Of a stretch of DNA of 64,000 nucleotides, positions 1 to 64,000 are shown piece after piece. The position numbers were made by a program, and so were the translations under genes. The stretch covers positions 187,978 to 251,977 of the forward strand of contig MGZB01000055.1 of NCBI GenBank assembly GCA_001801995.1, read 5' to 3'. Below the pieces are notes generated by a model. That model had not been told where the DNA came from. It ran no database searches and saw only the letters and a program-made list of their open reading frames with translations. Every line of letters starts with the position of its first letter. The stretch's first letter is position 1. This DNA is from Gammaproteobacteria bacterium RIFOXYD12_FULL_61_37 (GTDB lineage Bacteria > Pseudomonadota > Gammaproteobacteria > Chromatiales > Chromatiaceae).

Positions 1-1431
1 GCGGTTGTTGTCCATGGCGTGGGTGACGGTCAGATAACGGGCGACGGCCTCGGCCCGTTCGGCGGAGAGTTCCAGGTTGGCCTGGGGATCGCCCTGGAGC
101 CCGGTGTGGCCCTTGACCAGGATGCGGAAGTTGGGGTAGTGGCGCAGCTTCTCGGCCATGCCGTCCAGGATCAACTTGCCCTCGTAGTCGAGCAGGGCGG
201 AGCCGAGACGGAAGCTGACAGGTTCGATCTTGAGGGTGCCGATCTCCTTCAGCCGTCGCCAGCCTTCCTCGTCCAGGGGCGGGAAGGGGCGGGCGAGGGG
301 ATCGCCATTGGCCGCCTGGCCGGGGCCGCCGGTCTGGCCTTGATAGAGTTCGGCGATGAATTGCCGGTTGGTCAGGCGGTAGGGGTCGCCGTCGGGCAGG
401 GGATTACGGTCGAAATCGCCGTTGGCCCGCAGGATGGCGAGGGCGGAGTTGATGGCGGCGATCAGCCCCTCTTCGCCGCGAAAGCCGCCGGGGGCGGCGC
501 CGAACCAGCCGGCGCCGTTCTCGTTCAGGGTCGCCCAGGAGACCCCGCGCAGCATGGCCTCCACCGGGGTCCCGGCGAGGCCGGTCTTGGCCTTCACCTC
601 GTCGCGCAACTCGTTGGGGTGGTCGTGATACCAGCGCAGGGTCGCGAAGTATTCCTTGAGCAGCAGGGCGACCAGGGCCGGGTTCTCGCGGGAGAAACGG
701 CGCTCCACCAGCAGGACATCCACGATCAGCTTGTCCGTGTCCTCGGTGCCGATCAGCTTGCCGAGGGTCGGTTCGGCCAAGGCCCGCGACACGTCGGGCT
801 CCCAGAGCGCCGCCGCGTCCACCTTGCCCGCCAGGAGCTGGGCCAGGGCGGCGCTGGAGCCGTCCGTCTTGACCGCCCAGCCGCCCTTGTTTTCGCGGAA
901 GAGACCCAGGTCGAAGTGTTCGCTGACGGATTTGAGCAGGTGCTCGCTGGGCGACTGGGGGGTGTAGGCGATGCGCAGGTCGCGGTGTTCTCGGAGGGCG
1001 TTGAGGTTGGGGAGCGCCGCGCGGTTGGCGACCAGGGCGTCGCCTCCCTTGGATTCGTCGATCACGGCGACGATGGCGCCGGGAAAGTCCTGGGCGGCGC
1101 CGTTCAGCAGATAGGAATCGACGGTCGCCACGGCGAAGGGGATCTCGCCGGACTTGAGCCGCTTGAAGCGCCCGGCATAGTCGGCGTTGTCGTCCTGGCA
1201 GCTCAGGGCATAGCCCGCCTGGCGCATGCGCCGGGCCATCTCCGGGGAGCAGAGGGGGAAGTAGCCGATCCAGTTGTCCACCCCGATCTTGATACTGCCC
1301 TTCACCGCCGAGGCGTCGGAGGTGGTCTTCTGCAACTGGTCCTTGAGCAGGGGCAGGGCGAACTTGGTCCCCACGATGGCAGCGGCCCCCAGCAACAGGA
1401 TCAGGAGAAAGGCCTTGAGGTGTCCGGTCAT
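1..1431 (-). CDS. Substrate-binding/OmpA fusion protein, partial (C-terminus beyond left edge)
   Basis: The reading frame is open from a start at 1431 to the window edge, about 477 codons, so the C-terminus is missing. An N-terminal hydrophobic segment (about residues 6-25, FLLILLLGAAAIVG) is an uncleaved anchor or signal. Residues about 45-330 resemble the periplasmic solute-binding fold of the NMT1/taurine type (IKIGVDNWIGYFPLC near the start, then AALWEPDV). From about residue 405 an OmpA-like peptidoglycan-binding domain begins (LVKGHTG, LSAERAEAVARYL). Its ATGA start overlaps the stop of the VWA gene, so the two are probably translationally coupled. It is a paralogue-like counterpart of the gene at 2326-4050. 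The ligand is unknown and no ABC permease or ATPase is visible in the window. Confidence 0.8.
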   Translation of the reverse strand, partial: MTGHLKAFLLILLLGAAAIVGTKFALPLLKDQLQKTTSDASAVKGSIKIGVDNWIGYFPLCSPEMARRMRQAGYALSCQDDNADYAGRFKRLKSGEIPFAVATVDSYLLNGAAQDFPGAIVAVIDESKGGDALVANRAALPNLNALREHRDLRIAYTPQSPSEHLLKSVSEHFDLGLFRENKGGWAVKTDGSSAALAQLLAGKVDAAALWEPDVSRALAEPTLGKLIGTEDTDKLIVDVLLVERRFSRENPALVALLLKEYFATLRWYHDHPNELRDEVKAKTGLAGTPVEAMLRGVSWATLNENGAGWFGAAPGGFRGEEGLIAAINSALAILRANGDFDRNPLPDGDPYRLTNRQFIAELYQGQTGGPGQAANGDPLARPFPPLDEEGWRRLKEIGTLKIEPVSFRLGSALLDYEGKLILDGMAEKLRHYPNFRILVKGHTGLQGDPQANLELSAERAEAVARYLTVTHAMDNNR

Positions 1432-2312
1432 GGTTGTTGTCTGAATTGGGCCACGTCGAAGGCGGGGGACTCGGCCAGGACGGTCTCCAGCCCCCGGGCC
1501 AGTTCCTCGGGGTTGTTGGCGGAGCGGTAGTAGCTTTGACCGGGCTGGTTCAGGGCATGGTCCTCGCCGATGCAGAAGCCGATGGTGTGCAGCACCACGG
1601 GGGATTCGGCGAGGATGGCCTGGACGATGGGGGTCGGGTCCTGGCCTTGGCTGGCCATGCCGTCGGTGATGACGACCAGGTGGTATTCACCGTAGCCCTG
1701 CTGGCGCTCGGCCTGTTGCGTCAATTGCCGGTAGGCGAACTGGATGGCGCTGTAGAGGGGTGTGCTGCCGCCGGGGGTGATGGCGTTCAGGGCATCGAGC
1801 GTCTTGTTTTGGTTGGGTCCCAGGGAGATCAGCTCGCGGATCTCGCCGCTGTTGAACAGGCCCAGGCCGAAGTTGGCCTCAGCAGGGACGGAACGGGCGA
1901 AGGCCGCCAGGGCCTCGATGGCGGCCTCATGTTTGGTGCGGCCCTCGGCGCAATGCCGCTCGCTCATGCTGCCGGAACCGTCCAGGACCAGGTAGTAGTT
2001 GGCCGCCAGGAGTTCCTTCGGCGTCGCTCCCGGCATCCTGCCTTCCGCGACACTAGTACCTCCCTGTACGTCGCCGGTCAGGGCCTTGCCGGTGTCCCGC
2101 GCCGGGGGCCAGGTGTTGCGCGCGCTCTCCAGGGCATAGCCGGAGCGGGGTGTGGCCGGAGGGGCGATCTCTGCCGGGGAAGGAGGCTGCGGCGTTGGCA
2201 AATTCCCCTCCTCGCTGAAGATGTAGTAGGCCACCGCCGCTGCAATGAGTATCCAGGTCCAGCCGCCACCACCTTTACGGACGGACGGGGCCGATTGGCG
2301 AAATCTGCTCAT
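1428..2312 (-). CDS. Membrane-anchored von Willebrand factor A (VWA) domain protein
   Basis: The product is 294 residues. A single transmembrane helix lies at about residues 18-33 (WTWILIAAAVAYYIF), followed by a Pro-rich linker to about residue 60 and a VWA domain from about 105. The metal-ion-dependent adhesion site is complete: DGSGS at 111-115, the threonine of GGSTPLYSAI, and the aspartate of ITDGM. VWA domains bind protein partners through this metal site. Here the domain is predicted to face the periplasm, between two substrate-binding/OmpA proteins in one operon (stop of the upstream gene at 2326, ATGA overlap with the downstream gene). The AAA+ ATPase encoded divergently at 4172 recalls MoxR-VWA pairs, although that ATPase is not MoxR. 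The function is not known. Confidence 0.85.
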   Translation of the reverse strand: MSRFRQSAPSVRKGGGGWTWILIAAAVAYYIFSEEGNLPTPQPPSPAEIAPPATPRSGYALESARNTWPPARDTGKALTGDVQGGTSVAEGRMPGATPKELLAANYYLVLDGSGSMSERHCAEGRTKHEAAIEALAAFARSVPAEANFGLGLFNSGEIRELISLGPNQNKTLDALNAITPGGSTPLYSAIQFAYRQLTQQAERQQGYGEYHLVVITDGMASQGQDPTPIVQAILAESPVVLHTIGFCIGEDHALNQPGQSYYRSANNPEELARGLETVLAESPAFDVAQFRQQP

Positions 2313-2325
2313 GGGTGCTTCCTAC

Positions 2326-4050
2326 CTACAGGGGCTTGAACACAGAGGACTCGGCCTCGACCTGCAACACGCGGAATTCGACCCGCATGTTGTCGTGCCA
2401 CTCCCGTTCCGTCTTGGGGGCGCAGGGCTCGTTGCCGCAGAGGCCGCTCTTGGGCTTGGCGATGCCGTGGCCCACCACGGCGAATTGGGTGGCATCCAGG
2501 GTGAGGCCCTTGCCCTGGGCGAACGCGATCAGGCTGTCGCGCACGGCGACGGCGCGGGAGAGGCTGAGGTTCTTGGCCGATTGCTTGATGCGGCCCAACA
2601 CCACCTCGGGCTGGCCCTCCTTCAGCTTTTGCAGGTAGCCCAGGGGGTCGCTGTGGCCCTCCACGGTGATGAGGGCGCCGCCGTAGGTGGAGGCGTACTC
2701 GATGACCTTGTCGAACGACTCCTGGTAGAGATCGGCGGAAAACTGGTTCTGGTTGGGCTTGAAGAAGATCTCGAAGGAGAACAGCTCGCCCTCGCCCAGG
2801 GTGCCCTGGCGCTGCTTGCGGGCCACCACGGCGGCCACCTGCTCCTGGTCGAACCGGCTGGCCTGGGGGCCGGTCTCGGCCTTGAGGCCGGCGCGGAGCT
2901 GCAGATAGTCCCATTCGGCGCTGGCCAGCGGGGTCCGCTGGCCCAGCAGGCCCAGGCCGATGAAGGCCTCCTGCGTCTCCTTGGCCAGACGGCCGATGGA
3001 GCGGGGGAATTCGGGATTGGTGAAGAAATCCAGGTTGCCGCGCCAGCCGGCGAATTCCGCGTCAGCGTAGAGCCCTTCCAGATCGGCGACGGCCTGGGGG
3101 CTGTCCAGCAGGATCTCGGCGGCGGCCGTGGTCAGGGCGCGATATTCGGCGGCGCGGGCGGCCTTGTCCCGCGCGAGCTGCTGCAACCGCTCCTGTCCCT
3201 GGAGCAGGCCCTGCACGAAGGCCTGGACCTGGGGGCGGTTCTTGTTCAGGTAGTCGCTACGCACGGCGTAGACATCGGCGATGATACGGTTGGCCGTGCG
3301 GGTGGAAAGCAGAATCCGCGCCCCCTTCACCGAACCCTCCGCGCCCGTGCCCATTGTTCCGCCCGAGGTCAGCACCGTGGCGTCGGGGATGATGGCGAAG
3401 GCCGCGTCGATGTCGGGCTGCTGAAAGGCCGCCGCCGGGCTGTTCTCCGTGCCGGTCAGGTCCGGCAGCCAGCGCAGCTTCACATCGCGGGGCGAGAGCC
3501 CGGCGTCGGCCAGGATCTTGGTCAGATAGTCCACGTGGGGGCCGTAGGCCTGGAGGGCGATGGTCTTGCCCCGCAGATCCTTGGCCGCGTGGATGCCCGG
3601 CTTCACCACCAGGGCATCGCCCCCCGCCGACCAGGTCATCTGGTAGATGACCACCGGCTTGGTGCGGGGGTCGCGGGAGAGTGCCTCGGCCGCCAGGTTG
3701 ATCATCCCCAGGGTCCCGCGCAGATAGGGCGAACTGCCCTCCAGATAGGCCTTCAACTGCTCGGAAAAGACATCCTTGCGCACCAGCTCAAGATCCAGGC
3801 CCAGGGCGTCGAAGGGGCTGCCCGCCTTGGTCCGGCGGCCGTCGCCGTTGGCATGGAGGGTGGCGATGTCCCCGCCCCAGGTGATGATCGGGACCCGTAG
3901 CGGGCGCTGCGTCTTCACCTCTTGGACCGGCACCCCCGCCAGCACCTGGGCGAAGGGCGGCGACTCCACGTAACCCGGCGCCGCCAGGGCCTGGGAGAGG
4001 CCGGCAAGAAAGAGACAGAACCACAGAAAACCTGATGCGATGCGAGACAT
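2326..4050 (-). CDS. Periplasmic substrate-binding protein fused to OmpA domain
   Basis: I start this gene at ATG 4050 rather than the upstream ATG at 4080, because translation from 4050 gives a clean signal peptide (MSRIASGFLWFCLFLAGLSQ, then ALAAP). The mature protein has a two-lobed substrate-binding domain of the ABC nitrate/sulfonate or phosphate type to about residue 400 (PVVIYQMTWSAGGDALVV, DLRGKTIALQAYGP). A C-terminal OmpA domain follows from about 430 (TVEGHSDPLGY, LSLSRAVAVRDSL, ending NMRVEFRV), which should hold the protein on peptidoglycan. Such fusions are annotated in other proteobacteria as phosphate substrate-binding/OmpA family proteins, but neither transport partners nor a ligand can be seen. 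It is the first gene of the minus-strand operon with the VWA and second fusion genes. Confidence 0.85.
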   Translation of the reverse strand: MSRIASGFLWFCLFLAGLSQALAAPGYVESPPFAQVLAGVPVQEVKTQRPLRVPIITWGGDIATLHANGDGRRTKAGSPFDALGLDLELVRKDVFSEQLKAYLEGSSPYLRGTLGMINLAAEALSRDPRTKPVVIYQMTWSAGGDALVVKPGIHAAKDLRGKTIALQAYGPHVDYLTKILADAGLSPRDVKLRWLPDLTGTENSPAAAFQQPDIDAAFAIIPDATVLTSGGTMGTGAEGSVKGARILLSTRTANRIIADVYAVRSDYLNKNRPQVQAFVQGLLQGQERLQQLARDKAARAAEYRALTTAAAEILLDSPQAVADLEGLYADAEFAGWRGNLDFFTNPEFPRSIGRLAKETQEAFIGLGLLGQRTPLASAEWDYLQLRAGLKAETGPQASRFDQEQVAAVVARKQRQGTLGEGELFSFEIFFKPNQNQFSADLYQESFDKVIEYASTYGGALITVEGHSDPLGYLQKLKEGQPEVVLGRIKQSAKNLSLSRAVAVRDSLIAFAQGKGLTLDATQFAVVGHGIAKPKSGLCGNEPCAPKTEREWHDNMRVEFRVLQVEAESSVFKPL

Positions 4051-4171
4051 CCCCTCGTCCTCCAAAAAAAGCCCTTTCAATCATAGCTCACCGGGGGAGA
4101 ACCCATTTCAAAATGCGCTATTGTTCCAGTTCCCCGCTTCGAAGCCAGAGTAACCAACCGAGACACCTCTC

Positions 4172-5644
4172 ATGAATGACCTCAAAGATCTGGAAACCCT
4201 CGTCGAGTCCGGTACCCCCATCGTTCTCATCGAGACCAACGAGGAGGGGCGGGTGGAAGAGCTGTTCCGGCGGCTTTCGACGCGGATGGGCAGACCCCTG
4301 TTCCGCTGGTCCATCGCGACCGGCCTCGTCCGGCTGGATATTCCGGCGGTTGGCGGGGCGGGCGGGCAGGGGGCCGCCGAGGTGCTCGCCCGGATCATGG
4401 CGACGGCGGAGCCGGGGCTCTATCTGTTGTTCGATATCCATCACTGGATCGACGATCCCCTGACCCTGCGCGCCTTGCGCGAGCTGGGCCAGAATCACTC
4501 GCGTGTGGCCCATACGCTGGTCCTGGTGGCCCCGGAGTTGGCGATCCCGCCGGAACTCAGGTCCCTGGCGGCGCGGTTCGAGCTGACCCTGCCGGCGCGG
4601 GAGCAACTGGAGCAGTTGATCCAGGAGGAGAGCGCGGCCTGGGGCCAGCGCAACCGGCGGTCGGTCAAGGCCAGCGCCAAGGCGATCGATGCCCTGGTCC
4701 GCAATCTGCTGGGGATGACCCTGCTCGACGCGCGCCGTCTGATCCGGACCGCCATCCAGGACGACGGCCTGCTGACCGAGGGGGATCTGGGGGCGATCAA
4801 GCAGGCCAAATACCAGTTGCTGGACCTGGGCGGGGTGCTCTCCTACGAGATGGATACCACCAAGTTCGGCGAGGTGGCAGGGCTGGAGCGGCTGAAGTCC
4901 TGGCTGGAGGCGCGGCGGTCGGTGTTCCTCTCCGACGATGCCCCAGCCGGGCTCGATCCGCCCAAGGGAATTCTGCTGCTGGGGGTCCAGGGCGGGGGCA
5001 AGAGCCTGGCGGCCAAGTCGGTGGCGGGGGGCTGGGGCCTGCCGCTGCTGCGGCTCGACTTCGGCACCCTCTACAACAAGTATTACGGGGAGACCGAACG
5101 CAACCTGCGCGAGTCCCTCAAGACCGCCGCGGCCATGGCCCCCTGCGTCCTCTGGATCGACGAGATCGAGAAGGGGCTGGCCACCGATGACGAGGGCGGG
5201 CCGTCCCGGCGCATCCTGGGCACCCTCCTGACCTGGATGGCGGAACGGAAGGAAAAGGTCTTCCTGGTGGCGACCGCCAACGACATCGAATCCCTGCCGC
5301 CGGAGCTGCTGCGCAAGGGCCGCTTCGACGAGATCTTCTTCGTCGATCTGCCCAAGGCCCCGGCGCGGGCCGCCGTGTTCGAGATCCACCTCAAGAAGCG
5401 ATCCCAGGACCCGGCGGGCTTCGATCTCCCCGCCCTGGCCGAGGCCTCCGAGGGCTTCACCGGCGCGGAGATCGAACAGGCCGTGGTGGCCGCCCTCTAT
5501 GCCGCCCACGCAGGCGGAGAGGCCCTGACCACCGATCAGATACGGACCGAACTGAAAAACACCCGCCCCCTCTCGGTCCTCATGGCCGAGAAGATCGCCT
5601 ATCTGCGTGCCTGGGCGGCAGAACGGACGGTTTCGGCCGATTGA
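4172..5644 (+). CDS. Ycf46-like AAA+ ATPase
   Basis: This 490-residue protein has a poorly conserved N-terminal half followed by a classical AAA+ module. Walker A is GVQGGGKS (about 270-277) preceded by PPKGILLL, Walker B is LWIDEIE (about 326-332), sensor 1 is VATAND (about 365), and an arginine-finger type segment RKGRFDE lies at about 380. A C-terminal lid with EGFTGAEIEQAV follows. The length, the layout and the phrase RLDFGTLYNKYYGETERN fit the Ycf46 family of cyanobacteria and proteobacteria rather than FtsH, since there is no transmembrane segment or zinc protease domain. It is divergent from the VWA and substrate-binding/OmpA operon, separated by a short shared promoter region, and is its most likely functional partner. 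The substrate is unknown. Confidence 0.85.
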   Translation: MNDLKDLETLVESGTPIVLIETNEEGRVEELFRRLSTRMGRPLFRWSIATGLVRLDIPAVGGAGGQGAAEVLARIMATAEPGLYLLFDIHHWIDDPLTLRALRELGQNHSRVAHTLVLVAPELAIPPELRSLAARFELTLPAREQLEQLIQEESAAWGQRNRRSVKASAKAIDALVRNLLGMTLLDARRLIRTAIQDDGLLTEGDLGAIKQAKYQLLDLGGVLSYEMDTTKFGEVAGLERLKSWLEARRSVFLSDDAPAGLDPPKGILLLGVQGGGKSLAAKSVAGGWGLPLLRLDFGTLYNKYYGETERNLRESLKTAAAMAPCVLWIDEIEKGLATDDEGGPSRRILGTLLTWMAERKEKVFLVATANDIESLPPELLRKGRFDEIFFVDLPKAPARAAVFEIHLKKRSQDPAGFDLPALAEASEGFTGAEIEQAVVAALYAAHAGGEALTTDQIRTELKNTRPLSVLMAEKIAYLRAWAAERTVSAD

Positions 5645-5980
5645 AATGCTACTGGAACGCGCTGCTAAAGCTATATATCTCGTTGATAATAGTATCCATT
5701 TGATATATTAATTATCACATTAACCATGCAAATAGCGTTATTAATCATTTAGTTATGCTCAAACATGATCTGGATCAAAGAAGCTGCATCTGTTGGATTG
5801 GTTAAGGCAATAATGGGTATTGATATTAATAAAACACTTGGTTAGGATCTGCCCTCGTTTCCATGATTTCGCAATGGAAATGCCTGATAGATTTACTAGG
5901 AAATACCATCGGCCGGACCGGCCGGGGTAAGTGTTGGACTGGAAGGGCTCGAACTTAAGGTTATTGTGGAGAGGTTCCAT
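5645..5980 (+). promoter_or_regulatory. AT-rich upstream region of the rTCA/electron-transfer operon
   Basis: About 335 bp without a convincing gene, much richer in A+T than its surroundings in the first 200 bp. It holds the FNR-like box at 5765-5778, possible -10 elements near 5801-5814, and a GC inverted repeat GGCCGGACCGGCC at about 5911-5923 that could be an operator or part of the leader. A strong ribosome-binding site (GGAGAGG, 5968-5974) precedes the first ATG at 5981. Confidence 0.55.
5765..5778 (+). promoter_or_regulatory. FNR/ANR-like binding site
   Basis: The sequence ATGATCTGGATCAA matches the FNR consensus TTGATnnnnATCAA at 9 of 10 defined positions. It lies about 210 bp upstream of the first gene of the anaerobic-type operon. 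A weak -10 candidate about 30 bp downstream would place the site near -41 to -48, as in class II activation. This is a motif match only. Confidence 0.45.
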
Positions 5981-6712
5981 ATGGGCGGTGTGCGGCAGAC
6001 AGAAACCGAGGGCGGCAAGGCTGACAATCAAGGTCAGCCGCAGGCACGCACGGTGACCATTTCCATCATGGGCAAACGCGCCCAGGTCCCGGAGGATGCC
6101 ACCATCATGCGGGCCATCGAACACACCGGCCAGCAGATCATCCGTGGCGCGGGTTGCCGCGAGGGCTTCTGTGGGGCCTGTGGCACCATCTACCGTATGC
6201 CCGGCGACTACCGGATTCACACCGGACTCGCCTGCACGACCATGGTCAAGGAGGGGATGGCCCTCGCCCAAGTCCCCTATGTACCCATGGAGAAGGCCGT
6301 CTATGATCTGGAGGCGCTTACTCCCGACGTCGATACCATCAAGCGGCTCTATCCGTCCATTTTCCGTTGCGTTGCCTGTGGCACCTGCACCAAGGCCTGC
6401 CCGCAGGGGCTTCAGGTCATGGACTATGTCCAGGCGGCCAAACGCGGCGATATCGCCGATCTTATGGAACTCTCCTTCGACTGCGTCGCCTGCGGCCTCT
6501 GCGCCCTGCGTTGCCCGGCCGAGATCGTCCAGCACAAGGTCGGCATCCTCGGCAAGCGTCTTTATGGGCGCTACCTCCGCAAGGAGAGCAAGGAACTCGA
6601 CGCCCGCCTCCAAGAGGTCAAGGATCGCAAGTTCGATAGCGAATATGCCGAACTCATGTCCCTTGGCCGGGAGGCCCTCAGTGAGCGCTATTACGCGCGG
6701 GACAGCGAGTAA
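5981..6712 (+). CDS. Fumarate reductase/thiol:fumarate reductase-like iron-sulfur subunit
   Basis: I take ATG 5981 as the start because GGAGAGG lies 6 nt upstream; an in-frame GTG at 5966 would overlap that site. The 243-residue product has a plant-type [2Fe-2S] domain with Cys59, Cys64, Cys67 and Cys85 (CREGFCGAC), then two CxxCxxCxxxCP clusters (Cys130-140, CVACGTCTKACP; Cys168-178, CVACGLCALRCP). This is the layout of FrdB/SdhB and of the N-terminal half of methanogen TfrB. It should pass electrons from the neighbouring HdrBC/HdrA proteins to the FAD subunit at 6804. No membrane-anchor subunits (FrdC/FrdD) are present in the operon, so the enzyme is probably soluble. It is the first gene of the 13-kb operon. 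Confidence 0.85.
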   Translation: MGGVRQTETEGGKADNQGQPQARTVTISIMGKRAQVPEDATIMRAIEHTGQQIIRGAGCREGFCGACGTIYRMPGDYRIHTGLACTTMVKEGMALAQVPYVPMEKAVYDLEALTPDVDTIKRLYPSIFRCVACGTCTKACPQGLQVMDYVQAAKRGDIADLMELSFDCVACGLCALRCPAEIVQHKVGILGKRLYGRYLRKESKELDARLQEVKDRKFDSEYAELMSLGREALSERYYARDSE

Positions 6713-6803
6713 CAGACTTCCCGGCGAAATTCGGGCAGCAAAAACAACACCACTTTCGGGGCGCCGGTCGTATCGGCAGCGAGCCGCTTTCGGAGAATGA
6801 CGA

Positions 6804-8531
6804 ATGTATCCTGATTATTTGAAAGGTTTGCTTGAGAAGGTAGAACAGACCCGGCCCAAAAGGCTGGAGCTCGCCAAGACCGGCAAGCCGGTCTATCCGC
6901 CCATGAACGCGGCGGAGCGTGAGGATGTGCTCTCCAAGTTCCATCCTGACTCCGCGGCCGACGCCCGCCGCGCGGTCCGCATCGGTCCCAACCGGGGCGA
7001 GAGTCTCACGACCGAGATATCGGAACTCCTGGAAGCACACTCCATGATCGATCCGGTGCGGATGGAACCCCATCTGCGCAAGCCCGATTACGAGACCGAC
7101 CTGCTGATCATCGGCGGCGGCGGCGCGGGCTGCTGGGCCTCCATCGCTGCCATGAAGAATGGCGTCAGCTCGATGATCGCCACCAAGCTGCGCATGGGCG
7201 ATGCCAACACCATGATGTCCGAGGGCGGCATGCAGGCGGCGGTCTCCCCCACCGATTCCCCCTCCCGCCACTATCTGGATGCCATCGGCGGCGGCCATTT
7301 CGACAACAAGCCGGAGCTGGTGCGCGCACTGACCGAGGACGGCCCCGATGTCGTCAGGGAGCTGGAGAACCTGGGCGTCATCTGGGACAAGATGGAAGAC
7401 GGTTCGCTACAGGTCCTGCACGGCGGCGGCACCTCGCGCAAGCGCATGGTCTCCTGCCGTGACTACATCGGCGCCATCATCATGCGCACCCTGATGGACG
7501 AGGTGGAGAACCACCCGGACCAGATCAACATCCGCGAATTCGAACCAGCCGTCGAGCTGCTGCTGGACGACAAGGGCCAGTGCGCCGGCGCCATCCTCTA
7601 TGACCTCGACACCGAGCGGTTCCTGGTCGTCAAGGCCAAGGCGACCATCGTCACCACCGGCGGCTTCGGACGTCTCCATATCCGCGGTTTTGCCACCACC
7701 AACCACTACGGCGCGACCGGCGACGGTCTGGTGATGGCCTATCGGGCCGGCGCCAATCTCAAGTTCATGGACTCGGTCCAGTACCACCCCACCGGCGCCG
7801 TCTATCCCGAGCAGATCGCCGGCTTCCTGGTCACCGAAAAGATCCGTGGCGCGGGCGGCCAGCCGCTGAACAAACATGGCGAGCTGTTCGTCTTCCCGCG
7901 CGAACCGCGCGACGTGGAAAGCGCCGCCATCATTCGCGAGTGCGCCACCGACCGTAACAACGGCATTCAGACCGCCGCGGGCCGCACCGGGGTTTGGCTC
8001 GACTCTCCGATCATCGACCAGATCCACGGCGAGGGCTATACCCGCCACCAATTCCCCGGCATGTGCCGCGCGTTCGATCGCTATGGCATCGATATCGTCA
8101 AACAGCCGATGCTGATCTACCCCTCGCTGCACTACCAGAACGGCGGCATCGAGATCAATGATCGTTGCGAGACCAACATCCCCGGACTCTTCGTCGCCGG
8201 TGAGGCCTCCGGCGGTGTCCATGGCCGCAACCGTCTGATGGGTAACTCGGTACTCGACTACAACGTCTTTGGCCGCCGCGCCGGCAAGTACGCGAGCGAA
8301 TACGCCAAGAATGTGAAGCTGGGCAATCTGACCCTGAACCATGTGACGGCCTACGCCAAAGAGATCGCGGACCAGGGCATCGAGACCGATCTGATCACGC
8401 CCATGATCCTGCCCTCTTACGCCCCCGAGGACGTCAAGCTCCAGCAGTTGGCCCGTCTCGGCAATGTCCCGGCGCGCCACTCCATGCTGCGTAGCCGTAT
8501 CGGGCAGGGCGAGGGGAAGAAGGCCTGTTAG
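6804..8531 (+). CDS. FrdA/TfrA-like fumarate reductase flavoprotein
   Basis: The 575-residue flavoprotein has a Rossmann FAD motif (IIGGGGAG, about 102-109) and the substrate signatures of the succinate dehydrogenase/fumarate reductase family: QYHPTGA, TEKIRGAGG, HYQNGGI and HGRNRLMGNS, which together carry the histidines and arginines that bind the dicarboxylate. At the place where membrane FrdA/SdhA have the histidine that binds FAD covalently (SHTVAA-type motif), this protein has Asn135 (DANTMMSEGG), so FAD is probably non-covalent. From memory, that is the case in the methanogen thiol:fumarate reductase TfrA. An N-terminal extension of about 95 residues precedes the FAD domain. In the rTCA direction it would reduce fumarate to succinate. 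Confidence 0.85.
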   Translation: MYPDYLKGLLEKVEQTRPKRLELAKTGKPVYPPMNAAEREDVLSKFHPDSAADARRAVRIGPNRGESLTTEISELLEAHSMIDPVRMEPHLRKPDYETDLLIIGGGGAGCWASIAAMKNGVSSMIATKLRMGDANTMMSEGGMQAAVSPTDSPSRHYLDAIGGGHFDNKPELVRALTEDGPDVVRELENLGVIWDKMEDGSLQVLHGGGTSRKRMVSCRDYIGAIIMRTLMDEVENHPDQINIREFEPAVELLLDDKGQCAGAILYDLDTERFLVVKAKATIVTTGGFGRLHIRGFATTNHYGATGDGLVMAYRAGANLKFMDSVQYHPTGAVYPEQIAGFLVTEKIRGAGGQPLNKHGELFVFPREPRDVESAAIIRECATDRNNGIQTAAGRTGVWLDSPIIDQIHGEGYTRHQFPGMCRAFDRYGIDIVKQPMLIYPSLHYQNGGIEINDRCETNIPGLFVAGEASGGVHGRNRLMGNSVLDYNVFGRRAGKYASEYAKNVKLGNLTLNHVTAYAKEIADQGIETDLITPMILPSYAPEDVKLQQLARLGNVPARHSMLRSRIGQGEGKKAC

Positions 8532-8585
8532 TGTTAGTGAAGGATTGATCGAGTTCCAGACCACCAGACAGCGAAAGATCAAAAA

Positions 8586-9119
8586 ATGAGCTACGTGGAC
8601 GAAAGAGTGATTGAGCTGGTGCGCGCCGCGCTGGGCCTTGAGCTGGGTGGGGCGCATTTCTACCAGCACATCGCCGGGCTCACCCAGAACCCCGGCGGCA
8701 AGGCCATGTTCACGCGCCTGGCCGAAGAAGAGCGGGCGCATGTGGAAGAGACCCATGGGCTGTTTTCCGCACTCATCGGCGAAGAAGAGTGGAAAAATCT
8801 CTATGCGCAGGAGATGGCGGATGCCCATCCGTCGAAGCTCGTCACCGAGCTGGAAGCCGCCGTTACTCAGCGCGGACACGCGGTGGTCGCCGATGACACC
8901 CAGGCGCTACGCATGGCGATGGAGCTTGAGCGGCGGGCCATTCAACTCTTCAAGTCGATGGCCGAACACATCACGGACCCGTCCGTGAGCGATCTGATCG
9001 GTAAGATTGTCGAGCAGGAGTGCTTCCACTACGACAGCCTCCAGGCCCAGTTGGACAGCATACTGAACGTCGGCATCTGGCTCGATAAACCCGAATTCCG
9101 TATGGACGGCAAGTTCTGA
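8586..9119 (+). CDS. Rubrerythrin-like diiron protein without rubredoxin domain
   Basis: This 177-residue protein has two ferritin-like helical repeats with the expected diiron ligands: Glu19 and Tyr26 in helix 1, E49xxH52 in helix 2 (EEERAHVEETH), Glu113/115 in helix 3, and E145xxH148 in helix 4 (EQECFHYDSL). The C-terminal rubredoxin CxxC pairs of classical rubrerythrin are absent, so it is an erythrin-type protein that would need an external electron donor. It is embedded between the fumarate reductase and HdrCB genes in the same orientation with short spacers. Its likely role is removing peroxide or oxygen near oxygen-sensitive Fe-S and ferredoxin oxidoreductase enzymes; that role is an inference from context. 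Confidence 0.8.
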   Translation: MSYVDERVIELVRAALGLELGGAHFYQHIAGLTQNPGGKAMFTRLAEEERAHVEETHGLFSALIGEEEWKNLYAQEMADAHPSKLVTELEAAVTQRGHAVVADDTQALRMAMELERRAIQLFKSMAEHITDPSVSDLIGKIVEQECFHYDSLQAQLDSILNVGIWLDKPEFRMDGKF

Positions 9120-9127
9120 AGGCGACC

Positions 9128-9550
9128 ATGGCATCCACGACCCTACGCATCACCTCGGCCCGGCTACGCAGTCCCTTCGTTGCCCAGGTCGAAAAAATCA
9201 GCGGTCAGAAGCTGCTGGCCTGCTACCAGTGCGGCAAGTGTTCCGCCGGGTGCCCGATGGCGGCCCATATGGACATATTGCCCAACCAGATCATCCGCAT
9301 GGCCCAACTGGGGATGCATGAGCAGTTGCTCGCCTGCGAGGCCATCTGGACCTGTGTCTCCTGCATGACTTGCAATACGCGCTGCCCGAAGGACATTCGC
9401 ATCGCCGAAGTCATTGAATCGCTACGCGGAGCGGTGTTGCGGACCGGTCAGCGCGACGACCACCTGCGCATTCAGGAGATCGACGCCGATGTGCGCACGA
9501 ACTTGCCGCCGATCGCCATGATCAGCGCCCTACGTAAGCTGGCTTCCTAA
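9128..9550 (+). CDS. hdrC: Heterodisulfide reductase subunit C-like protein
   Basis: This is a small, 140-residue protein with two [4Fe-4S] motifs: Cys32/35/38/42 (CYQCGKCSAGCP) and Cys76/79/82/86 (CVSCMTCNTRCP), with the spacing typical of HdrC. It has no membrane helix. HdrC transfers electrons from HdrA to HdrB. Here HdrC and HdrB are separate genes lying directly after the fumarate reductase genes, whereas in methanogen TfrB an HdrB-like domain is fused to the iron-sulfur subunit. That supports the idea that HdrBC feeds or drains the fumarate reductase module. Confidence 0.85.
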   Translation: MASTTLRITSARLRSPFVAQVEKISGQKLLACYQCGKCSAGCPMAAHMDILPNQIIRMAQLGMHEQLLACEAIWTCVSCMTCNTRCPKDIRIAEVIESLRGAVLRTGQRDDHLRIQEIDADVRTNLPPIAMISALRKLAS

Positions 9551-9564
9551 AAACGGCAAACCTG

Positions 9565-10443
9565 ATGAAACTGATCTATTACCCCGGCTGCACGGTCAAG
9601 AATCACGCTCGGAACTTCGACGTTTCCACTGTTAGCTCGATGGAGAGGCTCGACGTGGAGGTCGAAGAGCTGTCGCGCTGGAACTGCTGCGGCACGGTAC
9701 ATTGCCTGGCCTCCGACAACCTCATCAACCGGGTTGCCCCGGTGACCAACCTGATTCGCGTCAAGGAGGCCCAGGCCAGCGAGTTCATGACGAGCTGCGC
9801 CATGTGCTACAATACCCTGAAGCGCGCCAATATCGATGTCAAAAAGCGCGCCGATGCCCTGGAGACCCTCAACGAGTTCATGTACCTCGAAGAGACCAAG
9901 TACGCCGGTGACGTTGAGGTGCTCCACCTCCTCGAATACCTGCGCGACCGCGTCACCTTCGAAAAACTGGCGGCCAGGGTCAAGAAGCCCCTCGCGGGCC
10001 TCAAGGTGGCCTGCTACTACGGCTGCCTGCTGGTGCGCCCGAAGGAGGTCGCCTTCGACGACGTCGAGAATCCGACGATCATGGAGGATCTGATCCGCGC
10101 GCTCGGCGCCACGCCGGTGCCTTTTCCGCTCAAGACCGATTGTTGCGGCGCCTATCACACGGTCGGCAAGCCCGAGATCATCGCGGAACGTACCGATAAA
10201 ATCATGGGTTCCGCGCACGAAGAACAGGCCGACCTGGTGATCGTGAGCTGCCCGCTGTGCGCCTATAACCTGGACTTCCGGCAGGAGGACGCACGGCGTC
10301 TCAACCCGGACTTCCATCACCTGCCCGTGCTCTATTTCACCCAGTTGATGGCGTTGGCCTTCGGCTGCGATGAATCGGCGCTGCGGTTCGACCTTCATCA
10401 CATCGATCCGAAGCCGGCCCTGGCCGGTCTCGGTCTGGCCTGA
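9565..10443 (+). CDS. hdrB: Heterodisulfide reductase subunit B-like protein
   Basis: The 292-residue product carries two CCG domains, the hallmark of HdrB. The first contains YYPGCT, NCCGTVHC and CAMC; the second contains YYGCLL, DCCGAYH and CPLC. In methanogens the CCG cysteines bind two noncubane [4Fe-4S] clusters that split a disulfide. In this operon the natural partner could be a protein disulfide, or the protein could be a pure electron relay to the fumarate reductase subunits. It begins 14 nt after hdrC and is followed 12 nt later by korD. Confidence 0.85.
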   Translation: MKLIYYPGCTVKNHARNFDVSTVSSMERLDVEVEELSRWNCCGTVHCLASDNLINRVAPVTNLIRVKEAQASEFMTSCAMCYNTLKRANIDVKKRADALETLNEFMYLEETKYAGDVEVLHLLEYLRDRVTFEKLAARVKKPLAGLKVACYYGCLLVRPKEVAFDDVENPTIMEDLIRALGATPVPFPLKTDCCGAYHTVGKPEIIAERTDKIMGSAHEEQADLVIVSCPLCAYNLDFRQEDARRLNPDFHHLPVLYFTQLMALAFGCDESALRFDLHHIDPKPALAGLGLA

Positions 10444-10455
10444 GAGGGAGACGGC

Positions 10456-10719
10456 ATGTTTTTCAACAATCTCAAGCCGCTGCACGGCAATGTCTATGTC
10501 AATGAGACCTGGTGCAAGGGCTGTGGCTTTTGTGTGCAGTTCTGTCCGACCAATGTGCTGGACATCTCGCCCGGATACAACGCCAAGGGCTATCACCCGC
10601 CCTACGCCAAGACCCCGGAGAGATGTCACAACTGTTTGTATTGCCAAATGATCTGTCCTGAATTTGCCATCTTCGTAAAAGGGGATGATGAGTGTGTGAA
10701 AGGGGAAACGAACCAGTGA
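10456..10719 (+). CDS. korD: 2-oxoglutarate:ferredoxin oxidoreductase delta (ferredoxin-like) subunit
   Basis: The 87-residue product has two [4Fe-4S] motifs (CKGCGFCVQFCP and CHNCLYCQMICP) and the phrase NVYVNETWCKGCG typical of the delta subunit of four-subunit 2-oxoacid:ferredoxin oxidoreductases. It carries electrons between external ferredoxin and the catalytic KorAB core. Its stop codon overlaps the GTG start of korA (GTGA), the first of several translationally coupled junctions in korDABC-hdrA. Confidence 0.85.
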   Translation: MFFNNLKPLHGNVYVNETWCKGCGFCVQFCPTNVLDISPGYNAKGYHPPYAKTPERCHNCLYCQMICPEFAIFVKGDDECVKGETNQ

Positions 10720-11915
10720 ACAAGACGAAAAACGGGGGCTATGCCGAGGCCCAAAGAGTTGCCGCAGACCCCAAGGGGGTCGACGCCGGCGCCCACTTTA
10801 TGGATGGTGACCACGCCATCGCGGAGGGTGGACTGGCGGCTGGCTGCCGGTTCTTCGCCGGCTATCCCATCACGCCCTCGACCGAAACGGCCGAGCGTTT
10901 CGCCGAGCGTGCGCCCGAAGTAGGCGCGCTGTTCATTCAGATGGAAGACGAGATCGCCTCCATTGCCGCCCTGATCGGCGCGGCCTGGGGCGGGCAGAAG
11001 GTGATGACCGTCACCTGCGGCCCTGGTTTCTCCCTGATGGTGGAAAATCTTGGACTGGCGGCCATGACCGAGACGCCGATGGTCATCGCCAACGTGCAGC
11101 GCGGCGGCCCCTCGACCGGCATGCCTACGTTGACTGCCCAGCAGGACATGATGCAGGCGAAATGGGGACCCCATGGCGACAATGCCATTATCGCCCTGTG
11201 CCCGGACAGCCCGCAGGAGTGCTTCGACCTCACCGTCGAGGCCTTCAACCTGTCGGAGTTCTACCGAGTACCCGTCATCATCCTGACCGACGAGACCGTC
11301 GGCCACATGCACGAGAAGGTGGTGATTCCGCCCGCCGATCAGATCCCGGTCGTGCCGCGCAACAACTACAAAGGACCCAAGGAAGATTTCCGTCCCTACC
11401 AGTTCGATTGCCAAGGGGGACACCCCATGACGCAGGCGGGCGATGGTTATCGCTTCCACATTACGGGCCTGACGCACAACGAACGGGGTTATCCCGCCGC
11501 CACGGCCGAGCAGAACAAGATCCTGCTCACCCACTTGATCGAAAAGATCAACGGCAATGCCGATCAGATCATCCGGCTGGACGAAGACCAGATCGAGGGC
11601 GCCGAAGTCGTCGTGGTCTCCTACGGCATTACCTCCCGCATCGCCGTCAAGGCCATGCAGGATGCGCGCAAGGAAGGCATCAAGGTCGGTTCGTTGCGCC
11701 TCATCACCATTTGGCCCTTCTGCGAGAAGCGTATCGAAGAGATCTCCAGCCAGGTGAAGGCCATCGTGGTGGCGGAACTCAATTACGGCCAGATGGTGCG
11801 CGAAGTAGAGCGCAGTGCCGCCGGCCGTTGCAAAGTCATCAGCGTCAATAGCTGCGGGGGTGCCGTGCATGACCCGCAAGAAATTCTGGATGCCATCAGA
11901 AGGGCCGCCCAATGA
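10716..11915 (+). CDS. korA: 2-oxoglutarate:ferredoxin oxidoreductase alpha subunit
   Basis: I place the start at GTG 10716, which overlaps the korD stop in a GTGA; an upstream GTG at 10692 would overlap korD further. The 399-residue product has the pyrimidine-binding domain of pyruvate/2-oxoacid:ferredoxin oxidoreductases (GYPITPSTETAE, QMEDEIASIAALIGAAWGG, TCGPGFSLM) and a C-terminal transketolase-like domain (IEGAEVVVVSYG). Together with KorB it carboxylates succinyl-CoA to 2-oxoglutarate using reduced ferredoxin, a key carbon-fixing step of the rTCA cycle. The assignment to 2-oxoglutarate rather than pyruvate rests on the separate alpha/beta/gamma/delta organisation and the neighbouring aclBA and icd genes. 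Confidence 0.85.
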   Translation: MNKTKNGGYAEAQRVAADPKGVDAGAHFMDGDHAIAEGGLAAGCRFFAGYPITPSTETAERFAERAPEVGALFIQMEDEIASIAALIGAAWGGQKVMTVTCGPGFSLMVENLGLAAMTETPMVIANVQRGGPSTGMPTLTAQQDMMQAKWGPHGDNAIIALCPDSPQECFDLTVEAFNLSEFYRVPVIILTDETVGHMHEKVVIPPADQIPVVPRNNYKGPKEDFRPYQFDCQGGHPMTQAGDGYRFHITGLTHNERGYPAATAEQNKILLTHLIEKINGNADQIIRLDEDQIEGAEVVVVSYGITSRIAVKAMQDARKEGIKVGSLRLITIWPFCEKRIEEISSQVKAIVVAELNYGQMVREVERSAAGRCKVISVNSCGGAVHDPQEILDAIRRAAQ

Positions 11916-12877
11916 GCACATTGAACGATATCGCCCAATTCAAGCAAGTGAGTCCCATGTCCGGCATCCTCCGCATGGAGCGGATGCCGCATATCTGGTG
12001 TCCCGGCTGCGGCATCGGCTCCGAAGTGAATTCCTTCGCGGAAGCCATCCGTCGTAGCGGCATCGACCAAGACAAGCTGACAGTGATCTCCGGTATCGGC
12101 TGCACCGGCCGAGTGGCGGGCTATTCCAATTTCGATTCGATTCACACCACGCATGGCCGCGCCATTCCGGTGGCCACGGGTATGCACCTGGCCAATCCGA
12201 AATTGAAGGTCGTGGTGTTCAGCGGTGAAGGCGATCTCTCCGGTATCGGCGGCAACCATCTCATCCATGCGGCCCGCCGTAACATGGATATGGTGGTCAT
12301 CTGCAACAACAATTTCACCTACGGCATGACCGGCGGTCAGGTGACGCCCACCACGCCGGGAGGCGCCATCGCCTCGACCACCCCCTACGGCAACTACGAA
12401 TACCCCTTCAGCCTGCCCTTCCTGGCCGACGCCGCCGGCGCTACCTATGTGGCCCGCTGGACCTCGGTCCATGCCCGCAACGTCACCCAGGCCATCGAAG
12501 AGGCGCTTGCGCGCAAGGGGTTCTCGTTCATTGAGATCATCTCCCCCTGCACGACGCTCTATCTGCGCCGCAACCGCCTTGGCGACGGTGTGGATTGGCT
12601 CCAGTATTTCCAGGAAAACACGGTTATCAAGCATGGTTGCGATACCCGTGAGACAGCCATCGACTATCAGGGCAAGATCGTCATCGGCAAGTTTGTCGAT
12701 AAGCAAAAGCCTACCTATCTCGAATCCGTCGATAAGCGGTACGTTCAGGTGGTTGGCGACGATTACCAGCTCTACGGTAAGACCGTTCCCGAACGTGAGG
12801 CGGAAGAAAAGGCCGAGCAGGAGAGGATTGCTGCCCGCCGGGCGGCCGCGTTGGCTGAGCCGGAAGCTGGCGCATGA
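11912..12877 (+). CDS. korB: 2-oxoglutarate:ferredoxin oxidoreductase beta subunit (TPP-binding)
   Basis: The 321-residue subunit binds thiamine diphosphate. It has WCPGCGIGSE near residue 30, SGIGCTGR near 65, and the TPP/Mg motif GEGDLSGIGGNH followed by CNNNFTYGMTGGQ. The C-terminus is charged and about 40 residues longer than the conserved core. It starts in an ATGA overlap with korA and ends in an ATGA overlap with korC, so the three subunits should be made in equal amounts. With KorA it forms the catalytic site for ferredoxin-driven CO2 fixation into succinyl-CoA. Confidence 0.9.
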   Translation: MSTLNDIAQFKQVSPMSGILRMERMPHIWCPGCGIGSEVNSFAEAIRRSGIDQDKLTVISGIGCTGRVAGYSNFDSIHTTHGRAIPVATGMHLANPKLKVVVFSGEGDLSGIGGNHLIHAARRNMDMVVICNNNFTYGMTGGQVTPTTPGGAIASTTPYGNYEYPFSLPFLADAAGATYVARWTSVHARNVTQAIEEALARKGFSFIEIISPCTTLYLRRNRLGDGVDWLQYFQENTVIKHGCDTRETAIDYQGKIVIGKFVDKQKPTYLESVDKRYVQVVGDDYQLYGKTVPEREAEEKAEQERIAARRAAALAEPEAGA

Positions 12878-13440
12878 GTACGCAACAAGAGATCCGATTT
12901 TCGGGATTCGGCGGCCAGGGCATCATCCGCTGTGCCTTGATTACGGGCAAGGCGCTTTCCCTCTACGCCGACAAGTACGCCGCCATGACTCAGGTCATCG
13001 GCCCGGAGGCGCGCGGTAGTGCCTGTTCGGCGCAGGTCGTCGTTTCCGACACCCGCATCCTCTATCCCTATATCACCCATCCAGGGATTCTCATGGCGCT
13101 GTCACAGGATGCCTATGAGAAATATTACCAAGAGCTGTCGCCGGGTGGCGTTCTGATCGTCGAACAAGACCTGGTGAAACTGCATCCAGAGCACCCCGGT
13201 CTCAGTGTTTGGCAGGTTCCCGCGACCCGTTTCGCCGAGGAGCTGGGCAATCGTCTGTTTACGAACCTCGTGGCGCTGGGCTTCTTCACCGCGGTGACCA
13301 AGATGGTCACCGACGAGGCCATGAAAAAGGCGCTGCCCGGCCTCGTTCCCGACCGTTTCCTGAAGATCAACATCAAGGCGTTCGAGAAAGGCTATGTCTA
13401 TGGCCTCGAAGCCTTGAGCGAGGGTAGGACGGCACCATGA
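12874..13440 (+). CDS. korC: 2-oxoglutarate:ferredoxin oxidoreductase gamma subunit
   Basis: The 188-residue product is the gamma domain of the 2-oxoacid:ferredoxin oxidoreductase family, with the signature FSGFGGQGII near the N-terminus and PEARGSACSAQVVVSD. This subunit helps bind CoA. It overlaps korB and hdrA by ATGA at both ends. With korD, korA and korB it completes a four-subunit enzyme. Confidence 0.85.
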   Translation: MSTQQEIRFSGFGGQGIIRCALITGKALSLYADKYAAMTQVIGPEARGSACSAQVVVSDTRILYPYITHPGILMALSQDAYEKYYQELSPGGVLIVEQDLVKLHPEHPGLSVWQVPATRFAEELGNRLFTNLVALGFFTAVTKMVTDEAMKKALPGLVPDRFLKINIKAFEKGYVYGLEALSEGRTAP

Positions 13441-15392
13441 CTAAGAAGCGCACAGGCGTATTCGTCTGCCACTGCGGCAACAACATCGCCGCCACCGTCG
13501 ATGTGAAGCGGCTGGCCGAGGAGATGACCGACGAAGAGACGGTCGTCTATTCGCAGGATTACGTCTACATGTGCTCGGACCCGGGTCAGAACTCGGTGAT
13601 CCAGGCCATCAAGGACAACCAGCTCGATAGCGTCGTCGTCTCCTGCTGTTCGCCGAACCTGCACGAAAAGACCTTCCGCGACAATGCCGAGCGGGCTGGG
13701 ATCAGCGGTTTCACCTGCGAGATCGCCAATATCCGCGAGCAGTGCGCCTGGGTGCACAAAAACCGCGAGGAGGCGACCGAAAAGGCGATCAAGATCTCGC
13801 GCAGCGCCATCCGGCGGGTCGCCCATAACAAGGCACTGGACCCCATCGCCGTCCCGGTCACCCGGCGGGTGATGGTCATCGGCGGCGGCATCGCCGGTAT
13901 CCAGGCCGCGCTCGACGTCGCCAATGCGGGCCTGGAGGTGATACTGGTCGAAAAGCTGGCCACCATCGGCGGCCACATGCTCCAGCTCTCCGAGACCTTC
14001 CCGACCCTGGACTGTTCGCAGTGCATCCTTTCACCCAAGATGGTGGAAGTGTCCCGCCATCCGAACATCAAGCTGATGACCTACAGCGAGGTGCAGGATG
14101 TCTCCGGTTCCGTGGGCAACTTCCGGGTCAAGGTGCTGCAGAAGCCCACCTACGTCGATCCCGAGGCCTGCAAGCTCTGCGATGACTGTGTCCAGGTCTG
14201 CCCGGTGGTGGTGCCGAACGAACACGATCTTGGCCTGACCGCCCGCCGCGCCATCCATATCCCCTTTGCCCAGGCTATTCCGGCTTCCTATACTCTGGAT
14301 GTCGATGCCTGTCTGGGCCTGAACCCCATCCGCTGCGGCAAGTGCAAGGATGTCTGCGAGGCGGGGGCGATCAACTACGACATGCAGCCCAGGACGGTGT
14401 TCGAGGAGGTGGGCGCCATCATCGTGGCGACCGGCTTCGATCTCTACGGCCAGGAAAACCTGGGCGAATACGGTGCCGGCAAGGTCGAGGACGTGCTCGA
14501 TGGCCTGCAATTCGAGCGGCTCTGCTCTGCCTCCGGGGCGACCAAGGGCCATGTGTTGCGGCCTTCGGACCATAAAGTACCCAAAGAGGTGGTGTTCATC
14601 CAGTGCGTCGGCTCGCGTGATCCCGCCCAGCACTGCGCCTACTGCTCCAAGATCTGCTGCATGTACACCGCCAAGCACGCACGGCTGTACAAGCACCATG
14701 TGCCGGATGGCCGCGCCTACGTCTTCTATATCGACATCCGCTCCGGCGGCAAGGGCTACGAAGAATTCGTGCAGCGCACCATGGAAGATGACGAGACCAT
14801 CTACTTGCGTGGCCGCGTCTCCAAGCTTCACCGGACCAGGGACGGCAAGGTTCGCGTCCTCGGCACCGATACCCTGACCGGTCAGAACGTCGAGATCGAT
14901 GCCGACATGGTGGTGCTGGCGCTGGCCATGCAGCCATCGAAGGGCACGGAACAGGCCGCGAAGGTGCTCAAGATCGGCCGCGACAAGGACGGCTTCCTGG
15001 CCGAGGCCCATCCCAAGCTGAAACCGGTCGAGAGCGTCACGGCCGGTATCTACCTGGCGGGCGCCGCTCAGGGTCCCAAGGACATTCCTGAGACCGTGTC
15101 CCAGGCCAGCGCCGCCGCTTGCAAGGTGCTGGCGTTGCTCTCTCAGGACACGCTCAGCCATGCGCCGACCGTGGCGAAGGTGCGGGAGTCCCACTGCACG
15201 GGCTGCGAGATGTGCGTGGATGCCTGCCCCTATCAAGCCATACGGCTCTTGAACGGCAAGGCCGTAGTCAACGAGGTGTTGTGCGAGGGCTGCGGCACCT
15301 GCGCCGGCACCTGTGTGAGGGCCGCCATCGACGTGAAGAACGTCACGCAGCTCCAGATTCATGCAATGATCAGCGCCATTATGGGAGGGTGA
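13437..15392 (+). CDS. hdrA: Heterodisulfide reductase subunit A-like flavoprotein (bifurcation core)
   Basis: The 651-residue HdrA homologue has an N-terminal cysteine region (VFVCHCGNNI), a Rossmann FAD motif (VIGGGIAGIQAAL, about 144-156), the GGHMLQLSETFPTLDCSQC segment, an inserted ferredoxin region (CKLCDDCVQVCP; CGKCKDVCEAGAI) and a C-terminal 2x[4Fe-4S] ferredoxin (CTGCEMCVDACP, CEGCGTCAGTCV). In the methanogen MvhADG-HdrABC and sulfate-reducer Flx-Hdr complexes, the HdrA FAD is the electron-bifurcating site, sending one electron to ferredoxin and one through HdrBC. It overlaps korC by ATGA and is followed immediately by the MvhD/FlxD-like gene, as expected for such a complex. Confidence 0.9.
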   Translation: MTKKRTGVFVCHCGNNIAATVDVKRLAEEMTDEETVVYSQDYVYMCSDPGQNSVIQAIKDNQLDSVVVSCCSPNLHEKTFRDNAERAGISGFTCEIANIREQCAWVHKNREEATEKAIKISRSAIRRVAHNKALDPIAVPVTRRVMVIGGGIAGIQAALDVANAGLEVILVEKLATIGGHMLQLSETFPTLDCSQCILSPKMVEVSRHPNIKLMTYSEVQDVSGSVGNFRVKVLQKPTYVDPEACKLCDDCVQVCPVVVPNEHDLGLTARRAIHIPFAQAIPASYTLDVDACLGLNPIRCGKCKDVCEAGAINYDMQPRTVFEEVGAIIVATGFDLYGQENLGEYGAGKVEDVLDGLQFERLCSASGATKGHVLRPSDHKVPKEVVFIQCVGSRDPAQHCAYCSKICCMYTAKHARLYKHHVPDGRAYVFYIDIRSGGKGYEEFVQRTMEDDETIYLRGRVSKLHRTRDGKVRVLGTDTLTGQNVEIDADMVVLALAMQPSKGTEQAAKVLKIGRDKDGFLAEAHPKLKPVESVTAGIYLAGAAQGPKDIPETVSQASAAACKVLALLSQDTLSHAPTVAKVRESHCTGCEMCVDACPYQAIRLLNGKAVVNEVLCEGCGTCAGTCVRAAIDVKNVTQLQIHAMISAIMGG

Positions 15393-15397
15393 TTCAG

Positions 15398-15859
15398 GTG
15401 TCGAACCCGTCGCAAACCACAGCAACAGCACCAACCGCGCCACAAGAGCACGAGCCGCGCATCGTGGCCTTCCAGTGCAAATGGTGTACGTCCGCGGGCA
15501 GTGACCTGGCTGGCGTATCCCGCATCCAGTATCCGGCCAACGCCGTTCCGATCCAGGTCATGTGCTCCGGCATGGTGTCGCCCATGTACGTGCTCTCCGC
15601 CTTCAACAAGGGGGCGGATGGCGTGTTGGTCTCCGGCTGCCACCCCGGCGACTGCCACTACATGAAAGGTAACTTCTTCGCCCGCCGCAAGCTCTATCTG
15701 GTGCAGAAGCTGCTCCAGTTCATCGGTCTGGAGTCTGACCGGTTCCGCATGTCCTGGATCTCGGCCGCCGAGGGGACGAAGTACGCGCAGGTTATCAGCG
15801 ACTTCGTCCGCGACATGAAGGCGCTCGGCCCCCAGCGCAAACTCAAGGCGAAGCGCTGA
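15398..15859 (+). CDS. MvhD/FlxD-like [2Fe-2S] linker subunit
   Basis: I choose GTG 15398, with GGGAGGG 8 nt upstream; an in-frame GTG at 15389 overlapping the hdrA stop is the alternative. The 153-residue product is an MvhD-type protein: FQCKWCTSAGSDLAG, VMCSGMVSP and SGCHPGDCHYMKGN carry the cysteines of the [2Fe-2S] cluster that passes electrons to HdrA. In methanogens MvhD links a hydrogenase to HdrA; in Desulfovibrio FlxD links an NADH module. No hydrogenase genes are present here and FlxC/B/A-like genes follow, so the second arrangement applies. Confidence 0.85.
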   Translation: MSNPSQTTATAPTAPQEHEPRIVAFQCKWCTSAGSDLAGVSRIQYPANAVPIQVMCSGMVSPMYVLSAFNKGADGVLVSGCHPGDCHYMKGNFFARRKLYLVQKLLQFIGLESDRFRMSWISAAEGTKYAQVISDFVRDMKALGPQRKLKAKR

Positions 15860-16893
15860 TGGTCAAGGTCGAAGACATTCAGCAATGCGCGGCCGGCCTC
15901 CTGGAGAAGGGGCAGGTCAAGTCCGTGCTCGGTTTTCGGCGTGGCACAGCAGGCGCCATGGCCGAGCCTTGTACCATCACAGAAGCGGCTGAGGCCGGGA
16001 CCCTGGTCTGGGACCCTACCTGCCTGAATAACCTGGCGCTCTATCTGGTCAAGGACCGGAAGCAGCAGGCGGCCTCCAAGACCCCTGACATCCGCCCCAT
16101 CGGCATCGTCGCCAAGGGATGCGACAGCCGTGCCGTTGCCGTGCTGTTGCAAGAGAACTACTTCAAGCGCGAAGAGGTCTTTGTCATCGGCGTCTCCTGC
16201 GAGGGCACTGGCGTCATCGACCCGAAAAAGGTTGCTACCCTACTGAAGGGCCGCTCCCCGAGCCGGGTGGAATTCGACGGCGCCGACGGTTTCAAGCTGA
16301 CCCTGCGCGGCGGCGAGATGCAGGTCCCCGCCCGCGAGATCCTGGCCGACCGTTGCCTCGAATGCCGTGCGGCCTCCCCGGCGCTCAACGATGTCGTCTT
16401 TGGCGAGCCGTCGGGAGAGCGGGGTTACGCTACCCCGTTCCACGCCGCCAAGGAGGCCCTGGGGGCGTCCGAAACGGAACGCTGGGCGGCATGGGAACAC
16501 CATTTCGACCGCTGCCTGCGCTGCTTCGCCTGCCGCTCGGTCTGTCCCATGTGCTACTGCCCCGAGTGCGTGGTGGACAGCACCAGCTTCGTCATCGAGC
16601 CGCAGACCAGTGCCGAGGAGAAGGCGAACCGCATCAAATGGTGCGAACGGTCTCCGAACACCTCCGAGAGCGCGGTCTACCATCTGACGCGCGCCATCCA
16701 CCTGGCAGGCCGTTGCGTCGATTGCGGCGAGTGCGAGCGCGTCTGTCCGGTGAATATCCCGTTGCGCTTGCTCAACACCATGCTTGAGATGGAGGCCTTC
16801 GAGATGTTCCACTATCAGGCCGGACACGACCTCAGTCAGGCCTCGCTGCTTTCGTCCTTCCGGGACGAAGACCCCAACAGTTTCATCAGGTAA
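15859..16893 (+). CDS. FlxC-like iron-sulfur subunit with F420-hydrogenase beta-type N-terminus
   Basis: This 344-residue protein starts in a TGATG overlap with the flxD-like gene. The N-terminal half resembles the beta-subunit fold of F420-reducing enzymes (GIVAKGCDSRAVAVLLQEN, VIGVSCEGTGVIDP). It has a cysteine pair in RCLECRAASP and two [4Fe-4S]-type motifs (CLRCFACRSVCPMCYCPEC, then CVDCGECERVCP near the C-terminus). It is a soluble electron carrier between the NAD(H)-binding subunit at 17927 and HdrA. The exact FlxB/FlxC naming is from memory and could be swapped with the next gene. Confidence 0.75.
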   Translation: MVKVEDIQQCAAGLLEKGQVKSVLGFRRGTAGAMAEPCTITEAAEAGTLVWDPTCLNNLALYLVKDRKQQAASKTPDIRPIGIVAKGCDSRAVAVLLQENYFKREEVFVIGVSCEGTGVIDPKKVATLLKGRSPSRVEFDGADGFKLTLRGGEMQVPAREILADRCLECRAASPALNDVVFGEPSGERGYATPFHAAKEALGASETERWAAWEHHFDRCLRCFACRSVCPMCYCPECVVDSTSFVIEPQTSAEEKANRIKWCERSPNTSESAVYHLTRAIHLAGRCVDCGECERVCPVNIPLRLLNTMLEMEAFEMFHYQAGHDLSQASLLSSFRDEDPNSFIR

Positions 16894-16901
16894 TAACTCC
16901 C

Positions 16902-17930
16902 ATGGAAAAAATCCTTAGTAAGGAAAAACTCAGGGAGTGGGTCGGCAAGCTCGACGGCTGCGAGGTGCATGCACCTGCGTTCGCCGATTCGGTCTGGAAT
17001 TACGCCCCGGTTCAGACCGGCGGCGACATCGACCTGTCCCATACCAATACCGTAGGCTCCGTCAAGGCCTTTGCCTTTCCGCAGCGCGAGGTCTTCTTCC
17101 GCTTTGAGCAGGCCAAGGGCGGCGCCCCGGTGCTGACCGCGACTGTGCCCGAACCCCGTCCGACGGTGGTGTTCGGCGTACGTCCCTGCGATGGCCGGGG
17201 CATGCCGCGCAACGACAAGGTGTTCAGCGCCGAGTTCAAGGACCCCTACTACTGGGCGCGGCGGGAGAAGCTGACCCTGGTCGGCCTGGCCTGCAACGAA
17301 CCCCACTCCCCCAACTGCTTCTGTCAGTCGGTGGGCGGTTCCCCCCACTCCGAGGAGGGGCTGGATGTCCTGATGACGGATCTGGGCGACCGCTACCACG
17401 TCAAGGCGATCACCCCCAAGGGTGCGGAGGCCATGGAGCGCGCTGGCGACGCCTTCAACGAAGCGGGCGCCGCTGATCAGGCCGAGGTCGAGCGGGTCCA
17501 CGCCGAGTCGCGCCAGCAGCCGCAACGCCCGATCGGCGATCTTGCCGCCATCCCCGAAGCCATCAAGCAGAATTTCGACTCGCCGGTCTGGGCGGAGATG
17601 GCGCAACACTGCATCGGCTGCGGCATCTGCACCTTCCTCTGCCCGACCTGCCACTGCTTCGACATCAACGATGAGGCGACCGGCGCCAATAAGGGCGAGC
17701 GGGTGCGGACCTGGGACAACTGTCAGTTCCCGGATTTCACCATGCATACCTCGGGGCACAATCCCCGCCACGACTTGGGTGCGCGCCTGCGCCAGCGGGT
17801 CAGCCACAAGTTTCTCTATTTCGTCGAGAACCACAAGACCCAGCAATGCACAGGCTGCGGCCGCTGCATTTCGGAGTGTCCGGTCGGGATCGACATTGTC
17901 GCGGTCTTGGAGAGGGTGGGGCAGTCATGA
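16902..17930 (+). CDS. FlxB/AsrA-like [4Fe-4S] electron-transfer subunit
   Basis: The 342-residue product matches the layout of the anaerobic sulfite reductase subunit A/FlxB family. The N-terminal domain contains VVFGVRPCDGRGM and LVGLACNEPHSPNCFCQSVGG, and the C-terminal domain has two cubane motifs (CIGCGICTFLCPTCHCFD and CTGCGRCISECPVGID). It lies 8 nt after the previous gene and overlaps flxA by ATGA. No sulfite reductase catalytic subunit is nearby, so a role in the Flx-Hdr NADH module is preferred over sulfite reduction. Confidence 0.78.
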   Translation: MEKILSKEKLREWVGKLDGCEVHAPAFADSVWNYAPVQTGGDIDLSHTNTVGSVKAFAFPQREVFFRFEQAKGGAPVLTATVPEPRPTVVFGVRPCDGRGMPRNDKVFSAEFKDPYYWARREKLTLVGLACNEPHSPNCFCQSVGGSPHSEEGLDVLMTDLGDRYHVKAITPKGAEAMERAGDAFNEAGAADQAEVERVHAESRQQPQRPIGDLAAIPEAIKQNFDSPVWAEMAQHCIGCGICTFLCPTCHCFDINDEATGANKGERVRTWDNCQFPDFTMHTSGHNPRHDLGARLRQRVSHKFLYFVENHKTQQCTGCGRCISECPVGIDIVAVLERVGQS

Positions 17931-18751
17931 TGGACAACATTTATCTCCCCCAAGTGGGGCGTATCGCCGGTATCGAGGAGGAGACCCAGGGTGCCAGGGC
18001 GATCAAGACCTTCAAGGTCGAGTTCCCCAACGGCGATGGTTTCGAACATGCCTGCGGCCAGTGCGCCATGCTGTCGATCTTCGGCCGTGGCGAGTCGATG
18101 ATTTCCATCGCCTCCTCGCCTCTGGTCAAGGATTACAAACAATTCAGCATCATGAAGATGGGGCGGGTCACTACCGCCTTCCACGATGCCCAGGTCGGTG
18201 ACCTGATCGGCATCCGCGGCCCCTACGGCAACCACTTTCCCATGGCCGACTGGAAGGGCAAGGATCTGGTCTTCATCGGTGGCGGCGTAGGCCTGGCGCC
18301 CATCTGGCCGGTCATCCAGACGGCGGTCGCTCAGTCCAGCCACTACGGCAAGATTACCGTCTTCTACGGTGCCCGCACCTCGCGCGACATCATGTACAAG
18401 GCCGACTTCGAGCGGCTCAGGGGACTGGCCGATGTGCAGCTCTCGGTCGATGCCCCGGAACAGGGGTGGCAGGGTTACACCGGCTTCGTCCCTGCCAATT
18501 TGATGGATAAGGCTCCGTCGCCCGACAACGCCATCGCCATCACCTGTGGCCCGCCGATCATGATCAAGTTCGTGATCCAGAATCTGCAAAAGCTGGGTTT
18601 CGCCGACGAACAGATCTACACCACCATCGAAAACAAGATGAAGTGCGGCATCGGCAAGTGCGGGCGCTGCAATGTCGGCAAGGATTACGTCTGCGTCAAG
18701 GGTCCCGTCTATTCCTGGGCCGAGCTGAAGACCCTGCCACAGGAATACTGA
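17927..18751 (+). CDS. FlxA-like NAD(P)H-binding flavoprotein (ferredoxin-NADP reductase family)
   Basis: The 274-residue protein is of the PyrK/AsrB/FlxA type. It has an FAD-binding beta-barrel (ESMISIASSP), an NAD(P)-binding domain (VFIGGGVGLAPIWPV, FYGARTSRDIMY, ITCGPPIMIKFV) and a C-terminal four-cysteine cluster site (KCGIGKCGRCNVGKDYVCVKG). It would oxidise NADH and deliver electrons through the FlxB, FlxC and FlxD-like proteins to HdrA. It starts in an ATGA overlap with the previous gene and is the last gene before a strong terminator hairpin, so it closes the operon that begins at 5981. Confidence 0.85.
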   Translation: MMDNIYLPQVGRIAGIEEETQGARAIKTFKVEFPNGDGFEHACGQCAMLSIFGRGESMISIASSPLVKDYKQFSIMKMGRVTTAFHDAQVGDLIGIRGPYGNHFPMADWKGKDLVFIGGGVGLAPIWPVIQTAVAQSSHYGKITVFYGARTSRDIMYKADFERLRGLADVQLSVDAPEQGWQGYTGFVPANLMDKAPSPDNAIAITCGPPIMIKFVIQNLQKLGFADEQIYTTIENKMKCGIGKCGRCNVGKDYVCVKGPVYSWAELKTLPQEY

Positions 18752-18771
18752 CCCGCAAGGTTCAGTTTGTC

Positions 18772-18819
18772 CGCCACGAAGAAGCGGGGAGTTCGTCAGG
18801 GCTCCCCGCTTTTGTGGCG
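18772..18819 (+). terminator. Terminator after the flx genes
   Basis: A long hairpin: AAGCGGGGAG pairs with CTCCCCGCTTTT, and the stem extends with CGCCAC/GTGGCG. It lies between flxA and aclB and ends the 5981-18751 operon. The T run lies inside the stem rather than after it, so efficiency is uncertain. Confidence 0.7.
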
Positions 18820-18864
18820 ACAGCATCGTTTTGAATCCATTCAAGTGTTAAGGGGATAGGTGTA

Positions 18865-20139
18865 ATGAATATCACTGGATTGCGCCACGGCGCGAAACTC
18901 CTGGATCTGGTCGGGTTTCCCCGGTCCGAGGTATTGGGACCGGAGGCGAGCGATCAGGAAATCAAGTCTCTCATCGACCGTTGCGGTTCCGTCTTCATCA
19001 AGCCCATCTTCAAGGGCGGGGTGGGCAAGAAGGGCAAGTCCGGTCTGTTGGGCCGCGCCAGCGATCTAGCGGCGGCCATGAAGGAGAAGGAACGGCTTTA
19101 CTTCGCCGAGCACTTCCACAACAACACCATGGCCAAGGCAGAGGGCGTGACCTTCGAGGGCGCTGTCCCCGCCGAGTTCGAGATCTATTTCTCACTCACC
19201 GACAGTACCGAATTCCGCGCCCCGACCATTACCATCACCCACCACGGCGGCATGGACATCGAAGAGCTGCCGCCCACGATGATCGCCCGCATCCCCTTCG
19301 ACCCGCTCACCGGTCTGAAGGGCTTCGTCATTTCCAATGCCCTGAAGAGCATCAATGCCCCCGCCGAGCTGATCAGTCCTCTGGTCCAGCACCTGCCCAA
19401 GCTGTGGGACCTGTTCCACCAGTACGGCATGACCACCCTGGAGCTGAACCCGATCCGCATGAAGTCCGACGGCAAGGGCCGCCTGACCCCCGTGGCCTGT
19501 GACTTCAAGTGCTCCTTCGACGGCGATGATCCCAATGTGGACCGCCTCGGTCTGCCGGATGACCTGGATACCTCCAGCTACTCCAACTTCGAACAGGAAG
19601 TGAACTCCCTGCGCACCTACCAGGGCCAGTCTGATGTCTTCGTCATCAACGAGACCGGCACCATCACCGCCATGACCTTCGGCGGCGGTGCCAACGCCCT
19701 GGTAACCGAGCTGCTGGGCGATGCGGCCACCATCTCCTCTGACTTCGGCGGCAACCCGCCCTACGCCAAGATGCACGACATCAGCCGCATCGTTTACAAA
19801 TACTGGCTGAACCAGTCCAACGTGCTTTTCATCATCGGCGGCAAGGCCAACAACACCGACATCTTCGAGACCTTCCGCGCCATGGCCGATGCCTTGCGCG
19901 ACCACTTCAACGCCTACGGCGCCCAGCCCCTCTACGTGGTGGTGGGACGCGGCGGCCCCAACCTGATTCGCGGCATGTCCTACATGAAGGACACCCTGGA
20001 CGCCCTGGGTCTGCCCTACCAAATGTTCGGCTTCGACTCTGCCATGAGCGAGGTAGTCAACTACGCCCAGGCAGCTGATGACTGGATGAAGAACGGCGGG
20101 CGCGAGATCGTGGCAAAGAGGATGGGAATTCAGGCCTGA
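18865..20139 (+). CDS. aclB: ATP-citrate lyase small (ATP-grasp, citrate-binding) subunit
   Basis: The 424-residue protein corresponds to the N-terminal third of eukaryotic ATP-citrate lyase: an ATP-grasp domain (VFIKPIFKGGVGKKGKSG) and a succinyl-CoA-synthetase beta-like citrate/ADP-binding domain (NETGTITAMTFGGGANAL, DFGGNPPYAKMHDISRIV). With AclA it cleaves citrate to acetyl-CoA and oxaloacetate at the cost of ATP, the diagnostic step of the rTCA cycle. A Shine-Dalgarno sequence AAGGGGATAGG precedes the ATG. aclA follows after 91 nt. The sequence reads unlike Chlorobium AclB in places, consistent with the divergent ATP-citrate lyase form of gammaproteobacterial sulfur oxidisers and tubeworm symbionts; that subtype call is from memory. 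Confidence 0.85.
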   Translation: MNITGLRHGAKLLDLVGFPRSEVLGPEASDQEIKSLIDRCGSVFIKPIFKGGVGKKGKSGLLGRASDLAAAMKEKERLYFAEHFHNNTMAKAEGVTFEGAVPAEFEIYFSLTDSTEFRAPTITITHHGGMDIEELPPTMIARIPFDPLTGLKGFVISNALKSINAPAELISPLVQHLPKLWDLFHQYGMTTLELNPIRMKSDGKGRLTPVACDFKCSFDGDDPNVDRLGLPDDLDTSSYSNFEQEVNSLRTYQGQSDVFVINETGTITAMTFGGGANALVTELLGDAATISSDFGGNPPYAKMHDISRIVYKYWLNQSNVLFIIGGKANNTDIFETFRAMADALRDHFNAYGAQPLYVVVGRGGPNLIRGMSYMKDTLDALGLPYQMFGFDSAMSEVVNYAQAADDWMKNGGREIVAKRMGIQA

Positions 20140-20230
20140 GGCTGGAGGCTTGAGACCTAAAGCCTAATTCCCTAACCCAAATTTTTTCTACGCAGCCGAC
20201 AGCGGGCTGTGCCAGAACGAGGAAACAATC

Positions 20231-22969
20231 ATGCATCCACAAGGCGTAGCAGCTTTCCCCCACTACTTCGTGGGCGTCAACTCCCTGGCCGAGCTGGCCA
20301 CCAAGGAGGACCGGGTCTGTGTCCTCAACATCACCGGCGGCGAGAGCCGGACCGTCACCCCGGTCAGCCATATCTACTCCGGCGGCAATATCGTCTGCGG
20401 CACCTCCCCCGGCCGTTCCGGATCGATGGTCAAGACCTCCGCCGGCGATATCCCCGTCTTCGATAACATGGCGGAGGCGGTCAACGCCGGCCTGAAATTC
20501 AATGTGGTGGTGGTCTATCTGCCCCCCTCCGGTGTCCGCGATGGGGTCATCGAAGCGGTGCGGGTCAATCCCAACCTGAAGAAGATCGTCATCCTCACCG
20601 AGAAGGTGCCGGTCCGCGATGCGCGCATCATCCGCGCCGTCGGCCAGATGCACGGCATCGACATCCTTGGCCCCAACTGCCTCGGGGTCGCCGACGCCCA
20701 CAACCATGTCCGCATCGGCGGCGCCCTGGGCGGCAGCGCGCCTGAAGAGTCGCTGATACCCGGTTCCGTGGCCATCTACTCCAACTCCGGCAACTTCACC
20801 ACCACCATCGCTGTTTATCTGGCGACGGCGGGTTGGGGTACCACCGTTTCGCTCTCCTCCGGTAAGGATGTCTACATCCAGTACGCCGCGCCGGAATGGA
20901 CCCATGCCTTCCACAACGATGACCGCTCCAAGGCCGCCGTCATGTACATCGAGCCGGGTGGCTACTATGAGCGTGAGCTGAAGTTCGAAAAGCCCGTGAT
21001 TGCCTGCGTGGTGGGCCGCTGGAAGGCCAAGCTGACCAAGGCCTGCGGTCACGCGGGTGCCATCGCCGGTTCCGGCGACAACGCCCTGGCCAAGGAAGAG
21101 TGGTTCATGGAGAAGTTCGGGGTCGATGCCCTCTTCACCCCGGACAATCCCGTCTGCTCCGGAAAGGGCGCGGTGGTCACCAACATCTCCCATATCCCCC
21201 TTGCCATGACCGCCGTGATGGCGAAGCACGGCGCCAAGCCGGACTTCGCGCCGGTCGGCGACCTTTCTCTGAAATGCTGGTTCAGCAACACTCAGGGCCT
21301 GGACCTGCCGGCCCACCTGACCCCGCCCGTGGTGCAGGCCCTGGCCCCCTATGACGATCAGATCGCCGCCCTGGGCGAGCAGGTGGGCGTGGTCTTCCCG
21401 CGCCAGACCATGAAGGATGCCTCCGGCGCCTCCATGATGGACTCCAAGACCCAGGTGACCCGCATCCACGGCGTCTCTGTGCTGGATTCCTCCACCCATA
21501 CCTTCGAGGAAAATCTGGTCCAGAGCCTGATCCGCGAATACCCGGACGCCAACGGCTCGGCACTGGCCAACATCGCCCTGAATGCCTTCGTCAATCAGGC
21601 GGGCAAGGTCGGCCTGGCGGCGGCGGATGCCGCGCGCGGGGCGGGCAACAGCCCCAATACCTCGCTGGCCGCCGCCGTGGCCATGATCGGCCCGAAGGAT
21701 GTCGCCAAGTCCCGCGACGTGGCCACCGCCCTGGTCGCGCTCTTCAAGAAGAGCGGGCTTGCCGATCCCGGCCAGGCGTTCGACTTCTCCGCCCAGCTTG
21801 CTGCTGCCGATCCGGCGATGTTCGTGACCCCGATGAATGCCCGCAAGTGCTGCGAGCTGTCGGCCTCGCGCTGTGACGCGATGATCGAGGCCGTCGGCGC
21901 CCGGTCCGCCAAGTCCGTCTTCATCGACTTCGTCCAGGCCCTGGCCGCGAAGCAGGGCGGGCGCGTGAACTGCGCGGTGCTCCTGGCCGCCATCACCACC
22001 CACCTCGCCTGGAAGCCGCTGATGCGGAAGCGCATCAGCGCCATGACGGTGACCAACCTGCCCTGGCACTTCCGCATCTTCTCCACCCTGATCGGTTCCG
22101 CCGCCAGCAGTGCCCAGCAGGTCACCGACCGCTTCTGCGGCGTGGAGAACGCCGAGCTGATGCGGGGCTGGAGCTTCACCGAGACGGCGCACCTGGCGCT
22201 GCTGGGCAACCGCCCCGACGCCGAGGCGCTCTATGCCTTCTCCGTGCTGCTGGGTCTGATCATCTCCAACGGCCCCGGCACCATCTCCGCCCAGGGCGCC
22301 AAGGGCGCGGTTTCGGCCGACGGTCCCGAGTCCCCGGAGCGCGTGCAGGTCAACAAGGGCTACATCGGCTTCCTGACCCACACCGGCTATGCCCACGGCG
22401 GCAACGGCTTCGAGGCCATCGCCTTCCTGCTGGACCGCTTCCGCAGCTCCGGCCTGAAGGACCCCGGTAGCGCCGGCCACGGCCTGGACCTGGCTGCCAT
22501 GGCGACCGGCTACGCCAAGGAGTACAAGGGCTACAAGTCCAAGGCCAAGGCCGAGGGCAACATCTCCTACGACAAGATCCCTTGCGTCAATCACCCGGTC
22601 TTCAAGGACAAGGACGTGAACTACGACCCCCGCGAGGTCTTCGTCAACGAGTTGTTCAAGAAGCGCGGCGCCTACAACGTCTTCCACGAGTTCTATCACC
22701 AGTTGGTGCTGGCCCTCCACAAGACCGGCGTCAGCAAGAACGTCTATTGCGTCAACGTGGATGCGGTGATCGCGGTGATCCTGCTCAAGATGCTGTGGCA
22801 GCCCTACGCGGACGGCAAGATCAGCGACGAGACCATGGAAGCGGCGGCGTTCACCACCTTCCTGTTCGGCCGCATGATCGGTTCCGCCGCCGAGATCGAC
22901 GACCACACCAACCGTGGCCGCAACATGGATACGCGCACGGCGGCGTCCGCTTGCTCCTATGTCTCTTGA
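20231..22969 (+). CDS. aclA: ATP-citrate lyase large subunit (extended)
   Basis: The protein is 912 residues, about 300 longer than the roughly 610-residue AclA of Chlorobium. The N-terminal part is a CoA-binding/succinyl-CoA-synthetase alpha-like domain (GPNCLGVADA, SNSGNFTTTIAVYLA) with the catalytic phosphohistidine in CGHAGAIAGSG. The C-terminal third is a citrate synthase-like lyase domain (NGPGTISAQGAKGA, HTGYAHGGNGFEAI, DDHTNRGRNM). The extra length lies mainly in the middle (about residues 330-600), in a region poorly matched to the classical enzyme. A GAGG ribosome-binding site lies 7 nt before ATG 20231. It pairs with aclB just upstream. Confidence 0.85.
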   Translation: MHPQGVAAFPHYFVGVNSLAELATKEDRVCVLNITGGESRTVTPVSHIYSGGNIVCGTSPGRSGSMVKTSAGDIPVFDNMAEAVNAGLKFNVVVVYLPPSGVRDGVIEAVRVNPNLKKIVILTEKVPVRDARIIRAVGQMHGIDILGPNCLGVADAHNHVRIGGALGGSAPEESLIPGSVAIYSNSGNFTTTIAVYLATAGWGTTVSLSSGKDVYIQYAAPEWTHAFHNDDRSKAAVMYIEPGGYYERELKFEKPVIACVVGRWKAKLTKACGHAGAIAGSGDNALAKEEWFMEKFGVDALFTPDNPVCSGKGAVVTNISHIPLAMTAVMAKHGAKPDFAPVGDLSLKCWFSNTQGLDLPAHLTPPVVQALAPYDDQIAALGEQVGVVFPRQTMKDASGASMMDSKTQVTRIHGVSVLDSSTHTFEENLVQSLIREYPDANGSALANIALNAFVNQAGKVGLAAADAARGAGNSPNTSLAAAVAMIGPKDVAKSRDVATALVALFKKSGLADPGQAFDFSAQLAAADPAMFVTPMNARKCCELSASRCDAMIEAVGARSAKSVFIDFVQALAAKQGGRVNCAVLLAAITTHLAWKPLMRKRISAMTVTNLPWHFRIFSTLIGSAASSAQQVTDRFCGVENAELMRGWSFTETAHLALLGNRPDAEALYAFSVLLGLIISNGPGTISAQGAKGAVSADGPESPERVQVNKGYIGFLTHTGYAHGGNGFEAIAFLLDRFRSSGLKDPGSAGHGLDLAAMATGYAKEYKGYKSKAKAEGNISYDKIPCVNHPVFKDKDVNYDPREVFVNELFKKRGAYNVFHEFYHQLVLALHKTGVSKNVYCVNVDAVIAVILLKMLWQPYADGKISDETMEAAAFTTFLFGRMIGSAAEIDDHTNRGRNMDTRTAASACSYVS

Positions 22970-25481
<2,512 letters not shown>

Positions 25482-25558
25482 TAGGGATCAGTCTCCTTAA
25501 TCCCCTCCCCCCGCCGGGGGAAGGATAGGGGAGAGGGGGAGGGTAGAACCTCCCAGCC

Positions 25559-25595
25559 AAACGCCGATGACCGGGAAATCCGTCATCGGCGTTTT
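25559..25595 (+). terminator. Rho-independent terminator after icd
   Basis: A 13-bp perfect stem (AAACGCCGATGAC paired with GTCATCGGCGTTT) with a 10-nt loop and a short T run. It separates icd from mutL. Confidence 0.85.
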
Positions 25596-25622
25596 GCTGT
25601 CCGGGCGGGTAAACTGTGCTGC

Positions 25623-27395
25623 ATGAGCATCAAACGACTCCCCGATCATCTCGTCAACCAGATTGCCGCCGGCGAGGTGGTGGAGCGCCCGGCCTCGGTG
25701 GTCAAGGAGCTGGTGGAGAACAGCCTGGACGCGGGGGCCGGGCGCATCGACATCGCCATCGAGCAGGGCGGGGTGCGGCTGATCCGGGTCCAGGACGAGG
25801 GTTGCGGCATCGACAGGGAGGAACTGGCCCTGGCCCTGGCCCGCCATGCCACCAGCAAGATCGCCTCGTTGGACGATCTGGAGGGGGTGCGCAGCATGGG
25901 CTTTCGCGGCGAGGCCTTGCCCAGTATCGCTTCGGTGTCGCGTCTGACCCTGACCTCCCATGCGGCGGGCGCGGGGCATGCCTGGCAGGTGGCCGAGGGG
26001 GAGGCCGAGCCGCGTCCCGCCGCCTTGCCCGCCGGAACTCTGATCGAGGTGCGCGACCTTTTCTACAATACCCCGGCCCGGCGCAAGTTTCTCAAGGCGG
26101 AGAAAACGGAGTTCGCCCATATCGAGACCCTGGTCAAGCGGCTGGCCCTGGCCCGTTTCGACGTGCGCTTCCGCCTTCAGCACAACGGCCGCGAGGTCTT
26201 CGCCCTGGCGGTGGCCGAGCGGCCTGAGGAGCAGGCCCGCCGCCTCGCCCTGCTGCTGGGCGAGGAGTTCGTTCAATCGGCCCTGGCCTTCGAACAGGCG
26301 GCGGCGGGGCTGCGCCTCTACGGCTGGCTCGGCCTGCCGGCCTTTTCCCGCAGTCAGCCCGACATGCAGTATTTCTACGTCAACGGCCGCATGGTGCGCG
26401 ACAAACTGGTGACCCACGCGGTGCGCCAGGCCTATCAGGATGTCCTCTATCAGGGCCGCCACCCGGCCTACGTGGTCTTTCTGGAGATCGACCCGGCCCA
26501 GGTGGATGTGAACGTCCACCCGACCAAGCACGAGGTGCGGTTCCGCGAGTCGCGCCTGGTCCATGACTTTCTCTTCCGGTCCCTGCACCAAGTCATCGCC
26601 GGGGCCGGCCCCGGCGGCGAAGCCCCTTCGACCCGGCCCGTGCCTCCGTCCTCGTATAGCCAGCCGCCCAGGGCCGAAACCCTAGCGCCTTACCCGCGTC
26701 AGACCGCCATGCCCCTGCGGGTGGCCGAGGGCCGCGCCGCCTATGCCCTGGCCTTCGAGGCGCAACGGCCTGTCCCTGGACCTGATGCCACCGATTCCAC
26801 CGAGGAGGCCGCGCCCCCGCTCGGCTTCGCCCTGGCCCAGCTCCACGGCGTCTACATCCTGGCCCAGGGCCGGGAGGGGTTGATCCTGGTGGATATGCAC
26901 GCTGCCCACGAGCGCATCACCTACGAGCGACTCAAGGCCCACCAGGCGGCGGGGCGCATCCCCAGCCAGCCCCTGCTGGTGCCGGAACGGGTCAAGGTCA
27001 GCACAGTGGAGGCGGAACTCTGCGAGGAGTCGGCGGCCTCCTTCGAGGCCCTGGGGCTCCAGATCGACCGGCTTGATCAGGAGACCCTGGTGGTGCGCGC
27101 CATCCCCGCCATCCTGCGCGGGGCCGACGCCGCAGGGCTGGTCCGCGACCTGCTGGCCGATCTGCGCGCCCATGGTTCCAGCCGCCGCCTGCACGAGGAG
27201 ATCAACCGGGTCCTGGCGACCATGGCCTGTCACGGTTCGGTGCGCGCCAACCGCGCCCTGGGCCGGGAGGAGATGAACGCCCTGTTGCGGGAGCTGGAAC
27301 GGACCGAGCGCGGCGGCCAGTGCAACCACGGCCGTCCGACTTGGGCGCGGCTGGATATGAAGGATCTCGACGCCCTTTTCAAGCGGGGGCGGTAG
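25623..27395 (+). CDS. mutL: DNA mismatch repair protein MutL
   Basis: The 590-residue MutL has the N-terminal GHKL ATPase motifs ([34 protein letters not shown]), a variable Pro-rich linker at about residues 330-400, and a C-terminal dimerisation domain ([20 protein letters not shown], ending [19 protein letters not shown]). There is no endonuclease DQHA..E motif, as usual for gammaproteobacteria that use MutH. In most gammaproteobacteria miaA follows directly; here miaA is 16 kb away, beyond the CRISPR-Cas locus. Confidence 0.95.
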
Positions 27396-27398
27396 GAA

Positions 27399-27418
27399 TG
27401 TTGGGTTACGGCGCGCGT
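27399..27418. repeat. Left arm of inverted repeat bordering the CRISPR-Cas island
   Basis: GTTGGGTTACGGCGCGC starts just after the mutL stop. Its inverse, GCGCGCCTAACCCAAC, lies at 43726-43746 just before miaA, and the pair matches the arms of the repeat at 23007-23068. There is one 1-nt indel between the arms. Confidence 0.6.
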
Positions 27419-27449
27419 CAACTATAGCGGACCAGGCGGTTTGAGATGT

Positions 27450-30400
27450 TTTTTGAGCTGCCTGTCCGGCAGTGAAGGATACCGCCTAGGTGCTCATCAA
27501 CTCCGCCAATTTCTGAGCTGCCTGTCCGGCAGTGAAGGGTCACCCTGCCGCCCCTGGCTTTTTTCACCATTTCTGAGCTGCCTGTCCGGCAGTGAAGCGG
27601 GAGGACGTTGAGAAACGGACGCGGAGACTTTTCTGAGCTGCCTGTCCGGCAGTGAAGCCGGGTCAGTTGGCGGACAGGCCGCCGCCTTCTTTCTGAGCTG
27701 CCTGTCCGGCAGTGAAGGAGCGCAATTTCGGCGCCACGCGCAGCGCCATTTTCTGAGCTGCCTGTCCGGCAGTGAAGGCTATGCAGGAGCTGCAATCTTC
27801 AGATCGAGTTTTCTGAGCTGCCTGTCCGGCAGTGAAGCACAGATCCGAGGGGCCGCGCCAGGGCGACCATTTCTGAGCTGCCTGTCCGGCAGTGAAGGGC
27901 CCAATAATCCGGGTCGGCGTAATACCATTTTTCTGAGCTGCCTGTCCGGCAGTGAAGGGGATTGAAGTCGCATGACATTCACGGCGCATTTTCTGAGCTG
28001 CCTGTCCGGCAGTGAAGCACGTCCCCTGTCCCGCCTGCCAGACCCTCCATTTCTGAGCTGCCTGTCCGGCAGTGAAGATCACCGATATCACCCCCGGCAG
28101 CGGGCATGATTTCTGAGCTGCCTGTCCGGCAGTGAAGGCAGTAGAGCGATCGGCGGGGGGCCATATGGGTTTCTGAACTGCCTGTCCGGCAGTGAAGCCT
28201 CTGTTCCCGGAGCACCATCGGCACCAGGATTTCTGAGCTGCCTGTCCGGCAGTGAAGGTATGGCTACGCGGGAGTGGATGTGTAAGGAGTTTCTGAGCTG
28301 CCTGTCCGGCAGTGAAGATTCGTCTGGGCTGGCTGATTTCATCCTTCTGTTTCTGAGCTGCCTGTCCGGCAGTGAAGACAACGTCTGAGGTTGCGTACCT
28401 CAACGATATTTTCTGAGCTGCCTGTCCGGCAGTGAAGAGACTGGTTGACCGTGTTCGTGGCCACAGACTTTTCTGAGCTGCCTGTCCGGCAGTGAAGATC
28501 CCTGGGGCCAGTGGCGATTAGTGGAAATATTTCTGAGCTGCCTGTCCGGCAGTGAAGAGATCATCCACCTGTTCGAGCAGGAGCGGGCATTTCTGAGCTG
28601 CCTGTCCGGCAGTGAAGAACGACCTGGCCGAGGCACCGATCACCGACCTTTTCTGAGCTGCCTGTCCGGCAGTGAAGGCCAGCCGCTTGTTGATGAGCTT
28701 GCCGTTGTCTTTCTGAGCTGCCTGTCCGGCAGTGAAGGTCCGCGCCCTCGACCGTGACGGTGCCGGTCATTTCTGAGCTGCCTGTCCGGCAGTGAAGGAT
28801 GCCTCGGTAAAACTGATCACGGCGCTGGTTTTCTGAGCTGCCTGTCCGGCAGTGAAGATCCGCGAATTCGGCTTCGCCAATCCGGTATTTTTCTGAGCTG
28901 CCTGTCCGGCAGTGAAGATCGACCATTGCTTGCGTCCGGCGGCATTCCCTTTCTGAGCTGCCTGTCCGGCAGTGAAGCCCCTTCGATCAACAGACCTGGA
29001 CCGGCGAATTTTCTGAGCTGCCTGTCCGGCAGTGAAGGGGCACAGACTACCAGGTCAATCTGGCGGCCGTTTCTGAGCTGCCTGTCCGGCAGTGAAGTCC
29101 CAGCCTTTGCCGCTGGCGTATTGCCGGATTTTCTGAGCTGCCTGTCCGGCAGTGAAGATGGAGCGCATGGCTGTGTTCGAGCGCCTGATGTTTCTGAGCT
29201 GCCTGTCCGGCAGTGAAGTCCGCGAACGCGCCCGCAGCGCCTTTGAATGCTTTCTGAGCTGCCTGTCCGGCAGTGAAGCTGGATCTGCAATTCAACGAGC
29301 CGGTCATCGATTTCTGAGCTGCCTGTCCGGCAGTGAAGGCCATGAACACGGCCCAGAGGATCACGAGGGATTTCTGAGCTGCCTGTCCGGCAGTGAAGAT
29401 CTGGATTGCGCTCTAGGTCGATTCCGATCTTTTTCTGAGCTGCCTGTCCGGCAGTGAAGCTGACGGCCGTCGCCGGTGCATCGGCCTATCGTTTCTGAGC
29501 TGCCTGTCCGGCAGTGAAGTGACTCGTTCCGGGTACTGCCGGAACGTGTTTTTTCTGAGCTGCCTGTCCGGCAGTGAAGCTGGTCAGAATTTCATTATCA
29601 CGATCCTTTGATTTCTGAGCTGCCTGTCCGGCAGTGAAGAAACGATCCCTCTCGCCTGGGGTCTGGCATCATTTCTGAGCTGCCTGTCCGGCAGTGAAGC
29701 CCGGCTCGGGCGATCCGATGACGTTGATAGATTTCTGAGCTGCCTGTCCGGCAGTGAAGTTCACCGGTGCGCCCGGCCAGATAGCCAACATTTTCTGAGC
29801 TGCCTGTCCGGCAGTGAAGGAGTCTGCCGCACACAATCGCTCCGCGAGTTTTTTCTGAGCTGCCTGTCCGGCAGTGAAGCTACTATGAAGCGTCGAATGA
29901 AATGTGGGCCATTTCTGAGCTGCCTGTCCGGCAGTGAAGCGAGGGTTTCGGAAGATGAACAGCCGGTTCCTTTTCTGAGCTGCCTGTCCGGCAGTGAAGA
30001 TTCCGGCGCTCCGCCCGATCGGTTCACGGCCTTTCTGAGCTGCCTGTCCGGCAGTGAAGATGGTGTGGCACGTATTGGATATTGTTCGGCATTTCTGAGC
30101 TGCCTGTCCGGCAGTGAAGAGCAAATAGCTATTGACGCGCGCAAAGCCCTCTTTCTGAGCTGCCTGTCCGGCAGTGAAGTTCGTGGTGCGGGCCGCCGCC
30201 GTGCGCCACTACTTTCTGAGCTGCCTGTCCGGCAGTGAAGAGTTACCCCGCGCCGCTGGAGGCCTGGGTCGATTTCTGAGCTGCCTGTCCGGCAGTGAAG
30301 AGCCTGCTGGACGAGCTGTTGCCCCAGATCCATTTCTGAGCTGCCTGTCCGGCAGTGAAGCTGGACCTGGGCGCCGAACAGATCGTCATCCATTTCTGAG

Positions 30401-33400
30401 CTGCCTGTCCGGCAGTGAAGGAGGTCGGACACCAGGGCGTCGAGCTGGCCTATTTCTGAGCTGCCTGTCCGGCAGTGAAGGTGGTGCTGATCGCCCCCCA
30501 CGTCGAGCAGATTTTCTGAGCTGCCTGTCCGGCAGTGAAGGTTGAAATTTACGGCTTTGCGCTTGACCACATTTTCTGAGCTGCCTGTCCGGCAGTGAAG
30601 TCCTCTTAGATGCTACGAAAGCGGGCGATGTTGTTTCTGAGCTGCCTGTCCGGCAGTGAAGTCGAGGTTGCGTAATAATCGCCGGTGCGCATCTTTCTGA
30701 GCTGCCTGTCCGGCAGTGAAGGCAACAACGGACGCGGCGGCCGCCGGTTGCATTTTCTGAGCTGCCTGTCCGGCAGTGAAGGGATACCGGCGTTGGAAGC
30801 GCTCACCAAGGCATTTCTGAGCTGCCTGTCCGGCAGTGAAGAGGGTAACGCCGTAGCCGCTCGGGATGACGTTTTTCTGAGCTGCCTGTCCGGCAGTGAA
30901 GATCAACGCCCTGCGCGACCAGTACGGCATCAATTTCTGAGCTGCCTGTCCGGCAGTGAAGATGAAAACTATTGTTGGGGCTAATGATCCCAATTTCTGA
31001 GCTGCCTGTCCGGCAGTGAAGATCGAGAATGCCGCGCAGACGGTCCCCGGTGTTTTCTGAGCTGCCTGTCCGGCAGTGAAGGACAGCAGTCAGATCCCCT
31101 TCTTGCTTCGGGATTTCTGAGCTGCCTGTCCGGCAGTGAAGAATAAGAAACAGCTCAAATTCGTAATCACACTTTTCTGAGCTGCCTGTCCGGCAGTGAA
31201 GGCATCGTGTAACTGGTGGCGCCGACCGTCACATTTCTGAGCTGCCTGTCCGGCAGTGAAGTGACAGTCTTAGTGCCAGCGGCAAAAGCCACAATTTCTG
31301 AGCTGCCTGTCCGGCAGTGAAGATTGACGCACCGTCGGCAAATACGGAGTGATATTTCTGAGCTGCCTGTCCGGCAGTGAAGTCCGGGACCGGCGGCTGG
31401 ATCGATATCACCAATTTCTGAGCTGCCTGTCCGGCAGTGAAGGTGCCGTCCGACCGCTGGCGGGCGGTGATGGTTTTCTGAGCTGCCTGTCCGGCAGTGA
31501 AGGATCCCATGGGCCAAGTGGGAGCCCGGCATCATTTCTGAGCTGCCTGTCCGGCAGTGAAGACATCGGCATGAGCGTCGAGGCGGTCTCGGCATTTTCT
31601 GAGCTGCCTGTCCGGCAGTGAAGTCATACTGAACAAATGCGAGCTGATCCTCATATTTCTGAGCTGCTTGTCCGGCAGTGAAGACCGCGCTCGCAACATC
31701 TTGGGCTAGAGCATATTTCTGAGCTGCCTGTCCGGCAGTGAAGTTACGGTGGTGGGCAACGGCGTCACCCGGAGCTTTCTGAGCTGCCTGTCCGGCAGTG
31801 AAGCGATCGCATCATCGTCGAGAAGGTGCTCCCCTTTTCTGAGCTGCCTGTCCGGCAGTGAAGGCATCATCATGGACCCAAAGGCCGGGGACATATTTCT
31901 GAGCTGCCTGTCCGGCAGTGAAGGCATCATCATGGACCCAAAGGCCGGGGACATATTTCTGAGCTGCCTGTCCGGCAGTGAAGATCGAATATCGCTCCTT
32001 CTCGTGCGATGTGGGCTTTCTGAGCTGCCTGTCCGGCAGTGAAGATTGAGCCCGGCCAGCATCGAGGCCCCGTAGTTTTCTGAGCTGCCTGTCCGGCAGT
32101 GAAGACAGAAGAAGATCGCCGATGCCGATGCCGGGCTTTTCTGAGCTGCCTGTCCGGCAGTGAAGGACCTGACCAACGGTCTGACGATTGCGGTCAATTT
32201 CTGAGCTGCCTGTCCGGCAGTGAAGGCATTGCGGGGCAAGCTCGCCCAGGCCTCGGCTTTCTGAGCTGCCTGTCCGGCAGTGAAGGCGAGGATGGCGGTG
32301 CGCAAGCGGTAGATAGCTTTCTGAGCTGCCTGTCCGGCAGTGAAGCAGTGTCCGCGATGATTCCGCACGAGGTATTATTTCTGAGCTGCCTGTCCGGCAG
32401 TGAAGCACATCGGTGAACTCCCTGCCGATTGTGTGCTTTTCTGAGCTGCCTGTCCGGCAGTGAAGCCGGGAACTTCGCCACGAAATACCTACTGTCATTT
32501 CTGAGCTGCCTGTCCGGCAGTGAAGTGTACGATCTTAGCCATGGGGTGTCCTCCTGATTTCTGAGCTGCCTGTCCGGCAGTGAAGGCGTAGTTCCGGCGG
32601 ACGAACGCGATAGCCCCTTTCTGAGCTGCCTGTCCGGCAGTGAAGGATGGCACGTTCACTACGCTCCAATCGGAAATTTTCTGAGCTGCCTGTCCGGCAG
32701 TGAAGTTCAACCAAGAAATCGATGACCCTCCTTATCTTTTCTGAGCTGCCTGTCCGGCAGTGAAGATGTATGACGCCTCTACCCCATCGGATTTCTGTTT
32801 CTGAGCTGCCTGTCCGGCAGTGAAGTGAGTGGCATGGTGAAAAACCGCCATTTATCACTTTCTGAGCTGCCTGTCCGGCAGTGAAGACTCGCTTCCACTT
32901 CTCGTCCTCAACGCATGATTTCTGAGCTGCCTGTCCGGCAGTGAAGTCATCGACCATATCCAGATCATGTCCGCGAAGTTTCTGAGCTGCCTGTCCGGCA
33001 GTGAAGCTCGATGTCGGGCACTTCGGGTTCTTCTTCGTTTTCTGAGCTGCCTGTCCGGCAGTGAAGAAGCCTGTTGTATGCAAACAACACTTTATCACTT
33101 TCTGAGCTGCCTGTCCGGCAGTGAAGCGGTACGCAACCATAGGCTTACCATGCGGGACTTTCTGAGCTGCCTGTCCGGCAGTGAAGCGTTCCGGTGTGTA
33201 TCTCGCTCTCATCGAACTTTTCTGAGCTGCCTGTCCGGCAGTGAAGGGAGACCAATCGGCCCGAGCCATGGTGACAGATTTCTGAGCTGCCTGTCCGGCA
33301 GTGAAGTCACTCATATTTTGCTTTTAGCCTAGCGAGCATTTCTGAGCTGCCTGTCCGGCAGTGAAGGCATCGCCGAGCTATTAGATCGGATGCTCACCTT

Positions 33401-34627
33401 TCTGAGCTGCCTGTCCGGCAGTGAAGCTTAGATGTGGCGGCCCCGCCGTACATCAGGTTTTCTGAGCTGCCTGTCCGGCAGTGAAGCTGGAGGATTCTCT
33501 AGCGAGCGACAAGCTGTTCTTTCTGAGCTGCCTGTCCGGCAGTGAAGAGAACGCTCGTCCTCGCCCACCTTCCATACAATTTCTGAGCTGCCTGTCCGGC
33601 AGTGAAGACACTGGCCCCGCATCGTAGGAATCGATTACGTTTCTGAGCTGCCTGTCCGGCAGTGAAGTGGATACAGCGATAAGCACCCGCACATAAATGT
33701 TTCTGAGCTGCCTGTCCGGCAGTGAAGGAGCCGCAACTTAGTTTCGATTGATCCGTCTGTTTCTGAGCTGCCTGTCCGGCAGTGAAGAAGAACGAAGGCA
33801 ACCCCCTGGCCTGGTTCCTTTTCTGAGCTGCCTGTCCGGCAGTGAAGAAAGAAAAACGAGGGGGGGCAGGCCGCGGCCATTTCTGAGCTGCCTGTCCGGC
33901 AGTGAAGAATGGCGGGAGTGCTACGCAGGCGTATGTACATTTCTGAGCTGCCTGTCCGGCAGTGAAGACGAGCCGGACACACACCAGCACCTTCGTGCTT
34001 TTCTGAGCTGCCTGTCCGGCAGTGAAGGCGGGCGCACTTACGCGCACGGGGGGGAGCTTTTTCTGAGCTGCCTGTCCGGCAGTGAAGGCTGGTGTGTGTC
34101 CGGCTAGTAGAGGGGACCATTTCTGAGCTGCCTGTCCGGCAGTGAAGTATTTTTGAAACAGGGTTGCTCAATCGTTTCCTTTCTGAGCTGCCTGTCCGGC
34201 AGTGAAGGTGGGATTATGTGTCCCACACCAACCAAACGATTTCTGAGCTGCCTGTCCGGCAGTGAAGGAGTTGGATGCCAGCTCCTTTATCATGTTGCAT
34301 TTCTGAGCTGCCTGTCCGGCAGTGAAGATTTTGAGGGACTAACACGGACAAACGCAACGTTTCTGAGCTGCCTGTCCGGCAGTGAAGCGGCGGCTAGAGC
34401 CCTGGAGGACTCGCTAGCTTTTCTGAGCTGCCTGTCCGGCAGTGAAGGCGTGATGTTGTAGTTTCCGCCCGCTGGAACTTTTCTGAGCTGCCTGTCCGGC
34501 AGTGAAGTTCCAGACCGAATTCTATAAGCGCATGGGCGATTTCTGAGCTGCCTGTCCGGCAGTGAAGTGCTCCAGGGCGGCATTCTCGGCTTCGGGTCTT
34601 TTCTGAGCTGCCTGTCCGGCAGTGAAG
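27450..34627 (-). CRISPR. Type I-F CRISPR array, 120 repeats and 119 spacers
   Basis: The array has 120 repeats of 28 bp at a 60-61 bp period: 109 spacers of 32 bp and 10 of 33 bp. Read on the transcribed minus strand, the repeat begins CTTCACTGCC and ends GCTCAGAAA, with a CTGCC/GGCAG stem of the type cut by Cas6f. The leader and cas genes lie at the right end, so the newest spacers should be near 34.6 kb. I saw three variant repeats: the leader-distal terminal copy at 27450-27477, 28170-28197 and 31656-31683, each with one substitution. One spacer is present twice in tandem (31864-31895 and 31924-31955). All ORFs inside the array are artefacts of the repeat being open in several frames. Confidence 0.99.
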
Positions 34628-34757
34628 TAGATGATACAACAGTCTAACCATTTAATTGTTTAAGAAAAATAGCCGATTCGTTTCGACCGACCCAATTTCC
34701 GTCGCCTCCGCCAAGCACTTGAAAACAATGGCTTCTTGGAAGCGCCAGAAAAAAGGG
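34628..34757 (-). promoter_or_regulatory. CRISPR leader
   Basis: 130 bp between the cas6f stop and the first repeat, AT-rich next to the array. On the minus strand it begins with TCTGACCCTTTTTTCTGG, similar to the T-rich start of other type I-F leaders. It should hold the array promoter and the adaptation signals. Confidence 0.75.
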
Positions 34758-35321
34758 TCAGAACCAGGGGACGGTGGCGGTTGTGCTCAAGCCGTAGGCG
34801 CTGAAGCTACCCGCGCGAGCCTCCGCCTCCTTGGGCATGTGCTCTATGAAGAGCCGGAATTGTTGGTTGGTGCTTTGGCTGTTCAGTACCACGTAGGGCA
34901 AATCCAGCAGCTTGGCCTTTTCGTCCGGGATTGCCGCACGCGCTTGGTCTTCGCTTACGCCCTTGCGGGCAATCAGGCGGCGGCGCTCCCTTTCTGGGTT
35001 GCTCTTCGCCTGTACCCGCCGCACGGTGCGGTATTGCGCATGGGCGGGTACAGCGCTTGGGCTGCCTACCGTCAGGTGGTCGCTCATGCCCTTCAGCCAG
35101 CCGTTTTGCATGAAGCGCTCCAGGGTGGCCGCTGTGCCGTGCAGGCGAAGGTGATGGCCGAGCGAGTGGCTTTTTTGCCCTACGTCGGGAAAGCTCACGC
35201 CGATGCTCCCTTCGCCAAAAGTCACCAGCCCCCGGTGGAGTTTGCCGAACAGGGCGTTCATCAGCAGCGTGGATGGGAACTCGGGATCGGGCAGTAGCCG
35301 GATGTCGATATAGGTATCCAT
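34758..35321 (-). CDS. cas6f: Type I-F CRISPR endoribonuclease Cas6f (Csy4)
   Basis: I start at ATG 35321 rather than the longer ORF start at 35354, because this gives exactly 187 residues, the length of Pseudomonas Csy4, and begins MDTYIDIRLLPDPEFP like that protein. The catalytic histidine falls at position 29 (FGKLHRGL). The arginine-rich RNA-binding helix (RRVQAKSNPERERRRL) and the C-terminal GLSTTATVPWF are conserved. It cleaves pre-crRNA at the base of the repeat hairpin and stays bound in the Csy complex. It is the last cas gene, next to the leader. Confidence 0.95.
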   Translation of the reverse strand: MDTYIDIRLLPDPEFPSTLLMNALFGKLHRGLVTFGEGSIGVSFPDVGQKSHSLGHHLRLHGTAATLERFMQNGWLKGMSDHLTVGSPSAVPAHAQYRTVRRVQAKSNPERERRRLIARKGVSEDQARAAIPDEKAKLLDLPYVVLNSQSTNQQFRLFIEHMPKEAEARAGSFSAYGLSTTATVPWF

Positions 35322-35331
35322 GGTTGGTTCG

Positions 35332-36378
35332 CTATTCCTTGTCGCTGTCGCCAAACACGCCGCCGCGTATCAGCGTGGCCATCACGAAATGCTTGCCGCC
35401 CTCGTCGGGTTCCTTGTCTTTGAGCACCCAGCCGTCGAGCAGGGAGTAGAAATCGACTTTCACTTTGGGCTGGCGATAGGCTCTACCCAGGTTGGTGACG
35501 GAGCCGTAGGGTTCGACGGCGATGGGGCCGAGATCGTCGCCTTCCTCGTTCGGATACCAGGTGTCGATGGTGCGCAAGGCATTGCCGATCTTCTGGCTGT
35601 GCATGGCGGCGACCTTGCCAACTTCGTAAAGCGTTTTGCTCTTCTGGCCGCGCTTGTCGCCCTTGTCGAGGATGAGTTCCTGCGAGGGGTAAACCTCCTG
35701 ACCATCGCCGACGCGGGCGTAAGCGACGACTTCCAGCAGGGTGTGGCTTTGGCCGGCAAGACCTTGTTCGATGGTGGCTGCCAGTTGCGCGATGTCTTTC
35801 TCGGCAGCGGCCGGGACAGCGAAGTTGCGCAGGCTGAAATCGAGTGCGTTGAAGTGCCACGTTTGTTTCGCGACGCCCTTGTCGAGATGGCGCACCTCAA
35901 CGGCGATTTGCTCAGCGCCAACCCGGTTACGCCACAAGAAGCGGCCGTTGGCGAGGTTGATGGCGTAGCGGCGGGCCAGTTCGGCAAAGCCGGTGCTGGT
36001 CACGTAGCTTTGCACGGTCGCTTGCAGCTTGGCCTGGTAGGTCTGGTTGTTGCAGGCCGATGGTACGCCGGCACCGCCAAGCACGCGCAGCGTGAAGCGC
36101 AGGCGCAGCGTGTCGGTGTCGTTGGGCAGGGTGGCGACGTCTACGGTTTGCAGATTGGGGTTTTCGATGGCGGCGTCGAGTTTGGCCGGGTCTTGATCCT
36201 TGGTTTTGAGCCGGTTCGAAATGGTGCCGCGTACCGATTTTTCGTGAATGGCGACGACGGGCCAGGCACCACCCTTGGCGATGTCGTCCCAGCGTCCGGC
36301 GCTGAAAAGGCCGTCGGAAGGATCGAGTTTGCGTTCAAAGGCGAGTACGGAAGCGGTAGAGAGGTCGGTCTTGGCCAT
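35332..36378 (-). CDS. csy3: Type I-F backbone protein Csy3 (Cas7f)
   Basis: The 348-residue protein carries typical Csy3 segments ([57 protein letters not shown]). Six copies form the filament along the crRNA in the surveillance complex. The gene lies 2 nt downstream of csy2 and 10 nt upstream of cas6f, so the cas genes are co-transcribed. No disruption is visible. Confidence 0.95.
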
Positions 36379-36380
36379 GA

Positions 36381-37430
36381 TTAAGCTCCTTGAATGGTGT
36401 TGAGTGCGGCGTTATTTTCGGTTTCGGTTCGCGATGCAGTAACGGTTTCGGCGTAGCGGTTAACGCAGCGGTAGAGCCCGGCTTCCGCGTCTGTTGTGCT
36501 GTGCCAGAGCAGCTGCTCCAGTTGGTTCAGGCGATGCGGGCCTATCCATTGGCCGAGCGAGTAAAGGCTCTCGACAAAGCGGAAAGGCTCGCCACTGTCG
36601 CGCGCGCTGGAGACTTCGCCTGGCGCGTAAAGCGGCGAAATGCCGGCGTAGCCGATGGGCAGCGGGACGAGCCAGCCGGGGCGTTTCTCAAGCAGCCATT
36701 CCACTTTCTCCTGCCCTTCGTGGGTGGGTAGCGATGGCATATGGTTCAGGCGAGTGATGTCGAGCAGTGCATCAAGCAGGTTGGCGTTGCTGCCATTGCC
36801 CTTGAGCTTGCCCAGCCTTTCCTCCAGCAGATCAGGTCGATGCACCAGAGCGAAGCCGGGCAGCAGGCGGCGGCGCAATCGGGCCAACGCTTTGCGTTGG
36901 TCTGCGACAACATCGGGCCAAGGTATCCAGTGGGGTTTGGGCAAACGCGGGCCATTTGGCGGCAAGATGCTGCCACCGGCCAGGCGCATGCCGAGGGCGG
37001 TTTCGTAGGCGGCATCGGCGAAAAGCTGCTCTTCCAGTGCTTCGTCGAATCCACCACGCACGGCGATGGCGAGACTGATTTCCAGATGCGCGTGACCTTC
37101 CTCGACTATCGCCGCTGGCGTGCCTTCGCTAATGAACTTGCCTGCATCGCGCTTGAGGTATACCGGATTGCGGCTTTGCGTGAAGACCAGATGTTGCCGC
37201 CGGTTGGGCTTGAAAGTTTGCGCTTCGAAGCCGTGGCAAACGATGCCGACGCCGCCGAAGGCCTGCCCGTATTCGCTCGATAGACGCCGCTGCAAAGCAT
37301 GGGTGAAGCCGAGGAAAGCGGTGGGAGATGGAAATCCCCAGGTGAGCGGGCTGGAAATGGCGTTGGCGTTTTGTACCCGTAGATGCGGCAACACCAGCAA
37401 GCCGTCGGGTTTGAAGTCGGGCTTACTCAT
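36381..37430 (-). CDS. csy2: Type I-F protein Csy2 (Cas5f)
   Basis: The start is taken at ATG 37430 ([19 protein letters not shown]), which overlaps the csy1 end by 8 nt; the longer ORF start at 37469 lies well inside csy1. The 349-residue product has the Csy2 signature [18 protein letters not shown] near its N-terminus. It caps the 5' handle of the crRNA together with Csy1. Confidence 0.93.
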
Positions 37431-38742
37431 CTTCAAGCTCCTCGCGCAGCATCTTGAGTTCATTGCCAAGAACCGCTTGCCATACCAAGGCTTCTGGGCC
37501 GCCGAGCAGCGTCTTGTCGGTTTTCAGGGCAGCGTTGAGCCAGTTGGCGAAACGCAGACAAACCTCATCCTTCCAATCGCCTTGTCGGTAGCGGGCGGCA
37601 AAGTCCTCATCGCTCAGTGCTCGATCCGGGTCGAGCCAGCATTGTTCGGCAAGGTTGAGCTGGCAATTAGCGTGGGCGCTCCAGCCGGGTTCCAATTCAC
37701 GTAGCTCGGCGGCCATGTTCAGCGCTTCGCCACACAAGTCGGCCACCAGTTCGGCGCGAGTCTCGCGGATGCGGATGTTGGTGCCTGCGTCGGCCACTCT
37801 GAGCAGGAAGTCCTTCAAAACGGCGACCAAGCGTCGTACTTCGCTGCGTGAGCCGAAATAACGGGCGAAGACCGTGTCGGTTTTGAGCGGCGGGCGCAGG
37901 GCAGAGGATTCCCAAATCGGTGGCACCGAAGCCAACAGATAGTTTTCACCTCGACGTTCGCTGTTGAGCTGGCTGATGTTTTGCGGCTTAGAGCCGCCAA
38001 AATTCTGGATGGCGAGATTGGGGTAATCCCGGTAGCCGTGGGCATGTGGCTTGTTCGCCCGTCGAGCGTCACGTGCTGCCTTGGCGGCATCGGAAAAGCG
38101 GTCTTCGGCGATACGCTCGTGCACCGCATGCGCCAGCGGTGACGACAGCAGCGGTGCCAGCAGGTGATAGCCGCCATCTTCCAGCGGCCAATAAAGCTGC
38201 TTGGCGAGCTTGTGCGAAGACGGGCCACCCTTGGCTTCGGGCAACGCGGCAAACGCCGCCAGCCATTCGGCAGCCTGGGCCGCATCGTCGCTCAGCGCTT
38301 CGGCCAGCGCCGGGTCGCGGGCAGTGGCACGGTCGAGCAGGGAGCGACCGTCGACGCTAAGGCGCAGGAATTTGTAGACGTCCAGCGCGGCGGCGTTGCC
38401 CACCACATCGGCCGACCATTCGCCGGCAAGACTGTGCGACCCAAGTTCAAGCGGCTCGGCAGCCGGGTTGCCAGGACTGGACAGGCTGGAGCCATCCGCC
38501 GACGGATGGGTAAACTTGATCGCGTGGGTAACTTGCTGAATCTGCCCAACACGATGCGCCGCGTCGGCGATCCAGGCGGCGGGTTGATGTTCGTCGATGA
38601 GTTTTTGCCGTGCTTCGTCATCGTCGGCTTTGAGTTTTTCCAGCTTGGGCTGGAGGCGATCCTCGCGCAGGAAGCGGGCGATTTCGGCCTTGATGCGTTG
38701 GCTTTCGCCGGGCGGCGATGGCGATAGCGGAGCGTCGTTCAT
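37423..38742 (-). CDS. csy1: Type I-F large-subunit-like protein Csy1 (Cas8f)
   Basis: The start is placed at ATG 38742, where AAGGAG lies 7 nt upstream; an in-frame ATG at 38775, overlapping the cas2-3 stop, is an alternative. This gives 439 residues, close to the 434 of Pseudomonas Csy1. Conserved stretches include RIKAEIARFLREDRLQPKLE, LLASVPPIWESSALRPPL and LAEQCWLDPDRA. Csy1 recognises the PAM and recruits Cas2-3. The gene is intact. Confidence 0.93.
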   Translation of the reverse strand: MNDAPLSPSPPGESQRIKAEIARFLREDRLQPKLEKLKADDDEARQKLIDEHQPAAWIADAAHRVGQIQQVTHAIKFTHPSADGSSLSSPGNPAAEPLELGSHSLAGEWSADVVGNAAALDVYKFLRLSVDGRSLLDRATARDPALAEALSDDAAQAAEWLAAFAALPEAKGGPSSHKLAKQLYWPLEDGGYHLLAPLLSSPLAHAVHERIAEDRFSDAAKAARDARRANKPHAHGYRDYPNLAIQNFGGSKPQNISQLNSERRGENYLLASVPPIWESSALRPPLKTDTVFARYFGSRSEVRRLVAVLKDFLLRVADAGTNIRIRETRAELVADLCGEALNMAAELRELEPGWSAHANCQLNLAEQCWLDPDRALSDEDFAARYRQGDWKDEVCLRFANWLNAALKTDKTLLGGPEALVWQAVLGNELKMLREELEDE

Positions 38743-38771
38743 AGGCTTCTCCTTGTGAATTACGTTGGTGT

Positions 38772-40412
38772 TCATGTGCGGCTGAAACCCATCGCCGGGT
38801 GATAGCGCCAGATTTGTATCGCCTCGCGTCCGGGCAAATCGACGATGCCGAATTTGCGCGCGCATTCTGCGGGCTCCATGCCTTGCGCTTCGGCCAAAAT
38901 TTGCAGTGCATCGAGGTAATCGGGTGCACCCCATGGGGCAATGCGTGGGCCGGTCAAAAGTTCAACACATTGCAGCAGATTCGGCACCACGGCTTCTGAG
39001 CCGGTCGCTTCAAGTTGGCGAAATTCTGTCTGTACACAATCTTCATCCGGCCGGAAGTAATAGCTTTGGTGTCCCTGCGGGTCGGCGCGAAAACGTTGCT
39101 TCCGTTGCAGAACACCGGTGAGATGTGCATTGGTTCTCCACCATCGGTGCACCGGTGTGTCGTTCTGGCTTTCGCCGCTCTGCGCTCCGAGCATGAGGTC
39201 GGCCAGCCGGGCGTGTTCGAGGTCGGCGAGGTTGCCTTTGGGATCGAGCTTGTCGCGGGGGCGGATGCGGGCGCGGGCATCGATGGTTTGGTACTGCTCG
39301 GGGGTGAGCAGTTCGCTGAGTCGATGGGTGGTCAGCGGGAATTCTGGCGACTCGAAACCCGGCCAGCGGAAGGCTGGCGAATTGCCGGGGTGCTTGAGAT
39401 TTTTGACGTTGCTGTCGAGCAGCAGAATGTTCGGCTGATCCGGTGGGCAGTCGAATTTTCGGTGTCGTTTGACACGCCCGGCGAGCTGGATGATGGAACG
39501 CATCGACGAGGGTTCGACGATGGCCCAGTCGTAGTCGTGATCGCGGCCAACTTCGGCTACCGCCGTGGCGAGGACGATGAAAACATGGTCGTGCTCGCTG
39601 CCGGTATCGAGCTTTTCGCGCAGGCCGGGCCAGTCGAAAACTTTGTCGGGCTGGTGGCGCTTGAGCACGGCGTCCAGCTCGCGTTCGATTTCGGCACGCA
39701 CCAGCATCGGGTGGCGTGAGTGGTAGGCGCACAGGTGGATGCGGCAATCTTCCGGTGCGCCCAGCGCGAACAGGCTTTGCGCGACATCGAAGAGCGGGTC
39801 GATGTTGGCCATGCGGATCAGGCCGAAGCTGACCCGTTTGCCGGTAATGGGATCGGTGCTGTGGTGTTGGCTGTGTAGCGCCAGCGCTTTGGTACGCAGC
39901 AAATCAGCCAGTTCGCGGCAGATGTGCGCCTGCTTGCCGGCATTGTCGTTGGCGCTGGTGGCGCTGATAGCGACAGGCAGGATGGCGGCGCGGCGGCGAA
40001 TTTCTGTAACAGCCGCGAGTCGGGCAATGCGACGTTCGACAAAACTTGTGTGCGTGGCGAGGAAGGCGGCACCGTCGGCCTCGTTGTCGTGTTGCGCCGC
40101 TTGCGCACCAAACTCGTCGAACCAGCCGCAGCACACGTCAAGCGCGGTGCCGGGGCGTCCGCGATGGTGCTGGAATTCAGCGCGACCGGCGCAGTAGGCG
40201 AGGAATAGCCCTTGTACCAAGGCCGGTGGCAGGGTGGCGGACGACAGCAGTACGCGGCTGCCAAGCAGGCCGGCCCAATGCACCAGACGAGAGAGGGCGG
40301 GCAGGTCGGCGATGTCGAAATCGTCGGGCTCGTCGAGCACCAGATCGGAAGTCATCAGGCGCAGTATGGGCAGAATCTGGTGGCCGCCGCGCGTGCTTTC
40401 ACTGGCGGGCAT
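38772..40412 (-). CDS. cas3: Cas2-3 fusion, C-terminal part (after frameshift)
   Basis: These 546 residues continue the helicase where the upstream ORF breaks off: DEAD-type Walker B (LVLDEPDDFD), motif III (LLSSATLPP), motif VI-like QLAGRVKRH, and the Cas3 C-terminal domain. In intact Cas2-3 the join would read VLVCTIDHLMPASESTRGG; here one C appears to be missing near 40415-40420, giving TGA in the upstream frame. The ATG of this part overlaps that stop (TGATG), so reinitiation could still produce the C-terminal half. All residues after the break look conserved, so the lesion is recent, an assembly error, or tolerated. Confidence 0.85.
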   Translation of the reverse strand: MPASESTRGGHQILPILRLMTSDLVLDEPDDFDIADLPALSRLVHWAGLLGSRVLLSSATLPPALVQGLFLAYCAGRAEFQHHRGRPGTALDVCCGWFDEFGAQAAQHDNEADGAAFLATHTSFVERRIARLAAVTEIRRRAAILPVAISATSANDNAGKQAHICRELADLLRTKALALHSQHHSTDPITGKRVSFGLIRMANIDPLFDVAQSLFALGAPEDCRIHLCAYHSRHPMLVRAEIERELDAVLKRHQPDKVFDWPGLREKLDTGSEHDHVFIVLATAVAEVGRDHDYDWAIVEPSSMRSIIQLAGRVKRHRKFDCPPDQPNILLLDSNVKNLKHPGNSPAFRWPGFESPEFPLTTHRLSELLTPEQYQTIDARARIRPRDKLDPKGNLADLEHARLADLMLGAQSGESQNDTPVHRWWRTNAHLTGVLQRKQRFRADPQGHQSYYFRPDEDCVQTEFRQLEATGSEAVVPNLLQCVELLTGPRIAPWGAPDYLDALQILAEAQGMEPAECARKFGIVDLPGREAIQIWRYHPAMGFSRT

Positions 40413-42148
40413 CAGGTGTCGATGGTGCAGACGAGTACCGGCGCGTCGAGCAGACTGGCGGCGTGCGCGCCACGGCCCTGCCGACTTTGCAATAGCCAGC
40501 GCTTGAGCGGGCCGTCTTCGAGGCTGCCGTCGTAGCGCACATGGTTGTAGGCGGGGAGCAGGTCTTCCGCCGATTCGCTGCCGCTGTTTGCGGCATCCTG
40601 CGCGCGGGCCTTGTAGTAATCGTGCAGCGCTTTGGTTGCCGCGCCGCCGACCAGCACAGCGAGGTCTTCGGAACCAAGCTTGAGGCGTTCGCGGTAGGTG
40701 TCGCCGGTTTGCAGTGTCAGCGTGCGCAGGCCAAGCGCGACGGTGAAACGTGCGCCGATCTGCGGGTTGGCGAGTCCGTAGAGAATACGGGCGTTGGCGA
40801 AGGTCTTGCCGCAGCCGGTGGACGCGAGGTTGACGCCGAAAAATCCGTGTTCGGCGGATTTGTCGCGCAGGCTTTCGGCGAGGTCGAAAGCGGTGTTCTG
40901 CCAGGCGAACGGTGCATTGGCGCGTTTGCGAAAGTCCTTGTGGCGGGCGATCCTGGGCAGGCTTTGTGCCAGTCGCGGGAGCGTTTGCAGCAGGCGGCTG
41001 GCGTTGACCTCGACGCCGATCAGGTGCTCGTCAAGTCGCTGGTTGAATTGAGGTGCTTCGCCATTTTTTCGGGAGGAGTTGGCGTAGAGGGTTTTGCCAT
41101 CACTCGGTACGGGGTCGCCATAGCGGGCGTGCGAGGGTTGCGACGAGTAATAGTGGTCAGCCAGCATCAGCGCCAGGCGGGAAAGGTGCAGGACGTAGGA
41201 GCTGCGCAGCGTTGTTTCCGCCGACTCGCCGCTGAGGCCGGGACGTTTGAGGATGGCATCGGCTGTTTTGGCGACGTGCTGTCGCCATTGGCGGCTATCG
41301 AAAGGCAGGCCACCTTTGAAGCTCCAGCAAGCGGTTTGGGTTTTGGCAAAGGCTTTGGCCTCGGTGGTCGATAGCTTGTCGTTTGCCTGCTGGCTGCCGC
41401 ACCAGCCGTGGACTACTGCGGCCGGCAGGCGCGCAAGGGTGTCTTCCTTTAGCGCCCAGTCTTTACCCGGCGTTGGCAGCCGGTGGTGGCTGACAATCAA
41501 CCAGCCGACAACGCGGGCGAGTGGCAGGGTGAGCGACTTGAACGGGCTGAGCGCCTGGTCGATTCCGTCTTTCAGCCCCTGCAGCGAGGCGATTACGGTC
41601 TTGCTGGTGCTGTCGTCGAGCGTTGTCAGGCGCGTTAGCCAGTCCTGGTCATTCAGGCAGCCTTTGCCGACGAAAACCTCAAACAGTCGCAGCGACACCC
41701 ATTCGTGGCGGAATGGGTCGGCGATAGCCTGTGCGCACCTTAGTTTTTTCTGAAAAGCGTCGTTGGCTTTGCCCAGATCGTGAAACAGGGCGGCGATGCG
41801 GGCGAGGAGCCGGATGTCTTCGGCGCTGTGCCAGTCGTTTTCGTCGCCGCTGCGCAGGATATTGCGCGTCGTCGTGTTGGTCGGCGTTGCGCCGAGGGCG
41901 TTGAACTGGCGGGCGTCGCCGACGATCCACAGTAGTTCGCTGTGATCCTTGCCGCGTATCCAGTGGCAGGCCACGGCGGTGTTTTTCCGGGCAGTTTTGC
42001 GCAGCAGGCGATAGAGCATGTCCAGCCCTTGCTGGGTGATGGGTGTTTGCCACGTTCGTTCGCCACGCCGTTCGGCAAATTGATCGACGATCCGCCGCGT
42101 CTCGGTCAGCGCGTTCTTGGAGCACTGCGAAATCAGCAGGATGTTCAT
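40412..42148 (-). CDS. cas3: Cas2-3 fusion, N-terminal part (Cas2, HD nuclease, helicase domain 1)
   Basis: These 578 residues start with a Cas2 domain (MNILLISQCSKNALTETRRI), characteristic of type I-F. An HD nuclease follows (ALFHDLGKANDAFQKKL, HEW, SHHRLP), then the first helicase domain with Walker A (NLASTGCGKTFANAR). The frame stops at TGA (40412-40414) immediately before the DEAD box, right after VLVCTID. The start overlaps the cas1 stop by ATGA. In other I-F systems this is one protein of about 1,100 residues that degrades target DNA and, with Cas1, integrates spacers. Confidence 0.88.
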   Translation of the reverse strand: MNILLISQCSKNALTETRRIVDQFAERRGERTWQTPITQQGLDMLYRLLRKTARKNTAVACHWIRGKDHSELLWIVGDARQFNALGATPTNTTTRNILRSGDENDWHSAEDIRLLARIAALFHDLGKANDAFQKKLRCAQAIADPFRHEWVSLRLFEVFVGKGCLNDQDWLTRLTTLDDSTSKTVIASLQGLKDGIDQALSPFKSLTLPLARVVGWLIVSHHRLPTPGKDWALKEDTLARLPAAVVHGWCGSQQANDKLSTTEAKAFAKTQTACWSFKGGLPFDSRQWRQHVAKTADAILKRPGLSGESAETTLRSSYVLHLSRLALMLADHYYSSQPSHARYGDPVPSDGKTLYANSSRKNGEAPQFNQRLDEHLIGVEVNASRLLQTLPRLAQSLPRIARHKDFRKRANAPFAWQNTAFDLAESLRDKSAEHGFFGVNLASTGCGKTFANARILYGLANPQIGARFTVALGLRTLTLQTGDTYRERLKLGSEDLAVLVGGAATKALHDYYKARAQDAANSGSESAEDLLPAYNHVRYDGSLEDGPLKRWLLQSRQGRGAHAASLLDAPVLVCTIDT

Positions 42149-43122
42149 GCGGTGGGCTTGCCGACCTCAAGAGCGATCAATTTGATGGTGTCGATCATGA
42201 AGTCGAGCGCTTCGGCGCGCGTCAGATTTTCTATACAGGCTTGACGGAAACTCTGTTCGTCGTCGCCGCGCATCGCGGAAACGAAGGCCTGCGGAAGAAT
42301 GATCGCGTCTTTGACGAGGTCGGCGATGTCGAAGACCAGACCGCCACGCCGGGTCTTGCCATGCAGCACGGCGAGACCGTGCGGCAGACCGAGAACCCAG
42401 GCGGCAGTCGCACCAAGACCGTAAGCCAGATAGTTGCCATGATCGAGAAAGCGGTTGGCAGCATCCGAGCCGCTGCCGTTCTTGGCGCGAGTGAAATCGC
42501 CGTAGTCGGTGGCGTCGCAGGCGAGCTTGAAGAGTTTCTTTGCAAGACGCGCTTCTTCGGTGAGCAGGGCGGTGTTGTCGGCTGCCAGCTCAATTTGTTG
42601 GCGGGAGGATTCCAGCGCAGTCGATAGTCGTTCGCGAGCCACATTGAAACCGGCATCGGCGAGTGCGCGGTTGTCGTTCCAGTGAGCGGCGATGCGTGTC
42701 AGGCGCGCGTTCTGCATTGCTTTGGCGGCTTGCAAGCGGCGTGCTTCGTCGAACCAGAAACGGACCCAGTGTTGCAGATATTCGGTGGGGCGGTACTCGC
42801 TTTGCGGTGCGAACCACGCCACTTCGATGTCCATTTCGTTGGCGCTGTAGAGCGGGGTGCCGCCACCTCCAGAAAACCCGACCATCACGCCGGCCTTGGC
42901 CAGCTCGCGCATCGCTGCCTGGGTAATCGAGGTGCCGGTGCCGAGCAGGAGCACAGTAGTGTTGGCGATGGGGATGTTCCAGTAGAGCGATTGCTTGCCC
43001 TCGTCGGTCACGTACTCGACCCGCCCGCCATTCACCAATACGCGGCAATGCTCCAGGTAATAGAGGTTGGCGCGCTTGGAGTGAAGAATCGTCTTGAGTT
43101 CGGAAGGTGTGAATTGGTCCAT
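42145..43122 (-). CDS. cas1: CRISPR integrase Cas1, type I-F
   Basis: The 325-residue Cas1 is of the I-F subfamily (SELKTILHSKRANLYYLEHC at the N-terminus, LLGTGTSITQAAM, then HGKTRRGGLVFDIADLVKD containing catalytic-site residues). It is the first gene of the cas operon and overlaps cas2-3 by ATGA. Together with Cas2 it captures and inserts spacers. It is intact. Confidence 0.95.
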   Translation of the reverse strand: MDQFTPSELKTILHSKRANLYYLEHCRVLVNGGRVEYVTDEGKQSLYWNIPIANTTVLLLGTGTSITQAAMRELAKAGVMVGFSGGGGTPLYSANEMDIEVAWFAPQSEYRPTEYLQHWVRFWFDEARRLQAAKAMQNARLTRIAAHWNDNRALADAGFNVARERLSTALESSRQQIELAADNTALLTEEARLAKKLFKLACDATDYGDFTRAKNGSGSDAANRFLDHGNYLAYGLGATAAWVLGLPHGLAVLHGKTRRGGLVFDIADLVKDAIILPQAFVSAMRGDDEQSFRQACIENLTRAEALDFMIDTIKLIALEVGKPTA

Positions 43123-43278
43123 GGCAGAAATGAGACTCCTGGCGCGTCACTGGTGCAGTGAATGCAGTGTGCAAACTATTCACGGATTTATGCGGTAATT
43201 CCCTCGGGCGCCAGGCGCGCAAATCGGCTATCCTGCCGGTTTATCCAGCTTCGCTACGGCGTAACACAGAGTATCGGC

Positions 43279-43497
43279 ATGAACGCACTAAAAAACCATG
43301 TGTTGCATGAAGTCGCTCAACTCGACAACGAAAGTCTGTTGGTACTTCAGCCGTTACTGGTAGCCCTGAAAAGGCCAAGCATCGCCACTGCCCAGCATAA
43401 ACGCGGGATAGCGGCTGCCCGCTGCCGCCAAGTCCTCGCTAACCTCAAAGGCGACCTTAGCCAAACCATCCACGAAGAACGGGAAGACCGCGTGTGA
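43279..43497 (+). CDS. Small antitoxin-like protein
   Basis: The ATG at 43279 gives 72 residues (MNALKNHVLHEVAQLDNESL at the start, charged C-terminus ending IHEEREDRV). The longer ORF start at 43162 runs through the likely cas1 promoter region and is not preferred. It looks like the small antitoxin that precedes PIN-domain toxins, and its stop overlaps a GTG that begins a PIN-like fragment (GTGA). I do not recognise the family with certainty. Confidence 0.5.
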   Translation: MNALKNHVLHEVAQLDNESLLVLQPLLVALKRPSIATAQHKRGIAAARCRQVLANLKGDLSQTIHEEREDRV

Positions 43498-43651
43498 ACC
43501 CGTTTTTCGACACATCCGCTCTGGTCAAATACTTTCCAACTTTACCCTGCTTGCGGAAGAAGACTGGGTATTCGTGGTTGCCGATGGGCAATTAGCAGAT
43601 ACCGCTACCTCGGCAAGCCATGCTGTGGTCAGAGTTGGTCTGGGTAAATAG
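43494..43651 (+). pseudogene. Remnant of PIN-domain toxin
   Basis: GTG 43494 begins NPFFDTSALVKYF, the first acidic motif of PIN-domain ribonucleases, then the frame degenerates. A second frame shows LLAEEDWVFVVADGQLADT up to the TAG at 43649, which could be a C-terminal piece. The central domain with the remaining acidic residues is missing, so the toxin is dead. Confidence 0.5.
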
Positions 43652-43725
43652 GAGCCCGCCCACTATTCACCCGGCGCAGATTTCAAAGCATGCCAGTTCA
43701 GGCATCGCCTGATTGGGTGCCGAAT

Positions 43726-43746
43726 ATGCGCGCCTAACCCAACCTA
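43726..43746. repeat. Right arm of inverted repeat bordering the CRISPR-Cas island
   Basis: GCGCGCCTAACCCAACC just upstream of miaA is the inverse of the arm at 27399-27418. See the complete element at 23007-23068. Confidence 0.6.
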
Positions 43747-43749
43747 CTT

Positions 43750-44688
43750 ATGGCAAATAAACCTTTAGCGATCCTCCTGATGGGACCGACCGCCTCCGGC
43801 AAGACCGACCTGGCCATGCGCCTGGCGCGGGAGCGGCCCTGCGGGATCATCAGCGTCGATTCCGCCCTGGTCTATCGCGGTATGGACATCGGCACGGCCA
43901 AGCCAGAGCCGGAACTCTTGCGGGAGTTCCCCCATCGTCTGGTTGATATCTGCGATCCGGCCGAGGCCTATTCCGCTGCCCGTTTCCGCGAGGATGCCTT
44001 GCAGGCCATGGCCGAGATCCAGGCGGCCGGCCGGACGCCCCTGCTGGTGGGCGGCACCATGCTCTATTTTCGCGCCCTGGAGTTCGGCCTGGCCCGATTG
44101 CCGGAGGCCGATCCGGTGGTCCGGGAACGTATCAGTGCCGAGGCGGGGCGGCTGGGCTGGGCGGCCCTGCATCAACGGCTCGCCGGGTTTGACCCCGAGG
44201 CGGCCCAACGCATCCATCCCAACGATCCGCAGCGGCTCTTGCGCGCCCTGGAGGTCTTCGAACTGAGCGGTGTCCCCCTCTCCCGTCTCCAGCGCGAGAC
44301 CAGCACTGATCTCCCCTTCCGCCCGCTCAAGCTCGCCCTCGCCCCCCTCGACCGGGAGGACCTGCGCGAACGCATCGCCGAGCGTTTTCAGGCCATGCTG
44401 CGGGCGGGGTTCGAAGGGGAGGTGCGGCGCCTCTGGGCGCGCGGCGATCTGAGCCCCGACCTGCCCTCCCTGCGCGCCGTGGGCTACCGCCAGATGCTGA
44501 TGTACCTCCGGGGCGAGGTGGACTATGACAGGATGGTCGAACTCGCCGTCAACGCCACCCGCCAACTGGCCAAGCGGCAGATGACCTGGCTGCGGTCCTA
44601 TCCCGGCATCCATTGGCTGGATGGGACGGCTGATGTCCTCGCTCAGGTGTTGGGTTTGGTCGATGGTCAGGATTTCGGAGGCGGTTAA
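43750..44688 (+). CDS. miaA: tRNA dimethylallyltransferase MiaA
   Basis: The 312-residue enzyme adds a dimethylallyl group to A37 of tRNAs that read UNN codons. The P-loop [12 protein letters not shown] is near the N-terminus, followed by [29 protein letters not shown] and the C-terminal AVGYRQM. It is normally adjacent to mutL and hfq; here the CRISPR-Cas island lies between it and mutL, and hfq does not follow. A degenerate copy of its 3' end is found at 45544-45623, beyond the toxin-antitoxin pair. Confidence 0.95.
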
Positions 44689-44731
44689 GGCGCGAACAAA
44701 AGGGAAGTGGGCAATGCCAATTTACAGCCAG

Positions 44732-45220
44732 TCAAGGACCTTCACCCAAAGCCGCCAATGCCTGTTGGATCAACTCTTCAGAAACGTACATGCCTGCTTC
44801 CCTGAGCTTGTAAACCCAAGGCTTGGCGGTATCTATCAGACCACGGTCCTTGGCACGCAGTATGACGCCCAGCGAGCCGATCATGTTGAGGTTGTGGGCG
44901 CTGATGCAGCGCCGGGCCATGCGATCATCCAGAACAGCCCAGAAGTTGCCTGCGAGGCAGCGGGCAATGACTTGTGTTTCGCCTGGCCCCAGGTCCCAGC
45001 GTTCGACACTGGGAGGAACCGGGATATTGGGGCATTGGTATGCCTTTGCCCATGCGATGGCGCGGTGGGCGCTGCTATCCTTGGCGGCACCACTGCTGAC
45101 CTCCTCAAGCACAGTTGCCGGAATGTGGATGTTGGGGGCGAGTTGCCCGAACAGGTCAAGGCGGTTGATGCGGGCGAATAAAATGAGTGGGGATGCATTG
45201 ATGATCCAGGCATCAGGCAC
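44732..45220 (-). CDS. DUF3368 PIN-like toxin
   Basis: The 162-residue product has the N-terminal DUF3368 motif WIINASPLILFARINRLDL, a central Glu in LGPGETQVIA and an Asp pair in AVLDDRMARR, which together form a PIN-like acidic site. DUF3368 proteins are toxin partners of UPF0175 antitoxins. The start overlaps the antitoxin stop by 8 nt. The module lies directly behind miaA in the opposite orientation. Confidence 0.8.
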   Translation of the reverse strand: MPDAWIINASPLILFARINRLDLFGQLAPNIHIPATVLEEVSSGAAKDSSAHRAIAWAKAYQCPNIPVPPSVERWDLGPGETQVIARCLAGNFWAVLDDRMARRCISAHNLNMIGSLGVILRAKDRGLIDTAKPWVYKLREAGMYVSEELIQQALAALGEGP

Positions 45221-45464
45221 GTTTGACCTCCTCCATCAGCTCGTCAAATTCGACTTGCACGACGGGGATATGGCGTTTTGCCAGTTCGTCAATGAATTCT
45301 GCACGGCTGAGACCCGCAATTTCCGCTCCCTTTTCCTGGGAGATGCGCTGTTGGGCATACCATTGGGTGGAGGCCTCGATACGCATCTCCTTGAGGAATT
45401 CAGCGGGGGCCCTGCGTAAGGCGGAAAAGACGCTTTCGGGCAGGGTGATGCTCAGGGTTGTCAT
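45213..45464 (-). CDS. UPF0175-family antitoxin
   Basis: I start at ATG 45464 (MTTLSITLPESVFSALRRAP) rather than the much longer upstream ORF start. The 83-residue product has the UPF0175 pattern: beta-strand start, EFLKEMRIEASTQWYAQQ, and a helix-turn-helix-like GAEIAGLSRAEFIDELAKR. It is encoded just before the DUF3368 toxin and overlaps it, the usual order for this type II toxin-antitoxin pair. Confidence 0.8.
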   Translation of the reverse strand: MTTLSITLPESVFSALRRAPAEFLKEMRIEASTQWYAQQRISQEKGAEIAGLSRAEFIDELAKRHIPVVQVEFDELMEEVKRA

Positions 45465-45543
45465 GGCAAATGCCTCAGATTGAGGGTGGGCTGACAGTTG
45501 ATCCCAGTGTAGCGGGGACAATAGGGGGCAGGCCACGTTTATT

Positions 45544-45623
45544 CGCCAACTGGCCAAGCGTGCGTTCCTATCCCTGGATGGGGCTGGTGATCCTCTCGCC
45601 CAGGCGTTGGCCTGGTGGGTTTG
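45544..45623 (+). pseudogene. Degenerate duplicate of the miaA 3' end
   Basis: CGCCAACTGGCCAAGCG here is identical to the miaA segment near 44562-44580, and the following bases still follow the miaA reading in pieces (TCCTATCCC, CTGGATGG, CTCGC.CAGG) with small deletions, ending in TGA. The toxin-antitoxin pair lies between the intact gene and this copy, so it seems to have inserted at the miaA end with a duplication. Confidence 0.55.
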
Positions 45624-45801
45624 AGTCTCCCGATTCAAGGAATTGATGGAGGGGTTGAGGCGGGGCAATGGGAACTGGCATAGATCAAATAAATCACCTT
45701 TAGAGGCCCATAATGGGCCTTTCGCCGGGCGGGCCTGTGATAGCATTTAGCGGCTTAATGCATACCGTCTATGAGTATTAACAGCAACTGGAGGTCGTAA
45801 A
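45624..45801 (+). promoter_or_regulatory. Upstream region of ppdK
   Basis: About 180 bp without a gene. It holds a small hairpin (AGGCCCA-TAA-TGGGCCT, 45704-45720) followed by TTTC, and ends with the ribosome-binding site GGAGG before ATG 45802. A promoter is expected here but no strong consensus stands out. Confidence 0.35.
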
Positions 45802-48447
<2,646 letters not shown>

Positions 48448-48457
48448 CTCACCCCAT

Positions 48458-48509
48458 GGGCGGGATCGGCAGGCGGGTCAATGACCCCCTGACGATCCCG
48501 CCCTCTTCT
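48458..48509 (+). terminator. Hairpin after ppdK
   Basis: GGGCGGGATCG pairs with CGATCCCGCCC, followed by TCTTCTT. It lies between ppdK and the regulator gene and could act as a partial terminator. Confidence 0.6.
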
Positions 48510-48533
48510 TGAATTCAGCCAGGAAGGTTTGCC

Positions 48534-49349
48534 GTGACATCAATGGTTGAGCCGAAAGTTCTCTTTCTTCTTTCCGACGCCACCGGAGAGACCGCCGAGG
48601 CCATCGTCTTGGCTGCCCACTCCCAATTCCGCGAAGACAAAGCGAAACTGCATCGCATCGGACATGTCCTCACCGAGGGCCAAGTGATTTCTTCGCTGGA
48701 GGAGGCGGAAAAGGAGCAGGCCATCGTGTTTTTCACCTTTGTAGATCGCGATCTGTCCTCATTCACGGAGAATGAATGCAAGCGGCGCGGCATCGACTGC
48801 CTCGATCTCATCAGTCCCGTTCTACGCAAGCTGGCCGCCTTTTTTGGCCATTCGCCGAAAGGAAAACCGGGTCTCTTGCATGCCGTTGGCGAGGAATACT
48901 TTCAGCGGGTGGAGGCCATGGAGTTCGCCCTGAAGAACGATGATGGTCAAACCCTCAGCCACCTCAACGAGGCAGATATCGTTTTGGTTGGCGTCTCCCG
49001 CACCAGCAAGACCCCGCTTTCCATTTACCTCTCCTGCCGGGGCTGGAAGGTCGCGAACGTACCCCTGGTCAAAGGCATCCCCACACCGCCGACCCTGTTC
49101 AAGGTCAAGCCCGAGAACGTGGCAGGGCTGTTTCTGGACACCACCACCCTCGTGGAGCGGAGACAGGCCAGGGTAAACACCATCGGGATGGACAACCCGA
49201 CTGATTACATCGACTACGACGAAGTGAAGGAAGAGTTGCGCTGGGCCAGATCCCTTTGCCGCGACCACGGCTGGGCCGTAGTGCATGTGGACGGAAAATC
49301 CGTGGAAGAAACCGCCCACGAGGTGCTGGTGAAGCTGCGGAAGAAGTAA
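48534..49349 (+). CDS. ppsR: PPDK/PEP synthase regulatory kinase-pyrophosphorylase (DUF299)
   Basis: The GTG at 48534 is preferred, with AGGAAGG 6 nt upstream. The 271-residue product has the DUF299 features LLSDATGETAEA at the N-terminus, the P-loop GVSRTSKTPLSIYL in the middle and the YIDYDEVKEEL region. The family phosphorylates and dephosphorylates a threonine next to the catalytic histidine of PPDK or PEP synthase. Given its position directly after ppdK, PPDK is the probable target. Confidence 0.9.
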   Translation: MTSMVEPKVLFLLSDATGETAEAIVLAAHSQFREDKAKLHRIGHVLTEGQVISSLEEAEKEQAIVFFTFVDRDLSSFTENECKRRGIDCLDLISPVLRKLAAFFGHSPKGKPGLLHAVGEEYFQRVEAMEFALKNDDGQTLSHLNEADIVLVGVSRTSKTPLSIYLSCRGWKVANVPLVKGIPTPPTLFKVKPENVAGLFLDTTTLVERRQARVNTIGMDNPTDYIDYDEVKEELRWARSLCRDHGWAVVHVDGKSVEETAHEVLVKLRKK

Positions 49350-49379
49350 TTCAACGGGCTCATTTTCCAGCTTGCTATG

Positions 49380-49469
49380 GTAGGTATGGGCTGAGGTATG
49401 AAGCCCAACATTACAGTACCGGCCTTCATCGTTGGGCTTTCTGCCGTCAGCCCATACCTACGTTTTTTT
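49380..49469. terminator. Long nested inverted repeat between convergent genes
   Basis: Outer arms GTAGGTATGGGCTGA and TCAGCCCATACCTAC enclose inner arms GAAGCCCAAC and GTTGGGCTTTC, followed by a run of seven T's. It can fold as a bidirectional terminator between the convergent ppsR and manB-like genes. The size and nesting also suggest a small REP-type element. Confidence 0.65.
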
Positions 49470-49474
49470 GCCAA

Positions 49475-50866
49475 TTAGCCATCTACAGCAGCTTCCCGGA
49501 CGACTGTTTTAATCTCGCTTACGCGACTTGCGATGGTTTGCGGGTTGCGTCGCGATTCCACATTGAGGCGCAACAGGGGTTCGGTATTAGAGCCTCGGAG
49601 GTTGAAACGCCAATCGGTGAATTCCAGGCTCAGGCCATCGGTGCGGTCGATAATTGGCGCTTCGTTTTCGTTGGTCCTGTAGTGGGACAGGACTTTTTCC
49701 AGGGCGCTGGTGACATCTGCCACGCGGTAGTTGATTTCACCACTACAGGGGTAGGCGGACATGCGTTCACTCACGAGCTCGCCGAGCGATTTTCCCGATT
49801 GGCTCATCAGTTCCATGACCAGTAGCCAGGGGATCATGCCACTGTCGCAGTAGGCAAAATCGCGGAAATAGTGATGGGCACTCATTTCGCCGCCATAGAT
49901 GGCGTCTTCCTTTCGCATGCGTTCCTTGATGAAGGCGTGGCCAGTCTTTGACTGGACCGGAATGCCGCCTGCCTGTTGCACCTGTTCGATGGTGTTCCAG
50001 GTCAAGCGCGGGTCGTGGATGATCTTGCCGCCGGGATGCTTGGCAAGCAGGACTTCGGCCAGCAGACCGACGAGGTAATAGCCTTCGATGAAGCGACCCT
50101 CGGCATCGAATAGGAAACAGCGGTCGAAATCGCCATCCCAGGCGATGCCGAGATCGGCCTTGTGTGTCCGCACGGCCGCGGCTGTTGCCGAGCGCATTTC
50201 CGGCAACAGGGGGTTCGGAACGCCGTTGGGGAAGTTGCCGTCGGGTTCGGCGTTTATCAGCACGAATTCGAACGGGAGCTGTTGTTGAAGCAGACGCAAT
50301 ACCAGTCCCGCCGTGCCATTGCCTGGATCGGCGACGATTCTCAGGGGTTTGAGGGTTGCGCGATCCACATAGCCGAGCAGGTGCGCGATGTAGGCCGATT
50401 TGTCCTCGTCCTTTGTTGCCTGCGTATTGGCGGCCTCTGTCAGCACCGGGGTGTTAAAGAGGTATCCCTCGGCACGATCACGTAGGCTGAATAAGCCGGT
50501 GTCCCCACTGATGGGCCGGGCGCCTTGACGCACCAGCTTCATGCCGCAGTAGCCTTTGGGGTTGTGGCTGGCGGTGATCATGATGCCGCCACCTATGCCT
50601 TGGGGCTCGCGGTGGAACGTCTGGAAATAGATTTCTTCGGTGCCGCAAAGGCCAATGTTAACGACACGCGCCCCGCCTGTGATCAATCCGGCGATGGTTG
50701 CCTCCGCCAGGACCGGGCTCTCAAGCCGAGCGTCGTAACCGACCACTACCGTGCCTGGCTGTATCTCTTCCGCATAGGCACGGCCGATAGCCCAAGCTAT
50801 GCGCTCATTCAGTTCGCCGGGGACTTGGCCCCGGATGTCGTAGGCCTTGAAACAGTTGAGGGTCAT
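49475..50866 (-). CDS. Phosphomannomutase/phosphoglucomutase
   Basis: The 463-residue alpha-D-phosphohexomutase has FKAYDIRGQVP at the N-terminus, the catalytic phosphoserine loop TASHNPKGYCG, the metal-binding loop DGDFDRC, the sugar-specificity loop GGEMSAHHYF and the phosphate-binding loop RGSNTEPLLRL. The length and the GEMSAHH signature fit the ManB/CpsG/AlgC group, which makes mannose-1-phosphate or glucose-1-phosphate for polysaccharides. It is a single gene flanked by a terminator element on one side and transposon debris on the other. Confidence 0.9.
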   Translation of the reverse strand: MTLNCFKAYDIRGQVPGELNERIAWAIGRAYAEEIQPGTVVVGYDARLESPVLAEATIAGLITGGARVVNIGLCGTEEIYFQTFHREPQGIGGGIMITASHNPKGYCGMKLVRQGARPISGDTGLFSLRDRAEGYLFNTPVLTEAANTQATKDEDKSAYIAHLLGYVDRATLKPLRIVADPGNGTAGLVLRLLQQQLPFEFVLINAEPDGNFPNGVPNPLLPEMRSATAAAVRTHKADLGIAWDGDFDRCFLFDAEGRFIEGYYLVGLLAEVLLAKHPGGKIIHDPRLTWNTIEQVQQAGGIPVQSKTGHAFIKERMRKEDAIYGGEMSAHHYFRDFAYCDSGMIPWLLVMELMSQSGKSLGELVSERMSAYPCSGEINYRVADVTSALEKVLSHYRTNENEAPIIDRTDGLSLEFTDWRFNLRGSNTEPLLRLNVESRRNPQTIASRVSEIKTVVREAAVDG

Positions 50867-50897
50867 TGGCTAATAAACCTGGAAAGAGTGGGGGGGT

Positions 50898-51030
50898 TCA
50901 AGTTTGAAGTGCAACACGACAAGATAACTGACTGATTTCCTGGTTCATGACTTCTTCCGGAGTGAGGAAGTTTAAACATTTTCTGGGCCGCGTATTCAAT
51001 GCGGTGGCGATCTGGGTCGGTTGCCGTTGA
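50898..51030 (-). pseudogene. IS30-family transposase C-terminal remnant
   Basis: The minus-strand frame ending at TGA 50898-50900 reads ALNTRPRKCLNFLTPEEV and ends CRVALQT, the characteristic C-terminus of IS30-type transposases. Nothing of the upstream catalytic domain remains. Confidence 0.65.
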
Positions 51031-51074
51031 GAAACGTCATACAGGTCCGTTCCTTTGGGCCGGTAGTGCGGATC

Positions 51075-51205
51075 GGCGGATATTGAGGCGGATATGTAAA
51101 AGGGTCAAGGCGGGCGTGATCGAGGAAGGACGCCGTGTAGCGGCCGATAAAGGTACCCCGCTATTGGCGAACATCCATTTCCACTACATCCCGAACAGCG
51201 ATTAG
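51075..51205 (+). pseudogene. Group II intron reverse transcriptase remnant
   Basis: The plus-strand frame reads VKAGVIEEGRRVAADKGTP followed by LLANIHFHYI, matching the start of the reverse transcriptase palm of group II intron maturases. The QGGVISP segment that should lie between them is deleted. It ends at TAG 51203-51205, overlapping the gph end on the other strand. Confidence 0.6.
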
Positions 51206-51882
51206 GCGTTACTCACCCGAGGCAGGGGCCTTACCGCAACCAGCCATTTAAGGATGTCGATGGGATTATCCACCAGGCCGTCCGCGCCCCAGTCGGCGGG
51301 GGCGTCCTGTTCGTCGAGATAGCCGAAGAGGGCGACCAGGGTACGGGTCCCGGCCGCCCGTCCGGCCTGGATGTCGCGCTCCGCGTCGCCCACGAAGATG
51401 GTCCGGCCGGGGTCGGCGGCAATCCGTTCGCAGGCATGCAGGATGGGCGCGGGGTGTGGTTTGCTTTGGGGCAGGGTGTCGCCGCTGACGATGCAGCCGG
51501 CGCGGGTATCGAGGCCCAGGGCGGCCATCAGGGGTTCGGTCAGACAGGCGGGCTTGTTGGTGACCACGCCCCAGGGGATGCCGCTTCGCTCCAGGGTCGA
51601 GAGCACCTCGTCCATGCCCGCGAAGAGGCGGGTTTCGCGGCAGAGGTTGTCGCGGTAATGGGCTAGGAAATAGGCCCGGAGCCCGGCAAAGCCCGGTTCT
51701 CCCGGCCCGATGCCGAAGCCGCGCCGGATCAGGGCCGCGGCCCCATGGGAGACATGGGGCCTGATGGTTTCGTAGGGAAGGGGGTCCCGCCCCTCGCGGA
51801 TCAGGATCTGGTTGAGGGTATGGGCCAGGTCGGGGGCGGTGTCGGCGAGGGTGCCGTCCAGGTCGAAGAGGACTGCGGTCAC
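51202..51882 (-). CDS. gph: HAD-family phosphoglycolate phosphatase
   Basis: The 226-residue HAD hydrolase has motif I FDLDGTLADTAPD, motif II VVTNKP and motif IV VGDAERDIQAGRAAG. The sequence and its position immediately after ubiG match the gammaproteobacterial gph (also called mupP in some species). It dephosphorylates 2-phosphoglycolate, which matters if a Calvin cycle also operates, or MurNAc-6-phosphate in the MupP sense. It starts 4 nt after the ubiG stop. Confidence 0.85.
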   Translation of the reverse strand: MTAVLFDLDGTLADTAPDLAHTLNQILIREGRDPLPYETIRPHVSHGAAALIRRGFGIGPGEPGFAGLRAYFLAHYRDNLCRETRLFAGMDEVLSTLERSGIPWGVVTNKPACLTEPLMAALGLDTRAGCIVSGDTLPQSKPHPAPILHACERIAADPGRTIFVGDAERDIQAGRAAGTRTLVALFGYLDEQDAPADWGADGLVDNPIDILKWLVAVRPLPRVSNA

Positions 51883-51886
51883 GGTA

Positions 51887-52606
51887 TCAGTCGTCTAGGG
51901 GACGGCGGCATTGGATCATGTAGTTCACACTGACATCGCGGCTGTCGAGCCGGTATTCGCGGGTCAGGGGGTTGTAGACGAGCCCGGTCATGCGCTCCAG
52001 CTCCAGCCCGGCCTGGCGCGCCCAGCGGCCCAGTTCCGCCGGGGTGATGAACTTGGCGTAGTCGTGGGTCCCCTTGGGCAGCAGGCGCAGCAGGTATTCG
52101 GCGCCGACGATGGCGAAGAGATAGGCCTTGGGGTTGCGGTTGAGGGTGGAGAAGAAAACCGTACCGCCGGGTTTGACCAGTTGCCGGCAGGCCGTCACCA
52201 CGGAGCCGGGATCGGGCACATGCTCCAACATCTCCATGCAGGTGACTGCATCGAAGTGGCCGGGCATCTCCTGGGCCAGGCGTTCCACGGGAATTCGCTG
52301 ATAGCGTATCGCCAGCCCCGACTCCAGCAGATGCAGACGCGCCACCGCCAGGGGGCCTTCGCCCATGTCGATGCCGGTCACTTCGGCGCCGTCGGCCGCC
52401 AGGCTTTCGGTCAGAATGCCGCCGCCGCAACCCACGTCCAGGACCTTCTTTCCCCTCAGTCCGCCGCATCCCTCGGCGATCCAGCGGTGCCGCAGGGGAT
52501 TGATCTCGTGCAGGGGCTTGAACTCACTGCCGGGGTCCCACCAGCGGGAGGCCAGCTCCTCGAACTTATTGATTTCGTTGGGATCGACGTTGATCTGTTC
52601 GGTCAT
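51887..52606 (-). CDS. ubiG: Ubiquinone biosynthesis O-methyltransferase UbiG
   Basis: The 239-residue protein has the UbiG N-terminus ([19 protein letters not shown]), the SAM-binding motif [16 protein letters not shown] and the family signatures ITPAELGRW and VSVNYM. It carries out the two O-methylations in ubiquinone synthesis. It forms a two-gene unit with gph. Confidence 0.95.
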
Positions 52607-52694
52607 GGGGTTCCGGCTCTTGCGCGATAGCGCCCTGCGAATTTAACGGTGCCTTCGAACACCTACTTTGGTTAGTCCGAGATATTTGGTAAAT

Positions 52695-52769
52695 GGCGCC
52701 CCCGAGACGATTCGAACGTCCGACCTACCCCTTAGGAGGGGGTTGCTCTATCCCCTGAGCTACGGGGGC
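52695..52769 (-). tRNA. tRNA-Arg (anticodon CCT)
   Basis: The minus strand folds into a full cloverleaf: acceptor GCCCCCG/CGGGGGC, D-arm GCTC-AGGGGATA-GAGC, anticodon arm ACCCC-CTCCTAA-GGGGT with anticodon CCT (reads AGG), T-arm with TTCGAAT, and an encoded 3' CCA. Confidence 0.95.
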
Positions 52770-52914
52770 GTGGGGCGCCATTCTACCATCCGGGCGGGTT
52801 CCTACAATGTGCCGGACGAATTTTGGCGGCCGGGAGGCTGCGAGTCATCGTTGTAACACGCGAAGGCAGGAAGTTTGCTAGCCTCTGAAGAGTGCGATTC
52901 CACCGGGTTCTTCG

Positions 52915-54435
52915 ATGCCTTTTCACCTGATTTCCATGACTCCCGATGATCTTATCCGGACCTTGGCCGAACGATGGGCTGTCCAGGAGGTGCCCGGCCG
53001 GAAGGTCGAGGGGGTCTATTTCGATACCTTCGATTGGCGGCTCTATCGCGAAGGCTTGGCGCTTTTTGTTGGCAGGGAGGGTGGCGAGCAGGTCTGGTCT
53101 CTGATGGAACGGCAGTCGGGACGCATCCTGGCCGTCTGCCGAAACGATGGGGAGCCGGGGATGGCTTCGTCGCTTCCCGAACCCATGGGGTCGCGGTTGG
53201 GGCCGCTGATGGAGATGCGGCGGTTGTTGCCCCAGGTGCCCGTTGCCGGTGATTTGCGCCTTTTCAGCTTGCTGAATGAAGACGGAAAAACGGTGCTTCG
53301 TCTTGAATGCCAGGAAAGCCCGGCGAATCTCCCGCCGCTGGTGAGAATTTTGCCCCTTCGCGGATATGAAGACGAGGCACTGGCCCTGGAGCAGAGGCTC
53401 AGGGAAGAGGGCGCGCGGGAAGTTTGTCCGCTGGACGAGGCCCTTGCCGCCCTCGGCAGGCGGGGCGGCGATTACAGCTCCAAGCTCAATTTCGCGCTGC
53501 AACCCCATGAACGGGCCGATCTTGCCGCCAAACATATCCTTCTGCATCTGCTGGGAACCATCGAGGCAAACGTCGAGGGGGTCTGCAATGATACGGATTC
53601 GGAGTTTCTGCATGATCTTCGGGTCGCGGTGCGCCGGACCCGTTCGGCCCTGACGCAGATGAAGGCGGTATTCGAGGCCGGTGCCGTCGAGCGCTACAAG
53701 GCCGAGTTCGCCTGGCTGGGCCAGGTTACGGGTCCCGCCCGCGATTGGGATGTCTTTCTGCTCAAGTTCGAGGACTATTCAGCAAATCTGCCCAGCGGCT
53801 TCCGGGAAGCCCTGGCTCCTTTCCATCGCTACCTGGAACAGCATCAGGCCAGCGATTACCGGCTCCTGGCGGATCATCTCCGGTCCGGGCGTTTCCGGTC
53901 GCTGTTGCAGGAATGGCGCGGCTTTCTCGAATCGCAGCCATCGGCCGCCACCACACCGGCTAATGCCGGGCTCAGCGTCAAAGAGGTGGCCAGCGCCCGC
54001 ATCCATAAAATGTATCGGCGTGTCATGAGGGAGGGCAGGGCGATCGGCGACGAATCCCCGGCCGCCGAGTTGCATGAACTGCGCAAGAGCTGCAAGAAAC
54101 TCCGTTACCTGATGGAGTTCTTCCAAAGCCTCTATCCGGCTGGGCGGATCGGCGGTCTCATCAAGGCCCTCAAGACCCTGCTCGACAAACTCGGTGACCA
54201 TCAGGATCTCCAGGTACAGGCCGGGAAGCTGGAAGCCATGGCGGGCGAGATGCGCAGGTCGCGTGCCGGAACCCAGACCCTGCTGGCCATGGGTATGCTG
54301 ATCGGCGAGCTGTCGCAGCGGCAACGGGCGGAGCGGGTGCATTTTTCCGCCGCGTTCGCTCAATTCAGTCAGGAACGGAACCGCGAACTGTTCAGGGAAC
54401 TGTTCCGGAGCAACAAAGAGGAAGTCTCGGGATGA
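52915..54435 (+). CDS. CHAD-domain protein with CYTH-like N-terminus
   Basis: The 506-residue protein has an N-terminal part (to about residue 190) that resembles a degenerate CYTH/triphosphate-tunnel domain (VEGVYFDTFDWRLYREGLAL). A CHAD domain of two four-helix repeats follows, each with the conserved basic motif (LHDLRVAVRRTRSAL and LHELRKSCKKLRYLMEFF). CHAD domains bind polyphosphate through these histidine, arginine and lysine residues and are found on polyphosphate granules. The stop overlaps the ParA-like gene by ATGA. No good ribosome-binding site precedes ATG 52915, and the ATG 21 nt later is an alternative start. Confidence 0.85.
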   Translation: MPFHLISMTPDDLIRTLAERWAVQEVPGRKVEGVYFDTFDWRLYREGLALFVGREGGEQVWSLMERQSGRILAVCRNDGEPGMASSLPEPMGSRLGPLMEMRRLLPQVPVAGDLRLFSLLNEDGKTVLRLECQESPANLPPLVRILPLRGYEDEALALEQRLREEGAREVCPLDEALAALGRRGGDYSSKLNFALQPHERADLAAKHILLHLLGTIEANVEGVCNDTDSEFLHDLRVAVRRTRSALTQMKAVFEAGAVERYKAEFAWLGQVTGPARDWDVFLLKFEDYSANLPSGFREALAPFHRYLEQHQASDYRLLADHLRSGRFRSLLQEWRGFLESQPSAATTPANAGLSVKEVASARIHKMYRRVMREGRAIGDESPAAELHELRKSCKKLRYLMEFFQSLYPAGRIGGLIKALKTLLDKLGDHQDLQVQAGKLEAMAGEMRRSRAGTQTLLAMGMLIGELSQRQRAERVHFSAAFAQFSQERNRELFRELFRSNKEEVSG

Positions 54436-55175
54436 CGATCATCGGTGTCTACAACATCAAGGGCGGCGTCGGCAAGACCGCCACCGCAGTCAACCTGAGT
54501 TACCTCTCGGCCAAGGCCGGCCTGCGGACACTGCTCTGGGACCTGGACCCCCAGGGGGCCTCGACCTTCTACTTCCGCGTCAAGCCCAAGATCAAAGGGC
54601 CGAAGAAGCTGGCGCGGGGCGAACGCGACGCCGGCGAGGCCATCAAGGCAACCGATTACGAGGGGCTGGACCTGTTGCCGGCGGACTTCTCCTTCCGCAA
54701 TCTCGATCTGCTGCTGGAGGACCAGAAGAAACCGGCAGGGCGCCTGCGCAAGCTGATCAAACCCCTGGAGGACGAATACGACCGCATCTATCTGGACTGC
54801 CCGCCCAGCATTTCCCTGGTCTCCGAGAACGTCTTTCTGGCCTCCAGCGCACTGGTGGTGCCGATCATTCCCACCACGCTCTCCCTGCGGACCCTGGGTC
54901 AGATTACGGAATTTCTCGCCGGCCGTGAATTGGGCGAGATGCCCGTCTGGCCGCTGCTCTCCATGGCGGATCGGCGCAAGCGCATGCACATGGCGGTGCT
55001 GGAGCACCCCCCGGCCAATGCCTTCGAGACGGTCATCCCCTATGCCAGCGATGTGGAGCGGATGGGCGAGTACCTTCAGCCGGTGGCGGAGTTCTCTGCT
55101 GCCGGTCCTGCCGCACAGGCCTATCAGGCGTTGTGGCAAGAGTTGGAGCACCGCTTGGCCCTGGCCATTACTTGA
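54432..55175 (+). CDS. ParA-family partition-type ATPase
   Basis: The 247-residue ATPase has the deviant Walker A YNIKGGVGKTATAVNLSYL at the N-terminus, switch I LLWDLDPQGAST and Walker B-type YLDCPPSIS. It is an orphan: there is no ParB or plasmid partition gene nearby. It is translationally coupled (ATGA) to the CHAD protein. ParA-like proteins of this kind position cargo such as carboxysomes or chemotaxis arrays on the nucleoid. Positioning polyphosphate granules here is an inference. Confidence 0.85.
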   Translation: MTIIGVYNIKGGVGKTATAVNLSYLSAKAGLRTLLWDLDPQGASTFYFRVKPKIKGPKKLARGERDAGEAIKATDYEGLDLLPADFSFRNLDLLLEDQKKPAGRLRKLIKPLEDEYDRIYLDCPPSISLVSENVFLASSALVVPIIPTTLSLRTLGQITEFLAGRELGEMPVWPLLSMADRRKRMHMAVLEHPPANAFETVIPYASDVERMGEYLQPVAEFSAAGPAAQAYQALWQELEHRLALAIT

Positions 55176-55250
55176 CTATTTTGATTGGTCTACTAATCTT
55201 ATTCTAATAGGAGATGAAGAAGGACTCTTATCGATAAGCGGAGGCGCCAG

Positions 55251-55421
55251 ATGAATAGTCCAGAGACGACAGAAGCCTTGTTGGCCTGTGAGGTTTGCAT
55301 GAAGGAGGTCCCTCGCTCGGAGGATGTCTCTGACGAGGGGCGCGACTACGTGCTTCACTTTTTCGGTGTCGATTGTTACGACCAGTGGAAGAAGGTGGGT
55401 CCGGAGCCCAGGGAGGAGTAA
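55251..55421 (+). CDS. Small DUF3330-like protein
   Basis: A 56-residue protein starting at ATG 55251 with GGAGG 8 nt upstream. It has CEVCMKEVPRSE and, later, HFFGVDCYDQW, a small cysteine-containing motif resembling the DUF3330 proteins seen next to mercury-type transposons. A strong terminator follows at 55443, so it may be expressed with the ParA-like gene. The function is unknown. Confidence 0.7.
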   Translation: MNSPETTEALLACEVCMKEVPRSEDVSDEGRDYVLHFFGVDCYDQWKKVGPEPREE

Positions 55422-55442
55422 CCAAGGGCGCAACTCATCACG

Positions 55443-55465
55443 AACGGGGCTTCGGCCCCGTTTTT
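55443..55465 (+). terminator. Rho-independent terminator
   Basis: AACGGGGC-TTCG-GCCCCGTT, an 8-bp stem with a UUCG tetraloop, followed by TTT. It ends the CHAD-ParA-DUF3330 unit. Confidence 0.9.
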
Positions 55466-55553
55466 ATTGGAGAATCCTTGATGGGGTACTACCTTAAAAG
55501 GAGGGTTGGAGGCTTTCCCAGCCTGAACCGGGCGGGTAGTCGAGGCGGATTCG

Positions 55554-57446
55554 ATGGCAATAGCAGCAGTTCCGGTGGACCAGCGGGTGATCGATATCGA
55601 TTCGCGCCGCTTTGCCTCGGTGGAAAAGGCCCTGGTCGAGCTGATTACCAACTGCGACGACAGCTATTCCCGTTTGGAAGCCAACGGGGCGGAGGTGACG
55701 GGCGCCATTCGCGTCAAATACGAGCGGCATCAGGCCGGTGCCTTGCTGGTGGTCACCGATCAGGCGGAAGGGATGTCCTTCGAGCGGGTCTGCGCCATCC
55801 TGGCCTACGGCGGCGCGCATAGCCCCCTTTCCCGTGGCGAGGCCGGGGGGCGGGGCTATTTCGGGCGCGGGCTGAAACAGGCGATCTTCGGCCTGGGACA
55901 TGGCTGGATCGAAACGATCCATGCCGGACGCTACTCCCGCATCGATTTGTTCCGGAGCGAGAGCGGCAGTTATCTCTATGAGGACGGGGGCGGCAGTCGC
56001 CCGGCGGAGACGGTCGATTACGCCCGGCTGGGCGTGCCAGGCAACGGCACTCAGGTGACCATCGTCATCGAAAACCCCCATGTGAACATCTCCCAGTACC
56101 GCTCCGTCGTGCAGGCGGTGACCGACAATATCTATCTGCGTGAGGTGTTGCGGCGGCGGCACCTGGATATGCTCCACATCCAACAGGGGAAGGAAACGGA
56201 GCGCCGGGGACCCCTGCGCTACGAGGAACCCCCGTCGCTGCTGCTGCTGGGACCCGGCCAGGGCGGGAGCTTCGTCTATCAGGGGGAAGAATTTCCCTTC
56301 GGCCTGACCCTGAAACGCGCCCAGGAGGCGGAACTGACTCTCAAGGGCGACGAGCGTACCAACGGTCTGGTCGTCATCTCCGGCACGGCGGTGCTGGACT
56401 GCCAGTTGTTCGAATACGAGAACCAGGTAGGAACGGAATACCTGTTCGGCACAATCAACTGCCCCGCCCTGGCGGAAAAGCTGGGGCAAGGCATGGCCAT
56501 CATCAGTGACGAGCGGGAGGGGCTGAATCGCAAGGACACTTTTGTAGAGGCCTTTTCCCACGCCGTCAGCCGGATGATCGAGCCCTATGTGCAGGCCGAG
56601 CAGGAAAAGCTGAAACACCTGGAACGGGCGACCACCTCCGGCCGCACCGGGCATATGATCGAGCACCTGCTGCTGTTCATGAGCCAGGCGGCGGTTCGCG
56701 ACCTGGGCATACGGGTCCCGCCGGCCCCAGCGTCGCTCGATTCCCTGGGTGAACCGGAGCGCCCGGCCCCCATGCGTTTTACCACCCCCTTCTACTACCG
56801 CCGCTGCGACAGCCTCTTTCAGGTCGCCCTGCTGCTCGATCTGAACCAGTTCTTCGGCGACGAGGTGCTGACCATCAACTACGAACTTTCCCCCACCCTG
56901 TTGATCGATTCCATGCCCGAATCGATACCGGTCAGTTCACTCGGCGGGTCGGGGCGAATCGAATGGACAGTCCTGGGCGGCACGGCGGGGGACCACGGCA
57001 AGATCAGCGTCCGGGCCGGAAACTATTGGGCCTGGTGCGAAATCGCCATGGCCAAGGACGCCTCCCGGCACACCAAGGGCTACGCCAGCCCCCTATCCAA
57101 GCCCCGGCAGCCGAGGGATCACGGGGTTGACATGTTCGTTGGGTACGAGTTCCGCAACCTGCACAACGAGCTGGAACGTGCCGTCTACAGCCCGGCGGAG
57201 CGAAAGATCATCATCAACACCGGCGCCCCCACCGTGCAGCTCTACGTGGACGGGCGCGGCCACTTCCGCGACTCCGCGCGCCTGCTGCTGGCCGAACTGT
57301 TCATGGATGTCATATCCGACGAACTGGCGCGGATCACCGTGGACCGGTCCAGCGCCAAGGGCAACGCACGCGCCTATCACAACGCCAAGCAAGACATCAT
57401 TTGCCGCTACGGCAGCGAGATTCATTTGTCATTTTTGGGTGGGTGA
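55554..57446 (+). CDS. Orphan GHKL (Hsp90/MORC-like) ATPase
   Basis: The 630-residue protein has the Bergerat ATP-binding fold at its N-terminus: EKALVELITNCDDSYSRLE (N-box with Asn), VVTDQAEGMSF (G1 box) and GGRGYFGRGLKQAIFGLGHG (lid and G2). The remainder (about 200-630) shows no domain I recognise, although NPHVNISQYRS, FGTINCPALAEKL and the C-terminal ITVDRSSAKGNARAYHNAKQ look well-formed. It is not MutL, topoisomerase VI or a histidine kinase, as the expected downstream domains are missing. Similar standalone ATPases occur in some defence islands. It stands alone between a terminator and the integron. Confidence 0.7.
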   Translation: MAIAAVPVDQRVIDIDSRRFASVEKALVELITNCDDSYSRLEANGAEVTGAIRVKYERHQAGALLVVTDQAEGMSFERVCAILAYGGAHSPLSRGEAGGRGYFGRGLKQAIFGLGHGWIETIHAGRYSRIDLFRSESGSYLYEDGGGSRPAETVDYARLGVPGNGTQVTIVIENPHVNISQYRSVVQAVTDNIYLREVLRRRHLDMLHIQQGKETERRGPLRYEEPPSLLLLGPGQGGSFVYQGEEFPFGLTLKRAQEAELTLKGDERTNGLVVISGTAVLDCQLFEYENQVGTEYLFGTINCPALAEKLGQGMAIISDEREGLNRKDTFVEAFSHAVSRMIEPYVQAEQEKLKHLERATTSGRTGHMIEHLLLFMSQAAVRDLGIRVPPAPASLDSLGEPERPAPMRFTTPFYYRRCDSLFQVALLLDLNQFFGDEVLTINYELSPTLLIDSMPESIPVSSLGGSGRIEWTVLGGTAGDHGKISVRAGNYWAWCEIAMAKDASRHTKGYASPLSKPRQPRDHGVDMFVGYEFRNLHNELERAVYSPAERKIIINTGAPTVQLYVDGRGHFRDSARLLLAELFMDVISDELARITVDRSSAKGNARAYHNAKQDIICRYGSEIHLSFLGG

Positions 57447-57506
57447 GGGATCTTGTGGGATGTCGGTGAGCGGTAGCCTGCGTCCGCGATTGATGCGGTT
57501 CGTGCC

Positions 57507-57590
57507 TCATTGCATCCTCCAGGCTTTGTACCCGATAGAACAAAGAAATAGGCCAATGCCCGACCACAGGCCGAACGCAAAAAATCGCAG
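57507..57590 (-). pseudogene. C-terminal fragment of a small membrane protein (cassette remnant)
   Basis: On the minus strand, directly after palindrome copy 1, an open frame reads FAFGLWSGIGLFLCSIGYKA and ends at TGA 57507-57509. It is a hydrophobic C-terminal tail whose N-terminus has been replaced by the palindrome. Confidence 0.4.
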
Positions 57591-57654
57591 AATTACGGTG
57601 ACACTTTACTAAATACACTCGATAAAGTGTATTTAGTAAAGTGTCACCGTAATT
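57591..57654. repeat. 64-bp palindromic element, copy 1
   Basis: 29-nt arms starting AATTACGGTGACACTTTACT and ending in its exact inverse, with the loop CGATAA. Two further copies lie at 59211 and 60107. The element ends a few bases from the DUF2971 stop codon and abuts the membrane-protein fragment. Confidence 0.9.
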
Positions 57655-57671
57655 ACCGTAATTTAGGTCTT

Positions 57672-58451
57672 TTAGACGTAGCCACAGTCATACCTTTCAA
57701 CCATGCACATGCCGATGTTGATGGCTGCCAACGCGGTGCGGTTAAGCTCGTTGCATTTGGGGCCAAGCCATATCTCTGGAATTACCACGGCCATGCTCGA
57801 AATCGCTTCGTTGTCTTCCCAGAAATTTGCCTCGGTATATGGAATCAAGAGTTGGTTAGAAAGGCGCATCTTCACAGTGCCATGATCAACTGACTGGACT
57901 GCACGTACTTCCTGTTCCTCGACGAACGCCGGGTTCTTTAGGGCTATGATGTCTTTGACTATGGCCGAGAAATTTTCTTTGTGCTGATTGATCCATTCCA
58001 TGAAGCTGTTTTCGGCAGGGTTGTCGAGTCTCGCTTGATGTACTGAGTCAGCAAATGAAGCGTATTTTGTAGCAAGTTCCTGTGCGTAGGTTTCATGATT
58101 CTCATACTGACAATCCACGAGATCAATTTTTGCGAACTTCAAAAAGAGATCATCAAACCCAATGGCAACGCCGGTTCCGTCAGCCGCATACGCTCGCCAT
58201 TGACTGAGAATTTTTGGGGATTTCGACATGCTGAGCACACAATGATGGGTATTCATACCGTGCCAAAGAAAGGCTCTTTCGAATGATTCCCGTTTCTCTA
58301 CTGCCAGATGCGCCAGGAGCGCTGATAAGCCTTGCTTCAATTCTTGCTTGTCATTCAGGAAGCGATAGTCGGTAAGCCAAACCCTACGGGACGTAATGAT
58401 GCCGAGACATCCGGCTATAGTGGTGTAGTGATAGTAAATGGGACGGCTCAT
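57672..58451 (-). CDS. DUF2971 family protein (integron cassette)
   Basis: The 259-residue product begins IYYHYTTIAGCLGIITSRRV with WLTDYRFLNDKQELKQG, the N-terminal signature of DUF2971, and has LSQWRAYAADGTGVAIGF and an EEQEVRAVQ segment further on. DUF2971 proteins are frequent in integron cassettes and mobile islands, with unknown activity. It is the leader-distal cassette here, preceded by a good attC at 58464-58529. Its own 3' attC is replaced by palindrome copy 1; only an ACCTAAA, perhaps a degenerate R'' core, remains after the stop. Confidence 0.75.
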   Translation of the reverse strand: MSRPIYYHYTTIAGCLGIITSRRVWLTDYRFLNDKQELKQGLSALLAHLAVEKRESFERAFLWHGMNTHHCVLSMSKSPKILSQWRAYAADGTGVAIGFDDLFLKFAKIDLVDCQYENHETYAQELATKYASFADSVHQARLDNPAENSFMEWINQHKENFSAIVKDIIALKNPAFVEEQEVRAVQSVDHGTVKMRLSNQLLIPYTEANFWEDNEAISSMAVVIPEIWLGPKCNELNRTALAAINIGMCMVERYDCGYV

Positions 58452-58463
58452 AGAGGTACGATG

Positions 58464-58529
58464 ACCTAACGTGGAGTTGAGCGGCCTGCGCGGCTTTTCG
58501 CGCAGGTCCGCTCGAACGCAGGGTTATGC
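58464..58529 (-). other. attC recombination site
   Basis: The core sites ACCTAAC and GTTATGC bracket a 66-bp imperfect palindrome with the stem GCGGCCTGCGCG-GCTTTT-CGCGCAGGTCCGC. The stop codon of the 58524-59108 gene lies inside the core. The inner 30 bp match the attC at 59841-59920 almost exactly. Confidence 0.85.
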
Positions 58530-59108
58530 CTTCCTTTCACTCGCCAAGCTCCAAACGGATATCTGTCTGATTGCGTCATGGTGTATGCCGCGAACGACCT
58601 TCCCCTCTGTCTCTAAAGCGCTAAGCAGGCGCATAGCATGCTGTTTCGCAATATCTAGCTCCTGTGCAATTTGGCTTATGTTCATAGGGCCAGCGCCAAG
58701 AAGGTCCAATATCTGCTGCCCTCTCGGAGAAATGCTTATGGACTTAATGACCTTTTCGAGCTGGTTAGACGCTGCTTCAATTTGCGTTGGCGTAAGCGGA
58801 CTGGCGCCGCTTATGGGATTAGATAGAGTTTCAATAAATTTCGACTTAACAGACTTAACAGAGAGACGAAGCGACTCCAAATACATAGATTCATCCTCGA
58901 AATCGCCAGGTGCGTATAGGACAGTATGGTTCCAGTTGAGTACCGCGAAGAAGAGCAAGACGATCAGCGTAGGAAAGGCCATTACAAAGTACACGAACAA
59001 GTGCTGGATTTCGCTTGGCACATTGACCAGTGCGTAGGTTGCAAATGCCTCTGCAAGACCCGCGAATATTGCTACCACCGTCAAAGGATTACTGACTTTT
59101 GCACTCAT
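58524..59108 (-). CDS. Membrane protein with winged-helix domain (integron cassette)
   Basis: The 194-residue protein has two predicted transmembrane helices (about residues 8-28 and 36-60: VVAIFAGLAEAFATYALV; VYFVMAFPTLIVLLFFAVL). A cytosolic part follows whose last 70 residues look like a MarR/ArsR-type winged helix (ILDLLGAGPMNISQIAQELD, AMRLLSALETEGKVVRG). A membrane-tethered transcription regulator is one reading. It is a cassette gene of unknown function, preceded by the attI-like sequence at 59144 and followed by the attC at 58464. Confidence 0.6.
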   Translation of the reverse strand: MSAKVSNPLTVVAIFAGLAEAFATYALVNVPSEIQHLFVYFVMAFPTLIVLLFFAVLNWNHTVLYAPGDFEDESMYLESLRLSVKSVKSKFIETLSNPISGASPLTPTQIEAASNQLEKVIKSISISPRGQQILDLLGAGPMNISQIAQELDIAKQHAMRLLSALETEGKVVRGIHHDAIRQISVWSLASERKA

Positions 59109-59143
59109 GTCTCATTCCGGGAAGAGAGGCCAATTGGAAGGCA

Positions 59144-59210
59144 TAACGTGAAATAGACGACACGGATCGTAACGCCTCATGCCGCCTGAATCAAACCTTA
59201 TCTACATAAG
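59144..59210 (-). other. Second copy of the integron attI sequence inside the array
   Basis: 67 bp identical at 65 positions to 61230-61296, the region between intI and the first cassette. On the minus strand it ends in ACGTTATGCC, a recombination core, directly before the 58524-59108 cassette. On its other side the identity stops exactly where palindrome copy 2 begins. Confidence 0.8.
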
Positions 59211-59592
59211 AATTACGGTGACACTTTACTAAATACACTCGATAAGGTGTATTTAGTAAAGTGTCACCGTAATTGTCCGTAATTGTCTGACCCCGTGCTT
59301 TGGTTTTGGGCCAACGTCTCGGATTGTGGGCATCATGCAACACGGCCAATACATGTACGAGATCGCCCCGTACCGCATAAAACAAACCGTATGGAAACCG
59401 AGGAAGGAGAGATCGGCGAACACTGGGAATTACCTCAGCATAAAGCAGAGGCGCGTGTTCTAGCCGTTTTAACTGCAATTCCATTGCCGCAATGAATTCT
59501 TCACCGAGACCGGTGTTCTGCAATTCGTACCACTCTCGAGCTTCGCCGATTTCGCGTAACGCTCGCGAAGAAAATTTTAGGCGGAACGCCAT
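59191..59592 (-). CDS. RelE/ParE-family toxin with C-terminal read-through extension
   Basis: The conserved toxin fold spans about 95 residues (FSSRALREIGEAREWYELQN, AVIPSV-like VIPSVRRSLLPRFPYGLFY, VLHDAHNPRRW). After NPRRWPKTKA, where ParE proteins normally end, the frame continues through palindrome copy 2, adding about 35 residues (including VYLVKCHRN) before the stop. The extension is probably a by-product of the palindrome insertion. It overlaps the antitoxin gene by 16 nt and belongs to the same cassette. Confidence 0.8.
   Translation of the reverse strand: MAFRLKFSSRALREIGEAREWYELQNTGLGEEFIAAMELQLKRLEHAPLLYAEVIPSVRRSLLPRFPYGLFYAVRGDLVHVLAVLHDAHNPRRWPKTKARGQTITDNYGDTLLNTPYRVYLVKCHRNSYVDKV
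59211..59274. repeat. 64-bp palindromic element, copy 2
   Basis: The same element as at 57591, with one substitution in the loop-proximal part of the right arm. It lies between the ParE-type toxin gene and the internal attI copy, and supplies the C-terminal codons of the toxin ORF. Confidence 0.9.
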
Positions 59593-59810
59593 GAGCCATT
59601 TTTAAGGTGTGATTTAACTTGATCCCAGGAATAACCAGCATCCGGGTTTGCCTCAAATTCCTCCAAGCGCACTTCGAGCTTGGCCTTTAGCGCAGGAGAA
59701 ATTTCCACAGCTTCAGGAACAGCCGCAACGCTATCCCAGATTAGCTCGACAAGATGAATGCGTTCTTGTACCGGAAGCTCAAGAATGTCGGAAATAGAGA
59801 TGTTGTTCAT
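59577..59810 (-). CDS. Addiction-module antitoxin (ParE partner)
   Basis: The start is ATG 59810 (MNNISISDILELPVQERIHL); the long upstream ORF start is spurious. The 77-residue protein is of the putative addiction-module component family, with IHLVELIWDSVA and FEANPDAGYSWDQVKSHL. The order antitoxin then toxin, with overlapping ends, is usual. It sits 30 nt after the attC at 59841, as expected for a cassette gene. Confidence 0.82.
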   Translation of the reverse strand: MNNISISDILELPVQERIHLVELIWDSVAAVPEAVEISPALKAKLEVRLEEFEANPDAGYSWDQVKSHLKNGSWRSA

Positions 59811-59840
59811 GCTTGATATTGTACACTTTTTCGGGAAACG

Positions 59841-59920
59841 CATAACGTGGAGTTGAGCGGCTGTAGGGGAGCGGCCTGCGCGGCTTTTCGCGCAGGTCCG
59901 GTGCATTGCAGGGTTGGGGC
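59841..59920 (-). other. attC recombination site
   Basis: 80 bp from CATAACG to GTTGGGG. It shares AACGTGGAGTTGAGCGG and the GGCCTGCGCGGCTTTTCGCG stem-loop with the attC at 58464. It follows the stop of the CPBP fragment and precedes the antitoxin gene. Confidence 0.85.
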
Positions 59921-59922
59921 GC

Positions 59923-60106
59923 TCATGCGTCTTTGGCCACCAACAAGGCAGCCAGCAGGTTGTTCGCAATATGAGCAGCCACTGAAGGCCAGATGGATGC
60001 GCTTCTTGCGTAAAGCGCACCTGCCAACAGACTGAAAACGAAGACGCCGCCGACGTTGAAAAGAACCGCTGGAGCAGCGCCGGCATGTGACAGCCAGTAC
60101 GGCAGG
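59923..60106 (-). pseudogene. C-terminal fragment of a CPBP-type intramembrane protease (cassette remnant)
   Basis: After palindrome copy 3 the minus-strand frame reads FNVGGVFVFSLLAGALYARS, then IWPSVAAHIANNLLAALLV, and stops at TGA 59923-59925. The HIANN motif with its histidine is the last conserved motif of CPBP (CAAX-protease-like) membrane proteins. The N-terminal two-thirds are missing and replaced by the palindrome. Confidence 0.65.
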
Positions 60107-60170
60107 AATTACGGTGACACTTTACTAAATACACTTCATAAAGTGTATTTAGTAAAGTGTCACCGTAATT
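60107..60170. repeat. 64-bp palindromic element, copy 3
   Basis: Same arms as copies 1 and 2, with a TCAT-type loop variant. It lies 8 nt from the half-attC GCCCAAC (60178-60184) and truncates the CPBP fragment. Confidence 0.9.
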
Positions 60171-60204
60171 CCTATTCGTTGGGCGTCTGTGCCAAGGCGA
60201 TGGA
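60171..60204 (-). other. Half attC site interrupted by palindrome copy 3
   Basis: On the minus strand the antitoxin stop is followed by GCCCAAC, an R'' core, but the rest of the attC and its GTTRRRY partner are absent. Palindrome copy 3 begins 8 nt further on. Confidence 0.5.
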
Positions 60205-60543
60205 TTAGCGGTCTGATGTAGCGCGACGTTTTACTGCGGGCTTGCGAGTTGCACTAGTGACGGACCCCGGCCGCTCTGAAAGGCGACCAGTAACATATTT
60301 ATGCAAAACGCTAGCAATTAGCGTTTGGTACGGCAGACCTTCCTCTAAAGCCTTGACCTGAATATCGTTCAGATCTCCCGAAGACAGGCGGATATTGACC
60401 CGGCGATCCTTGATTGCGGTGGCACGCGCGGCAGCCTTGAATTTGGCAAGTTCAGCTTTCGTTGCGACGGACTTCAGTTGGCCTTTCTCGAAGGCGCTCA
60501 GCACTTCGAGTTCGTATTCATCAATTTTCGGCATCTGGCTCAC
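60205..60543 (-). CDS. CopG/BrnA-like antitoxin (integron cassette)
   Basis: The 112-residue protein has a C-terminal ribbon-helix-helix-like segment (RRVNIRLSSGDLNDIQVKAL, then LPYQTLIASVLHKYVTGRL) and a basic tail. It overlaps the BrnT-like toxin gene by 23 nt in the order toxin then antitoxin, which is the brnT-brnA order. The MSQMPKIDE start at 60543 or the ATG 9 nt later are both possible. Confidence 0.75.
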   Translation of the reverse strand: MSQMPKIDEYELEVLSAFEKGQLKSVATKAELAKFKAAARATAIKDRRVNIRLSSGDLNDIQVKALEEGLPYQTLIASVLHKYVTGRLSERPGSVTSATRKPAVKRRATSDR

Positions 60544-60814
60544 CTTGATTCAGATAGTCCCGAGTAGCCTTGCGGCTCGGGATCACGGTCTTGAGGAAAA
60601 AGTAATCTTCTTCCTCGACGAACGGCACCAAGTAGGCGTAGTTGTCGCACGAGACGACAAGAACGCGCTGCCTTGGATATTTCGACTGGTTCGGGTGGGC
60701 CAAGATGTCCAGCAACCCCCCGGACTCGATGGCGACCACGATGTTCTCAAACGAAATGCCCCGCTCAGACGAGAGCGTTTCATTCTTCTCTGCGTTCCAG
60801 CGAAATGGTTTCAT
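60521..60814 (-). CDS. BrnT-like toxin (integron cassette)
   Basis: The 97-residue product begins FRWNAEKNETLSSERGISFE, the BrnT pattern (F-W-x-x-x-K-N ... R-GISF), and continues QRVLVVSCDNYAYLVPFV with a charged C-terminus. BrnT is a RelE-fold ribonuclease neutralised by BrnA. It shares a cassette with the antitoxin at 60205, typical of toxin-antitoxin pairs that stabilise integron arrays. Confidence 0.72.
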   Translation of the reverse strand: MKPFRWNAEKNETLSSERGISFENIVVAIESGGLLDILAHPNQSKYPRQRVLVVSCDNYAYLVPFVEEEDYFFLKTVIPSRKATRDYLNQGEPDAEN

Positions 60815-60879
60815 GGAGCCATCTTACGCCGATGTGTGCCTATTGTCACCACAGGCTCAAGACGAAGCGATTGTTAGGC
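60815..60879 (-). other. Degenerate attC site
   Basis: On the minus strand the zinc-ribbon gene ends in GCCTAAC (60879-60873), a good R'' core, but no clear GTTRRRY partner is found before the BrnT-like ATG at 60814. The site may be inactive or truncated. Confidence 0.4.
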
Positions 60880-61214
60880 ATATGCCTGCACCAGAAGAAA
60901 ACCGGCCAGCGGCACTAGAGCAAACAGCAGAACAACGCCAAGGCAGCCAGACCTAGAACCGCCAGCAGAGGAGAAGCGCTCGCGTTCTTGTGGCGGTCTG
61001 GATTGAAGCCATTTGGAATGGCATGTCTGGCAGAAGAATTGGGTTTTGTTGTTGCGCCACGCCTCGATAGTCCGCTCGGTATGCCGCGACACAGCACCAC
61101 AGCGGGCGCATTTGAAATGTGATTCTTTGGCTGTCGTTTCGGCATGAGCTTGCCAACCAAGAACAAGACAACAATGCCAACAATTACAGCTCCGATGATG
61201 AGTTCTGGTGACAT
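60874..61214 (-). pseudogene. Zinc-ribbon membrane protein gene with frameshift (first cassette)
   Basis: ATG 61214 gives MSPELIIGAVIVGIVVLFLV and GKLMPKRQPK, a good N-terminal transmembrane helix. Near 61126 the coding signal moves to another frame, which reads HFKCARCGAVSRH, then FFCQTCHSKWL (a CxxC...CxxC zinc ribbon), then a C-terminal hydrophobic helix, ending at the attC core. Neither frame alone makes a sensible protein, so a 1-nt change at about CCAAAGAATC is likely. It is the first cassette next to attI, so it would be the most strongly expressed if intact. Confidence 0.55.
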
Positions 61215-61226
61215 TGGGTTTCCGAT

Positions 61227-61296
61227 GCCTAACGTAAAATAGACGACACGGATCGTAACGCCTCATGCCGCCTAAATCAAACCTTATCTACATAAG
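61227..61296 (-). other. Integron attI site
   Basis: Between the integrase start and the first cassette. On the minus strand it ends ATTTTACGTTAGGC, a recombination core like that of attI1. A near-identical 67-bp copy is at 59144-59210. The cassette promoter would be expected here or in the adjacent intI 5' region. Confidence 0.7.
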
Positions 61297-61357
61297 CACA
61301 TGATGATAAAACATTTATCCGTTGCGCCGCATAATAACACATCCTAAAATAACGCGG

Positions 61358-62338
61358 ATGGAAGTTAAAGTCGTTTCTCAACAATCGCCAAAGTTACTGG
61401 ACCGGATGCGGGCCGAAATCCGGCTGCGTCATTACAGCATCCGCACGGAAGAGGCCTATGTGGATTGGTCTCGGCGCTACATCTTGTTCCACAACAAGCG
61501 ACATCCCCAGGAGATGGGCGCCGAAGAGGTGACGGCCTTTCTCTCCCACCTGGCGAATGAGCGGAATGTCTCGGCCTCGACGCAAAATCAGGCGAAGTCG
61601 GCCCTGTTGTTCCTTTACCGGGAGGTGATTGGGATCGAATTGCCCTGGCTGGATGAGGTGGTTGCGGCCAAGGTGTCGCGGCGTCTGCCGGTGGTGTTGA
61701 CCCAGACAGAGGTGCGCCGTTTGCTTGAGGCGACTTCGGGGACCATGGGTCTTGTGATCAGTCTGCTGTACGGGACGGGAATGCGATTGTTGGAGGGGCT
61801 GCGGCTACGGGTGAAGGATGTGGAGTTTGAGCGCCGGGAGATCATCGTGCGCGAGGCCAAGGGCAACAAGGACAGGGTGACGGTGCTGCCGGAGAACCTG
61901 ATCCTGTCGCTGAAGGCGCATCTGGAAAAGGTGAAGGCGTTGCATGAAAAGGATCTGGAGGCGGGCTGGGGCGATGTCTATTTGCCGGATGCCCTGGCGG
62001 TAAAGTACCCGAACGAGGCCAAGGCTTGGGACTGGCAGTATGTGTTTCCATCGCCGGTGCGGTCGGTCGATCCGCGCACGGGCAAGGAGCGGCGGCATCA
62101 CCTGTACGAGGCCAGCGTGCAGCGGGCGGTGCGGGAGGCAACGAAGCTGGCGAATCTGGTCAAACCGGTAACGCCCCATGTCTTGCGCCACTCGTTCGCC
62201 ACCCATCTGTTGCAGGCGGGTTACGACATCCGCACGGTGCAGGAGTTGTTGGGTCATAAGGATGTGCAGACGACGATGATCTATACCCATGTCCTGAACA
62301 AGGGCGGGCGGGGTGTGGTGAGCCCGTTGGACCGGTGA
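61358..62338 (+). CDS. intI: Integron integrase IntI
   Basis: The start is ATG 61358 ([20 protein letters not shown]), giving 326 residues as usual for IntI; the TTG 36 nt upstream is less likely. The tyrosine recombinase residues are present: Arg in [13 protein letters not shown], HxxR in [12 protein letters not shown], His in LLGHKDV and Tyr in TMIYTHV. The IntI-specific insertion is clear ([17 protein letters not shown], then WQYVFPS) and distinguishes it from XerC/D and phage integrases. It is divergent from the cassettes, which lie to its left on the minus strand. Confidence 0.93.
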
Positions 62339-62445
62339 CGCCGGTTGTCGCCGGTTTGCCTATTAGTCAACGCGAATATTAGAATGCCCGATCCCTGCCC
62401 GGTTCGACCGGCGCTATTTTAGCGACAATTCAAAGGTTTACGGCC

Positions 62446-64000
62446 ATGCTTGACCCTACGACGCGCTCCGACTCTGATGTCGGTCGTGTGGAAATCAAGA
62501 ACACCACCTGCTACATGTGCGCCTGCCGCTGCGGCATCCGCGTGACGTTGCGCGATGGGGAGGTGCGCCACATCGAGGGTAATCCGGAGCATCCGCTGAA
62601 CAGGGGGGTGATCTGCGCCAAGGGTGCGTCGGGGATCATGAAGCAGTATTCGCCGGCGCGCCTGACCAAGCCGCTGTTGCGTAAACCGGGAGCGGCCCGT
62701 GGCGAGTCGGAGTTCCAGGAGATCGGCTGGGACCGGGCCTTTCAGATCATGGAGGAACGGCTGTCGAAGATCCGCGCCGAGGACCCGAAGAAGTTCGCCT
62801 TGTTCACCGGTCGCGATCAGATGCAGGCGCTGACCGGTCTCTTCGCCAAGCAGTTCGGTACGCCCAACTACGCCGCCCACGGCGGTTTCTGTTCGGTCAA
62901 CATGGCGGCGGGGCTGATCTATACGATTGGCGGCAGTTTCTGGGAGTTCGGCGGTCCCGACCTGGATCGGGCCAAGCTGTTCGTGATGATCGGCACCGCC
63001 GAGGATCATCATTCCAACCCGCTGAAGCGGGCACTGGCCAAGTTCAAGCGCCAGGGCGGGCGGTTCATCTCCATCAACCCGGTGCGCACCGGCTATTCGG
63101 CCATCGCCGACGAGTGGGTGCCCATCAAGCCCGGCACCGATGGCGCACTGCTGCTGGCGATCATCCACGAAATCATCAAGCAGGGGCTGTTCGACCGCGA
63201 CTTCCTGATCAATTACACCAATTCGGCGGAGCTGGTGATCGACGACCCCAGCCGCGACGACCACGGCCTCTTCCACCGGGTCGAGATGCATTACGAGCCG
63301 GGCTGCTTCGATCCGCAGAACAAGCTCTGGTGGGACCGGGAGATGGATATCCCCATGGGCACCCAGACGCCGGGCTGCGAGCCGCGTCTGCTGGGCGAGT
63401 TCGTCATGGAGAATGGGATCAAGCTGAAGCCTGCCTTCCAGTTGCTCAAGGACCGGGTGGAGCAGTACACCCCGGAATGGGCCGAGGGCATCACCGGCAT
63501 CCCGGCCGCCACCATCCGCCGCCTGGCCCATGAGATGGGTGTGGTGGCGCGCGATCAGAAGATCGAGCTGCCGATCCCCTGGACCGATGTCTGGGGCAAT
63601 GAGCACAATTCGGTCACCGGCAATCCGGTGGCCTTCCACGCCATGCGCGGCTTGGCAGCGCATTCCAACGGTTTCCACGCCATCCGCTCCCTGGGCATCC
63701 TCATGACTCTGCTGGGGACCATCGACCGCCCCGGCGGCTTCCGCCACAAGGCGCCCTTCCCGCGCCCGATCCCGCCCTGTCCCAAGCCGCCGAAGGGGCC
63801 GGAATGCGTCAAGCCGGGCGAGGTCCTGGACGGCATGCCGCTGGGCTGGCCGGCCGATCCCAATGATCTGTTTGTGGATGAGAACGGCGAGCCGGTGCGC
63901 ATCGACAAGGCCTTCTCCTGGGAGTATCCCCTCTCGGTCCACGGCCTGATGCACAACGCCATCACCAACGCCTGGCGCGGCGATCCCTACAAGATCGACA
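62446..64000 (+). CDS. soeA: Sulfite dehydrogenase molybdoprotein SoeA, partial
   Basis: The frame opens at ATG 62446 and runs off the right edge (518 codons seen of about 950 expected). The N-terminal [4Fe-4S] motif is Cys22-x2-Cys25-x3-Cys29-x27-Cys57 (TCYMCACRCG and GVICAKG). The molybdopterin oxidoreductase fold follows, with ALFTGRDQMQALTGLFA, AAHGGFCSVNMAAGLIYTIG and VMIGTAEDHHSNPLKRAL. These phrases match my memory of SoeA of purple sulfur bacteria, the cytoplasm-facing enzyme that oxidises sulfite to sulfate with electrons to quinone. A polysulfide or tetrathionate reductase is the alternative. The expected soeB and soeC lie beyond the window. Confidence 0.82.
   Translation, partial: MLDPTTRSDSDVGRVEIKNTTCYMCACRCGIRVTLRDGEVRHIEGNPEHPLNRGVICAKGASGIMKQYSPARLTKPLLRKPGAARGESEFQEIGWDRAFQIMEERLSKIRAEDPKKFALFTGRDQMQALTGLFAKQFGTPNYAAHGGFCSVNMAAGLIYTIGGSFWEFGGPDLDRAKLFVMIGTAEDHHSNPLKRALAKFKRQGGRFISINPVRTGYSAIADEWVPIKPGTDGALLLAIIHEIIKQGLFDRDFLINYTNSAELVIDDPSRDDHGLFHRVEMHYEPGCFDPQNKLWWDREMDIPMGTQTPGCEPRLLGEFVMENGIKLKPAFQLLKDRVEQYTPEWAEGITGIPAATIRRLAHEMGVVARDQKIELPIPWTDVWGNEHNSVTGNPVAFHAMRGLAAHSNGFHAIRSLGILMTLLGTIDRPGGFRHKAPFPRPIPPCPKPPKGPECVKPGEVLDGMPLGWPADPNDLFVDENGEPVRIDKAFSWEYPLSVHGLMHNAITNAWRGDPYKID

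Follow-up and report, generated by a model that had tools for sequence, protein, structure and literature searches.

Several systems described in bacteria bear on the locus analysed here. McdAB, which positions carboxysomes, combines a ParA-type ATPase with a cargo-bound partner, and ParABS, which segregates chromosomes, relies on an ATPase of the Soj/ParA type with parB beside parA. The known partners of ParA/MinD ATPases have been described as carrying a positively charged, disordered N-terminus (PMC10241942). For polyphosphate (polyP) granules, even spacing has been reported to involve AlgP of Pseudomonas aeruginosa, a histone-like DNA-binding protein for which the accessible part of PMC9239181 describes no ATPase, and in the portion available of a 2025 review AlgP stands alone for polyP in the table of positioning systems, whether polyP positioning spends energy being said to remain to be seen (PMC13052382). 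CHAD domains are known from two further proteins. CtCHAD of Chlorobium tepidum (PDB 6QVA/6QV7) was crystallised with polyP (6QVA; PMC6537752) as a construct comprising residues 208-522 of UniProt Q8KE09, hence studied without its N-terminal domain, and ParA is not discussed in the accessible text of that paper. Escherichia coli ygiF is a TTM-CHAD polyphosphatase (5a60) in which the CYTH domain precedes the CHAD domain. In Acidithiobacillus, a folD-ppk-parA-CHAD cluster brings ppk together with a parA and with a gene for a CYTH/CHAD or CHAD protein; this adjacency has been read as cAMP signalling (PMC6416229) and has also been noted in a copper-resistance study (PMC10892726), with no positioning role given in the accessible parts of either. 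In the open-access literature searched, which leaves most subscription journals outside, the adjacency is in print for Acidithiobacillus only, without a positioning model, and a proposal that ParA and CHAD proteins act together in positioning was not found.

The window, that is, the whole stretch of 64,000 nucleotides that was analysed, carries a gene pair of this type (Table 1). The preliminary description had reported that a CHAD gene and a parA gene share an ATGA overlap with no ParB gene nearby; ORF coordinates and Pfam bear out the former, and the latter holds as well, since both ParB_N matches of the genome lie on contigs C1 and C13 and none on the contig of the pair, C55. The parB gene that stands beside parA in ParABS is thus missing from the window pair. 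A point overlooked in that description is the CYTH/TTM fold that precedes the CHAD domain. NCBIfam returned no model matching the CHAD protein and none up to the cut-off on the ParA. The genome encodes one CHAD protein and one PPK1, the latter on a contig other than that of the pair. Just downstream of parA lies a gene for a small DUF3330 protein (55251-55421), and farther on, at 57589-62338, an integron-like stretch of lower G+C content, which contains an integron integrase gene (61322-62338; TIGR02249, E 7.8e-142), three near-identical 66-nt repeats, palindromic by eye, and a duplicated 70-nt repeat between small genes. The window also has a gene for an addiction-module component (59577-60134; NCBIfam TIGR02574, E 4.7e-18) and, beside it, a small gene (59191-59592) that resembles RelE/ParE toxins by eye and received no NCBIfam name.

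Table 1. Features of the CHAD-ParA gene pair, in window coordinates.
Feature	Position	Strand	Basis
Gene for the CYTH-like + CHAD protein, 506 aa	52915..54435	+	ORF list; CHAD E 3.7e-62; Foldseek
CYTH/TTM-like N-terminal domain, residues 1 to about 190	52915..53484	+	Recognised by fold only
K125 codon (in ...GKTV...)	53287..53289	+	Residue alignments
G150-Y151 codons (in ...RGY...)	53362..53367	+	Residue alignments
CHAD domain, residues 208-439	53536..54231	+	Pfam PF05235
ATGA overlap, CHAD stop and ParA start	54432..54435	+	ORF coordinates
Gene for the ParA-family ATPase, 247 aa; its subfamily is separate from chromosomal Soj	54432..55175	+	Pfam (AAA_31, E 1.5e-33; CbiA); tree; fold
Deviant Walker A codons, KGGVGKT	54459..54479	+	Within the ParA gene

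The ParA of the pair belongs to a subfamily of its own, apart from the chromosomal Soj. When 106 members were placed in one tree with 18 Soj proteins of the relatives, the Soj proteins fell on one side of a branch with an SH-aLRT value of 100, and in the 112 related genomes full-length members score at least 187 bits, against 94 bits or less for other ParA proteins among the matches listed. The ATPase motifs and the fold are nevertheless shared with ParABS: K10, G11, G12, G14, K15 and T16, which form the deviant Walker A motif KGGxxK[T/S], are invariant in 58 aligned rows, as are D39 and other ParA residues, and the predicted model (pLDDT 91) has the ParA/Soj fold, with TM scores by query of 0.85-0.89 against the top-ranking Soj and ParA chains. 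McdA is found among the fold matches, further down than these chains, and its sequence score is likewise below that of Soj. The pair also departs from McdAB in its partner protein, a folded CYTH-CHAD protein whose proposed cargo is polyP.

The pairing of CHAD with this ParA is conserved, beyond chance. In the 112 relatives, where subfamily membership was set at 137 bits or more, CHAD is found directly upstream in 42 of the 45 matches, and at these 42 loci the CHAD domain ends 180-270 bp before ParA on the same strand; six ParA matches of other kinds, passed through the same script as a control, gave no upstream CHAD. The latter half of a gene that is split in G037 gave one more row, which was left uncounted, and the exceptions are a locus on G003:C82, a fragment in G064, and G093, in which the subfamily ParA is present and CHAD is absent. 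At the best 30 loci, the window's included, the two genes overlap by 4 bp in 23 cases and by 1 bp in three. A scan of one genome per species yielded at least 80 loci with named hosts, and CHAD is adjacent in 60 of the best 80: in 59 it lies at most 400 bp upstream, and at L070 the adjacent sequence is a CHAD fragment. According to record titles and NCBI ranks, these named loci belong to Pseudomonadota, Actinomycetota, Chloroflexota, Acidobacteriota, Planctomycetota, Calditrichota, Dormiibacterota, Myxococcota and Thermodesulfobacteriota, single phyla among which may be binning errors because many of the loci come from metagenome bins. A full-length CHAD protein is encoded elsewhere in 14 of the 20 genomes that lack adjacency (E 1e-148 or better; for L118 this protein may be a copy 4 kb downstream). 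It was not found in the genomes of six of the best 80 named loci, namely a Thermoleophilaceae bin, where ParA sits at a contig end, Chromohalobacter, an Ardenticatenia bin and three Bacteroidota. In these Bacteroidota (L120, L126 and L128) the ParA gene is retained with a conserved gene nearby, whose product of about 243 aa may be another partner or cargo. In a Bacteroidota-centred set of 345 genomes, full-length subfamily matches score at least 268 bits and others at most 162 among the matches listed, and CHAD is adjacent in 22 of the 30 loci taken, with an adjacent fragment at L155. In family f1, the CHAD protein model matched in 134 of 210 genomes and ParA in 96, and a reading of the two lists shows that 95 of these 96 also match CHAD. 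The survey of CHAD-ParA adjacency that had been suggested, with non-conservation as the outcome that would overturn the proposal, was run, and it found the pair conserved both in relatives and in named loci.

The CHAD protein was modelled with a pLDDT of 95 as a CYTH/TTM fold followed by the CHAD domain. The latter matches 6qva with a TM score of 0.93 by target length (Foldseek), and the chain crystallised from Chlorobium tepidum can be linked to the pair directly: a protein of 522 aa from the genome G227 is identical to it over the 312 residues matched and has a ParA gene directly downstream of its own, and on the strength of this identity we take G227 to be C. tepidum. CtCHAD thus shares the architecture of the window's protein and is likewise encoded next to a ParA. 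Six residues were mutated in the part of PMC6537752 available; they sit at their published numbers in the G227 ORF, and their counterparts in the window's protein, H233, R236, R240, R276, R397 and Y398, are all intact. With a CHAD domain and the polyP-contact residues both present, as in CHAD proteins that bind polyP (phosins), the protein probably binds polyP.

The N-terminal tunnel fold is recognised by Foldseek matches to 2een, 7nsd and 5a60, and it is visible by fold only, as the Pfam CYTH model matched none of 84 aligned members, in all of which the CHAD domain was found. ExExK is the catalytic motif of CYTH/TTM enzymes. Among the 138 aligned CHAD proteins that have their N-terminus in view, 137 lack it, including that of the window, which differs in this from E. 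coli ygiF despite the common domain order and fold; the sole bearer is L134, a distant protein without ParA, and 22 further rows begin at the locus edge and are uninformative on this point. In the model the domain is folded almost from residue 3, and DSSP places K125 in the turn that joins strand 105-120 to strand 126-134, and G150-Y151 after strand 142-147.

What distinguishes CHAD proteins with a ParA from those without lies mostly in this N-terminal part. Of 52 columns conserved in at least 90% of the rows with ParA, only K125, G150, Y151 and F484 drop below 60% in the 26 full-length rows without it, while the six polyP residues stay in 26 of 26. K125 is a lysine in all 130 ParA-bearing rows against 6 of 26 ParA-less rows, and G150 a glycine in all 130 against 14 of 26; residue 151 is Y in 117 of the 130 (F in 12, and H in one, L077) against 1 of 26. 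The full signature, with Y or F at 151, is intact in 129 of 130 and in 1 of 26, respectively. The ParA-bearing rows comprise 77 adjacent, 22 Bacteroidota-set, 14 unlinked and 17 further family rows, with 127 distinct C-terminal sequences. They include L266, whose contig ends shortly after CHAD and whose genome gave no ParA match, and they represent L118 by the CHAD of its genome (L187), its own copy being left out. CHAD stretches shorter than 440 aa were excluded from the residue alignments, and stretches of 400 aa or less (L283, L284 and L285) from the reading of ParA-less rows; L138, L134 and L137, which are cut by a contig end or are distant proteins, belong to neither side of the comparison, and L135, whose genome has the paralogous ParA, is likewise in neither side and is counted as ParA-bearing among the 71 rows below. 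The 39 CHAD genomes of f1 without ParA consist of 26 with a full-length protein, 11 with short CHAD only and two cut by contig ends. A loss of the CYTH-like domain in the 11, in which only short CHAD was seen, was considered and dropped, because separate short CHAD genes coexist with the pair in several genomes, G022 and G056 among them. A C-terminal segment was also considered as the main ParA contact and rejected: it belongs to the CtCHAD construct that was crystallised, and most of its conserved columns persist in rows that have lost ParA, F484 (13 of 26) being the exception.

On the tree the association is strong in pattern and thin in independent events. Among 71 f1 rows, 45 have ParA and an intact motif, 25 have neither, none has ParA with the motif lost, and one, G551, keeps the motif without ParA, on a short branch beside a ParA-bearing sister. 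The tree requires five changes of ParA and four of the motif, and provides four supported independent contrasts, three for the association, none against and one neutral (sign test p 0.25). All 14 unlinked CHAD proteins keep K125, G150 and Y151, which argues that the tie to ParA is not only operon inertia.

The reverse case is provided by seven paralogous pairs, in which the polyP contacts of CHAD have decayed and K125, G150 and Y/F151 are kept in seven of seven. R236 is replaced by L in six and R240 by V in the seventh, R390 is changed in all seven, and at position 397 six have G and the other has S instead of R; H233 and R276 are retained. These CHAD proteins form one clade in the CHAD tree (support 99), as do the six paralogous ParA rows present in the ParA tree (support 99). 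Together with the ParA-less rows, the paralogous pairs indicate that two functions separate: the CYTH-like part carries the one that goes with ParA, and the CHAD domain the one that goes with polyP. At one locus (L042, G037:C1:4492996-4495035) the second, paralogous ParA gene is split, its pieces lying about 1.3 kb apart beside an intact paralogous CHAD gene.

Judged from these sequences, it is fairly probable that the pair forms a system dedicated to the positioning of polyP granules. The CHAD domain would grip polyP, as published for its homologue in C. tepidum; the CYTH-like domain, catalytically dead, would dock on ParA through K125 and the G150-Y151 loop and would stimulate its ATP hydrolysis; and nucleoid-held ParA-ATP would space the granules and share them between daughter cells by a diffusion-ratchet scheme, as its family membership suggests by comparison with ParABS and McdAB. 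The outcome proposed is that reported for AlgP. Direct contact with ParA, ATPase stimulation, nucleoid binding, and the movement and position of granules are what we infer from sequence. A folded domain would here serve in place of the disordered N-terminus of the ParA/MinD partners described in PMC10241942, which is both a difference and a risk for the proposal. The preliminary description had suggested that the pair distributes polyP granules at division. Its choice of cargo is well supported, as the homologous C. tepidum domain binds polyP in the crystal, the contact residues are intact, and genes of polyP metabolism stand beside the pair in some lineages, the window and most loci not among them; ATPase-driven movement or spacing, and the timing at division, we infer only.

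The neighbouring genes were searched with single-sequence seeds and compared with 18 Soj loci and 15 arbitrary loci, which come from the window's relatives and G227 and not from the genomes of the named loci. PPK1 was found at six of the best 80 named loci, at none of 13 wider loci of the relatives and at all six loci of G227 and its near kin, which are one lineage, against 0 of 18 and 0 of 15 control loci; taken by themselves, the named loci do not differ significantly from the controls (6 of 80 and 0 of 33, p 0.18). At least one gene of the set PPK1, PPK2, PPX, PstS and Na/Pi was found at 11 of the best 80 named loci (p 0.18 for these by themselves), at 2 of the 13 wider loci, PstS or Na/Pi genes in both cases, and at all six loci of the G227 lineage; among the controls, none of the 18 Soj loci and one of the 15 arbitrary loci had such a gene. 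A SixA-type phosphatase occurs at 14 of the best 80 and 3 of 13 wider loci against 0 of 33 controls (p 0.009 for the named loci); L228 (G151), outside this search, has only a SixA-type gene. PPK1 lies upstream of the pair in G227, on the same strand with one ORF between, and a Calditrichota contig (L121) carries PPK2-CHAD-ParA-PPK1-PPX on one strand. No polyP, phosphate or SixA neighbours were found within the roughly 14 kb searched around the window pair, nor at six CHAD loci without ParA or at most pair loci. Other genes seen by eye near ParA are a glycogen phosphorylase-like gene at eight of the best 80 named loci (L057, L069, L071, L072, L085, L092, L097 and L130) and an MgtE magnesium transporter-like gene at five (L062, L081, L093, L097 and L114).

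In some lineages the pair is linked to PPK1, PPK2 and PPX, which suits metabolic control as well as positioning, and ParA might accordingly be a switch, whose ATPase cycle, acting through the CHAD protein on the surface of the granule, would sense or control the synthesis of polyP or access to it, with no movement involved. We regard this as unlikely, given that the nearest fold relatives of the ParA are Soj-type segregation ATPases and that any third gene in the neighbour clusters recurs at 16 of 96 loci at most. Somewhat less likely still is a static tie of polyP to the nucleoid or chromosome, either as a tether or as granule-chromosome coupling, without an ATP-driven ratchet: AlgP, PhaM, PhaF and PhaH, the positioning proteins known for polyP and PHB, are nucleoid tethers according to the available part of PMC13052382, yet a tether needs no ATPase, and K10, K15 and D39 are invariant. 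That the adjacency is merely historical, two unrelated genes having been transferred together without any physical partnership, would agree with the genomes that carry one gene without the other, and appears quite improbable in view of the CYTH signature kept in unlinked pairs, of its decay being confined to rows without ParA, and of the paralogous pair forming one clade in both trees. Least credible of all, a role of the CYTH-like part as a class IV adenylate cyclase or polyphosphatase in a signalling operon, for which the CYTH fold and, in the accessible part of PMC6416229, the folD-ppk-parA-CYTH/CHAD neighbourhood and conserved active-site residues of Acidithiobacillus would speak, was rejected because, apart from the distant, ParA-less L134, ExExK is absent from all aligned proteins with the N-terminus in view, an alignment in which the Acidithiobacillus proteins are not included.

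Returning to positioning by the CHAD-ParA pair, we lean slightly towards the broader view that a widespread ParA system positions polyP granules in several phyla, that the dead CYTH domain has become an ATPase-docking adaptor acting through its KTV and RGY loops, and that a second, co-duplicated pair has lost the polyP site and may carry another cargo. The spacing and inheritance of polyP granules in bacteria are largely open questions, for which the pair offers a concrete ATPase candidate, present also in the presumed C. tepidum, whose CHAD domain already has a structure in complex with polyP. If the proposal is true, a role would also have been found for a CYTH domain that sits on a CHAD protein without its catalytic residues.

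Follow-up and report, generated by a model that had tools for sequence, protein, structure and literature searches.

Several groups of mobile elements are comparable to the repeats described here. IS1111-attC insertion sequences and group IIC-attC introns reside inside attC sites, at one fixed insertion position and with both attC halves left. Integron mobilization units, which are MITE-like and flank class 1 integrons, consist of short inverted-repeat elements bounding integron DNA. REP sequences and REPINs, which occur with RAYT transposases in Pseudomonas and E. coli, are hairpin doublets that are non-autonomous and presumably mobilized in trans by the RAYT. RAYTs flanked by terminal inverted repeats (TIRs) have been named TIRYTs and their elements TIRtrons, and some of the TIR families are repeated as dimers (De Nocera et al., 2013, PMC3733652); similarly close is RAYT group 1, which equals subclass 2.1 of TnpA-REP (Quentin et al., 2018, PMC6006769). 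The family analyzed here shares with these a RAYT-type Y1 HUH transposase, long flanking TIRs, and the multiplication of the TIRs in the genome, singly or as dimers. TIRYT palindromes are already known; here they occur repeatedly at broken ends of integron cassette arrays. Neither of the two studies (PMC3733652, PMC6006769) reports an association with integron cassettes, and a search of the open literature, with subscription papers and preprints outside its scope, found no publication linking RAYT/TIRYT or REP elements with attC sites or cassette arrays. The link appears to be previously undescribed.

The window, a stretch of 64,000 nucleotides from the Chromatiaceae genome RIFOXYD12_FULL_61_37 (contig MGZB01000055.1, positions 187,978 to 251,977), contains an integrase, an attI site, and attC cassettes, the defining components of an integron. 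The integrase gene intI is on the plus strand (61352..62338; TIGR02249, 472 bits), and the cassettes run leftwards on the minus strand from the main attI site (61227..61296, minus strand, identified by sequence comparison). Three copies of a palindrome, recognized by sequence and folding and without strand assignment, lie inside this one array at 57591..57654, 59211..59274, and 60107..60170 (copies 1 to 3), each at a broken cassette junction. The positions and the number for the window were given correctly in a preliminary description of this DNA, which called them 64-bp palindromes. A shuffled-sequence control predicted zero chance matches to the 64-bp palindrome. All three copies fold into an uninterrupted, near-perfect hairpin with a 28–30 bp stem and a 4–8 nt loop (z scores of -12.8 to -15.8). 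Elsewhere in the window, TTTCTGAGCTGCCTGTCCGGCAGTGAAG recurs many times at positions 27495-34467, and these copies resemble the repeats of type I-F CRISPR arrays.

The cassette features around the palindromes are all on the minus strand. At the left edge of copy 1 a gene is cut down to a 26-codon C-terminal fragment of what is, from its translation, probably a membrane protein (57510..57590); the translation had no Pfam match. To the right, a DUF2971 cassette gene (57672..58451, assigned by domain and sequence) ends 17 bp from copy 1, and its own attC is gone. A complete attC follows (58464..58529), scoring 89.9 bits with covariance model R1, a score that is not independent because this site is one of the sequences used to build the model. 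Next is a winged-helix cassette gene (58524..59108) directly behind an internal partial attI copy of 70 bp (59141..59210), which was recognized by comparison with the main attI and starts exactly at copy 2, on its left side. The right side of copy 2 carries a stub, GGGGTCAGACAATTACGGAC (59275..59294), whose sequence resembles the GGGGWSAS TIR type of other TIRYTs (motif from PMC3733652), and the 3' end (last codons) of a ParE-like toxin gene (59283..59592); an antitoxin gene (59577..59819; profile match to TIGR02574) lies beyond. A further attC (59843..59920, found with the covariance model) belongs to a CAAX-protease/Rce1-like cassette, whose gene is cut at the left of copy 3 to a C-terminal fragment of 60 codons (59925..60106; PF02517 positions 58-93 of 93) but still has this attC. 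Right of copy 3 only half an attC is recognizable by sequence (60171..60184), consisting of R'' GCCCAAC (60178-60184) and 7 nt, next to a BrnT/CopG-type toxin-antitoxin cassette (60205..60814) that has lost most of its attC. The arrangement agrees with the preliminary description, which had placed a cassette gene end or half attC to the right of each copy and a truncated gene or the internal attI copy to the left.

The palindrome is made up of a fused pair of TIRs, GAATTACGGTGACACTTTACTAAATACAC. One of the six Y1 transposase genes in the genome sits between two matching TIR ends (C3:42919-43667), and the two ends that flank the gene (42919 and 43667) match the palindrome arms. Since the palindrome equals the two ends of this element joined, it is a TIR dimer. 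The partner transposase (C3:43253-43576; protein of 224 aa) matched PF01797 (Y1_Tnp) above the cut-off with an E value of 4.5e-8, scored 75.7 bits against REP_Tyr_transpos NF047646, just under the cut-off of 80, and aligned with the solved TnpA-REP structure 4er8 (E 6.7e-7) over the HVH and Y-NPV region. The protein accordingly has the Y1_Tnp domain, HxH motif, catalytic tyrosine, and TnpA-REP similarity of a RAYT, together with a C-terminal extension of ∼80 aa. A DnaA/HTH-like extension at this end characterizes RAYT group 1 (subclass 2.1); no HTH family was among the Pfam matches of the protein. As in TIRYTs, the RAYT gene is bordered by TIRs that are repeated elsewhere as singles or dimers, and RAYT homologues in many Proteobacteria are bordered by the same TIRs; a search for the RAYT on plasmids found none. 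The TIR core, GGTGACAS, is related to the GGGGWSAS core of TIRtrons, but the TIR itself begins GAATTACGGTGACAS, and the dimers here are near-perfect hairpins of 64–75 bp. A REPIN identity was rejected: no GTAG guide was seen at the C3 element, and unlike REPs and REPINs the repeat has neither the GTAG tetranucleotide nor a pair of separate short REP hairpins, being one long uninterrupted palindrome. As in integron mobilization units, short inverted-repeat elements bound integron DNA here, but those units derive from other transposon types and have no RAYT ends. The initial comparison with REP-type palindromes that have transposase partners was therefore right in kind. The palindrome is probably a MITE-like, non-autonomous derivative of a RAYT-family TIR element (TIRtron/TIRYT) in which two TIRs are fused head to head, and it would have been moved in trans by the RAYT of this genome or by a former one.

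Two draft genomes, the one studied (G000) and that of a sister species (G001, 220 contigs), were compared for the distribution of the family. A whole-genome search of G000 found 39 places (complete palindromes or single ends, a family total of about 39) on 15 contigs, and G001 contains ∼75 copies, mostly of 71 bp. Among other relatives a single TIR end was found in one of 36 genomes, and close family members have almost none; only in this genus does the repeat reach high copy numbers. About eight G001 copies could be aligned to homologous G000 sites without the element. These insertions, at unrelated loci, are simple: the left flank is usually intact up to the insertion point, most lose 0–40 bp at the opposite flank, and the ∼8 aligned sites have no duplicated target. 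A target-site duplication was also rejected on a larger set, with direct repeats of ≥3 bp at 2 of 59 copies versus 1.4 expected. Copies are preceded by G (48/59) and followed by C (38/59), bases that probably belong to the element tip. A second TIR tip lies within 20 bp in 25 of 149 flanks, or about one in six (2 in shuffled sequence), perhaps left behind by nested insertion or by cleavage of the ends more than once. Shortened TIR tips also form ladders (GAATTACGGTGA-ATTACGGTGACT-GAATTACGG...) outside element ends at L051 4910-4960, L054, L056, L046, and many G001 copies, and these ladders may record the same kinds of event. Other palindromic repeats (GTAGGGGCGGGTTTGAAACCCGCCCCTAC; CCGGTGGGCATGTACTCATGCCCACCGG) are present beside several copies (G000 C15:52.6k and C56:66.5k; G001 C37:15.1k).

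The association with attC sites was evaluated with covariance model R1, which was built from seven attC sequences of this genus and scanned over whole genomes (clusters at E <0.1); some of the seven had first been spotted near palindromes, and the attC and TIR lists both come from whole-genome scans. Scanning with a loose attC motif gave far too much noise and was dropped. Twelve attC clusters were found in G000, and eight of them have a TIR place within 1 kb, compared to 0.27 expected at random (P ∼3e-11). The suggestion that copies are linked genome-wide to attC sites and truncated genes thus withstood the whole-genome check. Closer inspection added two cassette loci, C25 and C55:297k, for a total of ten TIR-linked cassette loci; four G000 clusters are without a TIR. 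A reading without any targeting would hold that dispensable cassette DNA simply tolerates insertions, the link reflecting relaxed selection and the broken ends ordinary decay. The many unrelated insertion sites and a target preference that amounts to little beyond the G before and C after are consistent with it, but the excess persisted when both features were confined to 15% of the genome (1.66 expected; P 4e-5) and many G001 copies are in other places, and we consider this explanation possible but on balance unlikely.

Element ends were found within or directly at an attC in at least six places: in the central loop (C25:109448), at the R' end (C40:25213), at the R'' start (C55:297353), in the L'' arm (C55:298493), 2 bp from R'' (C10:63339), and 7 nt behind R'' (window 60170). 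These ends, one in a central loop and one abutting R', could mean that the RAYT element targets attC sites specifically as folded single strands, much as IS1111-attC elements and group IIC-attC introns target them, with the missing halves explained by insertion and adjacent deletion. RAYTs are HUH single-strand enzymes (PMC6006769), and an attC lies beside a RAYT in two other MAGs (L051, L045; see below). The cut position, however, differs between attC sites, and in G001 the link is weak, with most of the ∼75 copies elsewhere and one of five attCs having a copy ∼1 kb away. Nor did the genome-wide flanks reveal a hairpin preference: folding of the flanks of 72 copies did not clearly differ from matched non-coding control positions (best-side P 0.17), and general hairpin targeting was rejected. 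An excess of flank self-complementarity (9 copies versus 2.9 by permutation, p 0.0025) was discarded, as it was partly due to repeated TIR tips. In a rough count of ∼20 element-cassette junctions, the excess of attC over the rest of the cassette was only marginal, so that specific targeting of attC is a possibility that we regard as unlikely. The repeat also does not behave as an attC-specific element of the IS1111-attC type: its positions vary, attC halves are missing, both halves are never kept, and the enzyme is different. Since no copy in the genome is flanked by both attC halves, insertion alone is insufficient to account for the junctions. Of the proposal that the element inserts into attC sites, then, what stands is the position of these ends in or against attCs.

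The cassette clusters themselves differ according to whether they are linked to the repeats: TIR-linked clusters contain 1–2 attCs and TIR-free clusters 2–4 (exact P 0.004). At C15:67502-71806 of G000 (L021 1602-5906), a TIR is followed by two genes, a second TIR, an attC-cassette-attC unit, and a third TIR. This TIR-bounded segment (C15:67.9-71.6k) is missing at the corresponding place in G001, where its flanking genes adjoin, and its two genes are located elsewhere in G001, adjoining a region that is 57 kb away in G000. As judged from this gene order, the C15 segment has clearly been relocated relative to the sister species; it is the sole relocation resolved, and its direction is given without outgroup rooting. 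Where synteny is lost around other islands, the cause could be poor conservation or the division of G001 into 220 contigs. A second integron remnant at C25:108414-109671 (L025 4415-5672) retains the first codons (5' end) of intI, attI, and one cassette. It ends in an attC that is cut in the loop by a 224-bp RAYT-element remnant, beyond which there is chromosomal DNA; in G001 the two flanks of this integron remnant lie on separate contigs. The internal attI copy of the window is likewise a stranded piece of this sort. G001 also contains a broken integron at C208:41073-41838 (L134), in which intI is truncated to its first 71 residues and accompanied by attI, one cassette, and attC; no TIR end of the palindrome family was found at that locus.

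The substrates of integron integrase are folded single strands, and cassettes also occur at sites outside integrons. IntI might therefore have placed single cassettes beside the hairpins as secondary sites, like the attG sites mentioned in PMC12444791, which would fit the existence of dispersed single cassettes. The junctions, however, lie within attC sites or cassette genes rather than at the G/TT crossover point, and TIRs are present on both sides of array fragments that retain the preceding attC, making an action of integrase on the palindromes very improbable. The draft status of the genomes also raises the possibility that unrelated DNA was joined in assembly at short identical palindromes, as perfect palindromes are presumably error-prone. 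The palindrome of 64 bp is shorter than a usual read, the pattern recurs at ten different loci and in other MAGs, and diverged, old ends (C25, C40) have the same pattern; an assembly artefact is extremely improbable.

The arrangement recurs outside the genus. A Thiorhodococcus MAG (L051) has an attC and, after it, a cassette gene at whose stop codon a RAYT TIR directly begins, and this attC is the only one of its type found in that genome with model R1. The RAYT gene of a Chromatiaceae MAG (L045) has an attC-like site ∼70 bp behind it; this was the one convincing extra site from a generic motif and folding search of 57 RAYT loci. Because these are only 2 of the 57 loci, screened with the genus-tuned model R1 and a simple motif search, they establish that the arrangement recurs and do not give its frequency. 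Ends of other TIR types (GGGGTCAG, GGGGACAC) were also observed near attC sites (window 59275-59294; L045 near 5355; G001 C55:9853), hinting that several TIRYT families share an attC-adjacent habit. A broader version of targeting, in which a RAYT/TIRYT clade prefers attC or the folded cassette strand and its palindromic ends excise and relocate cassettes without integrase to yield scattered single-attC cassettes, seems distinctly unlikely.

We favor as the probable explanation repeated insertion of the RAYT family into cassette arrays, which were then fragmented by exchange or breakage at its palindromes. This explanation builds on direct observations, namely the TIR identity, the partner gene with the same ends, the spread within the genus, the simple insertions in G001, and the co-location with attC. 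Copies and full elements would have inserted repeatedly into the arrays and then served as points of exchange or breakage, through annealing or recombination between identical palindromes or through hairpin cleavage and repair. Such events would have deleted the DNA between copies and moved pieces of the arrays that are bounded by TIRs; the half attCs, truncated cassette genes, and stranded attI copy would be their residues. With deletion and relocation at the palindromes, the window array would thus be a mosaic in which palindromes mark the joins between two or more integron segments. The preliminary description had offered recombination between copies, with loss of the DNA in between, as a second hypothesis; the two-sided truncations, single-attC islands, and relocated segment fit it, but no deletion was directly seen at the window junctions. 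No intact ancestor of any window junction was found and, there being no pair of attC halves either, insertion and deletion were not followed stepwise. The weak attC link in G001 and the four TIR-free attC clusters in G000 count against the favored explanation. We nevertheless infer that exchange or breakage at the palindromes fits the fragments and the relocation better than simple insertion does.

Chromosomes commonly carry lone cassettes and attC clusters that lack an integrase, and their origin is debated between non-classical attG integration and integrase loss. Small RAYT-derived palindromes adjoining most of the cassette clusters in one genome offer a concrete and testable route to them, by fragmentation and relocation of arrays. 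The effects of RAYT-type elements on their hosts are poorly known, and the reading favored here would give them a visible effect on a device of genome plasticity.
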